From Bacteroidota bacterium (lineage in GTDB: Bacteria; Bacteroidota; Ignavibacteria; Kryptoniales; JAKASW01): a stretch of DNA of 64,000 nt. The stretch lies in assembly GCA_021812985.1 (NCBI GenBank), contig JAKAMG010000003.1:62001-126000 (forward strand), written 5' to 3'. This document shows, piece after piece, positions 1-64,000 of the stretch. The first letter of the stretch is position 1, and every line of letters starts with the position of its first letter. The notes under the pieces are model-generated. The model was not told the DNA's origin and ran no database searches. It saw nothing but the letters and a program-made list of their open reading frames with translations. The position numbers and the translations under genes were made by a program.

Positions 1-375
1 AAGGAGGAGAAAACCGTCACGCTTGAAGCGAGAAACGGAGAATCGTTCGCGTCAGTATCAGGAAATGAAGAAGGAGGCTCGGCAAAGCTAAGTTCACTCG
101 GCCTCTCGATTCAGGACGCCGACAAGGCGACACTTGCGAAGTATGACGCTAAGAACGGCGCTCTAGTCACAGGTGTTGCACCTGCGAGCGAAGCTTATGA
201 CCGCGGTATTCAGACGGGAGACCTCATCACGAGCGTTGACAACAAGCCCGTGAAGTCTGCCGACGAAATCGAAAAGCTCGTAGACGCTCACAAAGCCGGA
301 GACGCGCTCCTCTTCAGAGTAAAGACGAAAGACAAGGTGAGCGAATATCTCGCTCTCGAAATTCCCCAGAAATAG
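1..375 (+). CDS. C-terminal part of a PDZ-domain protein, probably an HtrA/DegP-type periplasmic protease
   Basis: The reading frame is open from base 1 and ends at TAG 373-375, leaving 124 residues of a protein whose start lies outside the window. From about residue 45 it reads as a PDZ domain: a GALVTGV strand, a PASEAYDRGIQTGDLI segment, and the helix with DEIEKLVDAHKAGD that closes the peptide groove. This matches the last PDZ domain of HtrA/DegP serine proteases, which degrade or refold misfolded envelope proteins. No protease catalytic residue is in view, so another PDZ protein, such as a processing protease, is possible. An intrinsic terminator follows directly, so this gene ends its transcription unit. 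Confidence 0.7.
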   Translation, partial: KEEKTVTLEARNGESFASVSGNEEGGSAKLSSLGLSIQDADKATLAKYDAKNGALVTGVAPASEAYDRGIQTGDLITSVDNKPVKSADEIEKLVDAHKAGDALLFRVKTKDKVSEYLALEIPQK

Positions 376-401
376 TTTGCTCCACTCCCCCAAATAAGTA
401 G

Positions 402-433
402 AGGGCGGTACGGCGAAAAGCCTGCCGCCCTTT
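402..433 (+). terminator. Rho-independent terminator after the PDZ gene
   Basis: GGGCGG at 403-408 pairs with CCGCCC at 425-430. An inner GGC/GCC pair (412-414 with 420-422) closes a GAAAA loop, and TTTA follows the stem. It lies 27 bases after the stop of the plus-strand gene. On the minus strand the stem is followed by TCTACTTATTT, so it may also stop transcription coming from the DUF971 gene. Confidence 0.7.
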
Positions 434-511
434 ACATTAACGCAATTATTTGAGCCCAACTTTCCGCTTCCCCGTCAGAAGAGTTCAGCCAAACTCGGGT
501 TGGGTTAAGGC

Positions 512-853
512 TTACCTCTCCGATTTGTCAACTCCTGAGGTGCTACCGACGGATTCTTCGCAAATCTTTCTAAGATGATCAAACGCGTAAATACCCGTGC
601 TGTGACCATCGACCCAGGTAAGCGCAATTGCGTAACCACCCACTACCTCGGCGTCCTTCAGGTTGTATTTCCCTGGCATGAGTATCTGAAGCGGTGACGG
701 CTTATACTCATGCCACAGCACTGTTTCGCCGGCGCACGATGCGCACGGACACTTGTCCCGCAAGAGCTTCATTGTTACGACGAACTCTCTTCCGTCGTCC
801 CATTTGATGTAAATTTCTTCTTCGTTTGACTTCTTGAATTGAGTGGGTTGCAT
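512..853 (-). CDS. DUF971 domain protein
   Basis: A 113-residue protein matching the DUF971 family, the small domain also found at the N-terminus of gamma-butyrobetaine hydroxylases and beside Mrp/ApbC iron-sulfur carriers. Visible family features are the opening IKWDDGREF strand, a cysteine cluster CPCASC near residue 37, and the closing DGHSTGIYAFDHLR segment, which in family members contributes metal-binding positions. The cellular role of free-standing DUF971 proteins is not settled. A Shine-Dalgarno GGAG lies about six bases before the ATG. A strong hairpin separates it from the upstream peroxiredoxin gene, so it may have its own promoter or live on read-through. Confidence 0.8.
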   Translation of the reverse strand: MQPTQFKKSNEEEIYIKWDDGREFVVTMKLLRDKCPCASCAGETVLWHEYKPSPLQILMPGKYNLKDAEVVGGYAIALTWVDGHSTGIYAFDHLRKICEESVGSTSGVDKSER

Positions 854-874
854 ACATTCTCCGAAAAATGAACC

Positions 875-906
875 GGCGGAGTCACGATATCGTAATTGAC
901 TCCGCC
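875..906 (-). terminator. Hairpin terminator after the peroxiredoxin gene
   Basis: GGCGGAGTCA at 875-884 and TGACTCCGCC at 897-906 form a perfect 10-bp stem with a 12-base loop. On the minus strand it lies 15 bases after the peroxiredoxin stop and is followed within about six bases by TTTTT. It probably ends the long xseA-to-peroxiredoxin string. Confidence 0.7.
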
Positions 907-921
907 AGAAATCTGCCCCTG

Positions 922-1452
922 TCAGTCCTTGTTCCCTTTTAGTGCCTTGAGCTCGGCAATCACCTGTTCCGAATGAACTTTCGGATCGACATTGGGGTAT
1001 ATCTTGACAATCTTTCCGTGCGGATCGATGATGAAAGTAACTCTATTCGCCATCTCCCACTTCGCGTTGTAAACTCCATACAGCTTCACGACCTTCTTGT
1101 GAGGATCGGCGAGAAGAAGGAAATTCAGGCCGTATTTCTTCGTGAATTCCCTATGAGACTTCACGTCCTGAACGCTAACCCCGACCACCTTCGCGCCTTC
1201 ACTGGTGATCGTGGAAATGTCGTCTCTGAAACTGCAAGCTTCGGTTGTGCAACCTGGCGTTTCGTCTTTCGGATAGAAGTACAGGACGACGTATTCGCCC
1301 CGGAAGTTGCTGAGCTTGTGCATCTTTCCATCGTTTCCCTGGAGCGTGAAGTCGGGAGCCTTCTCCCCTTCTTTCAAAGTAATTTTCGCATTGGCTGCGC
1401 CCGCCAACGCGAGCATGGCCACAAGAAGTGGCGCCGCGAATTTCCTGACCAT
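922..1452 (-). CDS. bcp: Exported Bcp-type thiol peroxidase (peroxiredoxin)
   Basis: 176 residues. An N-terminal signal peptide (basic start, hydrophobic stretch, cleavage near ANA at 20-22) is followed by an AhpC/TSA thioredoxin fold. The active-site stretch [14 protein letters not shown] holds the peroxidatic Cys68 and a second cysteine five residues on (Cys73), the arrangement of atypical 2-Cys Bcp/PrxQ enzymes that reduce organic hydroperoxides and H2O2 with thioredoxin-like donors. Most Bcp proteins are cytosolic, so the clear signal peptide suggests a periplasmic role and an envelope reductant. A strong AGGAGG precedes the ATG. It follows the unknown gene at 1469-2215 by 17 bases, so it is probably the last gene of that operon. 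Confidence 0.88.
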
Positions 1453-1468
1453 CTCTTCCTCCTCTTTT

Positions 1469-2215
1469 TTATTTAAAAAACAGATGACAGAGCTTTCGGT
1501 TCAGGTCGAATCCGAAGAAGTCATCTCCGTTGAAATCGAAACTGGCATTGCTTTCGTATCCGAGCCAGTTCCAGTCTTCGAGGACTTTCGCCCTTTCGAA
1601 TGGTTCAAGCTCGTTAAACTCACTAACACGATTTGTGAACTCGGGGTGCCCGTCGTACTTGTCCGGATTGACGACAGAAAAGACCCTCCTTGAACGTTTC
1701 AGCTCGTCGAAGAGTGATCTTTGCATGTCCGCGCCTCTAACAGTCACATCACCGTTCGAAATCTCGATGAAATGGCTCTTAACGAAGCTCCCCTCGTCGT
1801 GCACCAATATGGAGGCGGTCCGCACAATTTTCGATACTTTCAGGAGGAAATCGAGTACCAGGAAAGCATTAAACTCATTGTCCGCGACCCGTGTGAAACC
1901 GCTGGCGACCATTCCGTCCTCGTACCCGCCGCGCTTCACGACCACGAGTCCCCTTGATTCAAGGTCGGTGACTATTTCCTCCTCGGAGTAACCCGCCTTG
2001 TCGAGCTCTTCATACCTCTCCCGAATCTCTTTCGTGTCACCACCAATCGTATCGTAGTTCGGGAAGAGGATGAAGCGTCGCAGATTCACCTTGCCACCTG
2101 TCCAGAAGAACTCAGAGTTATACCAATGCTGAAGCGACCTGATCGAATCCCATTCCTCTCCTGATATGAAATTGTATCCGTCTTCAGGTATCCGATAGAA
2201 GATTCGACGAGCCAT
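1469..2215 (-). CDS. Unknown protein, 248 residues
   Basis: No family was recognised. The protein is soluble in character, rich in Asp, Glu and aromatic residues, with no signal peptide or membrane segment. The N-terminus [19 protein letters not shown] suggests a compact cytosolic protein. A C-terminal stretch rich in Phe, Asp, Asn and Trp ([14 protein letters not shown]) is distinctive. The ATG lies one base after the ribE stop, so translation is probably coupled to riboflavin synthase. The peroxiredoxin gene follows 17 bases later. Codon use resembles its neighbours. Its function is not known; the position suggests co-expression with the isoprenoid/riboflavin string but not necessarily a shared pathway. 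Confidence 0.7.
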
Positions 2216-2216
2216 T

Positions 2217-2867
2217 TCAGTTCACCCCGCCCTCGGGTGTCCTGAGCGTAAATTTGCCTTTACGGTTCACATCCCCATCAGGGAATAAAAGGCTTTCCAC
2301 ATACTTCGCCATCATGTCAACTTCGATATTAACTTTGTCTCCGATATGAAGAGTTCCAAAAACAGTATTCTCGTAAGTATGAGGTATGATGGCGACTTTG
2401 AAAGAATCGCGGAGCTTCTCCGCCACGGTCAGACTCACACCGTTGATAGCGATGCTTCCCACAGGTATCAGATACTTCATCAGATCTCTCGGTATGCTGA
2501 ACCGGAAGACGCGGCTCATCGGAAGCTTGTCGATTGACATAACCTTACCGGTGGAATCAACGTGTCCCTGCACCAAATGTCCGCCGATTCTTCCTTTAGT
2601 CTTCGCCGCCCTCTCGATGTTCACTTTATCGCCCGACTTCAATTCTCCTAGAGTCGTCTTCCTGATCGTCTCTTCGACCGCTTCAACTTCCAATTCACTC
2701 TTTAATGTCTTAACAATTGTCAGACAGACTCCGTTCACCGATAAGCTGTCGCCGACTGCAATATCATCCATCACAGTTTTGCACCCAATCCTAAAGGTGC
2801 GTGCCCCGCCGCCTCCCCCTTTCACGACTCTTATCAAACCGATCTCTTCCACGATTCCTGTAAACAT
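2217..2867 (-). CDS. ribE: Riboflavin synthase alpha chain
   Basis: Dismutates two molecules of 6,7-dimethyl-8-ribityllumazine to riboflavin. The start is set at the ATG of MFTGIVEEIG, the usual family N-terminus, with GGAAGG eight bases upstream; an in-frame ATG 33 bases earlier lacks support. The 216-residue product has the two tandem lumazine-binding barrels of the family: the first from residue 1, with SVNGVCLTI, and the second from about residue 97, with GHLVQGHVDSTG and later SIAINGVSLTV. The protein is not truncated. It follows ribD by 36 bases, so the last and the early steps of riboflavin synthesis are co-transcribed. The lumazine synthase and GTP cyclohydrolase genes are not in the window. 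Confidence 0.95.
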   Translation of the reverse strand: MFTGIVEEIGLIRVVKGGGGGARTFRIGCKTVMDDIAVGDSLSVNGVCLTIVKTLKSELEVEAVEETIRKTTLGELKSGDKVNIERAAKTKGRIGGHLVQGHVDSTGKVMSIDKLPMSRVFRFSIPRDLMKYLIPVGSIAINGVSLTVAEKLRDSFKVAIIPHTYENTVFGTLHIGDKVNIEVDMMAKYVESLLFPDGDVNRKGKFTLRTPEGGVN

Positions 2868-2903
2868 ATTATAGCCTTCCCTCTTGCTAAGAATTCCCAA
2901 GAC

Positions 2904-3995
2904 TCAGAAGTAAGCGGTAATTAACTGATCCACTCCAAGCTGCGTCACCTGAGTCCGATTCAACCTGATGCCTTTGCCTAAATCACGGATCGACATCCCG
3001 TCTGAAAAGCCGATGCCATCGCCTAGAATGACCGGAGCGACAAAGAGTTCAATCTTATCCGCCAGCTTCTCCCTGATAAAAGCTGAAAAGAGATCGCCCC
3101 CTCCCTCCACCATTACTGACGCGATCCCGAGCTCGCCTATCGCCTTCAAAAGTGCTTTGAGCGGAACCTTCCCGGTTTTGTTTCCCCTAAGCCTTATCAA
3201 TCTGACCCCCTGCCTCTCGAGCGCTGCCATCTTCCTTCCCGCCTTTCCCCGCGAGCTAACAGAATGGAAAAGGATAACTTCCGATTCATGATCATGGAAC
3301 ATTGAAGACTCAAGGGGCGAATTCAGATTCCCGTCAATGACAATTCTGACAGGGGATCTCCCTTCGACAAGCCTGACGGTTAGCGAGGGATTATCAGATG
3401 ACACCGTCCCTGCACCGACTAGAACAGCGTCGACTTCCGACCTGAGCGAATGGACTCTTTTCAACGAATCGCCTGATGTAATGTATTTCGACTTGCGGTT
3501 ATTAAGGGCAATCTTCCCGTCGAGGGACTGCGCAATTTTCAAGGTCACGAAAGGGAACCCTGTGGTGATGTGTTTGATAAACGCCTCGTTCAGGTCACGC
3601 GAGTCCTCCGCGAGCAGTCCGACATCTACCTCAATGCCTGCCTCCTTCAGCTTCCTGACCCCGTTTCCGTTGACTCTCGGGTTCGGATCAAGCATGCAGA
3701 GGTGGACTCTTTTCACTTTCTTCTCAATAAGCAGATCGGCACAGGGTGGCGTCTTCCCGAAGAAACTGCACGGTTCGAGATTCACAAACACATCGGCCCC
3801 CTCGACAGACTCCGAGGCGGATCGTATCGCGTTCACTTCTGCGTGGGCGCCGCCGAATCGCTCGTGGAAACCTTCCCCGATCACCTTGCCTTCTTTGACG
3901 ATGACACAGCCAACCATCGGGTTGGGGCTGACACTACCCGCTCCCTTCCTGGCGAGTTCCAGGCATCTCCTCATCGATTGCAGCTCGTTAGTCAT
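2904..3995 (-). CDS. ribD: Bifunctional riboflavin deaminase/reductase
   Basis: 363 residues with the two-domain RibD layout. The N-terminal deaminase carries the zinc-binding residues His51 and Glu53 (AHAE) plus Cys76 and Cys85 (EPCSFFGKTPPC). From about residue 149 comes the NADPH-dependent reductase with LKIAQSLDGKIA and a VMVEGGG segment near residue 300. Together they convert diaminohydroxyphosphoribosylaminopyrimidine to 5-amino-6-ribitylamino-uracil phosphate. The ATG lies just after the stop of the adenosyltransferase gene, and ribE follows. No FMN riboswitch fits here because the gene is inside an operon. Confidence 0.95.
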   Translation of the reverse strand: MTNELQSMRRCLELARKGAGSVSPNPMVGCVIVKEGKVIGEGFHERFGGAHAEVNAIRSASESVEGADVFVNLEPCSFFGKTPPCADLLIEKKVKRVHLCMLDPNPRVNGNGVRKLKEAGIEVDVGLLAEDSRDLNEAFIKHITTGFPFVTLKIAQSLDGKIALNNRKSKYITSGDSLKRVHSLRSEVDAVLVGAGTVSSDNPSLTVRLVEGRSPVRIVIDGNLNSPLESSMFHDHESEVILFHSVSSRGKAGRKMAALERQGVRLIRLRGNKTGKVPLKALLKAIGELGIASVMVEGGGDLFSAFIREKLADKIELFVAPVILGDGIGFSDGMSIRDLGKGIRLNRTQVTQLGVDQLITAYF

Positions 3996-3998
3996 GAG

Positions 3999-4772
3999 TC
4001 ATTTCAGAATCAGCGCAACCTTGTCTCCAACTGCGGATTTCAAAACTCTCGCGGCACTCCCGCCGTTCACGGCTAGCTCAAGGAGTCCGCTGCTTCCTTT
4101 TATTCCGATGAGTCCCTTCGTCAGGGCCGCGGAATATGTCGCTGCAAATTTCGTCACCACCCTGTTCCCAATCTTTAGCGTAGCTCCGCGCTGCAGCAGC
4201 TCCTCCCTCCAAAGAAAACTCGTGAACACATTTCCGAACCTGTCCTGGTAAACTACTTCGCCCATGTTCTTGCCGGTTGAGATCGACGTGTAAAAGGGAG
4301 AACATCGCGGATAAGAAAACGACTCGCCAAGTTCATTTAGCCGCAAACCTCTCGACAAGTGCGCCGCAATGGGGGCAAATATGTCCCTCCCGTGAAATGT
4401 TGTGCTTACGCTTCTAAGGAACAGGTTTCTGTTGGTGACGGTCCGAAATTGATGTTCAGCGGACTCCGCGACGACATAGTCGAGGAGGCCGTTGTCCGGG
4501 GCAAGGTAAAGTCTCCCCTCAATGCTCCCGCAGATAATCCTACGGTCGCTTCCAACGCCGGGATCAACTACCGATACAAATATGGAATCGTCAGGGAAGT
4601 ATTTTCTGGAGGCCCACAGCACGAACGCGCCCTGCTTGATGTTCTGCGGCTCGATATCGTGGGTAAGGTCGATGACGCGTGCGACCGGATTCATGCTGGA
4701 GATGACCCCCTTCATGACTCCGACATAATAATCCCTGCTGCCGAAATCGGTCAGCAAAACGATGGCGGGCAT
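3999..4772 (-). CDS. S-adenosylmethionine hydroxide adenosyltransferase (DUF62 family)
   Basis: A member of the fluorinase-related DUF62 family, which in characterised archaeal and bacterial members hydrolyses SAM to adenosine and methionine. The start is placed at the ATG opening MPAIVLLTDFG, typical of the family; it overlaps the stop of the oxidoreductase gene as TAATG. With this start the diagnostic Asp-Arg-His triad is Asp70, Arg77 and His127 (VVDPGVGSDRR and FHGRD), with the family spacing. 257 residues, full length. There is no sign of the loop found in true halogenases, but the specificity is inferred from the triad. It is embedded between an oxidoreductase gene and ribD in a dxs/rib operon. 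Confidence 0.9.
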   Translation of the reverse strand: MPAIVLLTDFGSRDYYVGVMKGVISSMNPVARVIDLTHDIEPQNIKQGAFVLWASRKYFPDDSIFVSVVDPGVGSDRRIICGSIEGRLYLAPDNGLLDYVVAESAEHQFRTVTNRNLFLRSVSTTFHGRDIFAPIAAHLSRGLRLNELGESFSYPRCSPFYTSISTGKNMGEVVYQDRFGNVFTSFLWREELLQRGATLKIGNRVVTKFAATYSAALTKGLIGIKGSSGLLELAVNGGSAARVLKSAVGDKVALILK

Positions 4773-5773
4773 TAAAGCCTCAGAGCATTCTCGCGCTTGG
4801 CAGATGTGTAAGACGCGTCGACCACCTGCATGACTTTGCACATCTGACTGATCGTAGGCATGTCCGCCTTAACACCATGCAGAAACCTCACGAAGTTGGT
4901 GAGCTCCGTCTCATAGCTTCGCTTGAAGACGTTCTCGAACTTGGAATTCTCCACAGGCGTCAGGCTTACAAGCTTGTCTTTAACATTGTGATGCAGAATA
5001 AGAGGACTCAAAGTCGCCGTCCCGTTAGTGCCGTACACCTCGAATCTAAAGCTCTCCTCGGGCTGCTGGAGACCCCAGCTCGCATCGAGTCTTATCATCG
5101 CCCCTTTTTTTGTACGGAGGGTGACCAGGGCCGTGTCTTCAACCTTCTTGAACCTCCGGCTGAAGAATGCGGCGTTCACGGCAGAGACTTCCGGAAAATC
5201 GAGAAGCCAAAGCGAGAGGTCTATGAGCACAATCCCGAGATCGAGCATGACGCCGCGTCTCGAGTTCCGGCCAGAGTCCATGCGCATTTTGGTGCTCGGC
5301 TCCTGTTTGTGCCAGGCCGCGTTGATGTAGAATACGTCTCCAAGCTGCTTGTCGCTCATGTAACTCTTCAGCATCATGAAATCTGTCCGGAACCTGTTAT
5401 TCATGGCCGCGAGGACGATCTTCCCTTTCTCGCTCGCCAGTTTGGACAGGGCCTCGCACTGCGAATGATCCATCGTAGGGGGCTTCTCGATGAGGACATT
5501 CTTCCCCGCGTTCAATGCCGCTGAAGCTATCTCGAAGTGACTTTCAGTCGACGTGCAAATGTCGACAGCCTCAACTTCAGGGTCGGCTATCAATTCTTCG
5601 GGACTCGAATACAGACGAGAAATTCCATGCTGCTTTCCGAGAGCCTGGAGTTTGGGCCTGTCCTGCTCGGCAAGTGCTATAACCTTTACTCCGGTAATCT
5701 TTTTCAGGAGGGGGAGATGAATGATCTGGGCAATTGCGCCTCCCCCGATCACGCCAAGCTTAATATCTTCCAT
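4772..5773 (-). CDS. Gfo/Idh/MocA family NAD(P)-dependent oxidoreductase
   Basis: 333 residues. The N-terminal Rossmann fold has GVIGGGAIAQ near residues 8-16, and the family EKP motif is at 96-98 (LIEKPP); the C-terminal half is the alpha/beta substrate domain. Members oxidise or reduce sugars, inositols or biliverdin-like compounds, and the substrate cannot be read from sequence. The gene lies four bases after dxs (RBS AGGTGA inside the dxs end) and overlaps the next gene by one base, so it is translated as part of the operon. Its place between isoprenoid and riboflavin genes gives no obvious substrate. Confidence 0.85.
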   Translation of the reverse strand: MEDIKLGVIGGGAIAQIIHLPLLKKITGVKVIALAEQDRPKLQALGKQHGISRLYSSPEELIADPEVEAVDICTSTESHFEIASAALNAGKNVLIEKPPTMDHSQCEALSKLASEKGKIVLAAMNNRFRTDFMMLKSYMSDKQLGDVFYINAAWHKQEPSTKMRMDSGRNSRRGVMLDLGIVLIDLSLWLLDFPEVSAVNAAFFSRRFKKVEDTALVTLRTKKGAMIRLDASWGLQQPEESFRFEVYGTNGTATLSPLILHHNVKDKLVSLTPVENSKFENVFKRSYETELTNFVRFLHGVKADMPTISQMCKVMQVVDASYTSAKRENALRL

Positions 5774-5776
5774 TTG

Positions 5777-7690
5777 TCACCTGCTCACGAGGACCGATTC
5801 TTTCGAAGATGATCCTTCGACATTAATAAAGTGAGTGACCTTTTCAGCGATTCCGGCCGGGTGAAGTCCTACCAGCTCGTACAGCTGGGAAGGCTGACCA
5901 TGTTCAACGAAAGAATCAGGGAGTCCGAGCATCATGACCCTTACAGCTTTTCCCGTCTCCTGCAGCCCTTCGAGTACCGCGCTTCCGAAGCCTCCCTTAA
6001 CCGTGTTGTCTTCAACCGTCACAATGTGATCGAACTTTCCTGCAATCTCATCGAGAAGCTCGATATCTACAGGTTTTACGTAACGCATATTCACTACTTC
6101 GGCGTGAATCCCGTCGCGTTCGAGGAGGTCGGCAGCTTTCAGGGCGTGCTGTACCATCAAACCCACAGCAAGAATCGCGACGTCGCCGCCAGTTCTAAGT
6201 ACCTCGCCTTTTCCAATCGGTATTTCCTTCATCTCCTTCTTCGGAAGGCCGGACGCGTTTCCGCGAGGATACCTCAGGGCAATCGGGCCGTCCTTGTGGT
6301 TCACCGCCGTTAGGAGCATGTCTCGCAGCTCGTCCTCGTCCCTGGGGGCCATGACAACCATCCCGGGAATGAGTCGAAGATAGGTAAGGTCGAACGTGCC
6401 ATGATGTGTCGGGCCGTCAGCCCCGACGAGACCTCCACGATCGAGCACGAAAACTACGTGCAGGTGCTGTATCGCCACGTCGTGTATAATCTGATCGAAG
6501 GCCCTTTGAAGGAAAGTGGAGTAGATCGCTGCAACCGGGACGTATCCCTGGGTAGCCATTCCGGCGGAGAATGTTATCGCATGCTGCTCCGCTATACCGA
6601 CGTCGAAGAATTTCGACGGAAGCTCCTTCTGCAGAATGTTAAGCCCAGTCCCGTCAGGCATGGCTGCGGTAACCCCGATGACCTTGGGGTTCTTCCTCGC
6701 GATCTCAACCAGCGCCTCGCCGAATACCCTGGTGAGCGAAGGCGGGCCCTCCTTCTTGAATTGTTCGCCGGTGACTTTGTCGAATGCCACAACTCCGTGA
6801 AGCTTCTGTTTATCTTCCTCAGCGGGAAGATACCCCTTCCCCTTTTCCGTCGTGACGTGTACAAGGAGTGGCCCCTTCAGGTCCTTAACCTCCCTGAAAG
6901 TTGTTATCAGCTGAGAAATGTTATGCCCGTTGAACGGCCCGAAATATCTGAAGCCGAGCGCTTCGAAGAGCATCCCCGGCGTCACTATAGCTTTCATGCC
7001 TGACTCAAGCCGCCCAGCTACTTTCCTAATTCGGTCTCCCACAGAGTCGAGCTTTCCCGTCAGATCCCATACGTTCGATTTGAATTTGTTATACGCCCCG
7101 GTCACTGTAAGGCTGCTGAAGTAATTCGATATAGACCAGACGTTGGGAGCTATGGACATGTTGTTGTCGTTCAGGACGACGATCAGGTCTTTCTTAAGTA
7201 TTCCAGCGTTGTTCATTGCCTCGTAGGCCATGCCGCCGGTCATGGCTCCGTCGCCGATTACGGCAACGACCTTGAACTTCTCATCCATGAAGTCTCTGGC
7301 AGTGGCGACGCCGAGTGCAGCAGATATGGAGGTGCTTGCGTGGCCTGCGCCGAATACATCGTAAGGACTTTCTGAACGCTTTAGAAAGCCGCTTATACCC
7401 TGGAACTGCCTGATCGTGTGGAACAAATCTCGTCGACCGGTAATGATCTTGTGTATGTAGCCCTGGTGTCCCACATCCCAAATCAGCTTGTCATAAGGCG
7501 TGTTGAACACGTAATGAAGGGCAAGCGTAAGCTCAACGGAGCCCAGACTTGCTCCCAGATGCCCGCCGATCTGCGAGATCGTATCTATTAGGAACTCACG
7601 GATTTCCTGAGCCAGCGCTTTCAGCTCATTCACTGAAAGCTTACGAAGGTCTTCCGGACTATTTATGGAATAGAGGTATTTATACTCCAT
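5777..7690 (-). CDS. dxs: 1-deoxy-D-xylulose-5-phosphate synthase
   Basis: 637 residues, normal for Dxs, the thiamine-diphosphate enzyme that condenses pyruvate with glyceraldehyde 3-phosphate in the first step of the MEP isoprenoid pathway. Visible signatures are His44 in GGHLGAS, the ThDP/Mg motif GDGAMTGG at 146-153 with NDNN near 174-177, and the transketolase-like pyrimidine-domain motif DVGIAEQH in the second half. It starts 12 bases after xseB with GGAGAG upstream. The association of xseB with dxs is widespread in bacteria. The product also feeds thiamine and pyridoxal synthesis. Confidence 0.97.
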   Translation of the reverse strand: MEYKYLYSINSPEDLRKLSVNELKALAQEIREFLIDTISQIGGHLGASLGSVELTLALHYVFNTPYDKLIWDVGHQGYIHKIITGRRDLFHTIRQFQGISGFLKRSESPYDVFGAGHASTSISAALGVATARDFMDEKFKVVAVIGDGAMTGGMAYEAMNNAGILKKDLIVVLNDNNMSIAPNVWSISNYFSSLTVTGAYNKFKSNVWDLTGKLDSVGDRIRKVAGRLESGMKAIVTPGMLFEALGFRYFGPFNGHNISQLITTFREVKDLKGPLLVHVTTEKGKGYLPAEEDKQKLHGVVAFDKVTGEQFKKEGPPSLTRVFGEALVEIARKNPKVIGVTAAMPDGTGLNILQKELPSKFFDVGIAEQHAITFSAGMATQGYVPVAAIYSTFLQRAFDQIIHDVAIQHLHVVFVLDRGGLVGADGPTHHGTFDLTYLRLIPGMVVMAPRDEDELRDMLLTAVNHKDGPIALRYPRGNASGLPKKEMKEIPIGKGEVLRTGGDVAILAVGLMVQHALKAADLLERDGIHAEVVNMRYVKPVDIELLDEIAGKFDHIVTVEDNTVKGGFGSAVLEGLQETGKAVRVMMLGLPDSFVEHGQPSQLYELVGLHPAGIAEKVTHFINVEGSSSKESVLVSR

Positions 7691-7701
7691 TATCTCTCCA
7701 C

Positions 7702-7944
7702 TCAGTTTTCGATATCAGATTCTTCCAACGCGCCGCCGGCGTTCTTCTGAATCTTCTTCAGTTTCAATTTAGCCTCATTCAGACGCGTCATGCAAGACTT
7801 GGCGAGAGTCATCCCTTCTTCATACAGCTTTATCGATTCGTCAAGCGAGGCATTCCCCGCCTCAAGCACTTCGACGATCTGTTCAAGCCTGTTTAATGAC
7901 TCTTCGAATGTAAGCTCTTCCTTTGTCTTAGATGCCTTGCTCAT
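7702..7944 (-). CDS. xseB: Exodeoxyribonuclease VII small subunit
   Basis: With the ATG at 7942-7944 (AGGA just upstream) the product has 80 residues, the usual XseB length. It shows the family pattern LTFEESLNRLEQIVEVLE, then a helical SLDESIKLYEEGMTLAKSC and a Lys-rich KLKLKKIQKN stretch. Several copies of this helical-hairpin protein bind XseA to make the single-strand exonuclease. A GTG 36 bases upstream would add 12 unconserved residues and lacks an RBS. The gene overlaps the xseA end by 17 bases. Confidence 0.92.
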   Translation of the reverse strand: MSKASKTKEELTFEESLNRLEQIVEVLEAGNASLDESIKLYEEGMTLAKSCMTRLNEAKLKLKKIQKNAGGALEESDIEN

Positions 7945-9181
7945 GCTTTCCTGTAATTTGTGAATCGAGGGTTCCGTCACTCAGGCGAATTGTCGCCTGG
8001 TCACCGATATTTAACTTTCTGACCGAGCTCACAATTCCGCGGGAGTCTTCAACGATGGCATACCCACGTGCGAGCACGGCCGCCGGGCTGAGAGCGTTCA
8101 AGTGCTTGGTAAATGCCGAGAGTTTGTTCTCCACAGTCTCGACGTAAAACTGAGTCTGGCTCTCCATTCTTCTAGCAAGTTCGTCCACCATCTGAGACTT
8201 CTGGTCCACGAGCGACAAAGGCTGTCTTAACGCGTAATGGTGGCTCAGCTTTTCAAGTTCTAGTTCTAGACGATCTATGTTCTGCCCAACAGCCCGTCTG
8301 ATGACCCGCATGGCTGACGCAATGCCGGCCGTTACTTCCATCCGGTCTGGAACTACAAGTTCCGCTGCGGCACTTGGCGTTGCCGCCCTTACATCGGCCA
8401 CGAAATCGGAGATTGTAAAATCCACCTGGTGACCCACCGCGCTGACGACAGGGATTTTGCTCGCGTATATCGCCCTTGCGACAATCTCCTCGTTGAAGGC
8501 CCAAAGGTCCTCAAGGCTTCCGCCTCCCCTACCGACTATCAGCACATCCAAGTCCGACATTTTGTTAATGTCGCGTATCGCCGCTGCCACCTCCTCAGCC
8601 GCACCATCACCCTGAACCTTGACCGGAAATATCAAGAGTTCCACCGCCGGAAATCTTCTCCCGATAACGCTAATGATGTCCCTGACAGCGGCTCCCTCGA
8701 GTGAAGTGACGATGCCAATCCGCGAAGGAAACCGCGGAAGAGGTTTCTTATGCTCTTCTGAGAAGAGCCCTTCCTCCTCGAGCTTTTTCTTCATCTGCTC
8801 GAAAGCAAGCTGGAGTGCACCCTGGCCTGCAGGTACCAGACTCACGGCATATAGCTGAAAGTCTCCGCGCGGCTCGTAAAGAGACACCCTCCCCTTAACG
8901 ATGACCTTCATCCCGTCTGCAACGTCGAACCTGACTCGCGCGGCGTCCGACCGCCACATTACGCAGCGGACCTGAGCCTCTTCATCCTTCAACGTGAAAT
9001 AGAGATGACCGGACGGCATGTGCCTTTTGAAGTTCGAGATTTCTCCTTCCACAATCACGGACGGGAAACTGTTCTCCAGCACCTCCTTTGCCAGCCGAGT
9101 GAGGTCTCTTACTTTGAGAACACTTTCAGCTGAGCGGCTTGCTCTCTCACCCTCAAAAGGGATGGACGATTCCTCGTTCAA
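7928..9181 (-). CDS. xseA: Exodeoxyribonuclease VII large subunit
   Basis: 417 residues. The N-terminal OB fold (residues about 25-125, with GHLYFTLKDEEAQVRCVMW) is followed by the catalytic core with RIGIVTSLEGAAVRDI, the glycine-rich VGRGGGSLEDLWAFN and SAVGHQVDFTISDFVAD, and then by long coiled helices. The enzyme degrades single-stranded DNA bidirectionally to oligonucleotides and acts in mismatch repair. The predicted start is a TTG with GGGGAAG about eight bases upstream. It is the first gene of the minus-strand string that runs to the peroxiredoxin gene, and is divergent from the GT9 gene across a 199-base spacer. Confidence 0.95.
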   Translation of the reverse strand: MNEESSIPFEGERASRSAESVLKVRDLTRLAKEVLENSFPSVIVEGEISNFKRHMPSGHLYFTLKDEEAQVRCVMWRSDAARVRFDVADGMKVIVKGRVSLYEPRGDFQLYAVSLVPAGQGALQLAFEQMKKKLEEEGLFSEEHKKPLPRFPSRIGIVTSLEGAAVRDIISVIGRRFPAVELLIFPVKVQGDGAAEEVAAAIRDINKMSDLDVLIVGRGGGSLEDLWAFNEEIVARAIYASKIPVVSAVGHQVDFTISDFVADVRAATPSAAAELVVPDRMEVTAGIASAMRVIRRAVGQNIDRLELELEKLSHHYALRQPLSLVDQKSQMVDELARRMESQTQFYVETVENKLSAFTKHLNALSPAAVLARGYAIVEDSRGIVSSVRKLNIGDQATIRLSDGTLDSQITGKHEQGI

Positions 9182-9217
9182 ATTGAGCTTCCCCGCGATT
9201 GAGTGAAAGACGCATGA

Positions 9218-9235
9218 CGGTCAAGGTTGTGACCG
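9218..9235. repeat. Inverted repeat upstream of xseA
   Basis: CGGTCA (9218-9223) and TGACCG (9230-9235) flank six bases. It lies 37 bases before the xseA start in the divergent spacer. It could be a small hairpin in the xseA leader or a regulator site. No convincing minus-strand promoter was found beside it. Confidence 0.3.
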
Positions 9236-9343
9236 ATGTTCTTGTTCAATAGTGTTGTCTCCTCGCTTTCCATCAAAATACGCAATCCGGGTTTCAAGGT
9301 AAAGCCGCCAGATGCAACGCGTTACGGCGCATTTTCGCGCAAA

Positions 9344-9375
9344 TTGAATATGAGGATCCGGCGGGGTTATATTTG
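9344..9375 (+). promoter_or_regulatory. Bacteroidota-like promoter of the GT9-cdsA operon
   Basis: TTG at 9344-9346 and a perfect TAnnTTTG (TATATTTG, 9368-9375) are 21 bases apart. Read as sigma70 hexamers this is TTGAAT-18-TATATT. The gene's ATG begins at 9381, only five bases after the element, and no Shine-Dalgarno is present, so the transcript may be leaderless. Confidence 0.6.
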
Positions 9376-9380
9376 CCTAT

Positions 9381-10361
9381 ATGCCGCATGACCTGAAGCG
9401 AATCATTGTGAGCCGCACTGACAGAATTGGCGATGTTGTCCTATCTCTCCCCGTCTTCGCGTCACTCAAAGAATGTTTCCAGGAAAGCCAGCTGATCGCG
9501 CTCGTGAGCGGGTACACCTCAGACGTGGTTGCATCGTTCCCGGACATCGACACGGTGATAACTAGCGAGGCGGATGACTCAGTATGGGAAACTGCTCGGA
9601 AGCTTCGCGCTATCCGCGCAGACGCGATCCTCTTTTTGTTTCCTCGCTTCAGACTCGCTACGGCGGCGTTTATTGCCGGAGTTCCGATCCGCGTCGGAAC
9701 CGCGTACAGATGGTACTCTTTCCTATTTAACCGTAAGGTACGCGAACACAGAAAAGACTCAATCAAAAGCGAAGCCGAATATAACCTGTCACTCGCATCG
9801 GCCATTGGATGCACAGGGAAAACGCTGTCGACCAGGCTTCGGATTGATGAGAAGGGATTGAATCGAGCCAGGGAGTTCATGAGTCGGCATGGGCTGGGTA
9901 AGTTTGTCGTTCTCCACCCTGGCAGCGGAGGTTCGGCGACAGATTGGAGCACAGACAACTTTCGAAAGCTGTGCGCGGAGATAATCGCCAACACTGACTT
10001 TAATGTCGTGGTGACCGGTTCAACGCAGGAGGAGTCGCTTTGCGCTGAAGTAGCCAGTGGATTGCAGCGATGTCTGAACGCCGCTGGGAAATTTTCCCTA
10101 TTGGAGTTCATAGCGTTTCTTTCGATGGCCGATGTTTTCGTGTCAAACTCAACCGGGCCCATACATCTCGCCGCCGCTGTCGGCACGCCGGTGGTAGGGA
10201 TTTACCCCAACAACAAGCCAATGACCCCCGCAAGATGGGCTCCGATTAGCGACAGGAAGGTTATCCTGACTCCCGCAGACGGCTCTGACGATCTTAACGG
10301 CGTGAGCGTTTCTCAAGTATTGAATTCCATTTCCACTCTCCTTCCGGTGTCGGCGCGATGA
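9381..10361 (+). CDS. Glycosyltransferase family 9 (LPS heptosyltransferase-like)
   Basis: 326 residues. It opens with the GT9 signature IIVSRTDRIGDVVLSLP, and the C-terminal half has VVLHPGSGGSATDW followed by VSNSTGPIHLAAAVGTPVVGIYP, the ADP-heptose binding region of GT-B heptosyltransferases such as WaaF/WaaC/WaaQ. It probably adds a heptose or related sugar to the lipopolysaccharide core in the cytoplasm. It leads a five-gene plus-strand operon (DUF3108, CPBP protease, zinc-ribbon protein, cdsA). The ATG sits where transcription is expected to begin and has no RBS. The acceptor cannot be predicted. Confidence 0.9.
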   Translation: MPHDLKRIIVSRTDRIGDVVLSLPVFASLKECFQESQLIALVSGYTSDVVASFPDIDTVITSEADDSVWETARKLRAIRADAILFLFPRFRLATAAFIAGVPIRVGTAYRWYSFLFNRKVREHRKDSIKSEAEYNLSLASAIGCTGKTLSTRLRIDEKGLNRAREFMSRHGLGKFVVLHPGSGGSATDWSTDNFRKLCAEIIANTDFNVVVTGSTQEESLCAEVASGLQRCLNAAGKFSLLEFIAFLSMADVFVSNSTGPIHLAAAVGTPVVGIYPNNKPMTPARWAPISDRKVILTPADGSDDLNGVSVSQVLNSISTLLPVSAR

Positions 10362-11224
10362 GCTCCAGCATCCTTACCCTGCTCCCCGTTCTCTTCATTC
10401 TGTCAGGAATTGCGCGGGTGGGATACAGCGCACCACAGGCGGCTTCTTCCCCGACCGATTCAGTCGATACGAGCAAAGTCTTATCACCACCTCCCTACAC
10501 AAGCGAAGCTGACCTGAGAACATCAGTGAACAAGGCATTCGCCGTCGGTGAGAAGCTGAGCTATGACATTCACTATGGTCCCATCGTTGCCGGAAGCGCG
10601 ACCATAGAAACTCCGACTTACGTTTATGAAAGCGGACGGAAGTGTTACAAGGTCGAATTCACAATGCGCTCGGCAAAATTCTTCGACTTCTTCTTCAAGG
10701 TCAGAGACTATTATTACTCGCTTATTGATGAGAGGGGGCTTTTCCCCTGGAAGTTTGAACAGCACATCCGCGAAGGGGGATACAAAAAGGATTTCGTCGC
10801 CTGGTTCGACCAGTGCAACCATACGGCAAAGACGAGCAGCGGCGGCCCGTACGTCATACAACCCTATACTCAGGACGCGGTCAGCACATTCTTCTACGCA
10901 CGGACGCTCGACTACAATAGCCTGAGCGCAGGGTCAGAAATCCATTTCTCCAATTTCTACGAGAACAAGGTTTACCCGCTGGATGTGAAGTACCTCGGCA
11001 AGGAAGATGTCGAGACGAAGGCTGGTAAATTTCATTGCCAGATAATAGAGCCCGTCATCGTTAAGGGAGGCCTCTTTAAGAATACCGGCAAGATCACAGT
11101 CTGGATCACGGATGACGACCTCAAGATTCCCGTCAAAGTCAAGACAGACGTCCTGATCGGATCTGTTGTCGCCGAGCTGACCGGTTACACCGGCCTGGCA
11201 GGAACACTGAGAGCAAAATACTAG
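10358..11224 (+). CDS. DUF3108 protein, exported
   Basis: 288 residues with an N-terminal hydrophobic signal sequence (about residues 5-25) and then a DUF3108 domain recognisable by EKLSYDIHYGPIVAGSATIE, a DYYYSLIDERGLFPWKFEQHI strand set and a C-terminal GKITVWITDDDLKIPVKVK. Family members are periplasmic beta-rich proteins of unclear role, possibly lipid-binding. It overlaps the GT9 stop as ATGA, indicating coupled translation. The link to a heptosyltransferase and cdsA suggests an envelope role, by inference only. Confidence 0.8.
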   Translation: MSSSILTLLPVLFILSGIARVGYSAPQAASSPTDSVDTSKVLSPPPYTSEADLRTSVNKAFAVGEKLSYDIHYGPIVAGSATIETPTYVYESGRKCYKVEFTMRSAKFFDFFFKVRDYYYSLIDERGLFPWKFEQHIREGGYKKDFVAWFDQCNHTAKTSSGGPYVIQPYTQDAVSTFFYARTLDYNSLSAGSEIHFSNFYENKVYPLDVKYLGKEDVETKAGKFHCQIIEPVIVKGGLFKNTGKITVWITDDDLKIPVKVKTDVLIGSVVAELTGYTGLAGTLRAKY

Positions 11225-11232
11225 GAGGAGAT

Positions 11233-12135
11233 TTGTCAGAAGAAATCCTGCATGAAGGGTCCGGGATTAATTTCAAGTTCAGACCAGCGGCCTTCGCCGC
11301 CATATCTCTGCTGATCGTCTTCTTCCTCTATCAGCTCGTAGGTGGAGGACTGACCGTCTATCTTTTCGGCATAATTCCATCGGCCGACCAGACAACCGCC
11401 GTACGACTCGCGACGATGGGTGCGGAGATCATGTTCATTCTTGTACCCGCATATTTCCTCAGCAGAATTCAGACGATGGAGTGGAGAAGGCTTCTGAGCA
11501 TACGAAAGACAGACTGGTATTTTGTCTTCCTCGCCATCGTCGGCGTAATTTCGCTTGAACAGCTCCTCGAGCTCTACCTTTACGTGCAGGGCCTCATACC
11601 GCTTCCCTCCCCTCTCAAGCACATACTTGACCAGTTTCAGCAAATTATCGAGCAAACTTATAAGACACTCCTAACCGCCAAAACGCCATTCGATTTCTTA
11701 CTGGTGGTGCTCGTCGTGGCGGTTACTCCAGCCATCTGCGAGGAGACTCTTTTCAGAGGCTTGACTCAGGGCAATTTCCGGCTGTCTATGTCCAACAGGA
11801 AGGCAATCATCCTGACGGGTATCATTTTCGGTTTCTATCACCTTGATCCGTTCACGTTCGTCGCTTTGTGCGTGCTCGGCATTTATCTTAGCTACTTACT
11901 TGCAGCATCCGAAAGCATAATAGTCCCCATGGTGGCACACTTCACGAATAACTTCATATCTACGCTTGTGCTGTACGCCATGAACAGGGACAGCTATATC
12001 GCGCCTTCAGGCGGTCCCCCTTTAAGCGTGGGCTATATCATAGGATGGTCTGCCGTTCTGGCACTAATTTTCGGAGTGACGGTTATCTTGACCGAGCAGC
12101 ACAAACATAACATGCAAGAGGTGAACCAGAGGTGA
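11233..12135 (+). CDS. CPBP-family intramembrane metalloprotease
   Basis: 300 residues with about eight hydrophobic segments. All three motifs of the CPBP (CAAX protease/Abi) family are present: Glu170-Glu171 with Arg175 (CEETLFRG), FxxxH at 199-203 (FGFYH), and HxxxN at 236-240 (HFTNN). The group includes eukaryotic Rce1 and bacterial proteases of mostly unknown substrate. The start is TTG with AGGAGG four bases upstream, overlapping the preceding stop. A low-specificity or regulatory protease role is possible. It is followed, with a GTGA overlap, by the zinc-ribbon protein. Confidence 0.9.
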   Translation: MSEEILHEGSGINFKFRPAAFAAISLLIVFFLYQLVGGGLTVYLFGIIPSADQTTAVRLATMGAEIMFILVPAYFLSRIQTMEWRRLLSIRKTDWYFVFLAIVGVISLEQLLELYLYVQGLIPLPSPLKHILDQFQQIIEQTYKTLLTAKTPFDFLLVVLVVAVTPAICEETLFRGLTQGNFRLSMSNRKAIILTGIIFGFYHLDPFTFVALCVLGIYLSYLLAASESIIVPMVAHFTNNFISTLVLYAMNRDSYIAPSGGPPLSVGYIIGWSAVLALIFGVTVILTEQHKHNMQEVNQR

Positions 12136-12698
12136 TTTGCAATAATTGCGGATACAAAGTACAAGGGACTCCGTCGACCTGTCCGAGCTGTGGAAACGTG
12201 ATGGCCACTGAAGGTACCTGCGGCAGTTGCGGAAACCCGCTTGACATCCAGACGGACATCTATTGTCAGGCGTGCGGTGCGTTAAACCCTAACCTGACGT
12301 CGGAAGAGGGAATAGTCTGCGACACGCACATTGAAAATCGCGCGGTCGGGTACTGCGTCGTGTGCGGCAAAGCCGTTTGTGAGGAATGCCTCGAGACTGC
12401 AGGCAACAGACTAATTTGCGACGATCCGCAGCACAGGACTTTTCTCAACGACTGGAAGGTCGTTTACACATTTGATTTCGAATACGAAGCAGCGATGTTG
12501 TATGCTAATCTTGAGCAGAACGACATTGAAACGCAGGCGTTCACGAAACCAAACCCTGACTCGTCAGAGGCAGCCTCACTTCCAACGCGCGTTGAAGTCC
12601 TCGTGCCGAAGAACAAGTACGAGGAAGCCATTGAGGTAGCGAAGATGCTAGGCCTCACAGGCGACGATTCAAATGAAAGCTCAACTGAAGGGGAATAA
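12132..12698 (+). CDS. Zinc-ribbon / B-box zinc-finger protein with DUF2007-like C-terminus
   Basis: 188 residues. The first 50 contain four CxxC knuckles (CNNCG, CPSCG, CGSCG and CQACG), giving two zinc ribbons. Residues about 62-100 form a B-box-like cross-brace (CDTHIENRAVGYCVVCGKAVCEECL). The last about 75 residues (from WKVVYTFDFEYEAAMLYANL) look like the DUF2007 signal-transducing domain, with VEVLVPKNKYEEAIEVAKML. No membrane segment is seen. The start is GTG, overlapping the CPBP stop. Such proteins are thought to be scaffolds or sensors, but the function is unknown. Tight coupling to the protease suggests a partner. Confidence 0.75.
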   Translation: MICNNCGYKVQGTPSTCPSCGNVMATEGTCGSCGNPLDIQTDIYCQACGALNPNLTSEEGIVCDTHIENRAVGYCVVCGKAVCEECLETAGNRLICDDPQHRTFLNDWKVVYTFDFEYEAAMLYANLEQNDIETQAFTKPNPDSSEAASLPTRVEVLVPKNKYEEAIEVAKMLGLTGDDSNESSTEGE

Positions 12699-12703
12699 TA
12701 CCG

Positions 12704-13540
12704 ATGTCAAATCTTGCCGCGCGGGTTCTCGTTGCTCTGGTCGCAATCCCGTTAATTATAGCCGCATGTTATTTCGGAGGCCCGTACTTCTTCCTCTTCA
12801 CAACCTCAATCATCATATTCTCCGTCAATGAGTTTTACACACTGGCAAAGGCAAAAAACATCGAGGCCGCTGCCGTGCTCGGAGTGACTTCAGCAGGAGT
12901 GGTCAACGCGATCGTGTATTCAGGACGAATGGGCTCGGCCTTTGACTTTCTCCTCCTCTTTCTCCCAGTCACCCTCCTCGCAGAGCTCGCGAGGAAGAGG
13001 ACGGACGGAGTCAAGGGCGTTTATGAGAACGTGGGGACTACCTTCGCGGGTGTGCTTTATATTGGCCTCTTCGGAGCGATGCTCACGGCTATAAGACAGC
13101 GCGTCGGTCTGGATAACATCTTTCCGTCGGATAAAGATGCCGGACTATTCATAATATCGATACTGGCCACTATATGGATTTGCGACTCAGCCGCGTACTT
13201 CGTCGGCCGATCGTTTGGCAGAAATAAAATCAGTAAGTTCGTCAGCCCAAATAAGTCGTGGGAGGGGGCCATCGCCGGTTTTCTGTTTGCAGTCGCGACA
13301 GCCATGGCTGCCCATCGCTTCGCGTTGCCTGACCTTGATTTGAAGCTCATGATAGGGATGGGAATGATCGTCGGTGTATTTGGTCAGGCTGGTGATTTCG
13401 TCGAATCCCTTTTCAAAAGGGACTCAGGGGCAAAGGATTCTTCAGCCATAATCCCCGGTCATGGCGGAATATTCGACAGATTCGACAGCCTCATCTTCTC
13501 AGCACCTCTTATTTACCTGCTCCTCAAATACCTGCGGTAG
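12704..13540 (+). CDS. cdsA: Phosphatidate cytidylyltransferase
   Basis: 278 residues, polytopic, with the CdsA signature near the C-terminus: FVSPNKSWEGAIAGF and then DSGAKDSSAIIPGHGG followed by FDRFDS. It makes CDP-diacylglycerol from phosphatidic acid and CTP, the branch point for phospholipid head groups. It fits with plsY, gpsA, pgsA and pgpA elsewhere in the window, so most of the phosphatidylglycerol pathway is here. It is the last gene of the plus operon and convergent with priA. No hairpin is visible in the 39-base gap. Confidence 0.95.
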   Translation: MSNLAARVLVALVAIPLIIAACYFGGPYFFLFTTSIIIFSVNEFYTLAKAKNIEAAAVLGVTSAGVVNAIVYSGRMGSAFDFLLLFLPVTLLAELARKRTDGVKGVYENVGTTFAGVLYIGLFGAMLTAIRQRVGLDNIFPSDKDAGLFIISILATIWICDSAAYFVGRSFGRNKISKFVSPNKSWEGAIAGFLFAVATAMAAHRFALPDLDLKLMIGMGMIVGVFGQAGDFVESLFKRDSGAKDSSAIIPGHGGIFDRFDSLIFSAPLIYLLLKYLR

Positions 13541-13579
13541 AAGCGACAACCCGGGGACAGGAAGGTCAGGCGAGAATCT

Positions 13580-16045
13580 CTAGAGCGTTGTTACGGGGTC
13601 GACATCCGCGAAAAAAGTCACAGTATTTCCATAGGCCCGCTTAAGGTCCGCGTCAATGGCGTCGAGCGCCGCTTCGAGACGATCACCCGTTCTGTCCAGC
13701 TGTTTGCTCAGCTTGATAACAATTTGGAATCTGAATTTTCCTATCAGGCGCCCAATGATAGCGGGGGCGGGACCGAGCACTCCTATAGCCGGTAGATTCT
13801 TCCTGATCCTTGCCGCCGCGTGTTCAGCCGCCTTATTCGTCTCATCGAAGTCTTTTCCCCTGAATTCCAGAACAACCATCCTGGAAAAAGGAGGGTAGTT
13901 CAGCTCGCGTCGTACCTCAACTTCCCTGTTATAAAACGATTTGTAATCGTGTTTGGAAATGAATTCCAGCAGGTCGTCGGCACTGTTCAAAACCTGGATT
14001 ATGACTTCACCTTCCTTGTCGCTCCGGCCTGCCCGTCCCGAAACCTGAGTCAGGAGCTGGAAAGTACGTTCGTTCGAACGGAAGTCTGGCATCAGCATCG
14101 TTGAATCCGCCGATATGACCCCGACGAGAGTGACACGCGGGAAGTCGAGTCCTTTCGCAACGAGCTGGGTCCCGATCAGAATATCAGCTTCCCCGTTTCC
14201 AAACGCAGTAAGTATCCGATCGTGCGCCCCGCGCGAGGAGGTCGTGTCAAGGTCCATGCGAAGTACACTTGCCTCCGGAAAGCTCGCAGCCAGCTCCTCT
14301 TCGACCTTCTGTGTTCCCGTGCCACCATACTGGAGCTTCTCGCTCCCGCATTTCTTGCACCTGACAGGGGGCTCCTTGACGAAGCCGCAGTAGTGACATC
14401 TGAGGTGTCTCTTCCGCTTATGGTATGTGAGCGCCACGTCGCAGTTCGGACACATTTCAGTGGAGCCGCAATCCTGGCATTGCAGGAAGGTTGAGTAGCC
14501 GCGCCTGTTTCGGAGTATTATTATCCCTTCTTTCCTGGCGAGCCTGTCGTTGATTCTCTCACGAAGTTCATCGCTGAAACTTCCAAGTACCAGCTTATCC
14601 CTCCGCTTACTCTTCATGTCGACTATCTCTATCTTCGGCATTGTTGCGTTGTCGATCCGATCGGGGAGGTTCAAAAGCCTGTACTTTCCGTTTGCCGCGT
14701 TGTAGTATGATTCTATTGAAGGCGTAGCGCTTCCGAGAAGCGCGACCGCATTGTTCAGGTGACAACGCATGACGGCCACGTCGCGTGCGTTGTACCTCGG
14801 AACAGTGTCGCTCTGTTTGTAGCTCGCCTCGTGTTCTTCGTCCACCACGATCAGCCCTAGATTCTTCATCGGCGCGAAGACGGCGCTCCTCGCCCCTATC
14901 ACCACTGGAGCTTCACCTCGGTACACCCGACGCCATGCATCGTACCGCTCCCCGAGCGACATGCGGCTGTGCATCACGGCCACTTTGTCGCCAAACCTCC
15001 TCCTGAACCTGTCGACGATCTGCGGGGTAAGAGAGATCTCCGGAACCAGAACTATTGCCTCCCTTCCCTTCGCCAATGCACGGTCGATCGCCTCAATGTA
15101 CACTTGGGTCTTCCCGCTTCCAGTCACACCGTGCAGGAGGAATGTCGAGTAAGCACCTGCCCCGACTGCTTCGCTGACCTCCGACACGCATGACGATTGA
15201 GCCTCGGTCAGCACAATGTCCTTCCCCGCCTCATGATATCCGAATTCTGCTTCGCGGTAGCTCTCCTCATCATACAGTTCCACGATTCCTTTCTCCGCGA
15301 GGGAAGTCAATGAGTTCATGCCAGCTTTTGCCTGTGCGAGGAGCTGCACTACGCTGACACCTCCCTCGGTCACTCGCTCGAGCTGGGAGAGTTTCAGGAG
15401 TATCTCCGCCTGTTTCGTCGCCCTCTTGTCGAGCTGATCCAATAATTCTCCCAGCTTCTTCGCGTCCTTATACTCACCGGAAAACTGCACATACTTCTTG
15501 AACTTAATTGAGACTTTCGCCACCTCGATTCTTTCCGACACTTCGAGGATTCCCTCGGCGCTAAGCTTGCCTACATGGTATCTGAGTCCGACGGGCCCGG
15601 CTTTTTTTCCGAGCTGCTTCATCGTCAACCCGCGACTTCCCCTTAGCGAGTCGATTACTATGGCTCTCCGCGGGTTGGGGTCGCTCGCTTCACTCCTGAC
15701 AAGCCTGACAAATTCAGTGCTTCCGACGGCTGTGCCGGTGGGGGCGGCCACCTTCAGTGCCTCGCCCCACGAGCTGAGGTAGTAATCGGAAATCCACTTC
15801 GTGAGGCGCATCATCTCGTCAGAGAACACCTGGTTTTCATCCAGGACATCCTCTATCGGCATGACCTCTCGCAGCTCCGTCTCTTCGCTGAGGCGTACAA
15901 CGACCCCTGTGGTGAGTCGTTTCCTGAACGACGCTACGACGCGGACGCCTACCCTGACTGCCTCCTGCAACACATCCGGAATTACGTAGGTGAAGTCTCT
16001 GTGGACAGGTATCGGGAACGCAACCTCGCAGAACTTGCCCTTCAC
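13580..16045 (-). CDS. priA: Primosomal replication restart helicase PriA
   Basis: 821 residues. The N-terminal DNA-binding region is followed by a superfamily 2 helicase with Walker A GVTGSGKT at 306-313 and DEEH at 402-405. Eight zinc-binding cysteines lie at 523, 526, 532, 535, 550, 553, 563 and 566, and helicase motifs with GTQ and QVSGRAGR follow. PriA recognises stalled forks and loads the replisome. The start codon is GTG, overlapping the larC stop by GTGA, an unusual operon partner. Full length for the family (E. coli 732, many others about 800). Confidence 0.96.
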   Translation of the reverse strand: MKGKFCEVAFPIPVHRDFTYVIPDVLQEAVRVGVRVVASFRKRLTTGVVVRLSEETELREVMPIEDVLDENQVFSDEMMRLTKWISDYYLSSWGEALKVAAPTGTAVGSTEFVRLVRSEASDPNPRRAIVIDSLRGSRGLTMKQLGKKAGPVGLRYHVGKLSAEGILEVSERIEVAKVSIKFKKYVQFSGEYKDAKKLGELLDQLDKRATKQAEILLKLSQLERVTEGGVSVVQLLAQAKAGMNSLTSLAEKGIVELYDEESYREAEFGYHEAGKDIVLTEAQSSCVSEVSEAVGAGAYSTFLLHGVTGSGKTQVYIEAIDRALAKGREAIVLVPEISLTPQIVDRFRRRFGDKVAVMHSRMSLGERYDAWRRVYRGEAPVVIGARSAVFAPMKNLGLIVVDEEHEASYKQSDTVPRYNARDVAVMRCHLNNAVALLGSATPSIESYYNAANGKYRLLNLPDRIDNATMPKIEIVDMKSKRRDKLVLGSFSDELRERINDRLARKEGIIILRNRRGYSTFLQCQDCGSTEMCPNCDVALTYHKRKRHLRCHYCGFVKEPPVRCKKCGSEKLQYGGTGTQKVEEELAASFPEASVLRMDLDTTSSRGAHDRILTAFGNGEADILIGTQLVAKGLDFPRVTLVGVISADSTMLMPDFRSNERTFQLLTQVSGRAGRSDKEGEVIIQVLNSADDLLEFISKHDYKSFYNREVEVRRELNYPPFSRMVVLEFRGKDFDETNKAAEHAAARIRKNLPAIGVLGPAPAIIGRLIGKFRFQIVIKLSKQLDRTGDRLEAALDAIDADLKRAYGNTVTFFADVDPVTTL

Positions 16046-17283
16046 TCGCGGTTAAGCTCCGCGTTGATCTTACGCATGACATCCGGGAGCGGAAGTCCCT
16101 TCTCCTCCGCTATCCTCCTGCATTCCTCAAACTCGGCGGCCACTCTCACCTTTCCTTCGATGACGCTTTCCTTGACCTGCACGGTCCCGAAGCTCGTTTC
16201 CGCAGTCCTGAGCTCTCTGTGCGCCTTGGAACGGCGTATTGCCTGGATACGCATGCCAAGCGTCGTCGACTCCCTGTAAATTACCGCGGTCACGCCTTCA
16301 AGCTTGCTTTCCGATGTAAGGACCGATAGGAGAAAGCCGGGCCTTCCCTTCTTCATGAGGACAGGAGTAACATATGCGTCAGTAGCGCCCGCTTCGAGGA
16401 CTTTCTCTAACGTGTACGGTATGAGCTGTGGATTGATGTCGTCCATATTCGCTTCGACGAGAAGAACATGATCCTCCTCCGTCTTTGAACCAATTGTCCC
16501 TATCACGACTCTCAGTAGATTAGGGAGCCTTTCCATTTCACGAGACCCGGCTCCATAGCCGATGCTCTCTACTTCGATCGCCTGCTCCTTAAGGACCCCG
16601 GCTGAAAGCGCTGAAACTATCGCGGCGCCGGTAGGGGTCGTCAGCTCATGAGATACATCGTTGAACAGAATCGGGTAACCCTTAAGAATCTCAAGCGTTG
16701 CGGGGGCAGGCACAGGCAAAACTCCGTGCTGGGCTTCTATGTAACCGTTCGAGCCTACTCGTATGGGCGATGTATACAACCTCTCCACACCTGTCAATTC
16801 CATGCATATCACGGCACCTACTATGTCTACAATCGAGTCGACCGCACCTACCTCATGAAAGTGAATCTTCTCTACCGTGGTATCATGGATCTTCGCCTCG
16901 GCTTCCGCAAGCTTCCCGAAAACGGCAATTGATTTTGCCTTCACTGCATCCGTGAGCCGCGAGCCTTCAATTAAGTGCTTGATCTCCAGGTAACTCTTTC
17001 CGTGACCGTGGTCGTGATGACTCCCGGCGCGGGAGTGACCGTGAGCATGATGATCGCTCCCGAGATCCTTGACTGTCTCGATTTCTCCGTGTACCACCAC
17101 ATCAACCTTGGCAGCGGTTATACCGCTCCTTACAACCTTTCTTACTTCCAGATGGACATCGCCAAGATTTAGCTTCTCTATCTCCTGCTGCAAATAATTA
17201 GCGTCAAGACCGGCAGATATGAACGCACCCAAGGCCATGTCGCCGGCAATACCCGCAAAAGTATCAAAGTATGCTATCTTCAT
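16042..17283 (-). CDS. larC: LarC nickel-pincer cofactor cyclometallase
   Basis: 413 residues. The LarC N-terminus YFDTFAGIAGDM, the HEVGAVDSIVDIVGA region and the C-terminal VEANMDDINPQ segment identify it. LarC inserts nickel into the pyridinium-dithiocarboxylate ligand to make the pincer cofactor of lactate racemase and relatives. A His-rich insert (about residues 76-95, with HHAHGHSR and HHDHGHGK) probably binds nickel. In lactobacilli LarC needs a programmed frameshift; here one uninterrupted frame encodes it. No larB, larE or larA is in the window. RBS AAGGAG lies five bases before the ATG. Confidence 0.93.
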   Translation of the reverse strand: MKIAYFDTFAGIAGDMALGAFISAGLDANYLQQEIEKLNLGDVHLEVRKVVRSGITAAKVDVVVHGEIETVKDLGSDHHAHGHSRAGSHHDHGHGKSYLEIKHLIEGSRLTDAVKAKSIAVFGKLAEAEAKIHDTTVEKIHFHEVGAVDSIVDIVGAVICMELTGVERLYTSPIRVGSNGYIEAQHGVLPVPAPATLEILKGYPILFNDVSHELTTPTGAAIVSALSAGVLKEQAIEVESIGYGAGSREMERLPNLLRVVIGTIGSKTEEDHVLLVEANMDDINPQLIPYTLEKVLEAGATDAYVTPVLMKKGRPGFLLSVLTSESKLEGVTAVIYRESTTLGMRIQAIRRSKAHRELRTAETSFGTVQVKESVIEGKVRVAAEFEECRRIAEEKGLPLPDVMRKINAELNRE

Positions 17284-17301
17284 TCAGACTCCTTCGTGAT
17301 G

Positions 17302-17332
17302 TCAATTTAATTTTGCGGAGGGTCGCTTTCAA
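17302..17332 (-). promoter_or_regulatory. Promoter of larC-priA
   Basis: On the minus strand TTG (17332-17330) is followed after exactly 20 bases by TAAATTGA (17309-17302), six of eight matches to TAnnTTTG. The expected start near 17296 leaves a leader of roughly 13 bases holding the RBS AAGGAG. Confidence 0.55.
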
Positions 17333-17393
17333 TGTAGCGTCCGCGAACGGAATTAGGACAGGAAAAAGAGGATGCCGACTGAGGAGAGATGAG

Positions 17394-18347
17394 TCAGGAA
17401 TTAATGTCTGAGAAAGAGGGAAACCCTCCAAGCGATTTTGCCGACCGGACCGCGTCTTCAATAGCTTTCTCAGTCGCGTCCACCGCCAGAGCCGCGACCA
17501 GATCCAAAGGCGCGTCGATTTCAGCGAACGTAGCGGCGAAGACCGCATCGCCGTCATAGCTTGTGTGCACAGGTACGATCTTTCTTGCAAGGGCGTCGTG
17601 ACCTCTCTGAGCTACACGGTTCATGTCCGACTTTGAGAGCTTCGCATTGGTGACAAGAGCGACGAGGGTCGTATTCGTACCGAGTATGGGAGCCGCCGCA
17701 AGTCGTTCAGTTATTCCATTCCCAGTAGCAAGGAACCGTCCCTCTTTTCGAGCTCCCGCAATCACTTTGCCGCCCGAGTCAACAATGTCTCCTACGGCGT
17801 TAACCACAGCGAACGCCGTGACATTGAGTCCTTTAAACTCCGTCGTGGCAACTCCCTGACCCGACTTCATGGCGCATTCGATTCCTCCCCACTTTCCAAC
17901 GGTAACACCTGTCCCTGCTCCGTGCGATCCGCGAAGGAATTCTCCCCTCATCGCGGCCTCACAGGCTGCGTAACCCATCGTTTCATCCGGATAGACTTCG
18001 GCGCTTCCGACATTCAAATCGAACACAACAGCCCCAGGCACTATCGGCACAATCTTCCAGGGAGTCTTATACCCCATGCGTCGTTCTGAAAGGAATTTGA
18101 CGACGCCGGTTCCCGACGCGAGCCCGAAGGCACTTCCACCGGTCAGTAGAATCGCATCGATTCGGTCCATCTGTTTGTCAGGAGAGAGGAGGGCCACTTC
18201 GCGCGTGCCGGGCGATGCGCCTCTGATATCTACGCTCGCTCTAGCCCCTCCGTCAAAAATGATTACCGTACACCCTGTGATTGCTTCCCTGTCTTCAGCG
18301 CTCCCCGCGTACAACCTATCGAAACCGAACAACATCTCCTCCTTCAT
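17394..18347 (-). CDS. P1-family (DmpA-type) peptidase
   Basis: 317 residues matching the S58/P1 family of self-processing N-terminal nucleophile hydrolases (DmpA aminopeptidase, BapA, 6-aminohexanoate endo-hydrolase NylC). Recognisable parts are LLTGGSAFGLASGTGVV, GSHGAGTGVTVGKWGG and the candidate autocleavage site GTNTTLVALVTNA at about residues 224-236, where a Thr becomes the nucleophile. The substrate is unknown; beta-aminopeptidase or amide hydrolase activity is typical. The first ATG is assumed; a second ATG four codons on has AGGAGG immediately before it. It follows gpsA on the minus strand with an 86-base gap. Confidence 0.85.
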   Translation of the reverse strand: MKEEMLFGFDRLYAGSAEDREAITGCTVIIFDGGARASVDIRGASPGTREVALLSPDKQMDRIDAILLTGGSAFGLASGTGVVKFLSERRMGYKTPWKIVPIVPGAVVFDLNVGSAEVYPDETMGYAACEAAMRGEFLRGSHGAGTGVTVGKWGGIECAMKSGQGVATTEFKGLNVTAFAVVNAVGDIVDSGGKVIAGARKEGRFLATGNGITERLAAAPILGTNTTLVALVTNAKLSKSDMNRVAQRGHDALARKIVPVHTSYDGDAVFAATFAEIDAPLDLVAALAVDATEKAIEDAVRSAKSLGGFPSFSDINS

Positions 18348-18352
18348 TCCGT

Positions 18353-18377
18353 CCCGGAAGCCGCTTGATCATCCGGG
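18353..18377 (-). repeat. Small hairpin between gpsA and the P1 peptidase gene
   Basis: CCCGGA (18353-18358) and TCCGGG (18372-18377) form a 6-bp stem with a 13-base loop just upstream of the peptidase start. It could cover the ribosome site or be a weak terminator of gpsA; there is no T-tract. Confidence 0.3.
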
Positions 18378-18433
18378 TACAGTCCACTTAGCCAATTCGC
18401 CCTAAGGGGCTGTTACCTTACATCCTTCAAAGG

Positions 18434-19432
18434 TCAATACTCATCCTTGCCCGGTCTTCTCATGAGATCACTAACGGCCTTCTGCGGATCCTTCCCCTCG
18501 TACAATACATTGTTCACTTCCTCCATGATCGGCATTTCGACACTGTGTTTGACGGCGAGCTGCCGAGCAGCCCGGGCAGTCGGCACTCCCTCAGCGACCA
18601 TCTTGATTTCGGCAAGCACATCATCAAGTTTTCTCCCGGCGGCCACCTGCTCGCCGACAAATCTGTTCCTGCTGTAGCGGCTCATGCATGTGACTATCAG
18701 GTCTCCCATTCCCGCAAGCCCTGAAAAGGTCTTGTGATGCGCACCGAGCGATTCACCAAGCCTTGTGATCTCGACCATACCTCTGGTCATAAGCGCCGCC
18801 TTCGTGTTATCGCCGTAACCGGCTCCGTCACTCATGCCCGCCGCAAGCGCAATAACGTTCTTGAACGATCCGCACAACTCGACACCTTTGACGTCCCTGT
18901 TGAGATAGACTCGGAAATAACCGTTCATGAAAAGTTTTTGGACAAGCTCCGCGCTCTTCCTGTGATGAGAGGCCGCGACGACGGCGGTGGGCATCCTCCG
19001 GCTTACCTCCTCCGCATGACTTGGACCGGATAGAACAACGTAGTTCTCACGAGGAAAGTCCTGAAGTGTATCTTCAACCACCTCGGACATCGTGCACAAA
19101 GTTGAAGCCTCTATACCTTTCGCAGTATTGACGAATATTTTCTTTCTGAAATCATGTGATGAAATTTTGCCGAGCTGGGCCCTGAGATATTGGGAGGGCA
19201 CCGACCCCACGATGACATCAGCCGTCGCGACAGCCATGTCGATATCGGAAGTTATGCTTATGCTTTGAGGTATGGTAACGCCGTGCAGGTAAGTCTTGTT
19301 TTCACGGCTCCGATTGAGTTCGTCGGCGTATTCGGATTTGTACGCCCAGAGAGTTACAGATGCTCCGTTGTCGTTCAAAACAAGAGAAAGCGCCGTTCCC
19401 CATCCGCCGGCGCCTAAAACTGTAACTTTCAT
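18434..19432 (-). CDS. gpsA: NAD(P)-dependent glycerol-3-phosphate dehydrogenase
   Basis: 332 residues. The N-terminal nucleotide motif is GAGGWGTAL (7-15); NTAKGIE and LSGPSHAEEV in the middle, and the substrate-binding KNVIALAAGMSDG with GYGDNTKAALMTRG, are diagnostic. It reduces dihydroxyacetone phosphate to sn-glycerol 3-phosphate, the backbone for phospholipids. It lies 16 bases after plsY, its metabolic successor, so both are co-expressed. A short hairpin straddles the junction. Confidence 0.96.
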   Translation of the reverse strand: MKVTVLGAGGWGTALSLVLNDNGASVTLWAYKSEYADELNRSRENKTYLHGVTIPQSISITSDIDMAVATADVIVGSVPSQYLRAQLGKISSHDFRKKIFVNTAKGIEASTLCTMSEVVEDTLQDFPRENYVVLSGPSHAEEVSRRMPTAVVAASHHRKSAELVQKLFMNGYFRVYLNRDVKGVELCGSFKNVIALAAGMSDGAGYGDNTKAALMTRGMVEITRLGESLGAHHKTFSGLAGMGDLIVTCMSRYSRNRFVGEQVAAGRKLDDVLAEIKMVAEGVPTARAARQLAVKHSVEMPIMEEVNNVLYEGKDPQKAVSDLMRRPGKDEY

Positions 19433-19441
19433 TTATCGGGA

Positions 19442-19458
19442 AAAGTCTCTAAGACTTT
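19442..19458 (-). repeat. Perfect small hairpin at the plsY/gpsA junction
   Basis: AAAGTCT (19442-19448), CTA, AGACTTT (19452-19458): a 7-bp perfect stem with a three-base loop, overlapping the plsY stop and ending 10 bases before the gpsA ATG. On the minus strand it is followed by a single extra T and then CCC, so it resembles a weak attenuator or translation-control hairpin. Confidence 0.4.
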
Positions 19459-20126
19459 GAACGGTGGAAAAATTTTAGCCTCTCCATCCTGTGCTCCTGC
19501 CCCCGCAACAGCCGAGCGATGTTCGCCCTGTGGTTGTAGATAAGAAAACTTGAGATGAACAGGCTGAAAAATATCATCGAGTGGTAATAGCGGGTAGTGA
19601 CGTCGAAGACATTCGCCCTTACAAACATCGCAAGTGGGAAAGCGATAGCCGCGCTGACTGAACCAAGCGATACATACCTAGAACTCACGACCACTATCGC
19701 GAAAACTCCGAAGGCAATTCCAACTTCGACAGGCGCGATGCCAAGGAGCATGCCTCCGGCGGTCGCAATCCCCTTCCCACCCTTGAAGCCAGCGAAAACT
19801 GTCCAGGTGTGTCCGAGTATCGCGCTCATCCCCGCTATTATTTGGACGACGGTGAAATCAGAAAACGGAGTCGCGTTGTCCAACGGGAAGTGACCGTAGA
19901 AGAGCCTTGAGAGAACAACAGCTGCAAGAAAGCCTTTCAACGCGTCGATGATAATAACGAACACTCCAGGGCCCCAGCCGAGGACTCGGATGACGTTCGT
20001 TCCGCCGGCGTTGCCGCTGCCGTAGTTTCGAATGTCAATCCCCTTAAGGATCTTGGTGACAATAATGCTTGTCGGTATAGACCCGACCAGGTAGCTAATC
20101 AGCACCACTAGAATTAAAGAAACCAT
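19449..20126 (-). CDS. plsY: Glycerol-3-phosphate acyltransferase PlsY
   Basis: 225 residues from the second of two adjacent ATGs, which has AGGAGG at a better distance (four bases). Five to six membrane segments carry the three PlsY motifs: VGSIPTSIIV near the start, NYGSGNAGGTNVIRVLG, and FKGGKGIATAGG. The protein transfers acyl from acyl phosphate to glycerol 3-phosphate in the inner membrane, the first acylation of phospholipid synthesis. Its partner gpsA follows immediately. Confidence 0.94.
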   Translation of the reverse strand: MVSLILVVLISYLVGSIPTSIIVTKILKGIDIRNYGSGNAGGTNVIRVLGWGPGVFVIIIDALKGFLAAVVLSRLFYGHFPLDNATPFSDFTVVQIIAGMSAILGHTWTVFAGFKGGKGIATAGGMLLGIAPVEVGIAFGVFAIVVVSSRYVSLGSVSAAIAFPLAMFVRANVFDVTTRYYHSMIFFSLFISSFLIYNHRANIARLLRGQEHRMERLKFFHRSKS

Positions 20127-20147
20127 CATACCTCCTTAAAGACCTTC

Positions 20148-20178
20148 TAAAATTAGCTTCCGATATGTAAAAATGCAA
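20148..20178 (-). promoter_or_regulatory. Promoter of plsY-gpsA
   Basis: Minus-strand TTG (20178-20176), 20 bases, then TAATTTTA (20155-20148), five of the six defined positions of TAnnTTTG. The predicted start near 20143 leaves about 17 bases of leader including AAGGAGG. Confidence 0.6.
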
Positions 20179-20255
20179 TCTTAGAAAACAGAAACGATGT
20201 CGACTGTCACATTCTGCCCCACGGCTCCCCCATCACATCCAAAACGAGTCACGGT

Positions 20256-20286
20256 TTGAAATTCACGCATCGTTTCTTTAGTTTTC
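20256..20286 (+). promoter_or_regulatory. Candidate promoter of the SDR gene
   Basis: TTG (20256-20258), 20 bases, TAGTTTTC (20279-20286), which departs from TAnnTTTG only at the last base. The leader would be about 70 bases. The 233-base divergent spacer to plsY holds this element, the plsY promoter and nothing else recognised. Confidence 0.45.
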
Positions 20287-20362
20287 CTTATCGATTTGAC
20301 ACTTCGAGGAAAATCAATTCACATCCAGTCTTCTCATCTATGATAAATTATCGGGAATTGCA

Positions 20363-21133
20363 ATGGAGAACTTCAGCGGGAAAACAGTAATTGTGACCGG
20401 GGCATCAAGTGGTATTGGCAAAGCCGCGGCAAAGCTATTCACGGAGGCGGGCGCCAACGTCCTGGCCATCTCAAGAAGCAACGGACGTCTCAACGCGCTC
20501 GCAGAGGAGTGCAAGGGATTCAAAGGACGGCTCGAAACTCTCTCCGCGGACGTTACAAACGAGGAAGATCGCAGGAAATCTATCGAGACAGCCGTCGGGA
20601 AATTTGGCGGAATAGATGTACTGGTCCAGGCAGCCGGAATTATCGCCAACGGAACAATAGAGAACACCACAGACAAGCAGTGGAACGATATGATGGATAT
20701 CAACCTAAACTCTGTCTTCCGCCTGATGCAACTTGCCCTCCCATCGCTCACCGGGCGCAAGGGAAACATCGTGAACGTATCGAGCGTCACGGGAACAAGA
20801 GCTTTCCCTGGCGTTCTCGCTTACTGCGTGAGCAAGGCCGCCGTCGACCAGCTCACCCGCTGCTCCGCGCTAGAGCTTGCCCCCAAGGGCGTCAGAGTGA
20901 ACGCGGTGAACCCCGGCGTTGTCGTCACAAACCTTCACAAGAACGGCGGGATGACCGAAGAGGCATACGCGAAGTTTCTGGAGCACTCTAAAGAGACCCA
21001 CCCCCTGGGCCGCGCCGGGAGGCCGGAAGAGGTGGCCGATCTCATTCTTTTCCTGGCTTCTGAGAAGGCGGAATGGATCACCGGCGTCACCTACAGCGTC
21101 GATGGGGGCCGGGCTCAGACTTGCTTCAGATGA
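20363..21133 (+). CDS. Short-chain dehydrogenase/reductase
   Basis: 256 residues, a classical SDR. The dinucleotide motif TGASSGIG is at residues 12-19, with NVSSVTG containing the catalytic Ser, Tyr-x-x-x-Lys in YCVSK, and the C-terminal ITGVTYSVDGG typical of FabG-like and glucose-dehydrogenase-like SDRs. The substrate cannot be determined. It stands alone between divergent plsY and a strong terminator, so it is probably monocistronic. A weak GGGA precedes the ATG. FabG itself is usually in a fab cluster, which makes a secondary oxidoreductase more likely. Confidence 0.85.
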   Translation: MENFSGKTVIVTGASSGIGKAAAKLFTEAGANVLAISRSNGRLNALAEECKGFKGRLETLSADVTNEEDRRKSIETAVGKFGGIDVLVQAAGIIANGTIENTTDKQWNDMMDINLNSVFRLMQLALPSLTGRKGNIVNVSSVTGTRAFPGVLAYCVSKAAVDQLTRCSALELAPKGVRVNAVNPGVVVTNLHKNGGMTEEAYAKFLEHSKETHPLGRAGRPEEVADLILFLASEKAEWITGVTYSVDGGRAQTCFR

Positions 21134-21171
21134 GATCATAATCCCGCACAGCTAATTTCCGTAAATGTGTC

Positions 21172-21224
21172 AGTGCTCATGACCCAATACACTTGATGGT
21201 GCAGAGTCATGAGCACTTTTTATT
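21172..21224 (+). terminator. Strong Rho-independent terminator of the SDR gene
   Basis: AGTGCTCATGAC (21172-21183) pairs perfectly over 12 bp with GTCATGAGCACT (21206-21217); the 22-base loop is followed by TTTTTATTT. It lies 39 bases after the SDR stop, between convergent genes. Confidence 0.85.
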
Positions 21225-21263
21225 TATAGCCGAGAATAAGAGCGTCATAATCCAGACGCGAGC

Positions 21264-22340
21264 TCACTTCAACCTTACAGTCTTCACTTCCCTCTTAAGG
21301 ACGTTCCAGATTCCGGGATCTTCGGAACCGAGCAGCCATACGGATATACCGAGGAGTTTATGAGACTTGGCGAGATCCAGTTTAGGGGCGAAGCTCCTCG
21401 CGTCCTCCAGAAACATCCAGTTGAATATGCCGCCGTTCTCCCATCTCGCATAATAAACATCCTGATCCGGCATCCATTCCTGCTTAGCGCCGAACTCGTC
21501 CAGCAGGAATTGGGCCTCCTGATAGCTGATCTCGCTTCTCATCGAGCGACCGCCGTTTGACTCGTCCCACGTCGGATACCAGTAGTCTGAATAATCCGGG
21601 ATGCCCAACGATATCTTCTCAGGCGGAATTCCCATATCCAGTAGATAATTCAGCATTCGTTTCACCCACGGCATTCCGGCGACCGGGCCGGGAGGAGTGA
21701 GGCTCGTGTGCTGGTCGTAGGTCATGAACGATATGAAGTCCCCGGCGTTGGCGATAGCAGGTATGTCAAACGAGCCGCGTGTCGCCTCGTAACGGTACCT
21801 CGCAAACGAGGGATTGCCCGACTCGGGGGCAGGCTGATCAGACTTGACGATTGCCATCGAAATCTTAAAACCGTATTTGTGCAGACTGTCAGCCGCTTGT
21901 TTATAGAATGAGGTATAGCTGTCCTTGTCCGTGACGTGAATATTTTCCAGATCAAACTGCCATCCGTAGTAATTAAACTCCCTCCCGTAGAAAAGGAGGA
22001 GCCGGATAGCCTCTCGTCTGGCCGCGCTGTCCGTCAACAGCTCGTGTATTTCTTTGGGGTTTCCGGAAGCGAAAAGGGGCATCACCTTTATTCCCTTGTC
22101 TTTGGACAGCTTCAGCACGCGCGGATCCACGAAACCTGCAAGGACTCCGTACCTGTCTATGCTGTACGCTGCCGGACAAATTATGGTGATCTGGTCGGCA
22201 TGCTTCACAAAGCTTTCATAACCCTCGGGCGAGCCAAGCATATAAAAGAGATTCTCCGATGAGTAATTCTGCGCCATCGCGCGCCCAGCTAATGCGGATG
22301 AAACCATTAAAATGACAACAACCAGTCTGCGATATGACAT
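21264..22340 (-). CDS. Exported glycoside hydrolase family 18-like protein
   Basis: 358 residues from the ATG of MSYRRLVVVILM; an upstream in-frame start would add 24 residues in front of the signal peptide. The signal peptide ends near AMA-Q (residues 21-24). The barrel carries GWQFDLEN at 126-133, a variant of the GH18 DGxDxDxE motif with Asp130 and the putative acid Glu132, followed by FISFMTYDQH and SLGIPDYSDYWYPTW, features of GH18 chitinase and YaaH-like spore/peptidoglycan hydrolases. It probably hydrolyses beta-1,4-GlcNAc-containing polymers in the periplasm or outside. No LysM or carbohydrate-binding module is present. Confidence 0.82.
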   Translation of the reverse strand: MSYRRLVVVILMVSSALAGRAMAQNYSSENLFYMLGSPEGYESFVKHADQITIICPAAYSIDRYGVLAGFVDPRVLKLSKDKGIKVMPLFASGNPKEIHELLTDSAARREAIRLLLFYGREFNYYGWQFDLENIHVTDKDSYTSFYKQAADSLHKYGFKISMAIVKSDQPAPESGNPSFARYRYEATRGSFDIPAIANAGDFISFMTYDQHTSLTPPGPVAGMPWVKRMLNYLLDMGIPPEKISLGIPDYSDYWYPTWDESNGGRSMRSEISYQEAQFLLDEFGAKQEWMPDQDVYYARWENGGIFNWMFLEDARSFAPKLDLAKSHKLLGISVWLLGSEDPGIWNVLKREVKTVRLK

Positions 22341-22373
22341 CACTTCTTTACTCCACTTACTTTTGGGATTGGA

Positions 22374-22408
22374 TTGACAATGATAGATAGTCAATTCCCG
22401 CGTAACAA
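22374..22408 (-). promoter_or_regulatory. Candidate promoter and palindrome of the GH18 gene
   Basis: Minus-strand TTG (22408-22406), 20 bases, TATCATTG (22385-22378), one mismatch to TAnnTTTG. The -10 element overlaps an inverted repeat TTGAC (22374-22378) N11 GTCAA (22390-22394), a possible operator. The leader would be about 32 bases. Confidence 0.4.
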
Positions 22409-22460
22409 ACAATTTTCGAGCTAACTAAACGGAGGGATCGCTTTCGAAAGAAGTCGTTGG

Positions 22461-23597
22461 CTAACGAAGGGAGCGCCGGAACATGTAAACGCTCAGGGAC
22501 AGGACGATACTTCCGATAGCGAAGAGTGCCAGCGTCTGGGGCCAAAGATCAGTAAACCCATCCCCCTTAAGAAATACTCCGCGCACTATTTCCATGAAAT
22601 ATCTGACGGGGATGAAGTACGTAATATACTGAAAGAACTTCGGCATGTTCTCGATTGGGAATATGAACCCAGAAAGAATGAGCATCGGAAGCATGATAAA
22701 GAACTGGGCGGTCATCGTCGCCTGCTGCTGCGTCTTAGAGATTGTGGAGACGAAGAGCCCCAACCCAAGCGCGACAAGTATGAAGAGGAAACTTAACACG
22801 AGAAGCGTCGATACCTCACCTCTCAACGGCACTTTAAAAACAAACACGCTGATGATGAGAACCAGGAGGACTTCGATCATGCCGATTAGAGTGAAAGGGA
22901 TCATCTTTCCGAGAATGAACTCGAGATCATGGAGAGGCGTGACGACGATCTGCTCTATTGTTCCGTTTTCCTTTTCCTTAACGATCGCCAGCGAAGTGAC
23001 AGTGAGCGTAATGACCATTAGCACCATCACGAGGACCGCTGGCACCATGAAGTTCACGCTTTTCAATTCCGGGTTGAACCACGCGCGGGTCTGTGCGACA
23101 ACCTGTGGAAGATCGTTCTGATTCCTTATCAGATTGAACTTCTCAGCCTTCTGGACGATGATGTTTCTGGCATAGTTGAGCGCAATCACGCTCGCGTAGC
23201 TGAGCCCAATACCACTCGTATTGGAGTCTGAGCCGTCAGCTATCACTGCGAGCTGCGGACTCTTCCCCGCCAAAACGTCGCGACCGAAGTGTACCGGGAC
23301 GACAATTGCCATCCCCGCCTTACCGCTCTTCAGGTAACCGTCTATCTGGTTAACGTCGTCGATGTACGCGACCGGCACGAAGTAATCGGAGCTGGTGTAG
23401 TGTGAGATCAAGTCCCTGCTCTGTTTCGTGTTGTCCAGGTCGCATATCACAATCGGTATGTTCTTCACATCCACGGTGGCGGCGTATCCCAGGAGGACTA
23501 GCTGGAGTACCGGCGCTATGAACAGCATCCCGAACATCCGCTTGTCCCTTCGGAGCTGGAGGAATTCCTTCTTGACGACTCTCAATATCCGCTTCAC
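22461..23597 (-). CDS. ABC-2 type permease (YbhR/YbhS-like), second subunit
   Basis: 378 residues with a GTG start one base after the preceding stop. One N-terminal membrane helix after a basic KRILRVVKKEFLQLRRDKR stretch, a large periplasmic domain (about residues 45-170), then five C-terminal helices. The cytoplasmic coupling segment KEKENGTIEQIVVTPL and GFIFPIENMPKFFQYITYFIPVRYFMEI are typical of ABC-2 drug exporters YbhR/YbhS/YhhJ. It pairs with the neighbouring permease to form the transmembrane path of the efflux pump. It is the last gene of the operon. Confidence 0.9.
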   Translation of the reverse strand: MKRILRVVKKEFLQLRRDKRMFGMLFIAPVLQLVLLGYAATVDVKNIPIVICDLDNTKQSRDLISHYTSSDYFVPVAYIDDVNQIDGYLKSGKAGMAIVVPVHFGRDVLAGKSPQLAVIADGSDSNTSGIGLSYASVIALNYARNIIVQKAEKFNLIRNQNDLPQVVAQTRAWFNPELKSVNFMVPAVLVMVLMVITLTVTSLAIVKEKENGTIEQIVVTPLHDLEFILGKMIPFTLIGMIEVLLVLIISVFVFKVPLRGEVSTLLVLSFLFILVALGLGLFVSTISKTQQQATMTAQFFIMLPMLILSGFIFPIENMPKFFQYITYFIPVRYFMEIVRGVFLKGDGFTDLWPQTLALFAIGSIVLSLSVYMFRRSLR

Positions 23598-23598
23598 T

Positions 23599-24729
23599 TC
23601 AGAACCCCTTCCTGCTCAGCCTGAACGAGGCGAAAGCTGGCAACACAACAGCAAAGATAACGAGCGGATAAATCTGGTCGTAAATTTCAGCGAAATTTGA
23701 CCCCTTCAACATTATCGCTCTCAATGCCGAGAGGAAATATCGTCCCGGAAGAAGGTATGTGACTAGCTGCAGCGGAAGCGACATGCTGCTTATCGGAAAG
23801 ACAAATCCTGAGAGAATAAACGTAGGGAGGATGGATAGAAGGCTGGCAACCAGGAAAGCCATCTGTTGTGAGCTAGTGAAAGTAGAAATAAGCACGCCGA
23901 TGCTGAGCGCCCCGACGAGGAAAATGACTATTGTAACCGCGAGGAGTAGAATGCTTCCGCGCACCGTGACGTCGAACAGGACAAAGCTCGCTGTTATCAC
24001 GAGAACGGCCGCCACCAACGAGAGGACGTAATACAACGAGGTCTTCCCGAGGATAATCTCGAACGCCGTTGTTGGCGCCATACTGATGTGTTCGAGAGTA
24101 CCTCTTTCTTTCTCACGCACTACCGAAATCGCGGGGGTAACTATGCTTAGAATCATGAGAATGAAACCTATCAAGCCGGGTACAAGGAACTTCGCGCTCT
24201 TAAGCTCCGGGTTATAGTAGACCCTCGGGCGGTAGTCTATGCCCATCGATGAGATCCTGTACCCCTTCCTGCTCATGAAGTCGGCGGTAAGGTTAGCGGA
24301 GTAATTCTGCAGCACACCATCTACATAACCCATTACGATAGTCGCGGTGTTAGAATTAGCCCCGTTCAGGAGGACCTGGACATCCACTTTTTTTCCAAGG
24401 AGAATTTTCCTTGCGTAATCCCTGGGGATGACGATGACGGCCCTCGCTCTATTGTCCTGTATAAACTTATCTATCGCCCCTTCGGTGGGAACAGCGCCTG
24501 CATAGTCAAAATATTCGGTGCTAAAGAACTTCTGGAGAAGCTCCCGGCTTTCCTTCGTCTTCGATTCGTCAAGCACGCCGAGCCTGACGTGCTTCACGTC
24601 GAAATTAAGAGCGTAACCGTAGAGCAGAAGCATGAGAGTAGGCACCATGATGATCGCGGAAAGCGACAGCTTATCCCGCTTCAGCTGTCTGTATTCCTTG
24701 ATATAAATGGTCAGTATGTTCTCAAACAT
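23599..24729 (-). CDS. ABC-2 type permease (YbhS/YbhR-like), first subunit
   Basis: 376 residues with the same plan as the following gene: an N-terminal helix, a periplasmic domain and five C-terminal helices. The coupling motif is VREKERGTLEHISMAP, and GFVFPISSMSLPLQLVTYLLPGRYFLSAL is the hallmark hairpin. The gene overlaps the ATPase gene by eight bases, so the subunits are made together. The two permeases are clearly paralogous, consistent with a heterodimer. Confidence 0.9.
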   Translation of the reverse strand: MFENILTIYIKEYRQLKRDKLSLSAIIMVPTLMLLLYGYALNFDVKHVRLGVLDESKTKESRELLQKFFSTEYFDYAGAVPTEGAIDKFIQDNRARAVIVIPRDYARKILLGKKVDVQVLLNGANSNTATIVMGYVDGVLQNYSANLTADFMSRKGYRISSMGIDYRPRVYYNPELKSAKFLVPGLIGFILMILSIVTPAISVVREKERGTLEHISMAPTTAFEIILGKTSLYYVLSLVAAVLVITASFVLFDVTVRGSILLLAVTIVIFLVGALSIGVLISTFTSSQQMAFLVASLLSILPTFILSGFVFPISSMSLPLQLVTYLLPGRYFLSALRAIMLKGSNFAEIYDQIYPLVIFAVVLPAFASFRLSRKGF

Positions 24730-25660
24730 GCGACGCCGTCCCGGTTCCGCGAGTGCGATTTACGAATATATCCTCGAGAGTAGGCGACGCCTTGACAATT
24801 CTATACTTAGCGACGCCGTTCTTCTTCATCACGTCTTCGAGTTTTGCCATGGGCTCGGTGGTCTCCGCGTAGACGTGAACATTATCGCCATAAATGGCGG
24901 CATCGCTTATCCATTCCTCGCGCTCGACTATGTTGAAGACGTTCAAAGGCTCGCTTGTCTCTATTTCAAACAGCGGAAGGTTCGAGTACTCCCTGCGGAT
25001 TCCCTCCGGCGAGCCGTTCACGACAATTTTCCCCAGGTGCATCATCAAAATGCTCTCGCAGAACTCCGCCTCTTCCAGGTGGTGGGTTGTGACAATTATC
25101 GTCGCCCCTTCCTCGGAGAGCTGGCCGATCAACTGCCAGAATTTGTCCCGGACTACGGGGTCGACACCGCTAGTCGGCTCATCGAGGAATACAATCCTCG
25201 GATGGTGAAGGACCGCACAGCCAAGTGCGAGCCTCTGTCGCCATCCCAATGGGAGATCTCGCGTCAGAAGGCCCTCTTTTCCCCTCAGGTCTGCAACCTC
25301 TATGACCCACGAGAACCTATCCCTCAGCTCAGTGTTACCCAGTCCGTACACGCCACCATAGAATTCGATATTCTCTTTTACAGTAAGATCACTGTAGAGC
25401 GAAAATTTCTGCGACATGTACCCGATGTTTTCCCTCACTCTCTCGGGCTGTCGTGCAACGTCGAAGCCCGCGACAGTCACCTCGCCTGATGTCGGCGTTG
25501 TCAGGCCGCAGAGCATTTTTATCGTCGTTGACTTACCGGCGCCATTTGCCCCGATGAACCCGACAACCTTCCCCTCCTCGATCTCGAACGAAACCGAGTC
25601 CACTGCCGTAAAGCTGCCGAACTTCTTCGTAAGGTTCTTTGCTTTTATCGCCAGAGACAT
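24722..25660 (-). CDS. ABC transporter ATPase corresponding to the second YbhF half
   Basis: 312 residues from the ATG of MSLAIKAKNLTKKFG; an earlier in-frame start would overlap tolC. Walker A is GANGAGKSTT and Walker B is IVFLDEPTSGVDP. The signature is LPLGWRQRLALG instead of LSGGQ, the variant known from the C-terminal ATPase half of YbhF and of RbbA-like proteins. That identifies it as the second-half equivalent of a fused two-domain ATPase. A C-terminal extension of about 80 residues follows the H-loop region. It powers the ABC-2 permease pair together with the ATPase at 27023-27931. Confidence 0.9.
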   Translation of the reverse strand: MSLAIKAKNLTKKFGSFTAVDSVSFEIEEGKVVGFIGANGAGKSTTIKMLCGLTTPTSGEVTVAGFDVARQPERVRENIGYMSQKFSLYSDLTVKENIEFYGGVYGLGNTELRDRFSWVIEVADLRGKEGLLTRDLPLGWRQRLALGCAVLHHPRIVFLDEPTSGVDPVVRDKFWQLIGQLSEEGATIIVTTHHLEEAEFCESILMMHLGKIVVNGSPEGIRREYSNLPLFEIETSEPLNVFNIVEREEWISDAAIYGDNVHVYAETTEPMAKLEDVMKKNGVAKYRIVKASPTLEDIFVNRTRGTGTASHV

Positions 25661-25685
25661 GACGCGCCGAAGTCTAGTGTGTCTA

Positions 25686-27008
25686 TCAAAGCTGACCAGT
25701 TGACTTCTCAAGATTGACGCGGGCAATCTCGAGGTCCGTCAGCGCCTGGGAATAGTTCAGCTTCGCCTGGAGAAGCGCAACCTCAGAGTCCATCAGGTCC
25801 GTGTTCGTGACGAGTCCAACCTTGAACTTCTGCTCCGAGATCCTGTAGCTCTCTTCGGCGTCCTTCACAGTCGTTTCCGCGACGCGTATCTTATCCTTCG
25901 CCTCCCTGAAGTTCAGATAACTTTGCGTGACATCCAGGTACACGGCATCGGCAGTCTGCTGTTCAGCCAGCCTGGCCTGCTCGCTCTGCGCCTTCGCGGC
26001 ATCAACCTTCGATTGAGTCTGCCCCCAGTTCCATATCGGGAGACTTACGACCAGGCTCGCGTCCCAGGTATCTTTGAAGACATCCTGGGTCGGGAATATT
26101 CGCTGATTCGGTCTCTGATAATAGTAGTTGCCGACCACAGACACCTGTGGGAGATATCCCCCCCATGCCGCGGAAACTGCCGCGCTTGCTGCCTGTGCCC
26201 TCAACTTTAACGAATGAAGCTCGCTCCTCTTGTCAAGTGCAATCTTTAGAAGATCACCTATCGAAGGGAGAGTAGTGTCACCGGCCTGAGGAATCGACTT
26301 TATCGTGTAGTCCGTCGTCAGCGGAACGCCGAGGACATTGTTCAAAGCGACCTCAGCCAATCTCATATTGTTCTCGGCATTGAGAAGCATCAGCTCGCTG
26401 TTCGAAACCTGGACCTTTACGCTCAGGACGTCACTCTGCGTCAGCATCCCCTGCGCAAGCATATTCTCAGCCTGCTGGTAGTGTGATTTTGTCCTGTCGA
26501 GATTCTCCTGCATGAACTCCTTGGCGTTCATGGCGTTATAGACATTCCAGTATGCGGTCGCAATCTGGACCTTCAGGTTCGCCCTGTCAGTCTTGCTATC
26601 GAATTTGGCAGCTTCAGCGTTATCCTTTGCCGCCTTTGAGGCATTCTCGAGCTGAAAGCCGGTGAAGACAGGCTGACGCAGAGAAAGATCGAGATCGTAG
26701 TTATTATACACGTTCTGGGAAATCTGAAAGGTACTCGGAAATCCCGGAATCTTAAACGGGAGCACCAGCAGCGAGGGGGGAATCGTCGAGAGCCGCGTGT
26801 ATCTCCCTTGGAACGAGAGGTTCGCCCACCTGTTTGCGTTGACATCATGATAGTTTGCTTCAGCCGTGACGGCGTTGAGCTCGGCGATCTTCAAAGTCTT
26901 GGAGTTCTCCAGCCCAACCTTGAGAGCTTCAGTTAGGGTCAACGGGACCTGGGCGTTTGCCGTCAGCGCGAGTCCAACTATTCCCAAAAACACAATCATC
27001 TTCCGCAC
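25686..27008 (-). CDS. TolC-family outer membrane efflux channel
   Basis: 440 residues with a GTG start and AAGGAGG eight bases upstream. A signal peptide ends at ANA-Q (about 19-20). Two repeats of long amphipathic helices carry the TolC-type Asn/Leu/Ala pattern, for example SLRQPVFTGFQLENASKAAKDNAEAAK and its second copy SLPIWNWGQTQSKVDAAKAQSEQARLAEQ. It would form the trimeric outer-membrane duct for the adaptor/ABC pump encoded around it. It is placed between the two ATPase genes, an unusual order. Confidence 0.92.
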   Translation of the reverse strand: MRKMIVFLGIVGLALTANAQVPLTLTEALKVGLENSKTLKIAELNAVTAEANYHDVNANRWANLSFQGRYTRLSTIPPSLLVLPFKIPGFPSTFQISQNVYNNYDLDLSLRQPVFTGFQLENASKAAKDNAEAAKFDSKTDRANLKVQIATAYWNVYNAMNAKEFMQENLDRTKSHYQQAENMLAQGMLTQSDVLSVKVQVSNSELMLLNAENNMRLAEVALNNVLGVPLTTDYTIKSIPQAGDTTLPSIGDLLKIALDKRSELHSLKLRAQAASAAVSAAWGGYLPQVSVVGNYYYQRPNQRIFPTQDVFKDTWDASLVVSLPIWNWGQTQSKVDAAKAQSEQARLAEQQTADAVYLDVTQSYLNFREAKDKIRVAETTVKDAEESYRISEQKFKVGLVTNTDLMDSEVALLQAKLNYSQALTDLEIARVNLEKSTGQL

Positions 27009-27022
27009 TTATCTATCCTCCT

Positions 27023-27931
27023 TTACGACTTTATCAGACTTGTAAAAATATTATCGAGAGATGCGCCGATCTCTTTGAGCTCGGCATCCTTATCTATCCT
27101 GTTTTTCACCGCTTCGAGCACTGTCGCAACTTTCCCAAGGTCAGAATCGGCAGTAACAAAGGAAATTCTGTCTCCAAGCACGACCGGGTCGTGGGCGAAA
27201 TCGAATCCGGATATTGTCTTGAAAGCGTCTTTCAAATTTCTCGAGTGAATCTCGAAAACGTGAAGCGCCATCTCAGACGTTAATGCTGGGACTGAATTGT
27301 ACCTAAGCAACCTCCCCTGATTGAACAACGCCACCTTGTTGCATCGTTCCGCCTCCGCAAGGTAAGGAGTCGCCACGAGTATCGTCATTTCATTTCGAAG
27401 AAACGAAGCAAGTATGAGCCAGAGTTCTCTCCTTGAAACAGGATCAACGCCAGTCGTGGGTTCATCAAGTATCAGGACCTTCGGCTGGTGAATTACCGCG
27501 CAGCATATTCCGAGCTTCTGCCTCATGCCTCCCGAGAGCTGGTCCGCCAGTCGATCTTTGAACTGGCCCAGATGGGCGAACGCCAGAAGCCTCTCCCCCC
27601 GCTCCTTCCAATCCCTGACCTTCCTAATTTTTCCGAAGAACTCTATATTTTCCCAAACAGTAAGATCTCCATAGGCCTGGCTAACCTGCGAAAGATATCC
27701 GATATCCTCCTTCAGCTCCTGACGGTTCTCCGAGAACGTTTTCCCGTTTACCGTTATCGTCCCGGAGGTCGGATGGAGCGCGCCGGATAGCATCCGCAAA
27801 AACGTCGTCTTGCCCGCACCGTCAGGTCCTATTATTCCGACAAGCTCTCCCCGTTCCACACTCATCGACACGCCGTCGACCGCGGTTACCTCGCCGTACT
27901 TCTTCGTGAGATCCTTTACTTCAATTATCAT
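27023..27931 (-). CDS. ABC transporter ATPase corresponding to the first YbhF half
   Basis: 302 residues. Walker A is GPDGAGKTT, the signature is the canonical LSGGMRQKLG, and Walker B is VLILDEPTTGVDP followed by SRRELW. This matches the N-terminal ATPase half of YbhF. It follows the HlyD-type adaptor by 33 bases and precedes tolC. Combined with the atypical ATPase at 24722-25660 it gives one heterodimeric motor, so the fusion seen in enterobacteria is split here. Confidence 0.9.
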   Translation of the reverse strand: MIIEVKDLTKKYGEVTAVDGVSMSVERGELVGIIGPDGAGKTTFLRMLSGALHPTSGTITVNGKTFSENRQELKEDIGYLSQVSQAYGDLTVWENIEFFGKIRKVRDWKERGERLLAFAHLGQFKDRLADQLSGGMRQKLGICCAVIHQPKVLILDEPTTGVDPVSRRELWLILASFLRNEMTILVATPYLAEAERCNKVALFNQGRLLRYNSVPALTSEMALHVFEIHSRNLKDAFKTISGFDFAHDPVVLGDRISFVTADSDLGKVATVLEAVKNRIDKDAELKEIGASLDNIFTSLIKS

Positions 27932-27964
27932 TGTTTGTTCGGACTCATTGCCGTCTGCCGACTG

Positions 27965-28927
27965 CTACTTCGAGTAAATGGTTGCATCTGCCGGAAGCCC
28001 TGCCTTAAGGTATCCGTCCGGATTCGCTATCGCGATCTTAACGGCGAAGACCAGCTTCATCCTGTCAGACTTCGTCTCAACATTCTTGGGCGTGAACTCC
28101 GCGGTCGGAGATATGAAAATCACCTTTCCCGTGAACGGACGGTCTGGCATGCCGTCCAGCACTACCTTGGCTTCATCTCCGAGCCGGATCCTGGCAAGAT
28201 CCGTCTCGCTCACATACACTGTCATTTTCATCGTCCTCAGATCTGATACCGTGTAGACAGGCGTTCCGACAGACGCGAAGTCACCAACCTCAAGAAGTTT
28301 TTCGAGGACTGTGCCGGTAATGGGACTGGTGACGTATGAATGCCTGAACGCGATCTGGGCAGCATCAAGCGCAGCCTGCGCCTGCTTTACCTGGGCAGCC
28401 GCAGCCCTAATTTCCTCTGGTCTGGAGAATTGGCGCATTTTGGCCAGAGTCTCCTGCGCCGATTTCAGCTGTGCGCTCGCGACATCGTGCTGAGCACGGG
28501 CCGCGTCCATTTGCGACTGTGATACGCTGTGGTCCCCATAAAGCTTTTCCGTCCGACTGAACGCCAGCTCAGCCAGTTTGAAGTTCGCCTCCGCCTGCCT
28601 GACCCCCTCCTCTGCCACCTTCAGGTCTTCGCTCCTGGCCCCCTTCACAAGAAGGTCATATTGCTGTTGTGCCATCACAAGTGAGGCCTGCGCCTGGTTG
28701 ACCTGCTGTGTCAAAGTCTCGTGGTCCGTCTCCGCGAGTGTGTCACCGGCGTTTACCAGAGAGCCTTCCTCATAATTCATCTTAACCACTCTTCCCGGGA
28801 CCTGTGCCGCGATAGAGCTTTCTGTGGCCTCTATTGTACCTGTGGCGGTAACCGATCCCTTGTTAGAATTGTTGCCGCAACCGTAAAGCAAAAGAGCAAG
28901 CGCAAATAATACCGAGTACCTTTTCAT
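27965..28927 (-). CDS. HlyD/YbhG-type membrane fusion lipoprotein
   Basis: 320 residues. The N-terminus MKRYSVLFALALLLYGC is a lipoprotein signal with the lipobox Cys17. The barrel/lipoyl half-motif GTIEATESSIAAQVPGRV and VNAGDTLAETDH precede a long helical hairpin (residues about 75-195) rich in Gln, Ala and Glu with several QAxAxL repeats, then the second lipoyl half and a beta-barrel. This is the periplasmic adaptor of a tripartite pump, joining the ABC permeases to TolC. The ATG is one base after the tetR stop. Confidence 0.93.
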   Translation of the reverse strand: MKRYSVLFALALLLYGCGNNSNKGSVTATGTIEATESSIAAQVPGRVVKMNYEEGSLVNAGDTLAETDHETLTQQVNQAQASLVMAQQQYDLLVKGARSEDLKVAEEGVRQAEANFKLAELAFSRTEKLYGDHSVSQSQMDAARAQHDVASAQLKSAQETLAKMRQFSRPEEIRAAAAQVKQAQAALDAAQIAFRHSYVTSPITGTVLEKLLEVGDFASVGTPVYTVSDLRTMKMTVYVSETDLARIRLGDEAKVVLDGMPDRPFTGKVIFISPTAEFTPKNVETKSDRMKLVFAVKIAIANPDGYLKAGLPADATIYSK

Positions 28928-28928
28928 G

Positions 28929-29519
28929 CTAACGCTTTCTTCCTTTTTCCGTGAGAATTCCTTCAGTGAACATCCTGAAGACCTGCTTTGGAACCTCTGC
29001 CTCAGACAGGGCGTGTTTCGAAAGAAAATCGGTCTTCATGAGTTCCCTAACCACGCCGACGTATGCGGTCGTGAAAACAACCGCATCTATGTCCTTTCGT
29101 ATCCAACCGTTCTTCTGCCCGTCTATGAACAGCTTCTGCCAGCCGGTAGCCAATCTCTGCTGGATAATACTGTCGACCTCTCTGAACAGAGCCGGAGCGT
29201 TCAGCCGGACCTCGATCAGAATTTTCTGCCACGTATCGTTTATGTGAGTTCCTACTATCCCGGAGATCGCCTCAATTTTGTTAACCGACGATTCCTTCAG
29301 GGCTTGTATCTTTTCAAACATGCCGACCAATTCGTTCATGCGGCACAGGACTACCTCCCTGAGAATCTCCTCCTTGCTCGGGAAAAGCTTGTAAACAGTT
29401 TTCTTGCTGATACCGAGTTCCGCAGCCAGCTCATCGATCGACACCTTTTTGAAACCACGTTCGGCGAACTTTGCGTACGCGAGTTCGAGTATTTCCTGAC
29501 GGACCCTGTCTTGCACCAT
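28929..29519 (-). CDS. TetR/AcrR-family repressor of the efflux operon
   Basis: 196 residues from the ATG at 29519 (MVQDRVRQEIL). The helix-turn-helix is FKKVSIDELAAELGISKKTVYKLFPSKEEIL, about residues 20-50; the C-terminal domain is helical and would bind ligand. Earlier in-frame ATG/TTG codons (29549, 29555) fall inside the promoter and the inverted repeat, so the later start is preferred; it has no RBS and lies at the predicted transcription start. It heads the operon and is expected to repress itself and the pump through the 28-bp repeat. Confidence 0.9.
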   Translation of the reverse strand: MVQDRVRQEILELAYAKFAERGFKKVSIDELAAELGISKKTVYKLFPSKEEILREVVLCRMNELVGMFEKIQALKESSVNKIEAISGIVGTHINDTWQKILIEVRLNAPALFREVDSIIQQRLATGWQKLFIDGQKNGWIRKDIDAVVFTTAYVGVVRELMKTDFLSKHALSEAEVPKQVFRMFTEGILTEKGRKR

Positions 29520-29547
29520 GGAAACTAATTTAGTGTCTTCAGTTTCC
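29520..29547. promoter_or_regulatory. Candidate TetR operator (28-bp inverted repeat)
   Basis: GGAAACT (29520-29526) and AGTTTCC (29541-29547) are perfect inverted repeats around 14 bases; inside one side ACTAA-A-TTAGT is itself palindromic. The repeat covers the -10 region and most of the spacer of the tetR promoter, exactly where a TetR dimer would block RNA polymerase. Confidence 0.6.
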
Positions 29548-29555
29548 ATTGTCAA
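29525..29555 (-). promoter_or_regulatory. Promoter of the efflux operon
   Basis: Minus-strand TTGACA (29555-29550), 17 bases, TAAATT (29532-29527); equivalently TTG-N20-TAAATTAG, one mismatch to TAnnTTTG. The ATG at 29519 is seven bases after the -10 hexamer, so a leaderless tetR message is likely. Confidence 0.65.
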
Positions 29556-29677
29556 GCCTCGATTAATTTGTCAGGCCGTCGCCATTACGGAACATTTCCC
29601 GTCAACCAAGGAAATGACGGCCCACTGAGTTAGTGGAACAGGAGGAATTGAGACGGGTGAAATTGCGGAAGTCGCTT

Positions 29678-29700
29678 TCGACGGCAGAGTGCCCCGTCGA
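29678..29700 (-). terminator. Hairpin after the polysaccharide operon
   Basis: TCGACGG (29678-29684) and CCGTCGA (29694-29700), perfect 7-bp stem with a nine-base loop, one base after the stop of the last polysaccharide gene. There is no T-tract, so it may act with Rho or stabilise the 3' end. Confidence 0.4.
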
Positions 29701-29701
29701 A

Positions 29702-31669
29702 TCAGCCAAACATCTGCAGAAAACTCTTCGCTATTATTTCAATGTCCAGCCAGATCGTCTGGTTGCGGGCATAGTATATATAAAGCTTCTCGACCTCTTC
29801 TGGTGACAGGGACTGCCCCCGATTCAATTGAACGACTCCTGTGACACCGAGCTTACCGAAGAGATCTTCGCTCCCCTGGGGATAATACTCGGACCTCCCC
29901 ACAATCGACAGCTCTCCTGAAAGGACTTTGGGTAATTTTCTGTAAACCCTCTTGACCGCGCTGTCCTTGCTGAACATTGTCAATGGCCAAAGGAAAACGA
30001 GGCCTAGCATGGAAAAAAAGAGATCAAAGCTTCGCTTCACGATGAGGTTCCTGAGGCGATGCAGGTTATAGTCGATGTCCACGAACGGGATATCCGCCAA
30101 ACCGTCCACATAAGTCTTTCCGATTATGACATCCATCGTGTCAGGCACGAGTTTGAAATTGACGGACGGATCTTTCACGCTGGCGACCGCCTCTAGTACC
30201 TGCGAATACGAGACCCTCCCTGACGCGAAGACGACATCGTCAATCTTCCGATCCCTCACCAGTTTCGGGAGTTCGGCAAGCGTTCCGACTATTCGTATTC
30301 CAAGGAGCCTTGGCTCGGATGTCGCCTCTTCTGACACCACACCGACGATATCGTATCCCATCGAGACTTTTCCGCGTATCTTCTTGATGAGCTCGACTGC
30401 CCTCTGGTCCACTCCCACGACGAGTGTCTTTCTTCCGAAGAGGGGATGTCTCGCCGTCCCCACAGATGTCCTCAGCTGATAGAACAGTCTGTAACCAGGA
30501 AGAACAAGCATCATGAATCCGCTTGCCGTCAATACCATCAACCTGGAAAATGCAAAGTCCTTGAAGAAATATGTCAGTGACGAGAAGAATAGGAACGTCA
30601 GAAAGCCGGTGAGCGATGACATCCTGAACGAAAACTTATTCTTTCCGTAGACGCCAAAGAAAACCCCAATGAACATGAACACGATTGCCGGCGCGATGTA
30701 AAAATACGGGCGGCCATATGAGGGTATCGAGTAGACCCTACCCGACTTCAGATATTCCCCCAGGAACATCGCGCCAACTATGACTGCGAAGTCGACGAAA
30801 ACGGGCCACACCTTCTCCAGCCAGAGGAAGAGCCGACGTGCCTGCCTGTTGGCGATGATCGCCGCGTGAAGAGCCCGCGAAAGAAAAGTGTTTACTCCGT
30901 ACCGCTTTTCCACAAAGACGCTCATCGCTTTGTAAAATTCGTACGTTTGATTGATACTGCTTCGCCGTGTGCTCTCTCCCTTGAAATGTATCGCCGTCGT
31001 CCGGGGCGTATAGTAAACCTTATGTCCAGCCCTCTTTATCTTGTAGCAGAGGTCTATGTCCTCACCATACATGAAGTAGTCTTCGTCGAACCCGCCGACC
31101 TCGTCGAATACGCGTCTCGGTATGAACATGAAACTTCCCCCGATCGCGTCAACCTCATGATCCTCCTCAGGATTCAGATAGGTTAGATTGTATCTTCCGA
31201 AGAGCTTGGTCTTCGGGAATAGAGTGCTTAAGCCGAACAGCTTCGTGAAAGCTACCCATGGCGTCGGGAAACCTCTGCGACACGTCTTCTGCAGTGTCCC
31301 GTCAGCGTTAAGAACCTTGCAGCTTGAAGCGCCCGCCTCCGGATGACTCTCGGAAAAGGCAAGCATCTCCTTGATGGTACTCTCTGTCACGATAGCGTCA
31401 GGATTGATGAGGAGTAGGTATTCCCCCGTTGAAGCCTTCACCCCCTGATTGTTTGCTCTGCCGAATCCCACGTTGACCCTGTTCTCAATCAGCCTTACAG
31501 AGGGGAAGTTCTTCTTAAGGTATTCGACAGTATCGTCATCCGAGGTGTTGTCCACGACGACGATTTCAGAATCGAGCCCCTCGAGCGACCGGTTCAAAGA
31601 TGCGATCAGGTTCTCGAGGAACCCGCGGACGTTAAAGCTTACAATTACTACGGAGACTTTCTTGCTCAA
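29702..31669 (-). CDS. Fusion of a GT2 glycosyltransferase with a degenerate phosphoglycosyl-transferase-like module
   Basis: 655 residues. Residues 1 to about 240 are a GT-A glycosyltransferase of the rhamnosyltransferase type (VVIVSFNVRGFLENLI, NVGFGRANNQGV, LLLINPDA, GGFDEDYFMYGEDIDLCYKI). After about 50 residues come four to five membrane helices and a Rossmann-like CoA_binding_3 domain (RKTLVVGVDQRAVELI), as in WcaJ/WbaP-type initiating transferases. The C-terminus keeps KRSFD (545-549) and GELSIVGR (585-592) but only 40 residues separate them, against about 100 in the active neighbour, so KFRSM and the Asp-Glu catalytic dyad are missing. The GT2 part should be active; the rest is probably a membrane scaffold or lipid-binding module. 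Confidence 0.85.
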   Translation of the reverse strand: MSKKVSVVIVSFNVRGFLENLIASLNRSLEGLDSEIVVVDNTSDDDTVEYLKKNFPSVRLIENRVNVGFGRANNQGVKASTGEYLLLINPDAIVTESTIKEMLAFSESHPEAGASSCKVLNADGTLQKTCRRGFPTPWVAFTKLFGLSTLFPKTKLFGRYNLTYLNPEEDHEVDAIGGSFMFIPRRVFDEVGGFDEDYFMYGEDIDLCYKIKRAGHKVYYTPRTTAIHFKGESTRRSSINQTYEFYKAMSVFVEKRYGVNTFLSRALHAAIIANRQARRLFLWLEKVWPVFVDFAVIVGAMFLGEYLKSGRVYSIPSYGRPYFYIAPAIVFMFIGVFFGVYGKNKFSFRMSSLTGFLTFLFFSSLTYFFKDFAFSRLMVLTASGFMMLVLPGYRLFYQLRTSVGTARHPLFGRKTLVVGVDQRAVELIKKIRGKVSMGYDIVGVVSEEATSEPRLLGIRIVGTLAELPKLVRDRKIDDVVFASGRVSYSQVLEAVASVKDPSVNFKLVPDTMDVIIGKTYVDGLADIPFVDIDYNLHRLRNLIVKRSFDLFFSMLGLVFLWPLTMFSKDSAVKRVYRKLPKVLSGELSIVGRSEYYPQGSEDLFGKLGVTGVVQLNRGQSLSPEEVEKLYIYYARNQTIWLDIEIIAKSFLQMFG

Positions 31670-32415
31670 TGCCGTTTCAGCCCCAGGAACTTGAGGATTC
31701 GCCCGACGCCCAGTATAAGGACAATTTTCACCGCCTCAAACACGATCTTCTTGGACATCTTGCTTGTCCCGACTCGCCTTTCGGTGAAGATAATCGGTAC
31801 CTCGGCGATTGTAAACCCGCGTCTGTAAGCCCGCACATTCATCTCCACCTGGAAGGCATAGCCGTTCGACCTTATCGAATTCAGATCGATAGACTTAAGC
31901 ACCTCAATTTTGAACGCCTTGTATCCGCTGGTCATGTCGTTAACCGGCACGCCGGTCACCACTCTCGCGAATATGTTGCCGCCGTAGCTGAGAAGCAGGC
32001 GCTTCATAGGCCAATTGAGGACCGAGACTCCGTAAGCGTACCTCGAACCTATGGCAACGTCAGCGTGATCGGTGAGCGCCTTGCAAAACTTCGGTATCTC
32101 TGCCGGCTCGTGTGAAAGATCCGCATCCATTTCCATAACGTAGTCGTAGCCATGTTCAATAGCATACTTGAACCCTGCCACGTAGGCCGTGCCCAGCCCT
32201 CCCTTCCCCTTCCGGCAGACCATCTTGACTCGCGAGTCCTTTTCAGAGATGCTCTCGACAATCTTCTGAGTCCCGTCAGGAGAGTTATCGTCGACGACGA
32301 GTATGTCCGTGTTTGAGCTGGCACTGAGCACTCTCGGAATGATTGCCCCGATGTTCTCCGCCTCGTTGTAGGTTGGAATGACTACGAGAAGCTTCTTCAC
32401 CCCTTCGGCTGACAT
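31666..32415 (-). CDS. Polyprenyl-phosphate glycosyltransferase (dolichol-phosphate mannose synthase-like)
   Basis: 249 residues, a GT2 enzyme. It opens with LLVVIPTYNEAENIGAII, has the metal-binding MEMDADLSHEP, and DMTSGYKAFK with RRVGTSKMS near the C-terminus, all typical of DPM1-type enzymes that move a sugar from a nucleotide donor to polyprenyl phosphate. There is no C-terminal membrane domain, as in the soluble DPM1 class. The lipid-linked sugar would be a donor for glycosyltransfer on the far side of the membrane, for instance by DUF2723/GT39-like proteins. It overlaps the GT2-fusion gene by four bases. Confidence 0.9.
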   Translation of the reverse strand: MSAEGVKKLLVVIPTYNEAENIGAIIPRVLSASSNTDILVVDDNSPDGTQKIVESISEKDSRVKMVCRKGKGGLGTAYVAGFKYAIEHGYDYVMEMDADLSHEPAEIPKFCKALTDHADVAIGSRYAYGVSVLNWPMKRLLLSYGGNIFARVVTGVPVNDMTSGYKAFKIEVLKSIDLNSIRSNGYAFQVEMNVRAYRRGFTIAEVPIIFTERRVGTSKMSKKIVFEAVKIVLILGVGRILKFLGLKRH

Positions 32416-32416
32416 A

Positions 32417-32578
32417 TCAGTTGTTCTCGCTTCTTAAAAACCAGGATTTGTTTGAGACGCAAAAGTTGGCATTGGCAACTCCTGCAACTAGTTCAATCAT
32501 TGCCGCACTGATGAAACTGGCAGGAAATGAAACTGCAACCAGGACATCAGAGACTCCGATTAGTTTTGCCGCTATCAT
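32417..32578 (-). CDS. Candidate 53-residue membrane microprotein
   Basis: This small frame fills the gap between the phosphoglycosyl transferase and the DPM1-like gene. Its ATG overlaps the upstream stop as ATGA, and its TGA ends one base before the next ATG, so it is linked to both neighbours. The product starts [19 protein letters not shown] and has one likely membrane helix of about 25-30 residues, then a polar tail. No homologue is recognised. It could be a pump or transferase accessory peptide, or simply an open gap; the exact junctions are the main support. Confidence 0.4.
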   Translation of the reverse strand: MIAAKLIGVSDVLVAVSFPASFISAAMIELVAGVANANFCVSNKSWFLRSENN

Positions 32579-33987
32579 GCGTGGCCCTTTCCTAGCAACA
32601 CGTGGAAGACAGTCCAAAACAGTATCTTGAAGTCAAGCTTCAGCGACATGTTTTCAATGTAATAGAGATCATATTGCAGGTCTATCTTTACGTCTTCTAT
32701 GCTCTCGTCGTACTTGTACTTTACTCTTGCAAGTCCGGTCAGACCCGGCTTCACTTTGTACCTTCGCTTGTAGAGTGGAATCTCCTGCGAGAGTTTCTCG
32801 ACAAAATATGGCCTTTCCGGTCTAGGTCCAACCAGACTCATCTGCCCTTTCAGCACGTTTAGAAACTGCGGCGTCTCGTCGAGATGTGACTTACGCAGGA
32901 ACCGGCCTACTTTCGTAACTCTCGGATCGTTCTTGGAAGCCCAGACGGGCCCCGTGTGCTTTTCCGCATCCACGGCCATCGACCGAAACTTGAGCAGCGT
33001 AAAATTCTTCAGGTCCTTCCCAACCCTCGTCTGCTTATAAACGATCGGCCCCTTTGAATCAAGCTTGATTGCCGCGGCGATGATCAGCCAGAGTGGAAGA
33101 CCAAGAATTAAGGAGAGGCCAGCAGCGGCAATATCAAGGAGTCGCTTCGTGACCACCTGCCATTGCTGCATCAGTTCAGGTACAACGTCTATGAGCGGAA
33201 ATCCGTAAAGCTGCGTTGTCCGAGCCTGTCCGGCGATCGAATCGTAAAGGTCGGGCACTATCTTTATGGCCACATCACCGCCGTTGATCGCCGAGATAAG
33301 ACCAAAGATTCTGTCTTTTTCATTCTCTTCGAGGGCGATTATTACTTCTCTCGCCTGATGCTCGGCAATTATATCGTTTATGCTAGCTTCCTTGCCGAGG
33401 ACAGGTGCCGGAAGCGGACCCGCGCCGTCGTGATTGCCGACCGCGACGAATCCCACCGGCTCATAACCGAGGCTCTTGTATTTCTTCGCCAGATCATAAA
33501 CCGACCGCCCGCGCTCACCTGAACCTACAATGATGGCGTTCCTCAGACCAATACCTCTGGCCAGAAGCTGCTTCTGGATTGTCCGCAGAACCACTCTGAT
33601 CGAAGAGACGAACAGGACGATTACTCCCCAATAGAAAACGAGGAAGAGTCTGAGGTGAGGTATCCTTCCGGAAGTCGCATCATCGAAGAATATTGCGAAG
33701 AACAGTACCATCACGCCGAGCGTCGTAACCTTCATCACCGCTATGATTTCATCCAGACGGGAACTTAGATAAGTGAACTTGTACAGCCCCCAGAACCAGA
33801 ACAGGAATATCATGAAAAGGGAGAGGAGGAGAATAGGTCCCCAGAAATCAGGCACGGCCATAACACGGAAGAATCCGCTTCTGACTCTGAAGTAGTAGTA
33901 CGCGAAATTGGCGATCAGAAGTGCGAAGATGTCTAACGCTACGAGGAGCGCCTTCTCTCTGAACGTTTGTCCGACTGACCTGCTCAA
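32575..33987 (-). CDS. Initiating polyprenyl-phosphate sugar phosphotransferase (WcaJ/WbaP-type)
   Basis: 470 residues. Four to five N-terminal helices are followed by a CoA_binding_3 Rossmann domain ([17 protein letters not shown], about 151-167) and the monotopic phosphoglycosyl transferase domain: KRLLD (281-285), a re-entrant helix, KFRSM (333-337), the Asp370-Glu371 dyad (HLDETPQ) and SLVGPRPE (384-391). It transfers a sugar 1-phosphate to undecaprenyl phosphate, starting the repeat unit that Wzx flips and Wzy polymerises. The start is TTG, with GGAGG rather far upstream (11 bases). Which sugar it uses is not visible. Confidence 0.93.
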
Positions 33988-34158
33988 CTAGATATATTCC
34001 TCCGACGAATCATGACACGCAGATTGTTTTGCACTTCATGTGGAATGGAGTGGTAACGACATAGCGCCGAGCCTTTCCCGTCTCCAACGCTGAAAAATAA
34101 ACAATTACAGCTTCTAAATCGAGATTGGAATCGGCATTTCTCGTTATCGCACCAGGCA

Positions 34159-35346
34159 TTAAGAGGTTCTTCTCGATCTAAGGTAGGCCTCAAAATCGCC
34201 AAGTATACTCTCCCAACTGAGAATCCTTCTTGTCTCAGCTAGCGATTCGGCGGAGTATCTTGCCTCACCGTTCCGTGCTCCTAGAAGGCCTGCGACTTCC
34301 CGCGCGAATTGAGAGTCGTCGTCGGCAACTCTGACAAACTTCTGAGCTTCGTGGGGAAGTCCCCGCACACCGATTGAAGTCGCCACTACCGGTACGCCGA
34401 GCACAATCGCCTCGATGACCTTGTTTAGAGTCCCAGCTCCGAACCTTGTCGGCGCAACCGCCACCGCGCTTTTCCTGTATTCCGCGGCGATGTCCTCGAC
34501 AAATCCGGTAACGAATATCTTCTCAGATGCCAGGCTCCTGATTTTGCGAGTAGGCTTGCGACCGACAATGTATAAAGTCGCCTTCGGGACTTTCTCCACG
34601 ACCATCGGCCATATGTCCTTCACGAAATGAAGGATCGCGTCTTCGTTTGGGAAATACGGCATGTTGCCCGTGAATATCACTCTGTACGGATCCGCCTTTT
34701 CATCAGATTCTTTGAACGACTCAGTGTCAACGCCATTCGGCAGGAGGTGGAAATCAGCCCGTACGCCACGACCCTTGAGGTAATCGCGATCAAGTTCCGA
34801 GCAAATAAAGGCGGCGCCGAATTTCTCCGCTATGAATTCATATCTCGCGATCCTGTCGCGCTCGTTCCCGACTGCTATGCGCGTAAACGGATTTCGTGCC
34901 TTGTCGGCAAATCTTGAAAGGTATAGCGAGACTGCGTCGGTGAAATCAAGCACGTTGAGCTGAGAACCAATCCCGGCGTATTCGATATACTGCGCGCCCC
35001 TGATGAAATGGAAGTACACGACGTCCGGCGACTCCGTCCGAATAATTTCCGCGAGGCGTTTACCCAGCTTCCTGCTCCGGTAAAGTGAGACCTGGATTGG
35101 ACGACTCGTGAAGAACCCAGTCGCCGCTCCGACCACGGACTTCAGGAACGAGTGCTTCACCGTCTCTATCTCCGCCCCCAAAGCCCTGATGCCTTCCGGA
35201 AGACGCGCTTCCGATTTTCCCCTTGTAAGACAGAGCACCTTTACGGAATTATTCTTCGACAAATATTTTACGATGTTGAAAATCTTCAGCTTGTCTCCTT
35301 TGTGGGGAGGATATGGAACGCGGGTGGTTACGATGACTATCTTCAA
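34159..35346 (-). CDS. GT4-like glycosyltransferase
   Basis: 395 residues, GT-B fold. The N-terminus VTTRVPYPPHKGDKLKIFNI resembles the Stp1-like glycosyltransferases associated with exosortase/XrtA systems (TIGR03087 group). The C-terminal domain has VIFTGNMPYFPNEDAI, IVGRKPTRKI, and the donor-binding segment VAPTRFGAGTLNKVIEAIVLGVPVVAT. It probably extends the repeat unit. No exosortase or PEP-CTERM gene is in the window. It overlaps the neighbouring glycosyltransferase gene by four bases. Downstream 170 bases to the phosphotransferase gene hold nothing convincing. Confidence 0.87.
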   Translation of the reverse strand: MKIVIVTTRVPYPPHKGDKLKIFNIVKYLSKNNSVKVLCLTRGKSEARLPEGIRALGAEIETVKHSFLKSVVGAATGFFTSRPIQVSLYRSRKLGKRLAEIIRTESPDVVYFHFIRGAQYIEYAGIGSQLNVLDFTDAVSLYLSRFADKARNPFTRIAVGNERDRIARYEFIAEKFGAAFICSELDRDYLKGRGVRADFHLLPNGVDTESFKESDEKADPYRVIFTGNMPYFPNEDAILHFVKDIWPMVVEKVPKATLYIVGRKPTRKIRSLASEKIFVTGFVEDIAAEYRKSAVAVAPTRFGAGTLNKVIEAIVLGVPVVATSIGVRGLPHEAQKFVRVADDDSQFAREVAGLLGARNGEARYSAESLAETRRILSWESILGDFEAYLRSRRTS

Positions 35347-36563
35347 GACTGATTTCTCTTTTTCCGGTGGTCCTCGATCAGCGAGACATAAGTATCCCAG
35401 AATCGCAGTCCGATGCTGTCCCAGGAATATTCGCGTGTCGCAAATGTTGACGCCTCGCGTCCGATGGTTTCGCGAATCAAGCCGTTATTAAGGAGCCGGA
35501 GGACGTCTTCTGCAAACTCGGTCGGTCTGTCTGCGACCAGGATATTCTTTCCCGACTCGCAGGTTATCCCCTCGCTGCCTATGCGTGTGGTAACTATGGC
35601 TTTTCCAGCAGCCATCGCTTCAAGTATCTTTATCCTTATGCCGCTCCCTGCCAGCAACGGCACGACAAGTACACGCGCCTTCCGATAGACCTCACGCACA
35701 TCATCGACGAAGCCTTTTACGATGACGTTCTTTCCGTCGTCAAGCTTCCGTACCGCCGGAAGAGGGTTCTTTCCATATATGTAGAACTTCGCACCCGGAT
35801 TCGCACTGACGATGCGCGGCATAACTTCGCGCACAAACCACTTTAGACCGTCTATGTTGGGAAGCCAGTCCAGACTCCCGACATACGCGATAGCATTCTC
35901 TTCCCCTCCTCCGCCAACGAAGGAAAAATATTCTGTGTCAACCCCGGCGGGGATCACGACGGCGTCCACATCTTTTCTGTAAGAGAGGAGCGCCTTCTTG
36001 TCTTCCTCAGTTATCATGATGCATTTGTCAACGGTCGCGCAAATTTTGGGCTCATACCTTTTGAACTTCGAGACCTGAACGGCCGCGTAGGCCCTATGCA
36101 GAGGGTTCCCCGCAGTTTCCGCAAACCGCTTCATAATCTTAAGCTCGAGGTTGTGTTCCCTGAGCGCGACCGGTATTCCGAGGACCTTCCCGACTGCAAG
36201 ACCATAATAAGCCATGTGAAGGTGGTCGACGTGCACTACATCAAAACTCTTCCCTTCCACGAATCGCAGGATCTCCGCAAGATTGTCGGTCGAGTGATAT
36301 TTGTATATATTGACCGGCGTCTCGTCGAATGCATTTCCAAGCGCGGTCATCGGGCTATATTTTCTGGTCCTTCTAACTACGAGTATTTCGCGGCACAGGG
36401 GGGTTACTGCTCGGACGGCTCGGTCGTCAACCTCCTCGGCAGACGCGATAAATGAGACTTCAGCCCCCAGCCGGCTGAGCTGCCTTGTAATGTTGAAGAT
36501 GCCGATGTTACCCCCTTCTATGAGAGGAAACGGCAACCGGGGTGAGATCTGAAGGATCTTCAC
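35343..36563 (-). CDS. GT4-family glycosyltransferase
   Basis: 406 residues, GT-B fold, related to the preceding gene in layout. N-terminal LQISPRLPFPLIEGGNIGIF, then VDHLHMAYYGL, an acceptor-side region, and the donor domain with AIAYVGSLDWLPNIDGL and LLAGSGIRIKILEAMAAGKAIVTT, which carries the Glu of the E(x7)E region of GT4 enzymes. Sugar and linkage are unknown. It overlaps the next gene and lies seven bases after the glycosyltransferase at 36571-37755, so it belongs to the operon. Confidence 0.87.
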   Translation of the reverse strand: MKILQISPRLPFPLIEGGNIGIFNITRQLSRLGAEVSFIASAEEVDDRAVRAVTPLCREILVVRRTRKYSPMTALGNAFDETPVNIYKYHSTDNLAEILRFVEGKSFDVVHVDHLHMAYYGLAVGKVLGIPVALREHNLELKIMKRFAETAGNPLHRAYAAVQVSKFKRYEPKICATVDKCIMITEEDKKALLSYRKDVDAVVIPAGVDTEYFSFVGGGGEENAIAYVGSLDWLPNIDGLKWFVREVMPRIVSANPGAKFYIYGKNPLPAVRKLDDGKNVIVKGFVDDVREVYRKARVLVVPLLAGSGIRIKILEAMAAGKAIVTTRIGSEGITCESGKNILVADRPTEFAEDVLRLLNNGLIRETIGREASTFATREYSWDSIGLRFWDTYVSLIEDHRKKRNQS

Positions 36564-36570
36564 GGTCGAC

Positions 36571-37755
36571 TCATCTATTTATGATCACGCGAAGAAAGTC
36601 TTCAAATCTCTGCTGCTGCCTCTCGAAAGAGTACAAAGTGGAAAGCTCGAGTGCCTTCTCACGCATTTCGCCCATCTTTCTTGTGTCCAATAGACAGTTC
36701 CTCAGCTCTTCCTCACTTTCATAAACTATTCCAATCCCGTTTTCAATGATTATAAGCTCACAACTAAGAAATGAACCTTTGCGCATGAAGATTGGAATCC
36801 CCGCGGTAAACGCAGCGAGGAAGCGCTGCGGGATACTGTGCCTCAGCTTGAGCCTTTTTCTATTGCCATTGTAGAGTACGAGACAACCATCAAATTGGGT
36901 CATGTATTCTGCATACCTCCCATTTACGAGATCCGGCGTGTCGAATCTTTCATAGAAATGTATGTTAGGGTGATTCATCGCCGAAGTGTCAACCTTGCCC
37001 GTATGCACGTTAACTCCCTGTTGTGCAACAGCTCGAATTTGAGAGGACACGTCGTTGTATGACTTGGAGAAATCGTTAGTTCCCGGGAAAACTAAATGTC
37101 GTTGATTGTCTTTGTTCGATAGTAACGGAAGTCTACGCCCAGCGAAATACTGCGATGCATAGTAGATTGGGCCCACGAACATCAAATCGTTCGCGATAAA
37201 GAAATGTTCCACCATGAACGCTTTCATTGCCTCACTTCCTACGACATAGCCCTGGACCTTTGGTAGGATTCTTTTGAATATCGTCATCTCAATTAGTTCT
37301 CTCAGCCATGAAGTTTGGGAGGTGGGAAAGGTAGGAACGTTGTGGATAATAGGGATATCAGGATATACTTGACGGACATATCTAATGTCAGGAATAACCC
37401 CAATACCCCATGCAGCAAACACAACATCAAATTTCTGATCACTGAGAATATTGCGAATTCTCGCAGATTCGAATGGAAATCGCCCCAGTAGAACAGCAAG
37501 GGAAAAGCCGGAAAGTCCGTACAGGTATCTTAGGATTTTCTTGAGAAGAACGGGTAATCGTAATGTATGGGAATTACCTCCCTCGTATAGATTGAAAACG
37601 GAGTACCTTCTCCCGGTCGCCGACCTGACACCCGGCGGCTCATTGTAAAAATCCAAAAGACTAGTATTCAGGACTACAATATCTTCGGCAATCTTCGAGA
37701 AGGCAATAAGATTATAGATGGCATCTCCCATCTCGCCAACGTACAAGATCCTCAA
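36571..37755 (-). CDS. Divergent GT-B glycosyltransferase
   Basis: 394 residues. The start MRILYVGEMGDAIYNLIAF, a central FDVVFAAWGIGVIPDIRYVRQ and a C-terminal HSIPQRFLAAFTAGIPIFMRKGSF suggest a GT-B fold, but the family signatures are weak; the latter corresponds to the donor-binding Glu region. Base composition here is visibly richer in A and T than in the housekeeping genes, as is common for polymer-specific genes acquired by transfer. It may be the most strain-specific transferase of the locus, and the substrate is unknown. Confidence 0.7.
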   Translation of the reverse strand: MRILYVGEMGDAIYNLIAFSKIAEDIVVLNTSLLDFYNEPPGVRSATGRRYSVFNLYEGGNSHTLRLPVLLKKILRYLYGLSGFSLAVLLGRFPFESARIRNILSDQKFDVVFAAWGIGVIPDIRYVRQVYPDIPIIHNVPTFPTSQTSWLRELIEMTIFKRILPKVQGYVVGSEAMKAFMVEHFFIANDLMFVGPIYYASQYFAGRRLPLLSNKDNQRHLVFPGTNDFSKSYNDVSSQIRAVAQQGVNVHTGKVDTSAMNHPNIHFYERFDTPDLVNGRYAEYMTQFDGCLVLYNGNRKRLKLRHSIPQRFLAAFTAGIPIFMRKGSFLSCELIIIENGIGIVYESEEELRNCLLDTRKMGEMREKALELSTLYSFERQQQRFEDFLRVIINR

Positions 37756-37820
37756 CAGTCATCCTCCGTTCTTTTTTCATCAACTAGTTGGAGACAAGCC
37801 ACCCACGCAAACCGCGATTG

Positions 37821-39119
37821 TTATGATACCTTAACGGACTTAGAATATTTCTCTATTGCAAGTGCACCGACGATGGAAACGGCGAGCGAGATGACCCAGT
37901 AGCCCCACCTCGTTGCTTGGACGGCGAAAGAAAAGAACACAACTACGTTCAAATGAGCCAGCAGCGCGAGTAATATCAGCGATTTCCTCCGTTGATACTG
38001 CTCGTAGACGTACGAAGTAAGGGCACCAGTCAAATACACGAAAAACATTGCCCCTCCGATTCCCCAGTCAGCGTAAAGTTCCCGAAGATAACTGGCGGTA
38101 TTCGTTGAAGCAGGTACCCGATATGACTTTTGATATTCCAATACGGTCTGGGTGAGCCCAAGTTTGGCGAAAATCCTGTAGAATGGTGCAAAAGTGTTGC
38201 CGCCGACAGGTGTATGCTCCCCATCGCCTGCAAACTCATAATCGAGAAACCTGTTCAGCACAGCCACGTCCGAACTGAGATACAAATAAATTGACGGCGT
38301 GACAAATCCTACCCCTTTTAGTCTTGAAAGGCTTGTCTTCTCGCCTGTAAAACTCTCATTGACCCCCCGGAATGTCCTGACAAACTCCATTCCAAAAACA
38401 AAGATAAGCACAATCGAAAGAAGAGTCAGAACGCGCTTCCTAGTTGTCTTCCAATCGATGCCAATGGATTTTGCCTGCGGAAGAAAGAAGGCAGTTCCCC
38501 AAAGGATTGCCCCAATTATCAACCTACTGCGGCCGAACGATGCAATTGCATTAGCCAACTCCACCACGAAAGGAAGAACACCAAGAACTATTGGCTTCCG
38601 GCGTTGTCCAGCATAATAACCGCCAAGAAAGTCAGCTGCAAGGCTCACACTGTCCACATATGGCCACATCCCGGGGAATCCAGCCTCGCTCCTTCGGAAA
38701 GAGTACAGCAAGTTGGCATTTACGATAGCGCCTTTCACACTGCCAAACATTTTCAAAAGGACAGTCCAGTGCTGGTAAGTACCAAGAGCGCCTATGACAG
38801 TAAATAGGACCAGGACGATGGTGGTAACACCCATATCCAAAGGAAAGATAGCTCTGTTGTTCAGTTCCTTTGCCGCATAAAACCTTCGGAAGGTGAGCGC
38901 TGCTACGACAAAAACCAGCCATGCTCCAAAAATGAATGCACTTGTCTCAACCGAGAGATCAGGATAATTGATGAACCTCAATTGAAAGAGTATGATTTGA
39001 GTGCCCCATACAACACCGTAGATCGTTACATGATTTATCCAACGTCCATAAGCTCGCAGGCCTACCCACACAGTAAGTACTGTTATGGCAATATAGGATA
39101 AAAGAACTATTTCAGGCAC
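37821..39119 (-). CDS. O-antigen/oligosaccharide repeat-unit polymerase (Wzy-like)
   Basis: 432 residues with about ten hydrophobic segments and few conserved residues, as expected for Wzy. A large extracytoplasmic loop lies around residues 270-340 (GENTFAPFYRIF-like region with YKSYRVPASTNTASYL) and is followed by LRELYADWGIGGAMFFVYLTG, a stretch seen in oligosaccharide repeat-unit polymerases. It would link lipid-linked repeats in the periplasm. It overlaps the flippase gene by eight bases. AT-richer than the flanking housekeeping regions. Symbol withheld because Wzy proteins are recognised mainly by topology and context. Confidence 0.78.
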   Translation of the reverse strand: MPEIVLLSYIAITVLTVWVGLRAYGRWINHVTIYGVVWGTQIILFQLRFINYPDLSVETSAFIFGAWLVFVVAALTFRRFYAAKELNNRAIFPLDMGVTTIVLVLFTVIGALGTYQHWTVLLKMFGSVKGAIVNANLLYSFRRSEAGFPGMWPYVDSVSLAADFLGGYYAGQRRKPIVLGVLPFVVELANAIASFGRSRLIIGAILWGTAFFLPQAKSIGIDWKTTRKRVLTLLSIVLIFVFGMEFVRTFRGVNESFTGEKTSLSRLKGVGFVTPSIYLYLSSDVAVLNRFLDYEFAGDGEHTPVGGNTFAPFYRIFAKLGLTQTVLEYQKSYRVPASTNTASYLRELYADWGIGGAMFFVYLTGALTSYVYEQYQRRKSLILLALLAHLNVVVFFSFAVQATRWGYWVISLAVSIVGALAIEKYSKSVKVS

Positions 39120-40611
39120 CTGCTCTACCAGGAAGCATCGCTCGTATCATTCTTTTCTCGTTTTCTTCGAGCGCATATCTAAATACTATTATAAGGTACA
39201 GTATCCCGCCCAACAGGGCGACTCCCGCCTTTGCCACAAGATCGTGCTGTAACGCAATCGCGCTTCCAGCCCCCACAACTAGGATCATTGCCGGAAGCAG
39301 GAACTTCTTCCATGGTCGGGTTAAAAAACCAACTTTTAGACCAAGTTTAGTCGAAGCGTACATGTACAAAAGGAAAGCATCAAGGATAAGCCGGAAAAGG
39401 GTAGCGACCGCTGCGCCCATCAAGCCAAAGGATTTAACCAAAAGGAATGTAACAATGAAGTGTATGGGCAATTCAATTAAGTGAACCCTGCCTGTCAAAT
39501 CTGATCTTCCGACGGCCTGAAGGATCGTATATGGAAGTTGGGCTATGGATGATGCGACAAACGCTATTGATAACAGCTCGAAGGTGGAAGTTGCGTGCTC
39601 TGTGAACACAGCCCCCATCCATAGCCTAAGCACCTCCGGAGCAAACACACACAACCCCGCCCCAATTGGAAGAAAGGCGAAGATCAGCACACGTTCGGAC
39701 TGCAGATAAAGCTTCTTGAAATCATCTCCTAACCCGGTCGTTCCATGGAGCTCACTCATTGCGGGATAGAGCGCTGATACAAGTCCTACTGACAATACGA
39801 GCATTTTAGAAGTAGCTTCGTAAGGAACGATATAGTACGTAACCATACTCGTGGCAACCATACCACTCAGAAAGAAGCGCTCGGCATACTGCAAGAGTGG
39901 GCTGACAACTTGGCTGACCATTACCCATCCACCAAAGAGGAGGACGCCCTTGACGAGAGAGAGATTAAGTCTTCCCTTTATTCCGATCCAATTCACGCTA
40001 GACTGCGTCAGTATGACCAATACAATTGTAGTAACGAGCCTCCCTAGCATGATGAAGCAAATTATCCACACTACTCCGAAATGCAGCACCACCAGCACCA
40101 TCGCCCCTCCCCACTGAAGTGCACTATTCAACACTTGGACGAGATTGGAGAGGTCGAATCTGTCCAACCCCATAAGCACTCCCCTAAAGACCCCCTGCAG
40201 GAGTAGCAATGGCATAAACAAGCCCACGAGCTTGAGGGATGCGTCAACCGTACTGAAGTAGCTCTGGGAGACAGTAAAGAGTAAGCTGCCAATTGGCCGC
40301 GAAAAACCCACGATAAGGTACCCAATCACCATCCCGAGGAGCGTGCTTACCACAACAGAGACAAAGACGATCTCTCTGACATCCCTTTCTCTACCCACAG
40401 CTCTTCGTTCAGCTACAAACTTGGTAACAGCGCGCCCTATCCCCCAGTCCCAAAGAGTAAAGTAGCCGACAACAGTCCAAACGAGTGATAGGATGGCAAA
40501 GGAAGTATCTCCTAAACCACGGACGATCCATGGCATGGCAAGGAACATGACAAGCATGACGATAACTTGCGATCCTATGTTGAGAGCGGTATTGCGATAG
40601 ACGCGCTTCAA
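39112..40611 (-). CDS. wzx: Polysaccharide repeat-unit flippase (Wzx, MOP superfamily)
   Basis: 499 residues with about 12-14 membrane helices. The start KRVYRNTALNIGSQVIVMLVMFLAMPWIVRGLG is the typical PST/Wzx N-terminus (basic residue before helix 1, Gly/Pro-rich end), and SALYPAMSELHG lies midway, as in RfbX-like proteins. It moves undecaprenyl-linked oligosaccharide across the inner membrane. It overlaps the wzz-like gene at its 5' end (four bases) and the polymerase gene at its 3' end. Confidence 0.88.
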   Translation of the reverse strand: MKRVYRNTALNIGSQVIVMLVMFLAMPWIVRGLGDTSFAILSLVWTVVGYFTLWDWGIGRAVTKFVAERRAVGRERDVREIVFVSVVVSTLLGMVIGYLIVGFSRPIGSLLFTVSQSYFSTVDASLKLVGLFMPLLLLQGVFRGVLMGLDRFDLSNLVQVLNSALQWGGAMVLVVLHFGVVWIICFIMLGRLVTTIVLVILTQSSVNWIGIKGRLNLSLVKGVLLFGGWVMVSQVVSPLLQYAERFFLSGMVATSMVTYYIVPYEATSKMLVLSVGLVSALYPAMSELHGTTGLGDDFKKLYLQSERVLIFAFLPIGAGLCVFAPEVLRLWMGAVFTEHATSTFELLSIAFVASSIAQLPYTILQAVGRSDLTGRVHLIELPIHFIVTFLLVKSFGLMGAAVATLFRLILDAFLLYMYASTKLGLKVGFLTRPWKKFLLPAMILVVGAGSAIALQHDLVAKAGVALLGGILYLIIVFRYALEENEKRMIRAMLPGRAGA

Positions 40612-41879
40612 TACATCCCATCCTTGACCTTGAATCGCTTGACCATATTTAAAGAGAACTCCCGGATCTTGGCCTCAAGCGGGTTTAGTGCTCCGACCTC
40701 AAATCGCACCCGATCCATGACGTGAATCAAATAAATCAACAAAGAGAGAACAGCAAAAGCAAAAATGATTTCAATAAAGAGTCGCTTGGGTACTGTAGGT
40801 TTCTCAGGAGGCAAGGCCCTGTCCAATACGATCACAGCAGGAGTATTTTTCTGCTCCTCAATTTTCGCCTGTTCAAACATGGGTAGGGTAAACTCTAGCA
40901 GTTTTGTCTGTATTTCGTAATTCCGATAGAAGCGAAGATAAGCTATGCCTAGTTCAGGTACCTTTTCAAAAGCAGGGAAAAAGTTGCCCGTATTGCCAAA
41001 ATCTCCCCCCGTGCCTGTTTGCATCTCATTCAACTTCTTTTGTATTTCCTGAACCTGAAGACTCTTGAGTTTAACCTCTGGTGCATCCGCTCCGAACTGG
41101 TGCTCCAGCACATTTAGCTGGACTTCTGCGGCAATCTTTTGCGCTTCCAGATCAGTTCCGGCGGCAATCGCGGCTTTTGCTTGCTGAGGAACGTCGTAAA
41201 CCTTGTAGCGCTCCTGGAAAGCTTCCAGGGTGTCCTCGGCATTTCTCAGATCAGACAGATTCTTCTCATACTGCTGCTGGATGAAAATTCGGTTGTTATG
41301 TGCTTCCTCCACACTTACTCTGACATAAATCTCGTTTAGCAAATCCACAAAATAATTTGCCATCGCGGCGGCCCTTGACGCGCTCTTGTCTAAAACTGAT
41401 ATGTTTATCGCCCCATTCTCATCAATTTCGAAATCAGTATTGGCTCTAAGATTCTTCTCCGCGTACATCATCGGGTAGTTTGTAATTTTATAGACTTTTA
41501 TAAGGTCGAATTTATCAATCACTGAGTCAATTACTGTACGGCTATTGAGAATCGCCAGATATGTGAAACTGCGGTCGCCACCTAGCCCACCTCTACCCAT
41601 TGTTATGAGTGGCGATACGTCTCGAAGTATTGATGAAACGCTCCCCATGCTTCCGAGCAGTCCGGAAGTTTGTGGTGGCAATACAGAGGCTTCGGCTTTG
41701 TAGTAGCGTGGTATCAGAAGGAGTATGATAGTCACAGCAATCATTATGGATCCGAAAACGGTAACTATGAACCACTTCCAATTAAGCAACACATAAAGAA
41801 ATTGCCATAGCGTGCTCCTGCTTCGTTGTGGAATGGGAGTCTCTCCACCGTTATTATTCTCTGTTTTCAGAGTCATCAC
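40608..41879 (-). CDS. Chain-length determinant (Wzz/GNVR-type)
   Basis: 423 residues with two flanking membrane helices: residues about 25-58 (FIVTVFGSIMIAVTIILLLIP) and about 370-390 (LFIEIIFAFAVLSLLIYLIHV). Between them lies a periplasmic domain with a coiled coil and a GNVR-like region, ending in the Pro-rich ALPPEKPTVPKRL that precedes helix 2, a hallmark of polysaccharide co-polymerases. It sets the polymer length with Wzy. There is no C-terminal tyrosine kinase domain, so it is a Wzz-class rather than a Wzc-class protein. No Wza-type exporter is visible. Confidence 0.87.
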   Translation of the reverse strand: MMTLKTENNNGGETPIPQRSRSTLWQFLYVLLNWKWFIVTVFGSIMIAVTIILLLIPRYYKAEASVLPPQTSGLLGSMGSVSSILRDVSPLITMGRGGLGGDRSFTYLAILNSRTVIDSVIDKFDLIKVYKITNYPMMYAEKNLRANTDFEIDENGAINISVLDKSASRAAAMANYFVDLLNEIYVRVSVEEAHNNRIFIQQQYEKNLSDLRNAEDTLEAFQERYKVYDVPQQAKAAIAAGTDLEAQKIAAEVQLNVLEHQFGADAPEVKLKSLQVQEIQKKLNEMQTGTGGDFGNTGNFFPAFEKVPELGIAYLRFYRNYEIQTKLLEFTLPMFEQAKIEEQKNTPAVIVLDRALPPEKPTVPKRLFIEIIFAFAVLSLLIYLIHVMDRVRFEVGALNPLEAKIREFSLNMVKRFKVKDGMY

Positions 41880-42023
41880 TCATCCTTTTTGTAACTTTCA
41901 TATTGCTCATCCGAAGATGAAGTTCAAATCGATACAGAGCCTAGTCTCCGACGTGTGGGCGCTTTCGTGATCGTCCACCTATGATAGAAACTCACCGCTT
42001 GCTCCTTGGTAGAATTGAATTTA

Positions 42024-42998
42024 TCACCATTTCAACTTCTTGAAAGTCCTGATATTATAGAATTCGTCATTCTCGAAGTCTCCGTAGGTATCCATGTGCC
42101 TGTAAAGATCCTCGACGGTGTCGGAGATTGAAAAAATTGGCCTGAAACCTAAGCTTGTGCGGGCACGATCAATGGAGACCTTGTAATTTCTAAAATCCTG
42201 TATATTCTTGATGTCTATCGCGATCTTCTTCCCAGTAAGTCTCTCGACCTGCATCTTCACGAGGTCACCGACTTCGCCGACAGTAAAGTTCCCGGCCGCA
42301 ACATTGAACACGCCACTCAAAGAGAGATGCGCCTGAACGGAACGCAGATAAGCTGACACTATGTCTCTCAAGTCACATATCGGCCGCCATATTGATGGGT
42401 TGTTTATGGTGATCTTCCCCGTCGTCATGGCTGATTTGAACATCGTATTTATTATAAGGTCAAATCGCATCCTCGGACTATACCCGCTTATTGTCCCCTG
42501 CCGCAGCGCAATAACGGAGAATTTGTCGTCCTGAATTTGAAAGACTCCTCGTTCTCCCTGCAGTTTTGATATGCCATACGGGTACGCGCAAGTAACCGGG
42601 GCTTCTTCATCGTAGAGGTTGTTCTCAGTGTAACCGTAGACAGAACACGACGAAGCGTACACATATCGCTTGACGCCCGCTTGTTTTGCAATATACGCGA
42701 GGTAAGCTGGCAGGGCGGCGTTGTGGACAAAGTTCATAGCCGGGCTGAATTCTGCCATTGGATCATTGGAAAGGCCTGCTAGAAATACGAAGACATCATA
42801 ACCTTCCATGTCCTCTTTTTTGATATTGAAAAGGTCCTTCTCTATTACCCTCACCCCCGAGGGGAGATGATTTCCAAACCAAAGAAGATCTATGACCGTA
42901 ACATCATATCCGCGTTCCACCAAGGCCGGCACTAAAAGACTGCCAATGTAACCCGCGCCTCCTCCGATCAGAACTTTCATTCTTCCTTCAGCACTCAT
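42024..42998 (-). CDS. NAD-dependent epimerase/dehydratase (extended SDR)
   Basis: 324 residues. The start is supported by AAGGAG six bases upstream; residues 6-18 contain RMKVLIGGGAGYIGS, the dinucleotide motif GxxGxxG. The catalytic Tyr and Lys are in YPYGISK, and SSCSVYG supplies the Ser. Similar to UDP-glucose 4-epimerase-like enzymes that make nucleotide-sugar precursors, with substrate unknown. Upstream is the rmlD-like gene; downstream a 144-base gap with nothing recognised precedes the wzz gene. Confidence 0.85.
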   Translation of the reverse strand: MSAEGRMKVLIGGGAGYIGSLLVPALVERGYDVTVIDLLWFGNHLPSGVRVIEKDLFNIKKEDMEGYDVFVFLAGLSNDPMAEFSPAMNFVHNAALPAYLAYIAKQAGVKRYVYASSCSVYGYTENNLYDEEAPVTCAYPYGISKLQGERGVFQIQDDKFSVIALRQGTISGYSPRMRFDLIINTMFKSAMTTGKITINNPSIWRPICDLRDIVSAYLRSVQAHLSLSGVFNVAAGNFTVGEVGDLVKMQVERLTGKKIAIDIKNIQDFRNYKVSIDRARTSLGFRPIFSISDTVEDLYRHMDTYGDFENDEFYNIRTFKKLKW

Positions 42999-43026
42999 AT
43001 TGACTCCTTTCGTTTTTTCGCCTTAT

Positions 43027-43740
43027 TCAAAAGAGCTTCTTGAACAAACCGATATCCAGCGATGTATCCTTTGGAACAGAGAAAGTCACCTCCGATGTCG
43101 AAAGCTTTCCAATTTGCTTCTTAGGACTAATGGCAACCGCATATTCGTGTACCGACTTTCTGTCCCCGCCCACATGGATCACCCCTCGGAAGTCGCCATC
43201 AACCACCTTTAGCATCAGCCTCACTATCTCCGAAACCGGCTCCCTGCTCGTCCATTGATCCACGAACGCCTTTTCATAGGGAAACTCGTCCGGGCCGAAG
43301 CTAGTCCGGATAATCACCGAATTATCGTACATTCTTACGGCGCATTCACCACCTAACTTCGACCACGCATATTTGTTAACAGGGTGCAGTTCATCCTCCT
43401 CCTGATATCTCCCTCTGTCGCCGCGAAAGACATAGTCTGTGGAAACGTAAATTAGCCTCAGACTATGCTTTATGCAAAGGTTCACCACGTTTGCGGTACC
43501 GATTATATTGACCGCGATTCCCATCTCGGGCTGCTTGTCAACCCTTGGTGGAGAGGTAAAAGCGGCGGCGTGGAACACTGTCTTTACCGCGTGTTCTTGA
43601 ACGTATTTGTCCATCTGATCAAAATTGACAACATCGAACTCAACCTTGGAGGGATACAAGGCGTCAGGGAGTCTTTTCCGGAATTCCCTTCCGAGCAGTC
43701 CGGAGCCTCCAGTGAACAAAACCTTCTTGTCCTCTATCAT
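43027..43740 (-). CDS. RmlD-like nucleotide-sugar reductase (SDR)
   Basis: 237 residues from the ATG of MIEDKKVLFTGG; an ATG 27 bases earlier has no RBS, while AAGGCTAGGA precedes this one. GGSGLLG marks the cofactor site, and VSTDYVFRGDRGRYQEED with YAWSKLGGE carries the Ser/Tyr/Lys catalytic set of dTDP-4-dehydrorhamnose reductase-like enzymes. Shorter than typical RmlD (about 290). It probably produces a dTDP- or UDP-deoxysugar with rmlB and rmlC products. There is a 14-base gap after the preceding gene's start region. Confidence 0.82.
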   Translation of the reverse strand: MIEDKKVLFTGGSGLLGREFRKRLPDALYPSKVEFDVVNFDQMDKYVQEHAVKTVFHAAAFTSPPRVDKQPEMGIAVNIIGTANVVNLCIKHSLRLIYVSTDYVFRGDRGRYQEEDELHPVNKYAWSKLGGECAVRMYDNSVIIRTSFGPDEFPYEKAFVDQWTSREPVSEIVRLMLKVVDGDFRGVIHVGGDRKSVHEYAVAISPKKQIGKLSTSEVTFSVPKDTSLDIGLFKKLF

Positions 43741-43781
43741 AAATCCTAGCCTTTTGTTTTCAATCATGAACCAGCGGACAT

Positions 43782-44657
43782 TTAGAGTGCCCTCCCGCTG
43801 AAGAGTGACTCAGTTGAGTCTGCACCTTTTACAATTGATCTTCTTAGTTTTCTAATCAGTCCACGGGCCTTTCGAAGAAAGAAAAACGGCACACTGTCGG
43901 GCAGTATTGGTGCGCCCAGATCACGAATGCGAATTGACAGAAGAGCTTCGTTCAAAATCGCTATCGCTTTCGCCCGAAACAGCGGCCATGTCGCATCGGT
44001 GAGCTCGAATCTGCTGTGCCACTCCTCTGTGAGCCACCTGATGATTCTTCGACGGTATACCCGATCGATCGGGGCATCATCTACGAACACTGATTCGTAA
44101 CCGGGAAACTTTTCAGGAAGGTAGTTAGCTATGGCATCACTGTCGATGCTCACCAGATCACCCAACCTGTAGGTGAGCGCCGCCGGCATGAAGAAACAAT
44201 TGGTATTCACCCAGATCCGCGACACCCTTCCGTTGATTCTTCCCTTTTCCCAGACCGTGTCCACGTAGCCTATGACAGCGTGTAGAAACATCGATTTCAA
44301 AGTGAGCCACTTCACGCTTCTCTTTTCGAGATAGCTGGGACGGATCGATTCGAATGCCTCGTTCACAAACAAAATGACATCGCACTTGATGTTCCTCTCA
44401 TGCAGGAAATCGATTCCGAGTTGCCAGCCTGAAAACTCTCTATCGCGGTTGTTGCCCTGGAGGTAGAAGCTGTTATCATCTCCGACGTGCCAGCCATCCC
44501 CTTCGTCTCTATTATCGACTACGACGTAAACAGGCTTGAGCCCTCTGGCTTTAGACAAGTACGACCTTAGTTTGCGCAGGGAATCAGGATATTTCTGCGT
44601 GTTGTACTGAACATACACTACAGCCAGGCGCATATCAGGACTGAACACTTTTGCCAA
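43782..44657 (-). CDS. Unknown protein of the polysaccharide locus, possible GT-A glycosyltransferase
   Basis: 291 residues. The start is a TTG with GGAG four bases upstream; an ATG eight codons later would also give RLAVVYVQYNTQ. Features hint at a GT-A fold: the first strand RLAVVYVQYN, a VYVVVDNRD where GT2 enzymes have an NNxS turn, GNNRDREFSGWQLGIDFL resembling the GNNxGxxxG loop, and ILFVNEAFES in place of a DxD. No standard family was recognised with confidence. The C-terminus is basic (RKARGLIRKLRR). Between rmlD-like and rmlC genes it likely takes part in repeat-unit assembly. Confidence 0.55.
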   Translation of the reverse strand: MAKVFSPDMRLAVVYVQYNTQKYPDSLRKLRSYLSKARGLKPVYVVVDNRDEGDGWHVGDDNSFYLQGNNRDREFSGWQLGIDFLHERNIKCDVILFVNEAFESIRPSYLEKRSVKWLTLKSMFLHAVIGYVDTVWEKGRINGRVSRIWVNTNCFFMPAALTYRLGDLVSIDSDAIANYLPEKFPGYESVFVDDAPIDRVYRRRIIRWLTEEWHSRFELTDATWPLFRAKAIAILNEALLSIRIRDLGAPILPDSVPFFFLRKARGLIRKLRRSIVKGADSTESLFSGRAL

Positions 44658-44678
44658 ATTTCTCCGATTGACGACTCA

Positions 44679-44728
44679 CCCCGTGACATAGCGAAGCGAA
44701 GTGGACCGCGAAGCGCAACGTCATGGGG
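44679..44728. repeat. REP-like palindromic element
   Basis: CCCCGTGAC (44679-44687) and GTCATGGGG (44720-44728) can pair over nine positions with one G-U. The loop holds repeated GCGAAGCG words. It sits in the 150-base gap upstream of the 291-residue gene. This looks like a dispersed intergenic palindrome, but only one copy is in the window. Confidence 0.4.
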
Positions 44729-44807
44729 ATGCACCTAACGACGCTGCAATTACACCAACGTGGTTTTCGCGATATTACCGAGCTCCCGATGGATGTATTC
44801 ATCCGTG

Positions 44808-45446
44808 CTAGCACACTCCGTACACGAAATTCTCCGAACGCGAATCGGAAAGCCATTGCTCGAGGGTCAAACCATTTCGGTCCTTTTCACTAAGCAGGCC
44901 TGAGGCTCTGACAGTGGTATCGAACATCTGCCTGAGCTCGTCCGGACAGAGCGACCAGTCCAGGTCTTTTGCCAAGGGCGATATGCCTGCTTCGCAACCC
45001 GGACTATACTCTCCACTACAGAGGTATTCAATCCTTGAATCCTCAGTAAAGAAATTACCGTGAGCAAATCCAGGCGGGACCCAAATCCACTCGCTGTAAT
45101 TATCGCTAACTGCTGTCGCCATGTCAAAGGCAGTAATTTTCCCGAGAGTCGGTGATCCCTTTCTGATATCCAGCACGAGATCGACCATATGACCTTGAGT
45201 AGTCCGCACCAGCTTGCCCATGTAAGGGTTCCATTGGAAATGCAGTCCGCGACAGACGCCGCGCTTCGAGAAGCTCTCATTGATTTGAACAAACTGAAGG
45301 CTCGAAAACCCTTTCAGGTCAGGATGACCTACAGTATCACTTCTCCTGTACGGTTCCGTAAAATATCCGCGTTCATCTGCAAAGCGGGCGAATCTGATAA
45401 CCTTAACATCTTCAATGGCAAGAGATTTAACCGATAGGATCTTCAT
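44808..45446 (-). CDS. rmlC: dTDP-4-dehydrorhamnose 3,5-epimerase-like (RmlC)
   Basis: 212 residues with the RmlC cupin: FADERGYFTEPYR, a VQINESFSKRGVCRGLHFQ strand with the catalytic-loop His, KLVRTTQGHMVDLVLDIRKGSPTLGK, and VPPGFAHGNF with a second conserved His. It epimerises the 4-keto sugar made by RmlB at C3 and C5. RmlC paralogues exist that only work at C3, so the final deoxysugar (L-rhamnose or other) is uncertain. It is separated from wecB by 96 bases. Confidence 0.88.
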   Translation of the reverse strand: MKILSVKSLAIEDVKVIRFARFADERGYFTEPYRRSDTVGHPDLKGFSSLQFVQINESFSKRGVCRGLHFQWNPYMGKLVRTTQGHMVDLVLDIRKGSPTLGKITAFDMATAVSDNYSEWIWVPPGFAHGNFFTEDSRIEYLCSGEYSPGCEAGISPLAKDLDWSLCPDELRQMFDTTVRASGLLSEKDRNGLTLEQWLSDSRSENFVYGVC

Positions 45447-45542
45447 ACTTCTCCTGAGAATATTTCAATGTTGTAATAGTGCTCTTGGCTTCTGGAGTGT
45501 CTGCTATAAACGTATCAAATGAGCAATGGTCGTTCCGCCGGA

Positions 45543-46703
45543 TCAATTCGTGAGGGCGGTATGCCTGGGATGAGTTCGCTCTCCTGAAGTCGGCCCATTT
45601 CCAAGGGAACCAGCAAGTATTCCCGCGATTCTCTCGGCGGCTTTGCCGTCCCAGAGGGCCGGGACAGTGCTCTCCTTCCATTTCCCGGCGTAGCATTCGG
45701 ACGTGAGAGCGACTACCTTTTCAACATCCAAACCGGTAAGGACATTTGTGCCAATCTCTATCGTGGCTGGACGTTCGGTATTCTCCCTCATCGTCACGCA
45801 CGGCACGTTGAGATATGTGGTCTCTTCCTGTATCCCGCCTGAGTCCGTCAGAATGATCTTCGCCTCCATCATGAGGTTGAGAAAATCCAGATAACCCAGC
45901 GGTTCGGTAAGGACCAAACCAGTTATCGAGTCGAAATCCCCCTTTAACCCGAACTCCTCGATGCGTTTCCTCGTCCTCGGATGAATGGGGAATACGATCT
46001 TTCCAAGGGTCCCGACTTTGCCTAGTATACTGAGTATCTTGACGAGGTTATCCCTGTCGTCAACATTCGCCGGCCTGTGTAGCGTGACCAGCGTATATTT
46101 CCCCTCGGCAACGTGAAGCAGTTCCTTTATTCTTGAAGAACGAGCTTTTTGCCTGTAGAGGATTAGCGAATCAATCATGACATCGCCGACGAGGAACACC
46201 TTCTCGTCGCTTATCCCTTCATGCTTCAGGTTTACGATTCCACTCTCTTCAGTCACAAAGAGGTAGTCGCTCAGTACGTCAGTGACCATCCGGTTGATTT
46301 CCTCGGGCATTGTCCGGTCGAAGCTTCTAAGACCCGCCTCCACGTGCGCGACTGGGATGAGGAGCTTGGAAGCCGTAAGACTGCACGCGACGGTGGAGTT
46401 CACATCGCCAACCACGATCACGAGATCAGGCTTCTCGCTCTGGAGCACTTTCTCAAATTCGACCATCACCCTGGCGGTCTGCTCGGCGTGCGAGCCGGAG
46501 CCGATTCCGAGATAGACATCTGGCTTGGGAAGTTCGAGGTCCTCGAAGAAGACCTTCGACATGTTCGCGTCGTAGTGCTGTCCGGTATGAACAATCCTAT
46601 GAGTGAGGGACTCCACGCGAGAGAATGCCCTGTGGAGCGGCGCGACCTTCATGAAATTCGGTCGAGCTCCGACGACGCTTATGAACTTGAGTCGCCGGCT
46701 CAC
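45543..46703 (-). CDS. wecB: UDP-N-acetylglucosamine 2-epimerase (non-hydrolysing)
   Basis: 386 residues. The start is the GTG that overlaps the preceding stop (GTGA), giving KFISVVGARPNFMK; longer upstream frames overlap the dehydrogenase by 80 bases with low-complexity sequence. WecB signatures are HTGQHYDANMS, VEAGLRSFDRTMPEEINR, LVTLHRPANVDD and the UDP-binding TDSGGIQEE. It converts UDP-GlcNAc to UDP-ManNAc; with the neighbouring dehydrogenase the product would be UDP-ManNAcA, a common capsule/O-antigen/enterobacterial antigen sugar. Confidence 0.95.
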   Translation of the reverse strand: MSRRLKFISVVGARPNFMKVAPLHRAFSRVESLTHRIVHTGQHYDANMSKVFFEDLELPKPDVYLGIGSGSHAEQTARVMVEFEKVLQSEKPDLVIVVGDVNSTVACSLTASKLLIPVAHVEAGLRSFDRTMPEEINRMVTDVLSDYLFVTEESGIVNLKHEGISDEKVFLVGDVMIDSLILYRQKARSSRIKELLHVAEGKYTLVTLHRPANVDDRDNLVKILSILGKVGTLGKIVFPIHPRTRKRIEEFGLKGDFDSITGLVLTEPLGYLDFLNLMMEAKIILTDSGGIQEETTYLNVPCVTMRENTERPATIEIGTNVLTGLDVEKVVALTSECYAGKWKESTVPALWDGKAAERIAGILAGSLGNGPTSGERTHPRHTALTN

Positions 46704-48034
46704 TTTCCGTCCCCCAATAGGACTATTTTCTCTCTTTCCTTCCTTACCCCCTTCGTCGCGTTTCTCGCGTCGATGACACATTTCGAATTCTCAACAATCA
46801 TGTCGTAGTCGTATGCTGAATGGTCAGTGGTAATGAGAACGCAATCCGCCGACTTCAGAAGTTTCGGAGTAATCCTAACAGAGCGGAATTGCTTCCCGTC
46901 CACCTTAATGGACGGGACGTAAGGGTCATTATAAGAAATATTCGATGCGCCATCCTGCAGTAGGAGTTCCATCACCTTCAAGGCGGGTGAATGCCGTGTG
47001 TCATCCACATCCTTCTTGAAGGCTACTCCTAGGATAAGAATCTTCGCCTTCCTGAAGCTCACCGGTCTGAAGCTCAATTCTCTCTGCACCATGTTCCTGA
47101 CATAGAACGGCATATTTTCATTCACTTCCGCAGCGAGCGAGATGAAGTTCGTCTGGAAATCGTAGGCCTTGGCCAGCCACTCGAGATAGTACGGATCGAT
47201 CAGTATGCAGTGGCCGCCGATTCCAGGCCCGGGATAGAATGGCATGAAACCGAAAGGCTTCGTCGCGGCTGCGTCTACGACTTCCCAAATGTTTATGCCA
47301 CCCATCCTGTCGCAAAGCTGAGCCAGCTCATTGACGAGGGCAATGTTGACGCTCCTGAATATGTTCTCGAGGAGCTTCTCCATTTCAGCGACCTTAGGAC
47401 TCGAGACCTTCACCACCTTTTCGACGCTTTGGGCGACAACGAGAGCGGCCAACTCCGTGCTGAGCTCGTTTATTCCACCGACCACAGTCGGGATATTATT
47501 AGTCTTGAACTTCTTGTTGCCTGGATCTATGCGCTCGGGAGAAAAGGCGAGGAAGAAGTCCTTCCCGGCGACGAGCCCCGTTTCCTCAAGGATGGGTTGC
47601 ACGTATCCTTCAGTAGTGTTCGGAAACGTTGTGCTCCGCAGTACGATTAGCTGGTTCTTTCTGAGCCGCCGGGAGATCTCTTTCGTCGCATTTATGATGA
47701 AGGAAATATCGGGCTCCTTGTTTGGGGTAAAGGGAGTCGGGACACATATGAAAATCGCGTCGCATTTCCCTATCGCGCCGTAACTGCCGTCAGCTTTCAG
47801 TGTCCTGTTCCGTACCACCGAGGCGAAATCTCCGGACTCGATGTCGTCGATGTAGTTCTTTCCCCTCCTTATGTTCTCGATCTTCTTCTTGTCCAGATCT
47901 ATGCCGAGCGTTTCAAAACCTTTGGAGGCGAATTCGACTGCCAGCGGTAGCCCAACATATCCAAGTCCGACCACGCCTACTTTAAGCGTTTTCTTTTCAA
48001 TCTTTCTTTTGATCTCTTCGAGGATTGCGCTCAT
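46700..48034 (-). CDS. wecC: UDP-N-acetyl-D-hexosamine dehydrogenase (WecC/WbpA-type)
   Basis: 444 residues. The N-terminus has KVGVVGLGYVGLPLA for NAD. The active-site motif YPGPGIGGHCILIDP with its catalytic Cys is of the HexNAc-dehydrogenase class, not the UGDH class. KILILGVAFKKDVDDTRHSPAL marks the C-terminal substrate domain. It oxidises the C6 of UDP-ManNAc (WecC) or UDP-GlcNAc (WbpA); WecC is inferred from the adjacent wecB. It overlaps rmlB by four bases. Confidence 0.9.
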   Translation of the reverse strand: MSAILEEIKRKIEKKTLKVGVVGLGYVGLPLAVEFASKGFETLGIDLDKKKIENIRRGKNYIDDIESGDFASVVRNRTLKADGSYGAIGKCDAIFICVPTPFTPNKEPDISFIINATKEISRRLRKNQLIVLRSTTFPNTTEGYVQPILEETGLVAGKDFFLAFSPERIDPGNKKFKTNNIPTVVGGINELSTELAALVVAQSVEKVVKVSSPKVAEMEKLLENIFRSVNIALVNELAQLCDRMGGINIWEVVDAAATKPFGFMPFYPGPGIGGHCILIDPYYLEWLAKAYDFQTNFISLAAEVNENMPFYVRNMVQRELSFRPVSFRKAKILILGVAFKKDVDDTRHSPALKVMELLLQDGASNISYNDPYVPSIKVDGKQFRSVRITPKLLKSADCVLITTDHSAYDYDMIVENSKCVIDARNATKGVRKEREKIVLLGDGK

Positions 48035-49059
48035 CTTTGCTCATATTGAAGTTTGTAATAGCTCTGATACTCGCCGGTGATTATTCGCTTCCACCATTCT
48101 TCGTTCGAAAGGTACCAGTTCACGGTCAACTCTATTCCATCGGCGAAAGATCTGCGCGGCTTCCATCCGAGCTCCGTCTCGATTTTGGAAGAATCCATCG
48201 CGTATCGCCTGTCGTGCCCAGGGCGGTCCTTCACGTACTCGAGAAGCGAGTCAGGCTTCCCAAGTTTCGAGAGGATGAGTTTTGCCATCTCGATGTTTGC
48301 CACTTCATTGCCGCCGCCAATGTTGTAGACCTCACCGGTCTTTCCCTTATAGAGAACGGCCTCGATTGCCTCGCAGTGGTCCTCCACATAAATCCAGTCA
48401 CGGACGTTCATTCCGTCGCCATAGATTGGGAGTTTCTTGTCCTGGAGAGCATTTGCGATCATCAACGGGATGAATTTCTCAGGAAACTGGTACGGGCCAA
48501 AATTATTTGAACAGCGGGTGATAAGAGTTTCCATTCCGAATGTCTTCCACCACGCCCTTACCAGCATGTCTGCCGATGCCTTGCTGGCAGAATAGGGACT
48601 ATTGGGAGAAATATGCGTCGTTTCGGTGAACTTGCCCGACGGACCGAGCGAGCCGTAAACTTCGTCCGTTGAGACCTGAAGATACCGTCCGACTCCGAAT
48701 TCCCTGGCGACCTCGAGTAGAGTCATAGTCCCCCGCACATTTGTATCTATGAATGCTGCCGGACCGAGTATACTCCTGTCGACGTGCGATTCCGCCGCGA
48801 AATTTATTACCGCATCGAAATGCCATTCATGAAAAAGCCTACTGACAAACGATTCGTCAGAAATGTCCCCCCTGTAAAAATGATATCTTGGATTTGACTC
48901 GACGTCTCTGAGGCTCTCGAGATTGCCCGCGTAGGTGAGCTTGTCCAGGTTTACAACGTCTACATCTCTGTGTCGTTCGAGAAAAAGCCTGATGAAATTA
49001 CTTCCTATGAAACCGGCTCCCCCGGTAATGAGTACAACCTTGAAGTGTGTTTCAGTCAA
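48031..49059 (-). CDS. rmlB: dTDP-glucose 4,6-dehydratase
   Basis: 342 residues with a predicted TTG start (49057-49059) nine bases after GAGAGG; the longer frame from 49143 begins inside the promoter region. The cofactor motif is LITGGAGFIGSNF. STDEVYGS, the YSASKASADML catalytic Tyr/Lys, and SNNFGPYQFPEKFIPL are diagnostic of RmlB. It makes dTDP-4-keto-6-deoxyglucose, the precursor of rhamnose and related deoxysugars. It is the first gene of the polysaccharide operon. rmlA (thymidylyltransferase) is absent from the window, so it must lie elsewhere. Confidence 0.93.
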   Translation of the reverse strand: MTETHFKVVLITGGAGFIGSNFIRLFLERHRDVDVVNLDKLTYAGNLESLRDVESNPRYHFYRGDISDESFVSRLFHEWHFDAVINFAAESHVDRSILGPAAFIDTNVRGTMTLLEVAREFGVGRYLQVSTDEVYGSLGPSGKFTETTHISPNSPYSASKASADMLVRAWWKTFGMETLITRCSNNFGPYQFPEKFIPLMIANALQDKKLPIYGDGMNVRDWIYVEDHCEAIEAVLYKGKTGEVYNIGGGNEVANIEMAKLILSKLGKPDSLLEYVKDRPGHDRRYAMDSSKIETELGWKPRRSFADGIELTVNWYLSNEEWWKRIITGEYQSYYKLQYEQR

Positions 49060-49121
49060 CAGTCGCAACCTCTCAATGTGCCAGTCAGTTGTGTAGGATT
49101 GAGGTAATTCTCTCTTCGCAT

Positions 49122-49140
49122 GTGATAAAAAATATATCAC
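49122..49140. promoter_or_regulatory. Candidate operator overlapping the rmlB promoter
   Basis: GTGATA (49122-49127), seven A/T-rich bases, TATCAC (49135-49140): a perfect 6-bp inverted repeat centred on the -10 element. It is a plausible site for a regulator of the polysaccharide locus. No regulator gene lies beside it. Confidence 0.5.
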
Positions 49141-49159
49141 CAAGTGCGTGGAGTTTCAA
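49129..49159 (-). promoter_or_regulatory. Promoter of the polysaccharide operon
   Basis: Minus-strand TTGAAA (49159-49154), 17 bases, TATATT (49136-49131); equivalently TTG-N20-TATATTTT. The start is predicted near 49124, leaving a leader of about 65 bases to the TTG start codon of rmlB. Confidence 0.65.
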
Positions 49160-49200
49160 CACAAAACTTTGCTTTTCAGCGGATATGAGCGGGTACCAGA

Positions 49201-49362
49201 ATGATGTCCGCCGCTCAGCCATTGGGATTAGGCAGATTCTTCCTGGCCAACTTCATGACCACGCTCGTTCCTTCCATGTCGCGAGGCCGACAGTCGCAGT
49301 CGCTAAATGAGGAATCCGCAAACTTCAAAATGGAACGAATCCGGGATAAGACAATCTATTAA
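49201..49362 (+). other. Doubtful 53-codon frame in the rmlB-rpmB spacer
   Basis: The 477-base spacer between rmlB and rpmB holds the two promoters and this open frame (MMSAAQPLGLGRFFLANF at the start). It has no ribosome site, membrane segment or known motif. The rest of the spacer shows nothing recognisable. Confidence 0.15.
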
Positions 49363-49485
49363 AGTAAAAGAATCTCCGACGCCTGAAAATAAGCGGATGG
49401 GCACAGACTGTCCGTGTATTAGGCTTGGAAACCTCTTAGGCCATCGAAGTTCGATTGGGCGGTGGTCTGGTGAATTTGGCGGGGC

Positions 49486-49516
49486 TTGGAAATTTCACTC
49501 AAGGCTTATAAATTAG
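49486..49516 (+). promoter_or_regulatory. Promoter of rpmB
   Basis: TTG (49486-49488), exactly 20 bases, TAAATTAG (49509-49516), the same octamer as in the efflux-operon promoter. The predicted start is near 49522, leaving about 15 bases that include TTTGGAG before the ATG. Confidence 0.6.
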
Positions 49517-49536
49517 TTTAAATTTTGGAGATTTAG

Positions 49537-49728
49537 ATGGCAAAAGTTTGTGAAGTTTGCGGCAAGAAGCCGGTGTACGGACATAACGTGAGTCACGCTC
49601 ACAACATCACTAACCGGAGATGGAACCCGAATCTGCAGAGCGTTCGCGCTGTAGTCGAAGGCAAGGTGAAGCGGATGAAGGTTTGCGCTTCCTGCATTAA
49701 GCAAGGGCGCGTGAGAAAAGCGGCCTGA
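49537..49728 (+). CDS. rpmB: 50S ribosomal protein L28
   Basis: 63 residues, typical L28 with [21 protein letters not shown] near the start and WNPNLQSVR. It is the zinc-binding (C+) form: Cys5, Cys8, Cys50 and Cys53 form two CxxC pairs. It has its own promoter and RBS and stands alone, not with rpmG or other ribosomal genes. A stem-loop follows. Confidence 0.97.
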
Positions 49729-49741
49729 CAAAGTTGTAGGA

Positions 49742-49765
49742 TTGCCGGTCTTTCACGACCGGCAA
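49742..49765. terminator. Stem-loop between convergent rpmB and the AI-2E transporter gene
   Basis: TTGCCGGTC (49742-49750), loop TTTCAC, GACCGGCAA (49757-49765): a perfect 9-bp stem. It ends two bases before the stop codon of the opposing gene. No T-tract follows on either strand, so it may need Rho or simply protect both 3' ends. Confidence 0.5.
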
Positions 49766-49766
49766 A

Positions 49767-50837
49767 TCACGCGCTGCCGCTCGTCCCCCTTCCAGTGTCA
49801 ATCTTCGTTATCCTGTAGGATTCAAGCCCCCAATAGGTTTCCTTAGCCACCACCCTGAAAATCGTGTATAGTGGCATAGCAAGCACCATTCCCAAGATAC
49901 CCTTCAATTCAGCCGCGGCAAGAATCAACAGGACTATCGTGAGCGGGTGCATTGATGCCCCGCGGGAATATACAGCAGGCACGATCACAATATCGTCAAG
50001 TATTCTAATCGCCACGAAAAGGATCACAATCGGCAGGAGCATACTGATGTCGCCGGTCTGCACAAATGAAACGACGATGGCAGGAATTGCTCCGACCACA
50101 GGACCAAGGTAAGGGATGAGGTTGGCGATTCCCGCAATCACTCCGATAATGACCGCGTACTTCACTCCCATCACTGCCAACCCTACTACCGCCAACACAC
50201 CTACTATCGCCGCCTCCGTGAGCCAGGCCCGGATGTAACGTCCGAGCTGAATCCCAATCTTGTGTATCACATTGAGAGTCATCTCGAAGTACCTGTTCGG
50301 TACCTTAGATATGAACATACGGACAAATACATCGCCGTCCTTGAGAAGGAAGAATGCGACGAACGGAACGATGACCAGGAGCATAAGCATGGACCCGGCG
50401 CTCGTCACGATATCGAGCCAACTGCCGGCCAGCTGGACGAGAAGCTGACTTATTCTTGCAGTTATATCACCAAAATCGACAAATGGCAACTTGCTCTGAA
50501 GCTGCGACTGAACCGCAGCGATCTGTTTGCCAAAGCCTGGCGACCTGACAGCTGTCTCGAGCGTCGTCACCTGTTCGACGAGAGGCGGAAGGAGAGTCCG
50601 AATCATCCCATATATCATAAGAGCAATAAGGAGATACAAGATCAGAATCCCATATGTTCTTGCTATGCCACGCATTTCCATGGCGTCTACCAGCGGAGAA
50701 AGGATGAAAGAAAGGAGGAACGAGAATATCAGGAGGACAAACACACTCCCAAGCTGGGAGAAGAGCCAAAGAAGCGCGGACATAGATAGAAGCAGGACGA
50801 AGACTTTAAAGCTGTTCTTTTTAAAGATCGACGGCAT
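49767..50837 (-). CDS. AI-2E family transporter (PerM-like)
   Basis: 356 residues from the ATG of MPSIFKKNSFKVF; earlier in-frame ATGs lie inside recX, and AGGG stands eight bases before this one. Seven to eight hydrophobic segments are seen, with GVKYAVIIGVIAGIANLIPYLGPVVGAIPAIVV, the most conserved stretch of the family (helix pair around the central loop), near residue 240. Members export autoinducer-2, Na+/H+ antiport or are of unknown function. It ends the pgsA-recA operon and overlaps recX by 17 bases. Confidence 0.88.
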   Translation of the reverse strand: MPSIFKKNSFKVFVLLLSMSALLWLFSQLGSVFVLLIFSFLLSFILSPLVDAMEMRGIARTYGILILYLLIALMIYGMIRTLLPPLVEQVTTLETAVRSPGFGKQIAAVQSQLQSKLPFVDFGDITARISQLLVQLAGSWLDIVTSAGSMLMLLVIVPFVAFFLLKDGDVFVRMFISKVPNRYFEMTLNVIHKIGIQLGRYIRAWLTEAAIVGVLAVVGLAVMGVKYAVIIGVIAGIANLIPYLGPVVGAIPAIVVSFVQTGDISMLLPIVILFVAIRILDDIVIVPAVYSRGASMHPLTIVLLILAAAELKGILGMVLAMPLYTIFRVVAKETYWGLESYRITKIDTGRGTSGSA

Positions 50838-51465
50838 CCTCATTTCCCTCGAAGACTCTTCTTGTGACCTGCTTGATGACATCCCAATCGAATCCCCTTC
50901 TCGCCAGGAATGAAATCAGTTTATCTCGTCTCTTGGCCTGCTCAAACCTCGCCAGAGAACGGAGCTTCGTCTCGGCGGCCCTAAGGGCGAGATTCAATTG
51001 AGTCTCCTCATCGCTCACGTGCGAAAGTGCCCTTTCCGCGTCCCCCTTAGAAACACCTCTCTCACGCAATCCCCTCTCGAGTTCCCTTCTGCCGACAGGT
51101 CTCGATGCAACCTTGGTTGCCACAAAGGCGTCCGCAAACCTGACGTCATCGATCAGGCCAAGCTTGCTCAGTTTCTGCATAACATTGTCAACAACGGTGT
51201 CTTGGAATCCCTTCTTCTTAAGCCGCTGTTCCAATTCCGCCCTGGTTCTCATCCGGTAGTTCAAGAGGCGACCGGCGGCGTTGTACGCTTCATGAACGGC
51301 TTGAGTCTCCTTCAGAAATTCAAGCCTGTCCGCGGCAACTTCGTCGTTCTTCCTGAGTCCGAAATCGATCAGGACTTCCCGACTGACCGGGACTTCGTTC
51401 CCATCGTCGAAGGAGATGATGTACTTTCCCCCTCTGGGCGACTTTTCGATCGAGAGGATGCGCAT
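50821..51465 (-). CDS. recX: RecX, regulator of RecA
   Basis: 214 residues. Three-helix RecX repeats can be seen: NYRMRTRAELEQRLKKKGF, then LIDDVRFADAFVATKVASRPVGRRELERGLRERGVSKG, and a third ending in RGFDWDVIKQVTRRV. RecX binds the RecA filament groove and limits strand exchange. It lies 23 bases after recA. Its N-terminus (about 50 residues, with ISFDDGNEVPVSREVL) is the beta-strand extension found in many RecX proteins. Confidence 0.93.
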   Translation of the reverse strand: MRILSIEKSPRGGKYIISFDDGNEVPVSREVLIDFGLRKNDEVAADRLEFLKETQAVHEAYNAAGRLLNYRMRTRAELEQRLKKKGFQDTVVDNVMQKLSKLGLIDDVRFADAFVATKVASRPVGRRELERGLRERGVSKGDAERALSHVSDEETQLNLALRAAETKLRSLARFEQAKRRDKLISFLARRGFDWDVIKQVTRRVFEGNEDAVDL

Positions 51466-51488
51466 GCGTTAGCACACGAATCGTGCGT

Positions 51489-52568
51489 CTACTCTTTTGC
51501 CTTCTTTGCTTCCTTGGGCTTCTCGGCCTTCTCAGGCGAAGGAGGATTTCCGTTTCCGCCATTTTTGGACGAACTCAAACCGAGTTTCGTTCTTATCTCG
51601 GATTCCAGCTCTTTCAGTGCCGCAGCGTTTTCCTGGAAATATTTCTTGGCCGCTTCCCTGCCCTGGCCCAGCCTGTCGTTTCTATAAGAGAACCAAGTCC
51701 CGCTTTTCTGAACCACGTTTTGATCAACCGCCACATCGAGCAGATCGCCGATACGCGAGATCCCTTCGTTGTAAGCGATGTCGAACTCCACCTCTTTGAA
51801 TGGGGGCGCCACCTTATTCTTCACGACCTTGACGCGAACCCGATTTCCTACGACTTCCTGCCCTTCCTTAATGTGGTCACGCTTGCGTATGTCGAGGCGC
51901 AGGGCAGCATAAAACTTCAGGGCGTTTCCACCTGTCGTTGTCTCGGGATTACCATAGACGATACCAATCTTGCTGCGAAGCTGGTTCGTGAATATCACGC
52001 TGGTGTTGCTCTTGTTGATAGCAGCAGTGAGCTTCCTAAGCGCCTGCGACATCAGGCGGGCTTGAGCGCCCATCTGTGCGTCACCCATCTCACCTTCTAT
52101 CTCAGCTCTCGGGGTAAGAGCCGCGACAGAATCGATTACGACGACATCGATCGCACCGCTACGCACGAGGGTCTCGACGATGTCGAGTGCCTGCTCGCCG
52201 AACTCCGGCTGGGAAAGAAGGAGGTTGTTCGTGTCCACGCCGATCCTCTTCGCGTAGTTCAGATCGAGCGCGTGTTCGGCGTCGATAAATGCTGCTATTC
52301 CACCATGGCGCTGCGCTTCCGCGATGACGCTCAGGCAGAGTGTCGTCTTACCGGAGCTTTCAGGGCCGAAAATTTCGGTTATCCTCCCCCGCGGTATTCC
52401 GCCTATCCCGAGTGCCCAGTCGAGTGATATCGAACCTGTGGAGATGGCATCTATCCTTGCTATCGGGCCCTCGCCCATCTTCATTACAGCACCCTTCCCG
52501 TAATCGCGTTCAATCTGGTTCAACGCAATATCGAGTGCCTTTAGCTTTGCCTCTTTTTCCTCAGCCAT
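51489..52568 (-). CDS. recA: Recombinase RecA
   Basis: 359 residues. Walker A is GPESSGKTT (68-76). [19 protein letters not shown] and [21 protein letters not shown], followed by NQLRSKIG, are core RecA motifs. The C-terminal tail is rich in Lys, Pro, Glu and Gly ([15 protein letters not shown]-type), longer and more basic than the acidic tail of E. coli RecA. It starts after GGAAGG and follows thpR by three bases. No LexA/SOS box is evident near it; transcription probably comes from the pgsA promoter or an internal one. Confidence 0.98.
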
Positions 52569-52571
52569 TTT

Positions 52572-53252
52572 TCATCTTCCTTTCCGGTCCACAGGACCTG
52601 CGCGGAGAGAATCTTCTCCGGCCAATTCTAAGAAATACTCATACAATATTCTATATTCCGAGCCCGAAGGCTTCAGGGTGCTTTCAAATAACGCAACACT
52701 TCGTGGGGAGAACCGCTCAGTGGCTAATTTAGTTTCGGCTACAATCTTCTTCAAGTCGGCGTCGGATATAGCGGAATCAGCCCCTGCACTTCTCCGCGGA
52801 TAGGTCCGGTCTGCCCGTGCGTCATGGCTTTCCCGGAAACGCGCAATAGTGATATGTGCCCTGAAGTCACGCGCCTCAGGAGTCTTTCCAAACCTTCCTG
52901 AGAGATTTCCGAGGGCGCTGGCGACGGAGGCCAGCGTTCCATCATCCTCACAATCGAGCCATATGCCACGCCTGCTTCTTTCCGACGGGAAGTAGCTTGC
53001 TCCCGTGACAGAAGTGGCAGGCGAGCCCCGCGGGAATTCCTTCTTCAACACTTCAAATGAGGATATCAGGTCTTCTAACATGTCCTTCCTGAAATCACCG
53101 ATGAAGTTCAGTGTGATATGTAGCTTGGGTTCCCCTTCGAACCGGGCCTGGTAGAACCTCGGAAGCAACATCGTCTGAAGCTTGGCAATCTCACGCTTGG
53201 TTTCCTCGGGGATCGTTGCCGCCCAGAATAATCGGACAGACTTGTCACCCAT
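52572..53252 (-). CDS. thpR: RNA 2',3'-cyclic phosphodiesterase ThpR (LigT family)
   Basis: 226 residues with the two HxTx motifs of the 2H superfamily: His45 (LHITLNFIG) and His133 (AHITIARF). The family hydrolyses 2',3'-cyclic phosphate ends and can ligate tRNA halves in vitro. A frequent genome neighbour of cinA and recA, as here. Overlaps cinA by eight bases. It carries a slightly longer C-terminus than the usual 180 residues. Confidence 0.92.
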   Translation of the reverse strand: MGDKSVRLFWAATIPEETKREIAKLQTMLLPRFYQARFEGEPKLHITLNFIGDFRKDMLEDLISSFEVLKKEFPRGSPATSVTGASYFPSERSRRGIWLDCEDDGTLASVASALGNLSGRFGKTPEARDFRAHITIARFRESHDARADRTYPRRSAGADSAISDADLKKIVAETKLATERFSPRSVALFESTLKPSGSEYRILYEYFLELAGEDSLRAGPVDRKGR

Positions 53253-54498
53253 TTGTAAGGCCGAGTACCCTGCGACGGACTAGTTCAAGCGCCGCCTGAG
53301 AAGCTCTGTCCTTGAACCGCAGTCTTTCATCCGGAAAAGCGTGCCGCGTGACTATGCTGCCGGCCGCATCCGACAGTCCGACGAACACAAGGCCGACGGG
53401 TTTGTCAGGCATTCCGCCAGTCGGTCCGGCGATTCCAGTAACAGAGAGTCCTATATCCGTCTTCGCGATCCTGCGAACACCCTCTGCCATCGCGCGGGCA
53501 ACCTCTTCGCTCACTGCGCCAAACTTCGCGATTAGCTCCTCAGGGACCCCTAGGAGTTCAGTCTTCGACTCGTTGCTGTAGGTGACAACACCGCGATTGA
53601 AATAAGCAGAGCTCCCGGAGATATTGGTAAGCCTGTGAGATATGTAGCCACCCGTGCAGCTCTCCGCGGTCGCGATCGTGAGTTTCTTTTCCGCCAACAA
53701 TTTTCCGAGCGTATCTTCGATATCGACCTCGCCATCAGAGTATATGTACTTTCCCGCCTTGCTCCTGATTCTGGTTTCGATATCGGAAATTATGTCGTCC
53801 GCCGCCATCACGGTCGGAGCCTTCACGGTTATTCTCAACCTGACTCCGAATTGACTCGGGAGAAACGCAAGCTTCGCTTTCCCTCCGAGCATCTCCTCGA
53901 CATTCCCGAGGAGTTCAAAGAGGCTTGACTCCGCGATTCCGGTTGTTCTCAGCACTCTGTGTTTTATTACCTGGCCCACGGCTTTCTCTCTTAAGCGCGG
54001 TACGATGTATTCAGTCATGATATTGCGCATTTCATGTGGCACTCCCGGCATCACGGCGAAGAACTTTTCATCCGAATCAAAGAGCATTCCCGGCGCGGTC
54101 CCCCAGTAGTTCATGAGCACCGTGCATCTCTCCGGGACAAGCGCCTGCTCCTCGTTCACTCGCTTCATCGGGACATTTCGCTTCGACAGTCTTTCCCTGA
54201 CGTTATCCAGAACGGCCTGGTTCATCACGAGGCTTACTTTGAAGTAATCGGCAACGACCTTCTTTGTGATGTCGTCATGCGTCGGTCCCAGCCCGCCAGT
54301 CACGAGGACAGCATCGTACTTTGCATGGTACTCTTCGAAAGCTTGCATAATCTCGTGGCGGTCGTCGCCAACCACAACCGTCCTCATTAATTCCACGCCA
54401 ACTTCGGAAAGTTTCTGTCCTATGAAGGCGGCGTTTGTATTGATTACCTGTCCGATCAGTATCTCATCGCCTATAGTTATTACGGCAGCAGTTTTCAT
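53245..54498 (-). CDS. cinA: CinA, competence/damage-inducible protein with NMN amidohydrolase domain
   Basis: 417 residues, full length. The N-terminal MoCF-like domain has ITIGDEILIGQVINTNAAFIG and VTGGLGPTHDD; the C-terminal PncC domain has TIATAESCTGGYISHRLTNISGSSAYFNRG and LSVTGIAGPTGGMPDKPVG. It deamidates nicotinamide mononucleotide and has ADP-ribose pyrophosphatase activity in the N-terminal part. It is in the classic order cinA-thpR-recA. Confidence 0.96.
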   Translation of the reverse strand: MKTAAVITIGDEILIGQVINTNAAFIGQKLSEVGVELMRTVVVGDDRHEIMQAFEEYHAKYDAVLVTGGLGPTHDDITKKVVADYFKVSLVMNQAVLDNVRERLSKRNVPMKRVNEEQALVPERCTVLMNYWGTAPGMLFDSDEKFFAVMPGVPHEMRNIMTEYIVPRLREKAVGQVIKHRVLRTTGIAESSLFELLGNVEEMLGGKAKLAFLPSQFGVRLRITVKAPTVMAADDIISDIETRIRSKAGKYIYSDGEVDIEDTLGKLLAEKKLTIATAESCTGGYISHRLTNISGSSAYFNRGVVTYSNESKTELLGVPEELIAKFGAVSEEVARAMAEGVRRIAKTDIGLSVTGIAGPTGGMPDKPVGLVFVGLSDAAGSIVTRHAFPDERLRFKDRASQAALELVRRRVLGLTNG

Positions 54499-54713
54499 CT
54501 GACTTTTTCCGAATGAGTTTGCAGAATTCTTTTCAAAACGGTAACCATCATGTGTCTCTCAAGACAGGGACCGTTCGGGTCCGAGAGCCCCGTATAATAC
54601 CGCTTTGAGATCACCCCATGATATGAGAGCTTACGGCAGGCCCCGATTGTTTCCCGGGTTATCTTCCCAGGTACATGTACAGATGAAGAGCCAGGTTGGT
54701 GTAAATGCCGCAT
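54495..54713 (-). CDS. Candidate small protein between pgpA and cinA
   Basis: A 72-codon frame that fills the 160-base gap; its TGA overlaps the cinA ATG as ATGA, and its 5' end overlaps pgpA by 55 bases. The part outside pgpA reads as SYHGVISKRYYTGLSDPN and then HMMVTVLKRILQTHSEKVR, with codon use not unlike real genes. No RBS or known motif was identified. It may be a short coupled protein whose real start is a later codon, or a chance open gap. Confidence 0.3.
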   Translation of the reverse strand: MRHLHQPGSSSVHVPGKITRETIGACRKLSYHGVISKRYYTGLSDPNGPCLERHMMVTVLKRILQTHSEKVR

Positions 54714-55186
54714 ACGACGTCGTCCATCATGATCGAAATCCCTCCGCTTCGTCTGTCAAAATAACTCGCTGGGAAGGGCTTGAATATGTCAAGCATTCTG
54801 AAAAGGAAGAACCCAAGAGCAACTAGGATGAGGCGTTTCGGGAGGAAGGCCAATGATATCCAGACAGCGACGATCTCATCTATGACTACTCTGGAAGGAT
54901 CATGGCCATAGAGCTTTTCCATTTTGTCTGCGGAGAACGTGCCCCACACTAAAAAGATCAGGATAGCCGGAAGAATGATGTAGAGCTTCTCAAATCCTGG
55001 TATAAAATAGATGATCAGTCCCACAACCGAGCCAGCTGTACCAGGCGCCGCCGGAGAGAGGCCGCTCCCAAGTCCTGTCGCCAGAATCTTGTCCAGCAGG
55101 CTTGGGCCTTTCGAAACACCTTCCGCGCTCGCACTTCTTTCTCCCGTATAATCGGGAGATGCATTACTCTGATTGTGCTCTTCCAC
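54659..55186 (-). CDS. pgpA: Phosphatidylglycerophosphatase A
   Basis: 175 residues. The central segment ATGLGSGLSPAAPGTAGSVVG is the PgpA signature, and YGHDPSRVVIDEIVAVWISL contains the catalytic acidic residues. Three or four membrane helices. Removes the phosphate of PGP to make phosphatidylglycerol, the step after PgsA; the two genes overlap by 23 bases. The N-terminus (about 30 residues) is polar and unusual. Confidence 0.95.
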   Translation of the reverse strand: MEEHNQSNASPDYTGERSASAEGVSKGPSLLDKILATGLGSGLSPAAPGTAGSVVGLIIYFIPGFEKLYIILPAILIFLVWGTFSADKMEKLYGHDPSRVVIDEIVAVWISLAFLPKRLILVALGFFLFRMLDIFKPFPASYFDRRSGGISIMMDDVVCGIYTNLALHLYMYLGR

Positions 55187-55769
55187 TTAGCGCCCTGAAA
55201 GAAGAGAAGATAATCTTGTAATTTTCGACCACGTACTGCAAGCCGGTTCCCAGCGTGATTATTGTTATGACCAGCATGGTATAGTAAAGGACGTTCACGC
55301 TTAGGATCACGTCGCTGAGTGAACTGAACGAGGGGAAGGTCCCTTTCAGGACGGTAGCCAAGAGCACTGCATATATGAATGCCATCTGCGCGAAAGTCTT
55401 AACCTTCGCAGTGAAATTTGTATGAAGTGTGCGCCCTCTCAGCTCAGCAAATGAACGAAGTAGAGTAATGCTAATATCCCGGACGACTATCGCCCAAACC
55501 ATCCACCAGTCCACGAAGCCGAGCCACGCGAAAGCTATGAAGGCGGCAGAAGTTAGTATCTTGTCGGCAAGAGGATCGAGAAAAATTCCCCACCGTGTGA
55601 CCTTGCCGAGCTTTCTCGCGATCCAGCCGTCATACCAGTCGGTCAGTGCCGCCACCGCAAAGATCAGGAGCGAAACCTGCTTGAGTAAGAGGCGCTCGCT
55701 GATGAACAGGGCAACGAAGACCGGGGTAAGGAGTATTCGCAGGATTGTCAGTTGATTGGGCAGCGTCAT
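55164..55769 (-). CDS. pgsA: CDP-diacylglycerol-glycerol-3-phosphate 3-phosphatidyltransferase
   Basis: 201 residues. The CDP-alcohol phosphotransferase motif DGx2ARx8Gx3Dx3D is exact (DGWIARKLGK to GIFLDPLAD, around residues 43-65). The protein has several membrane helices and opens with LPNQLTILRI, as is typical. It makes phosphatidylglycerophosphate from CDP-diacylglycerol (from CdsA) and glycerol 3-phosphate (from GpsA). It is the first gene of the operon ending with the AI-2E transporter; the start has no RBS. Confidence 0.96.
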   Translation of the reverse strand: MTLPNQLTILRILLTPVFVALFISERLLLKQVSLLIFAVAALTDWYDGWIARKLGKVTRWGIFLDPLADKILTSAAFIAFAWLGFVDWWMVWAIVVRDISITLLRSFAELRGRTLHTNFTAKVKTFAQMAFIYAVLLATVLKGTFPSFSSLSDVILSVNVLYYTMLVITIITLGTGLQYVVENYKIIFSSFRALSGRAQSE

Positions 55770-55775
55770 CGTGCC

Positions 55776-55806
55776 ACAATTTAACTTTGGCCCCGTTGGG
55801 GGTCAA
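55776..55806 (-). promoter_or_regulatory. Promoter of the pgsA-recA operon
   Basis: Minus-strand TTGACC (55806-55801), 16 bases, TTAAAT (55784-55779); equivalently TTG-N20-TAAATTGT. The ATG is nine bases after the -10, with no RBS, so this too may be a leaderless start. Confidence 0.5.
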
Positions 55807-55891
55807 GTCCGGGTTGAAAATCGATTAACACGGCTCAACCTGCCTTTCGTTATATTTTTAGACAAACTAGCAGATTTTGACAAGCCTGCAA

Positions 55892-55922
55892 TTGAATTTG
55901 AACGGCGCGCGAAATATTTTTA
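55892..55922 (+). promoter_or_regulatory. Promoter of the M20 peptidase-glnE operon
   Basis: TTG (55892-55894), exactly 20 bases, TATTTTTA (55915-55922), which departs from TAnnTTTG only at the last base. The ATG at 55927 is four bases on, without RBS; probably a leaderless transcript. Confidence 0.6.
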
Positions 55923-55926
55923 ATCA

Positions 55927-57144
55927 ATGACTGATAAAACCCTTTCACTTTCACGGAAAATCCTCCCTGAAATTATCAAGATCCGCCGGCACCTCCATGC
56001 ATACCCGGAACTCGCCTTCGAGGAAGTAGCAACCGGCAAGTTCATAGCCGCAGAGCTCTCGAGGCTGGGAATACGCGTCGAGAAGAATATTGGCAAGACC
56101 GGCCTGGTCGGCATTCTGAAGGGCCGAAGCGGTTCTCATGTGGTGGGCCTGCGCGCCGACATGGACGCTCTTCCGATCCTGGAAGAGAGCGGAGTTAGCT
56201 TTGCCAGCCGCAACAAGGGCGTGATGCACGCCTGCGGACATGATTCTCATATGGCGATGCTGTTGGGCGCGGCCAGGATACTCTCCATCATGAAAGATGA
56301 TCTTCATGGTACGGTAAAGTTCATATTCCAGCCGAGCGAGGAAAAGAATCCGGGTGGCGCCCCCGCTATGATTCTGGACGGCGCGCTCCGCGACCCAGAC
56401 GTCGACGTGATTTTCGGACAACACATTACTACCGACCTACCAGCCGGAAAGTTCGGATTCAGGGCCGGCCCCCTCATGGCATCCGCGGATGAGATTTATA
56501 TAACCGTTTTAGGACGCGGAGGACATGGCGCCAAGCCGCACAAGGCTGTTGATCCCATCCTGATCAGCGCGCAGGTTGTGCTGGCGCTTCAGGGAGTGAT
56601 CTCCAGGATGAAGGATCCCCTGGAGCCGTCGGTACTCACCATCGGCTCGATACACGGCGGAACGGCAACCAACATCATACCTGACTACGTCAAGCTCTCA
56701 GGCACGCTGAGAACGATGGACGAAGGGTGGAGAAAGCTGGCGCTGTCGCTCATCGAAAGGACGGCGACGGACTGCGCACGCGGTCTCGGTGGAGATTGCA
56801 AAGTTGAGATAAGCCGCGGTTACCCGGTACTCGTGAATTCGGATGAAGAGACGGATCTGGCAAGCAGAACTGCGGCCGGAATTTTTGGCAAGTCGGCAGC
56901 CGTGACGGTTCCGCCGCAGATGGGCGCCGAGGACTTCGCTTATTACCTCCGCGAAGTCCCGGGGACATTCTGGTGGATAGGGGCTGGGAACAGGAAGACC
57001 GGCGCCACCGCTTCGATTCACAGTTCGAAGTTCATGGTGGACGAGTCAGCATTCATGTATGGCTCCGCCCTCCTTGCCTCAGTGGCAATGAAGTATCTTT
57101 CCGGAAAGGAAATGACCGGAAGCCAGCGTGGACGCCGCGACTAA
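55927..57144 (+). CDS. M20D-family metallo-amidohydrolase
   Basis: 405 residues. Zinc-ligand motifs of the M20D (IAA-amino-acid hydrolase, N-acetyl-diaminopimelate deacetylase, hippurate hydrolase) group: GLRADMDALPI, MHACGHDSHMAMLLG and QPSEEKNPGGAPAMI, plus PQMGAEDFAYY near the C-terminus. It removes acyl groups from amino acids or dipeptides in the cytosol; the substrate is unknown. It begins the plus-strand operon and overlaps glnE by 17 bases. Confidence 0.93.
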   Translation: MTDKTLSLSRKILPEIIKIRRHLHAYPELAFEEVATGKFIAAELSRLGIRVEKNIGKTGLVGILKGRSGSHVVGLRADMDALPILEESGVSFASRNKGVMHACGHDSHMAMLLGAARILSIMKDDLHGTVKFIFQPSEEKNPGGAPAMILDGALRDPDVDVIFGQHITTDLPAGKFGFRAGPLMASADEIYITVLGRGGHGAKPHKAVDPILISAQVVLALQGVISRMKDPLEPSVLTIGSIHGGTATNIIPDYVKLSGTLRTMDEGWRKLALSLIERTATDCARGLGGDCKVEISRGYPVLVNSDEETDLASRTAAGIFGKSAAVTVPPQMGAEDFAYYLREVPGTFWWIGAGNRKTGATASIHSSKFMVDESAFMYGSALLASVAMKYLSGKEMTGSQRGRRD

Positions 57145-59995
57145 AGAAAACGTTTCCCGACTCCTCCAGAAGATCTTCGAGCTGATTGTCAATTCGGGGG
57201 CGGACATACCTTCCGTCGAGTTCATGGACAATCTCGAACAGGCTACCCTTTCCCTTCCTGACCAGTTCATGACGCTCAATAACTTCGAGCGCTTCTTGGC
57301 GAATGCCACGAACAAGGCCTCAGTCATTTCTGACCTGGCAAGAGATCGGAAGCTTCTCCTCGATTTCCTCAAAGTAATATCAACAAGCCAGTATCTCGCG
57401 GATATCTTCGTAAGGCACCCCGCTTTTTTCAGGTTCCTTTTCTCGCCGGCGGGCATCGAGACTCCATTGAATCCGGATGCCCTGCTGGCCGAGTTGACGA
57501 CTCAGGCGGCAGTGTACTCCGAAGTATCCCACATGAACGACCTTATCAGGCGGGTTTACAAGCGGGAGATTCTCAGGATCGGGGCACGCGATATATGCGG
57601 GCGAGATACTATGGAGGCCACGACCCTCCAGATATCCCAGCTGGCAGAGTGCATATTGCAGATATCGTTTACGATCGCAGCAGAAGAGGTGACCAATAAA
57701 CGCGGACCACTCGCTTCTTCGATAAGCTGCATCGCCCTCGGAAAATTTGGCGGGAATGAACTCAACTACAGCTCGGACATTGACCTGATTTTCCTTTATA
57801 AACAGGGGGACAAGCAGAGCGACATCGAGGCATCGCAGGAGGCGAACTACTTCATCGGTGTCCTCATGAAGCATCTTACGGCTGAATCAGCTGAAGGCCA
57901 TTTGTACAGGATTGATTTGCGTCTCCGCCCGGACGGCGCGTCAAGCGCAGCGGCCCAGAGCTTCGAGGGCATACTCGCCTACTACGAGTCGCGTGGAGAG
58001 CTCTGGGAGCGGCAGATGCTGATAAAGGCAAGACATGTCGCCGGTGACGAAGACCTCAGCCGGGCTTTTCTCACTCACCTCAGACCTTTCGTCTACCCGC
58101 GGACATGGCTCGAGAATCCCATAGACGAAATCCCGAGGATGAAAATTCGCATCGAGAACTCAAATCCGAACGAGTTCAACATCAAACTTCGCCGGGGCGG
58201 TATAAGGGACATTGAGTTCATCGTTCAGGCACTGCAGCTCCTCAACGGAGGATCGAATCCGGAAATCCAGACCGGCAATACCCTGCGTGGCATAAAACTC
58301 CTCGGAAAGGCCGGCATTCTCGCGAAGCAGGAGGTCAAGCTCCTTTCGGACGCGTATAAGTTCTACCGTCTCGTTGAGCACCGTCTCCAGCTCTTCAGCA
58401 ATATGCAGACTCACACGCTACCATCAGACGCCGTGGAATTCCGCAATCTATCGAAGCGATGCGGATACAAGAACGAACGCAAATTCAGGAACGAGTTGTT
58501 CGGCTATTTCGATTCGGTGGCTGAACTTTTCGACGGCGTGTTCCGGATTGAGCAGCCCATAGAGCGCTCGGAGATCGATCAGCTGCTTGAAGGTCCGATG
58601 AACGACGAACGGACGCGGCGTGTGCTCGAGAACTACGGTCTCTCGAGGATTGAAGAAGCATACCGGAACACACAGTTTCTATCGAGAGGAGTCACGCGCG
58701 CTGGAGACATCGAGTTTCCGGCCGGGGTGACTAAGGCTTTCCGCGAAATCGCCCCCTTCCTCTTTGAGGACGTAAAGCTCACAGTTGACCAGGACCTGAC
58801 GCTTAAGAATTTCTCTCGCATTGTTACCGCGGTGAAGAGCCTGGAGGTCTTCTACAAGTCACTGGCCGATGACAATTTCCGTAAGCTCATATTGACGCTT
58901 TGCTCGAAGGCAACCCGTTTCGTCGACTACATCACGGTCGACCCCCTCCTCCTTGACCTTCTGATGTCGCCCGAAAGGCTTCTCGACACCAGGACGCACC
59001 TCGCCGAGGACATGCCCCTGGCCATGTCGAAAGAGTTCAACGAGATAAAGCTCGGGATGCTTTACCTCCTCGAAGAGATTTCCCTCTCCCAGACACTCGC
59101 GAAATGGACAGAAGTGGCGGAGACGTTCTTCATTGACGCCTTAGGCAAAGTGTTTCAGAAGAGCCAGCCGATCATACTGGCAGGCGGGAAATTCGGCTCA
59201 GGCGAGATGTCGTTCATGTCAGACCTTGATGTTCTCTTCATTCTACCGGACAAGCTTAAGCGAAGCAAGCCGACATACGAGAAGAAGGTCCCGGACGTCC
59301 AGAAGAGGTTGCTGGACGCGAACGGCAATCCTGTCTTCACGATAGATCTGAAGCTGCGACCTGAAGGTAAGAGCGCCCCTCTCATCATGACTGAATCAGA
59401 ATATGAGACATACCTTGAGAAACGGCTTTCCGTATGGGAAGTGATGGCAATGACGAGGTTCAGATTCATCTCCGACTCGGAACGAATCGGCAAGGCGATG
59501 TCAAATGTTATTGATAACTTCAGGTTAACCCCGCCGGCTGTAAATGAGATCGCAGCGATCTATTCGAAAGTCATACAGAGCAAGAGCTACTTTCACGAAA
59601 TAGACGTGAAGTCGGGAGACGGAGGGATGTTTGCCGTGGAGTTTCTGGTGCAGACACTTGTCCTCGCAAATCTTGAAAAGATGAAGGCGATACTCCCCGA
59701 TTCTACCATCGCGCTGCTGGAGAAGCTTTCTGCGATAGGGGCACTACCAGAGGACGCGGCCGATGAGGTGAAGGAGAGTTACGAGTTTTACAGGATGATA
59801 GAGTTTGCGAATTACACATCGCTCTCAAGGACAAACCACAAGATACCACACGACGAACGCGAGCTGGAGTCACTCTCCGCGCATCTTTCATTTAAGAACC
59901 CGGACGAATTCATGGACAGCCTCAAGTCGCGCATGCGCCGGGTTAGTACACTCTTCAGGAAGGTAATCTCTTCCCTCTCCGAGACCAACCAATAG
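57128..59995 (+). CDS. glnE: Glutamine synthetase adenylyltransferase/deadenylase
   Basis: 955 residues, the full two-domain GlnE (E. coli 946). The N-terminal deadenylylase nucleotidyltransferase has LGKFGGNELNYSSDIDL (Asp217, Asp219); the C-terminal adenylylase has GGKFGSGEMSFMSDLDVLF around residues 686-704. Each is followed by a PII-uridylyl-transferase-like helical domain. It adjusts glutamine synthetase activity to nitrogen status with PII. The start is GTG with GGAAG five bases upstream. Confidence 0.97.
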   Translation: MDAATKENVSRLLQKIFELIVNSGADIPSVEFMDNLEQATLSLPDQFMTLNNFERFLANATNKASVISDLARDRKLLLDFLKVISTSQYLADIFVRHPAFFRFLFSPAGIETPLNPDALLAELTTQAAVYSEVSHMNDLIRRVYKREILRIGARDICGRDTMEATTLQISQLAECILQISFTIAAEEVTNKRGPLASSISCIALGKFGGNELNYSSDIDLIFLYKQGDKQSDIEASQEANYFIGVLMKHLTAESAEGHLYRIDLRLRPDGASSAAAQSFEGILAYYESRGELWERQMLIKARHVAGDEDLSRAFLTHLRPFVYPRTWLENPIDEIPRMKIRIENSNPNEFNIKLRRGGIRDIEFIVQALQLLNGGSNPEIQTGNTLRGIKLLGKAGILAKQEVKLLSDAYKFYRLVEHRLQLFSNMQTHTLPSDAVEFRNLSKRCGYKNERKFRNELFGYFDSVAELFDGVFRIEQPIERSEIDQLLEGPMNDERTRRVLENYGLSRIEEAYRNTQFLSRGVTRAGDIEFPAGVTKAFREIAPFLFEDVKLTVDQDLTLKNFSRIVTAVKSLEVFYKSLADDNFRKLILTLCSKATRFVDYITVDPLLLDLLMSPERLLDTRTHLAEDMPLAMSKEFNEIKLGMLYLLEEISLSQTLAKWTEVAETFFIDALGKVFQKSQPIILAGGKFGSGEMSFMSDLDVLFILPDKLKRSKPTYEKKVPDVQKRLLDANGNPVFTIDLKLRPEGKSAPLIMTESEYETYLEKRLSVWEVMAMTRFRFISDSERIGKAMSNVIDNFRLTPPAVNEIAAIYSKVIQSKSYFHEIDVKSGDGGMFAVEFLVQTLVLANLEKMKAILPDSTIALLEKLSAIGALPEDAADEVKESYEFYRMIEFANYTSLSRTNHKIPHDERELESLSAHLSFKNPDEFMDSLKSRMRRVSTLFRKVISSLSETNQ

Positions 59996-60004
59996 CGAGG
60001 CAGA

Positions 60005-61984
60005 TTGAGCAGGGATCGTAGGACTGGCGGCAAAGCGGCTCAACCCGGCCACGGAGAAGGAGTGGCGGTCCTTCCGAAGCCTTTCGAAAAGACTGATTAT
60101 ATTGTTGGAGCGATACTCACCGGCCTTTCGCTCCTAATTTATTCGTTCACGATGTCCAGAAGCATTCCCTACATTGACGGAGGGGAGCTCACGACCGTGC
60201 TCTGGACTCTCGGGATAGCGCATCCGACAGGTTACCCGCTTTTCACGCTCATCGGTTACCTATTCGTTCACATTCCCATCTTTCCTGAGGTCGCGCTGCG
60301 GGCGAACTTCTTTGCCGCTCTCTGCACCGCGCTCGCGACAGGCACGTTTTATTTTGCCTTCTTCAAAGGGCTTCAGGTCCTACGAGACCCCGCTAACGGA
60401 AATAGCAAGAATGGAAAGTCGGCAAAGCATGCCGACACGCAGGAGGTTGCAAACGGATCTGCCACGCTGCAAAGGATGAGCTCGGCGGCAGCGGTCCTCG
60501 TTCTCGCATTCTCCATCACATTCTGGGACCAGAGCACATCGGTGGAGGTATACCCGCTCCAGCTCCTTCTCTTCGGACTTATCCTCCTCGCATGGCTGTC
60601 TTTCCACGAAAATCCGGGGAATCGATCTGCCGCCCTGGCGGGACTGGCGCTAGGGCTCGGCTTTGCCAATCACATGACTACCGTCCTTACGCTCCCCGCT
60701 CTTCTATTCCTTTTCGTCTCTGCGCGTAAAAGGAGGCGAGTCAGTATAAGGACGCTGCTTTACATTTTTGGCGGAGGACTCGCCGCTTCCCTGCTCTACC
60801 TTTATCTTCCGATCCGAGCTGCTGAGAACCCACTGATGAATTGGGGAGACCCGTACAATCTTAAGCGTTTCATATGGCATGTCACGGGAAAGCAGTTCAG
60901 CACATGGATGTTCAGCTCCTTCGATGTCTTTCAGCATCAGATGGAAATTTTCTTCACATCACTCCCCGGCGAATTCCGCATATCACTTGTCGTCGTCTTG
61001 ACGGGAATCATCGTCTCTTTTGTCTCGCGGAGGAGACTCTTCTGGTTCGGACTTCTTCTGATCGCCGGCGATCTCGCGTACGCCGCGAACTACAACATCC
61101 ACGACATCTCAAGCTACTTCCTACTGGCTTACATTTCGCTGGCCATGTTTGCCGCCGAGGGTTTCAGTTACCTGTCGGAGAGAATAATGAGGATTAAGCC
61201 GCGGGTCGCCCTTGCAGCGGGACTTCTCATTATCTTCCCTGCCATATCAGCGGCCGCGAATTTCGACGGCGCCAACGAAAGCGACGACTACGCCGTCGAG
61301 ATGTACACGAACGATATACTCAGGAGCCTTCCTCGGAATGCGGTTGTCCTCTCATACCAATGGGATGACTTCGTCTCAGCTTCGATATACTATCAAAACG
61401 TGGATAGGATAAGACCGGACATAACCATAATAGACAAGGAACTTCTGAGGCGGTCATGGTACACCAGAGACGTACATGAGCGTGATTCCTTCCTTTTCCC
61501 AAAGACCGATCCGATCTATGCCGCGTACCAGGATAATCTTCGACTGTTTGAAAACGATCTCCCCTATGATCCCGCCAGCATAGAGAACACGTACACAGAA
61601 TTCATCCGGGAAATAATTTCGGGTGCGATGCTATCAGGACGCGAAGTGTTCGTCGGACCTGAAATCGAGACCAGATACCTGTACCGTTACAATCGGGTAC
61701 CGTATGGCCTCCTGATGGAACTGACCACTGACACGAGTTACGTCCCCTGCGGAAGCGACGGCCTGGGAGGATTCAAGGCGGCCAAGAGAGTCTCCAACGA
61801 TTACTCCCGACAGATTTTGGGCTTCTACACGCAGATGTTCCTCGCACGCGCTCAGTACGAGTACTCGAACAAACATCTCCACAGAACGCTCTCCTGGATA
61901 GACAAATCGCTCGAAGTGGACCCTGCGCTTCAGACCGCTCAGACGGCAAGGATTCAGGTGCTCAAAGAGCTTGGTGGGAAGTGA
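60005..61984 (+). CDS. DUF2723 membrane protein
   Basis: 659 residues; a TTG start four bases after GAGG. About 10-12 membrane helices in the first 420 residues. The family opening SIPYIDGGELTTVLWTLGIAHPTGYPLF contains an acidic GGE and the AHPTGYPLF segment conserved across DUF2723. The C-terminal 240 residues are soluble, with tetratricopeptide-like helices at the end (SNKHLHRTLSWIDKSLEVDP). DUF2723 is related to GT39-like protein O-mannosyltransferases and may be a lipid-linked-sugar glycosyltransferase; function is inferred. Common in Bacteroidota/Chlorobiota. Confidence 0.88.
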   Translation: MSRDRRTGGKAAQPGHGEGVAVLPKPFEKTDYIVGAILTGLSLLIYSFTMSRSIPYIDGGELTTVLWTLGIAHPTGYPLFTLIGYLFVHIPIFPEVALRANFFAALCTALATGTFYFAFFKGLQVLRDPANGNSKNGKSAKHADTQEVANGSATLQRMSSAAAVLVLAFSITFWDQSTSVEVYPLQLLLFGLILLAWLSFHENPGNRSAALAGLALGLGFANHMTTVLTLPALLFLFVSARKRRRVSIRTLLYIFGGGLAASLLYLYLPIRAAENPLMNWGDPYNLKRFIWHVTGKQFSTWMFSSFDVFQHQMEIFFTSLPGEFRISLVVVLTGIIVSFVSRRRLFWFGLLLIAGDLAYAANYNIHDISSYFLLAYISLAMFAAEGFSYLSERIMRIKPRVALAAGLLIIFPAISAAANFDGANESDDYAVEMYTNDILRSLPRNAVVLSYQWDDFVSASIYYQNVDRIRPDITIIDKELLRRSWYTRDVHERDSFLFPKTDPIYAAYQDNLRLFENDLPYDPASIENTYTEFIREIISGAMLSGREVFVGPEIETRYLYRYNRVPYGLLMELTTDTSYVPCGSDGLGGFKAAKRVSNDYSRQILGFYTQMFLARAQYEYSNKHLHRTLSWIDKSLEVDPALQTAQTARIQVLKELGGK

Positions 61985-63087
61985 CGCTTAACCTGATCCT
62001 GATCGTCCTGGCGTCTTTATACGCGGTGGAGCTCAGCCTATATGCAGCCGCCGCCGCCCGGGCGAGAAGGCAGGGACTTGTCAATCGGTGGACTGGAGAA
62101 CAACCTAAGGTATCCGTGATTGTCGCGGCAAAGGATGAGGAACTCAACCTCCCGGCTTGCATCGAGTCTCTCGTTCGACTCGATTACCCGCATTCTCTTC
62201 TGGAAGTAATCATCGTAAACGACCAATCGATTGACGGAACTGCGGCGGTCATCGACACTTTCACGAAAAGATATGGCTTCGTCAGGAGAGTTGATGCCGT
62301 TGAAGACAGCGTCATGCGTGGAAAGGCAAATGCACTTTCCCAGGGAATCGAATCTGCGCGTGGGGAGTTAATCTTTTTGACTGACGCGGATTGTGCGGTT
62401 CCGGCGTCATGGATACGCGGGACGCTTAGGCATTTCGGCAAGAGGACAGGCGTGGTCGGCGGCGTCACGCTCATCTCCCGCACGACAGACAGTGTCAGCG
62501 GCATGCAGGCGCTTGACTGGGATATCCTCTTAACTGTCGCTGCGGGCGCGGCAACTCTGCGGAAACCTCTGGCATGTTTAGGCAATAACCTGGCCTTCAG
62601 GAAAGATGCTTACGATGACGTCGGTGGTTATAGAAAAATCAGGTTTAGCGTGACCGAAGACTACGCGCTCTTCAAGGCGATTGTATCATCAGGGCGTTGG
62701 GACTACGCCTATCCGATGGACTCCGAGACTTTGGTAGAGACCCTTCCAGTCGGGACGCTGGGAAAGGTTTTCCGCCAGAGGCGGCGCTGGGCCGTAGGCG
62801 GAAAAGACACCGGGGTATTCGGCATGCTAACACTCGTGCCCGGTTTCCTCTTCCACTGGGCCATCATAGCTTCCATTTTCTTCTCTCCAACAGCCTTGGC
62901 GGCTGCTTTCGCCTTCAAGCTTGTCGTAGACACACTCTTCGCCCTGCCGACGCTGAGGTTTTACGGAAAGATTGCTCACTTGAAATTTATCCTTTATTTT
63001 GAGATTTATTATCTGATTTATGTGGCAATCCTCCCCTTCTCTGTCTACCTCGGGAAGGGGATCACGTGGAAGGGAAGAAAATACTGA
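61981..63087 (+). CDS. GT2 glycosyltransferase with membrane anchors
   Basis: 368 residues with a GTG start overlapping the preceding stop. An N-terminal helix is followed by the GT-A core: VSVIVAAKDEELNLPACIESL, the IIVNDQSIDGT loop, LIFLTDADCAVP with the DxD, and the processive-type RQRRRWAVGG (QxxRW). Two or three C-terminal helices follow. The architecture matches membrane GT2 enzymes such as IcaA/HAS relatives that add sugars at the membrane, perhaps to lipids. Next to DUF2723 it may make the sugar donor lipid. Confidence 0.9.
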   Translation: MTLNLILIVLASLYAVELSLYAAAAARARRQGLVNRWTGEQPKVSVIVAAKDEELNLPACIESLVRLDYPHSLLEVIIVNDQSIDGTAAVIDTFTKRYGFVRRVDAVEDSVMRGKANALSQGIESARGELIFLTDADCAVPASWIRGTLRHFGKRTGVVGGVTLISRTTDSVSGMQALDWDILLTVAAGAATLRKPLACLGNNLAFRKDAYDDVGGYRKIRFSVTEDYALFKAIVSSGRWDYAYPMDSETLVETLPVGTLGKVFRQRRRWAVGGKDTGVFGMLTLVPGFLFHWAIIASIFFSPTALAAAFAFKLVVDTLFALPTLRFYGKIAHLKFILYFEIYYLIYVAILPFSVYLGKGITWKGRKY

Positions 63088-64000
63088 ATGTCCGAATACT
63101 GGCAGCGAGCTGAAGATGTGGAGGCATATCCGATGTCGTGGAGGGAGCTCAAGATTCCTCTCCACGCGGGTTTGTTTGTCCTCACCCTCTTCACCACTAC
63201 GCTTGCCGGCGTTCAGTGGATAGGCCTGGACCCACTTAACATACTTAATTTGCCGCTCGGAGTCTCTTACAGTGTGCCGCTTCTGTTCATACTTGGCTCA
63301 CATGAATTCGGACATTTCTTTTATTCGCTCAAGCACCGAGTGCGCGCGACACTTCCATATTTCATTCCATTTCCCTTCATCCCCGGGATGATAAACTTCG
63401 GAACTCTCGGTGCGGTCATACGCACAAAAACTCCCGTCCCGTCGCGCAGGGCCCTATTCGATATCGGGGTCTCCGGACCGATCGTCGGTTTCATCGCCAG
63501 CCTTGCCGTACTTGTTTACGGCTTCACTCACCTTCCTTCGCGTGAGTATCTGTTGCTTATCCATCCGAATTTTGATTTCGCAACCAATTCTGTACCAGTG
63601 GGAGACGGCACCCCATTCGCGTTCGGGAACACACTCCTTTTTAAGCTTCTCGAATTGATACTGACCAACCCGCGTACTGAGTTCATCCCGCCGATGTCGG
63701 AGATATATCACTATCCATTCCTCTGCACCGGCTGGTTCGGCCTCTTCGTTACTGCGATGAACCTCCTCCCTGTCGGGCAGCTGGACGGTGGTCACCTTAT
63801 CTACGCAATGTTTGGAAGAAAACACAAGCGGATCGCCCGTGTGGTATTCGGAGTGCTTATAGCTCTCGGAATAATGAGCCTCCTCCCCCTCATAAACATC
63901 AACATAACATTCGGCTGGCTGGGCTGGCTCTTCTGGGCGGCAATCCTTTTCTTCGTCGTCAAAATCGACCATCCACCAGTTGTAGACAACACGCCGTTGG
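63088..64000 (+). CDS. Site-2 protease (M50) family protein, 3' truncated by the window
   Basis: 304 residues are visible; the gene runs off the window end. HExxH is at 72-76 (SHEFGHFF) within the second helix, and the third motif LPVGQLDGGH supplies the third zinc ligand Asp. At least six hydrophobic segments are seen. There is no PDZ domain between the motifs, and the protein resembles the plant EGY/cyanobacterial S2P branch rather than RseP. It cleaves membrane-spanning substrates such as anti-sigma factors. The ATG overlaps the GT2 stop region without spacing. Confidence 0.92.
   Translation, partial: MSEYWQRAEDVEAYPMSWRELKIPLHAGLFVLTLFTTTLAGVQWIGLDPLNILNLPLGVSYSVPLLFILGSHEFGHFFYSLKHRVRATLPYFIPFPFIPGMINFGTLGAVIRTKTPVPSRRALFDIGVSGPIVGFIASLAVLVYGFTHLPSREYLLLIHPNFDFATNSVPVGDGTPFAFGNTLLFKLLELILTNPRTEFIPPMSEIYHYPFLCTGWFGLFVTAMNLLPVGQLDGGHLIYAMFGRKHKRIARVVFGVLIALGIMSLLPLININITFGWLGWLFWAAILFFVVKIDHPPVVDNTPL

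Follow-up and report, generated by a model that had tools for sequence, protein, structure and literature searches.

A GT2 glycosyltransferase fused to a phosphoglycosyl transferase scaffold that lacks its catalytic core

WbaP of Salmonella, a large monotopic phosphoglycosyl transferase (Lg-PGT; structure 8T53), consists of four transmembrane (TM) helices, a CoA_binding_3 domain (DUF), a hairpin region, a re-entrant helix and C-terminal PGT helices, in that order. Its hairpin reaches into the DUF of the partner subunit, making a domain-swapped dimer; uridine nucleotides bind to the DUF, and UMP inhibits the enzyme (PMC10942596). The large monoPGT EpsZ has no hairpin and relies on a partner protein for dimerisation instead (PMC12802240), which implies that Lg-PGTs can be controlled by protein contacts. 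Two other groups are pertinent: Bi-PGTs, bifunctional monoPGTs to which a second functional domain is fused, and PglF-like dehydratases, whose TM bundle and DUF are homologous to those of Lg-PGTs (PMC10942596).

The gene described here lies in a 64,000-nucleotide stretch of Bacteroidota DNA (the window). Its product follows the WbaP order, but a GT2 domain is fused in front, and KFRxM, the Asp-Glu dyad and the PRP motif are missing. Resemblance to the Bi-PGTs lies in the fusion of a second domain; the PGT core is functional in Bi-PGTs, whereas it is missing from every copy of the fusion family found. In contrast to the PglF-like dehydratases, the protein has no dehydratase (SDR) domain by Pfam and has a PGT-derived tail after its DUF. 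The features of the locus are:

29702..31669, minus strand: GT2-pseudo-PGT fusion gene, 655 aa
30890..31669, minus strand: GT2 glycosyltransferase domain, aa 1-260, apparently intact
30470..30817, minus strand: four-helix transmembrane bundle of the Lg-PGT type, aa 285-400
30134..30469, minus strand: CoA_binding_3/DUF Rossmann domain, aa 401-512
30050..30133, minus strand: segment aligned to the post-DUF hairpin region of Lg-PGTs, aa 513-540, IIGKTYVDGLADIPFVDIDY
29972..30049, minus strand: re-entrant membrane helix of the PGT domain, with KRxxD and Pro562, aa 541-566
29915..29971, minus strand: junction missing about 60 residues of the PGT catalytic core (KFRxM, Asp-Glu dyad), aa 567-585
29705..29938, minus strand: retained C-terminal part of the PGT domain, aa 578-655
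31666..32415, minus strand: DPM1-like polyprenyl-phosphate hexose synthase (GT2), its stop overlapping the fusion start by 4 nt
32575..33987, minus strand: complete large monotopic PGT, TIGR03025 above cut-off

The fusion gene starts with TTG, within that overlap. Pfam places Glycos_transf_2 at aa 6-134 and CoA_binding_3 at aa 353-509; Bac_transf matches at aa 579-654 over positions 94-178 of its 179-position profile only, and the first part of the NCBIfam EPS_sugtrans, WcaJ and WbaP models matches at aa 290-566. KRSFD occupies aa 545-549 and GELSIVGR aa 585-592. The initial annotation had described a C-terminal half made up of TM helices, CoA_binding_3, KRSFD and GELSIVGR, in a frame that runs intact through the fusion, with a complete PGT two genes upstream. 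Pfam, alignment and AlphaFold agree with the first of these statements; the frame is likewise an uninterrupted 655-aa ORF, open in genus relatives too; and the PGT at 32575-33987, with the DPM1-like GT2 in between, is where it was said to be. That PGT is the only intact Bac_transf protein found in the source genome.

The GT2 domain apparently works. PF00535 scores 81.5 bits (cut-off 23.3), and D40 N41 D45, N89-P90-D91, E203-D204, H228 and G231 are invariant in 113 homologues. Structural matches of this part are 6P61, GalNAc-transferases, RmlT and WrtF; with the rhamnosyltransferase RmlT, the fucosyltransferase WrtF and 6P61 it shares the GT-A fold, Pfam Glycos_transf_2 and the conserved NPD and ED motifs, but those GT2s have no PGT-derived chassis.

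The PGT part is another matter. The fusion protein has 22 residues between Pro562 and Gly585, whereas 82 lie between Pro298 and Gly381 of the intact PGT nearby, so that 60 are missing. This gap count and an alignment of 57 pseudo-PGT with 57 PGT scaffolds bear out the initial annotation, which had put the loss at about 60 residues, KFRSM and the Asp-Glu dyad among them: none of the 57 pseudo-PGT rows has KFRxM or the dyad, and little is left of the PRP motif after SLVG (its residues are kept in 2-7% of those rows). What is kept is K545, R546, D549, Pro562, G591, G608, T610, G611, Y633, D642 and, in the TM bundle, D293, which is invariant in pseudo-PGTs and PGTs alike. A comparison with PDB sequences matches the two flanks of the gap to WbaP 8T53 (145-351 and 441-517), and about 90 WbaP residues are skipped. 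A restored KFRSM/DE core in relatives had been named beforehand as evidence against this reading; none was found in Bacteroidota, Calditrichota and WOR-3 relatives. The dyad motif occurs in 0 of 219 homologous ORFs, and KFRxM was not found in their PGT part (two regex matches, at aa 271, lie outside it). Copies in WOR-3 and some others have 36-55 residues in the gap as against 19-30 elsewhere, and in longer copies of 680-720 aa the gap holds up to 55; this remnant contains neither the dyad nor other catalytic motifs. Judged by sequence, with KFRxM, the dyad and PRP all gone, the known PGT mechanism is closed to the fusion protein.

Two further departures from the usual sequences may be recorded. 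Copies of 680-690 aa (L178, L179, L181, L182 and related ones) keep the length of the PGT tail with strongly changed sequence (for example, HPLLK and WYFYV-like ends), possibly a further change of function. At a few Ignavibacteria loci (L073:991-2325, L086:3845-5236, L103:3910-5256) it is the neighbouring 'intact' PGT whose motifs are damaged, with DG or DV replacing DE or with no KFRxM; here another PGT may be on its way to becoming a pseudoenzyme.

The predicted structures resemble WbaP and PglC. The full-length AlphaFold2 model (113 homologues) has a mean pLDDT of 85.9, with blocks of the tail at about 74-96; the top 50 matches listed for it are GT2s only, and the scaffold was therefore folded alone (100 homologues, mean pLDDT 84.7). 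This model shows four TM helices, a Rossmann domain, a long helix at 539-566 and C-terminal helices. Foldseek ranks WbaP 8T53 first (E 8.7e-13). In VIA-align, 315 residues align to 8T53 (Z 13.1) with an rmsd of 16.1, because the domains are placed differently; the match is domain by domain and not rigid-body. The last 118 scaffold residues (model 254-371) align with PglC 8E37 over 115 residues at 3.1 A rmsd (Z 10.7). The alignment to PGT structures proposed in the initial annotation thus yields PglC for the pseudo-PGT domain and WbaP for the scaffold. Pro562 is conserved in at least 90% of homologues, and its near-invariance, together with the PglC match, supports the retention of a re-entrant helix with its conserved Pro, a feature that the initial annotation had proposed to look for in a predicted structure. 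The hairpin segment keeps its sequence register and is constrained, but has pLDDT <50 in monomer models. This might be what a dimer-dependent element looks like in a monomer; low confidence proves nothing.

A fusion of this kind could have been a one-off deletion or an assembly error. That explanation is ruled out, since the same frame is open in separate assemblies of other genus members (68-79% identity) and the architecture is widespread. Full-length relatives occur throughout genus and class. In a phylum sample of 395 genomes (98 of the source class and 297 others; threshold E <= 1e-55), a family match is found in 94 of the 98 and, reduced copies included, in 130 of the 297, nearly always as a single copy per genome. 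Records from WOR-3/Stahlbacteria, Kapaibacteria, Saprospiraceae and Chitinophagaceae have the same architecture. The database search for the same architecture and deletion thus disposes of the possibility, raised at the outset, that there would be no homologues: the fusion with its dead part is retained in hundreds of related bacteria, and that part is probably there for docking or anchoring and not by mistake. It is not present in all Bacteroidota; some families, f32 among them, have chassis-less GT2 proteins only.

In the scaffold tree pseudo-PGTs and PGTs separate cleanly (57/57, support 0.993, branch 0.75), which speaks for a single old origin of the pseudo-PGT chassis; recurrent independent fusions are not favoured, as the two sets separate without exception at that support. 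The GT2-domain tree also makes the fusion family monophyletic against 11 outgroup GT2s (support 0.81), with reduced architectures scattered inside it, which means that losses were repeated. As far as the sampling goes, a copy of an Lg-PGT became joined to the end of a GT2 and lost its core before the family spread.

Reduction has gone to different lengths. Calditrichota and Fibrobacterota copies have lost the PGT domain (in at least 21 of 39 Calditrichota genomes matches run through CoA_binding_3 and then end, and Fibrobacter copies resemble these). Bacteroidia copies, of about 385-405 aa, have neither TM bundle nor PGT part and keep GT2, the CoA_binding_3 core and the hairpin. That the latter are unrelated to the fusion family is ruled out by a profile comparison (hhalign probability 98.4, E 6.2e-15), in which the tail of these copies aligns with the full family's Rossmann domain and hairpin. 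Lineages that have shed the PGT module, or everything that sits in the membrane, still keep the GT2, and the full chassis is thus not always needed; on these alignments, what persists longest of it is the DUF with its hairpin.

Graded erosion of this kind, with the core lost everywhere, the PGT domain in Calditrichota and Fibrobacterota and the TM bundle as well in Bacteroidia, and with the fullest forms spread over the family tree, is what would be expected if the GT2 were the sole working part and the chassis a vestige decaying at lineage-specific speeds. Selection makes this very unlikely. Within the genus (where pS is near saturation, so that only the ranking of values is meaningful), pN/pS is 0.163 for the GT2 domain and 0.171 for the PGT tail, and lowest of all segments, 0.135, for the hairpin. 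The Rossmann domain has 0.218, and the TM part and the re-entrant helix are higher still, at 0.313 and 0.428. Decay would not leave a tail with a pN/pS like that of a catalytic domain, nor does it explain a tail that stays in frame across the class. The dead tail and hairpin, constrained like the GT2 while the dyad is absent everywhere, are therefore functional and not debris. Conservation of the GT2 motifs and purifying selection on the dead part give good support to what the initial annotation had suggested, a pseudoenzyme fused to a functional-looking transferase.

What the chassis does is less certain. One proposal is that it does no more than anchor the GT2 to membrane and lipid: the TM bundle, together with the re-entrant and C-terminal helices, would hold the GT2 at the bilayer and bind the acceptor polyprenyl, with no PGT contact. 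Mean pairwise identity among 113 homologues is higher for the re-entrant helix (0.34) and tail (0.32) than for the TM bundle (0.26) and Rossmann domain (0.24), and KR..D, Pro562, Tyr633 and Asp642 are retained while active-site residues are lost, as an anchor would have it. Left unexplained are the Rossmann domain and hairpin that remain in copies without a TM bundle and the lowest pN/pS at the hairpin; we regard the proposal as unlikely on balance. Somewhat less probable still is a homodimeric fusion whose GT2 is tuned by UMP/UDP, the DUF acting as nucleotide-sensing regulator and the PGT remnant being structural. The uridine-nucleotide binding and UMP inhibition of WbaP (PMC10942596) and the persistence of the DUF speak for such a regulator, but the DUF is among the less conserved regions (the mean identity of 0.24 given above).

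The surroundings of the gene bear on a further reading. In 112-115 homologous loci, a DPM1-like synthase lies upstream of the fusion in 66, on the same strand in all 66, with a median gap of 8.5 nt between the two genes. An intact PGT is nearby on the same strand in 59 of 115 loci (about half), with more than one arrangement of the genes. A PGT is present in 98 of 100 relatives, and all 94 fusion-bearing genomes have a complete one; the two PGT-less genomes, G006 and G060 (the latter incomplete), are also without the fusion. Such co-occurrence is weak evidence, since PGTs are near-universal in these genomes. The Pfam-confirmed accA (acetyl-CoA carboxylase alpha) gene is present in 66 homologous loci and directly downstream of the fusion in 58 full-length ones; it adjoins the fusion gene in many lineages (for example, L068:4121-5086), though not in the window. 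Upstream of the PGT, the window has at 37821-48034 a Wzx/Wzy-type polysaccharide cluster, with a repeat-unit polymerase, a MATE/Wzx-like flippase, a BexC/KpsE-like protein and ManNAc-uronate-like genes (wecB and an NDP-sugar dehydrogenase).

We tentatively favour, at a little under an even chance, a GT2 with a lipid-linked acceptor, kept at the membrane by the pseudo-PGT chassis and most likely docked on the intact Lg-PGT of its pathway. The constrained, dyad-less tail and hairpin, the nearby PGT in 59 of 115 loci and the WbaP and PglC model matches point this way. The chassis retains the membrane-seated parts and the DUF with its hairpin, and most likely sits beside the intact Lg-PGT or forms a mixed dimer with it through the hairpin; Und-PP-sugar from the PGT would be handed to the GT2 active site for addition of the next sugar. 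Sensing of UMP/UDP by the DUF, which is reported for WbaP, may come in addition. Docking through the hairpin draws on the reduced Bacteroidia copies, which keep the Rossmann domain and the hairpin, WbaP's dimerising element. Hairpin docking is not universal, however, since EpsZ has no hairpin (PMC12802240); the hairpin could make homodimers instead of mixed dimers; and in about half of the loci an intact PGT is not close by, which counts against docking, as do the lineages that manage with less than the full chassis.

Rather more speculative, and on present evidence somewhat unlikely, is the proposal that the pseudo-PGT is an adaptor that exchanges DUF hairpins with the intact initiating PGT and so brings the first (PGT) step of lipid-linked glycan assembly and a following GT2 step into one membrane complex, and that it could also be a missing enzyme of the Bacteroidota O-glycan core. 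According to a 2025 review, the enzymes of this conserved core are unknown, the pathway resembles O-mannosylation, and the motif enrichment is shared by Fibrobacterota (PMC12871550). The candidacy derives only from three things: the family is widespread as a single copy, its neighbour is DPM1-like, and its GT2 fold resembles that of deoxysugar transferases. Absence of the fusion from some Bacteroidota families weakens the link to a phylum-wide core, and we give it little weight.

Fusions of active PGTs (the Bi-PGTs) are already known. The open-access literature searched (subscription papers were outside its scope) holds no prior description of pseudo-PGTs or GT2-PGT fusions; a conserved pseudo-PGT chassis on a GT2 is undescribed to that extent, which is not proof of novelty. 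With this family the PGT superfamily gains a class of pseudoenzymes, and one that shows which parts of a PGT are separable from catalysis. That the enzymes assembling lipid-linked glycans are physically coupled is an old suspicion, though a difficult one to prove. Here a PGT body without chemistry, kept under selection in a natural fusion and lying beside a real PGT, offers a direct test of whether the dead enzyme binds the live one.
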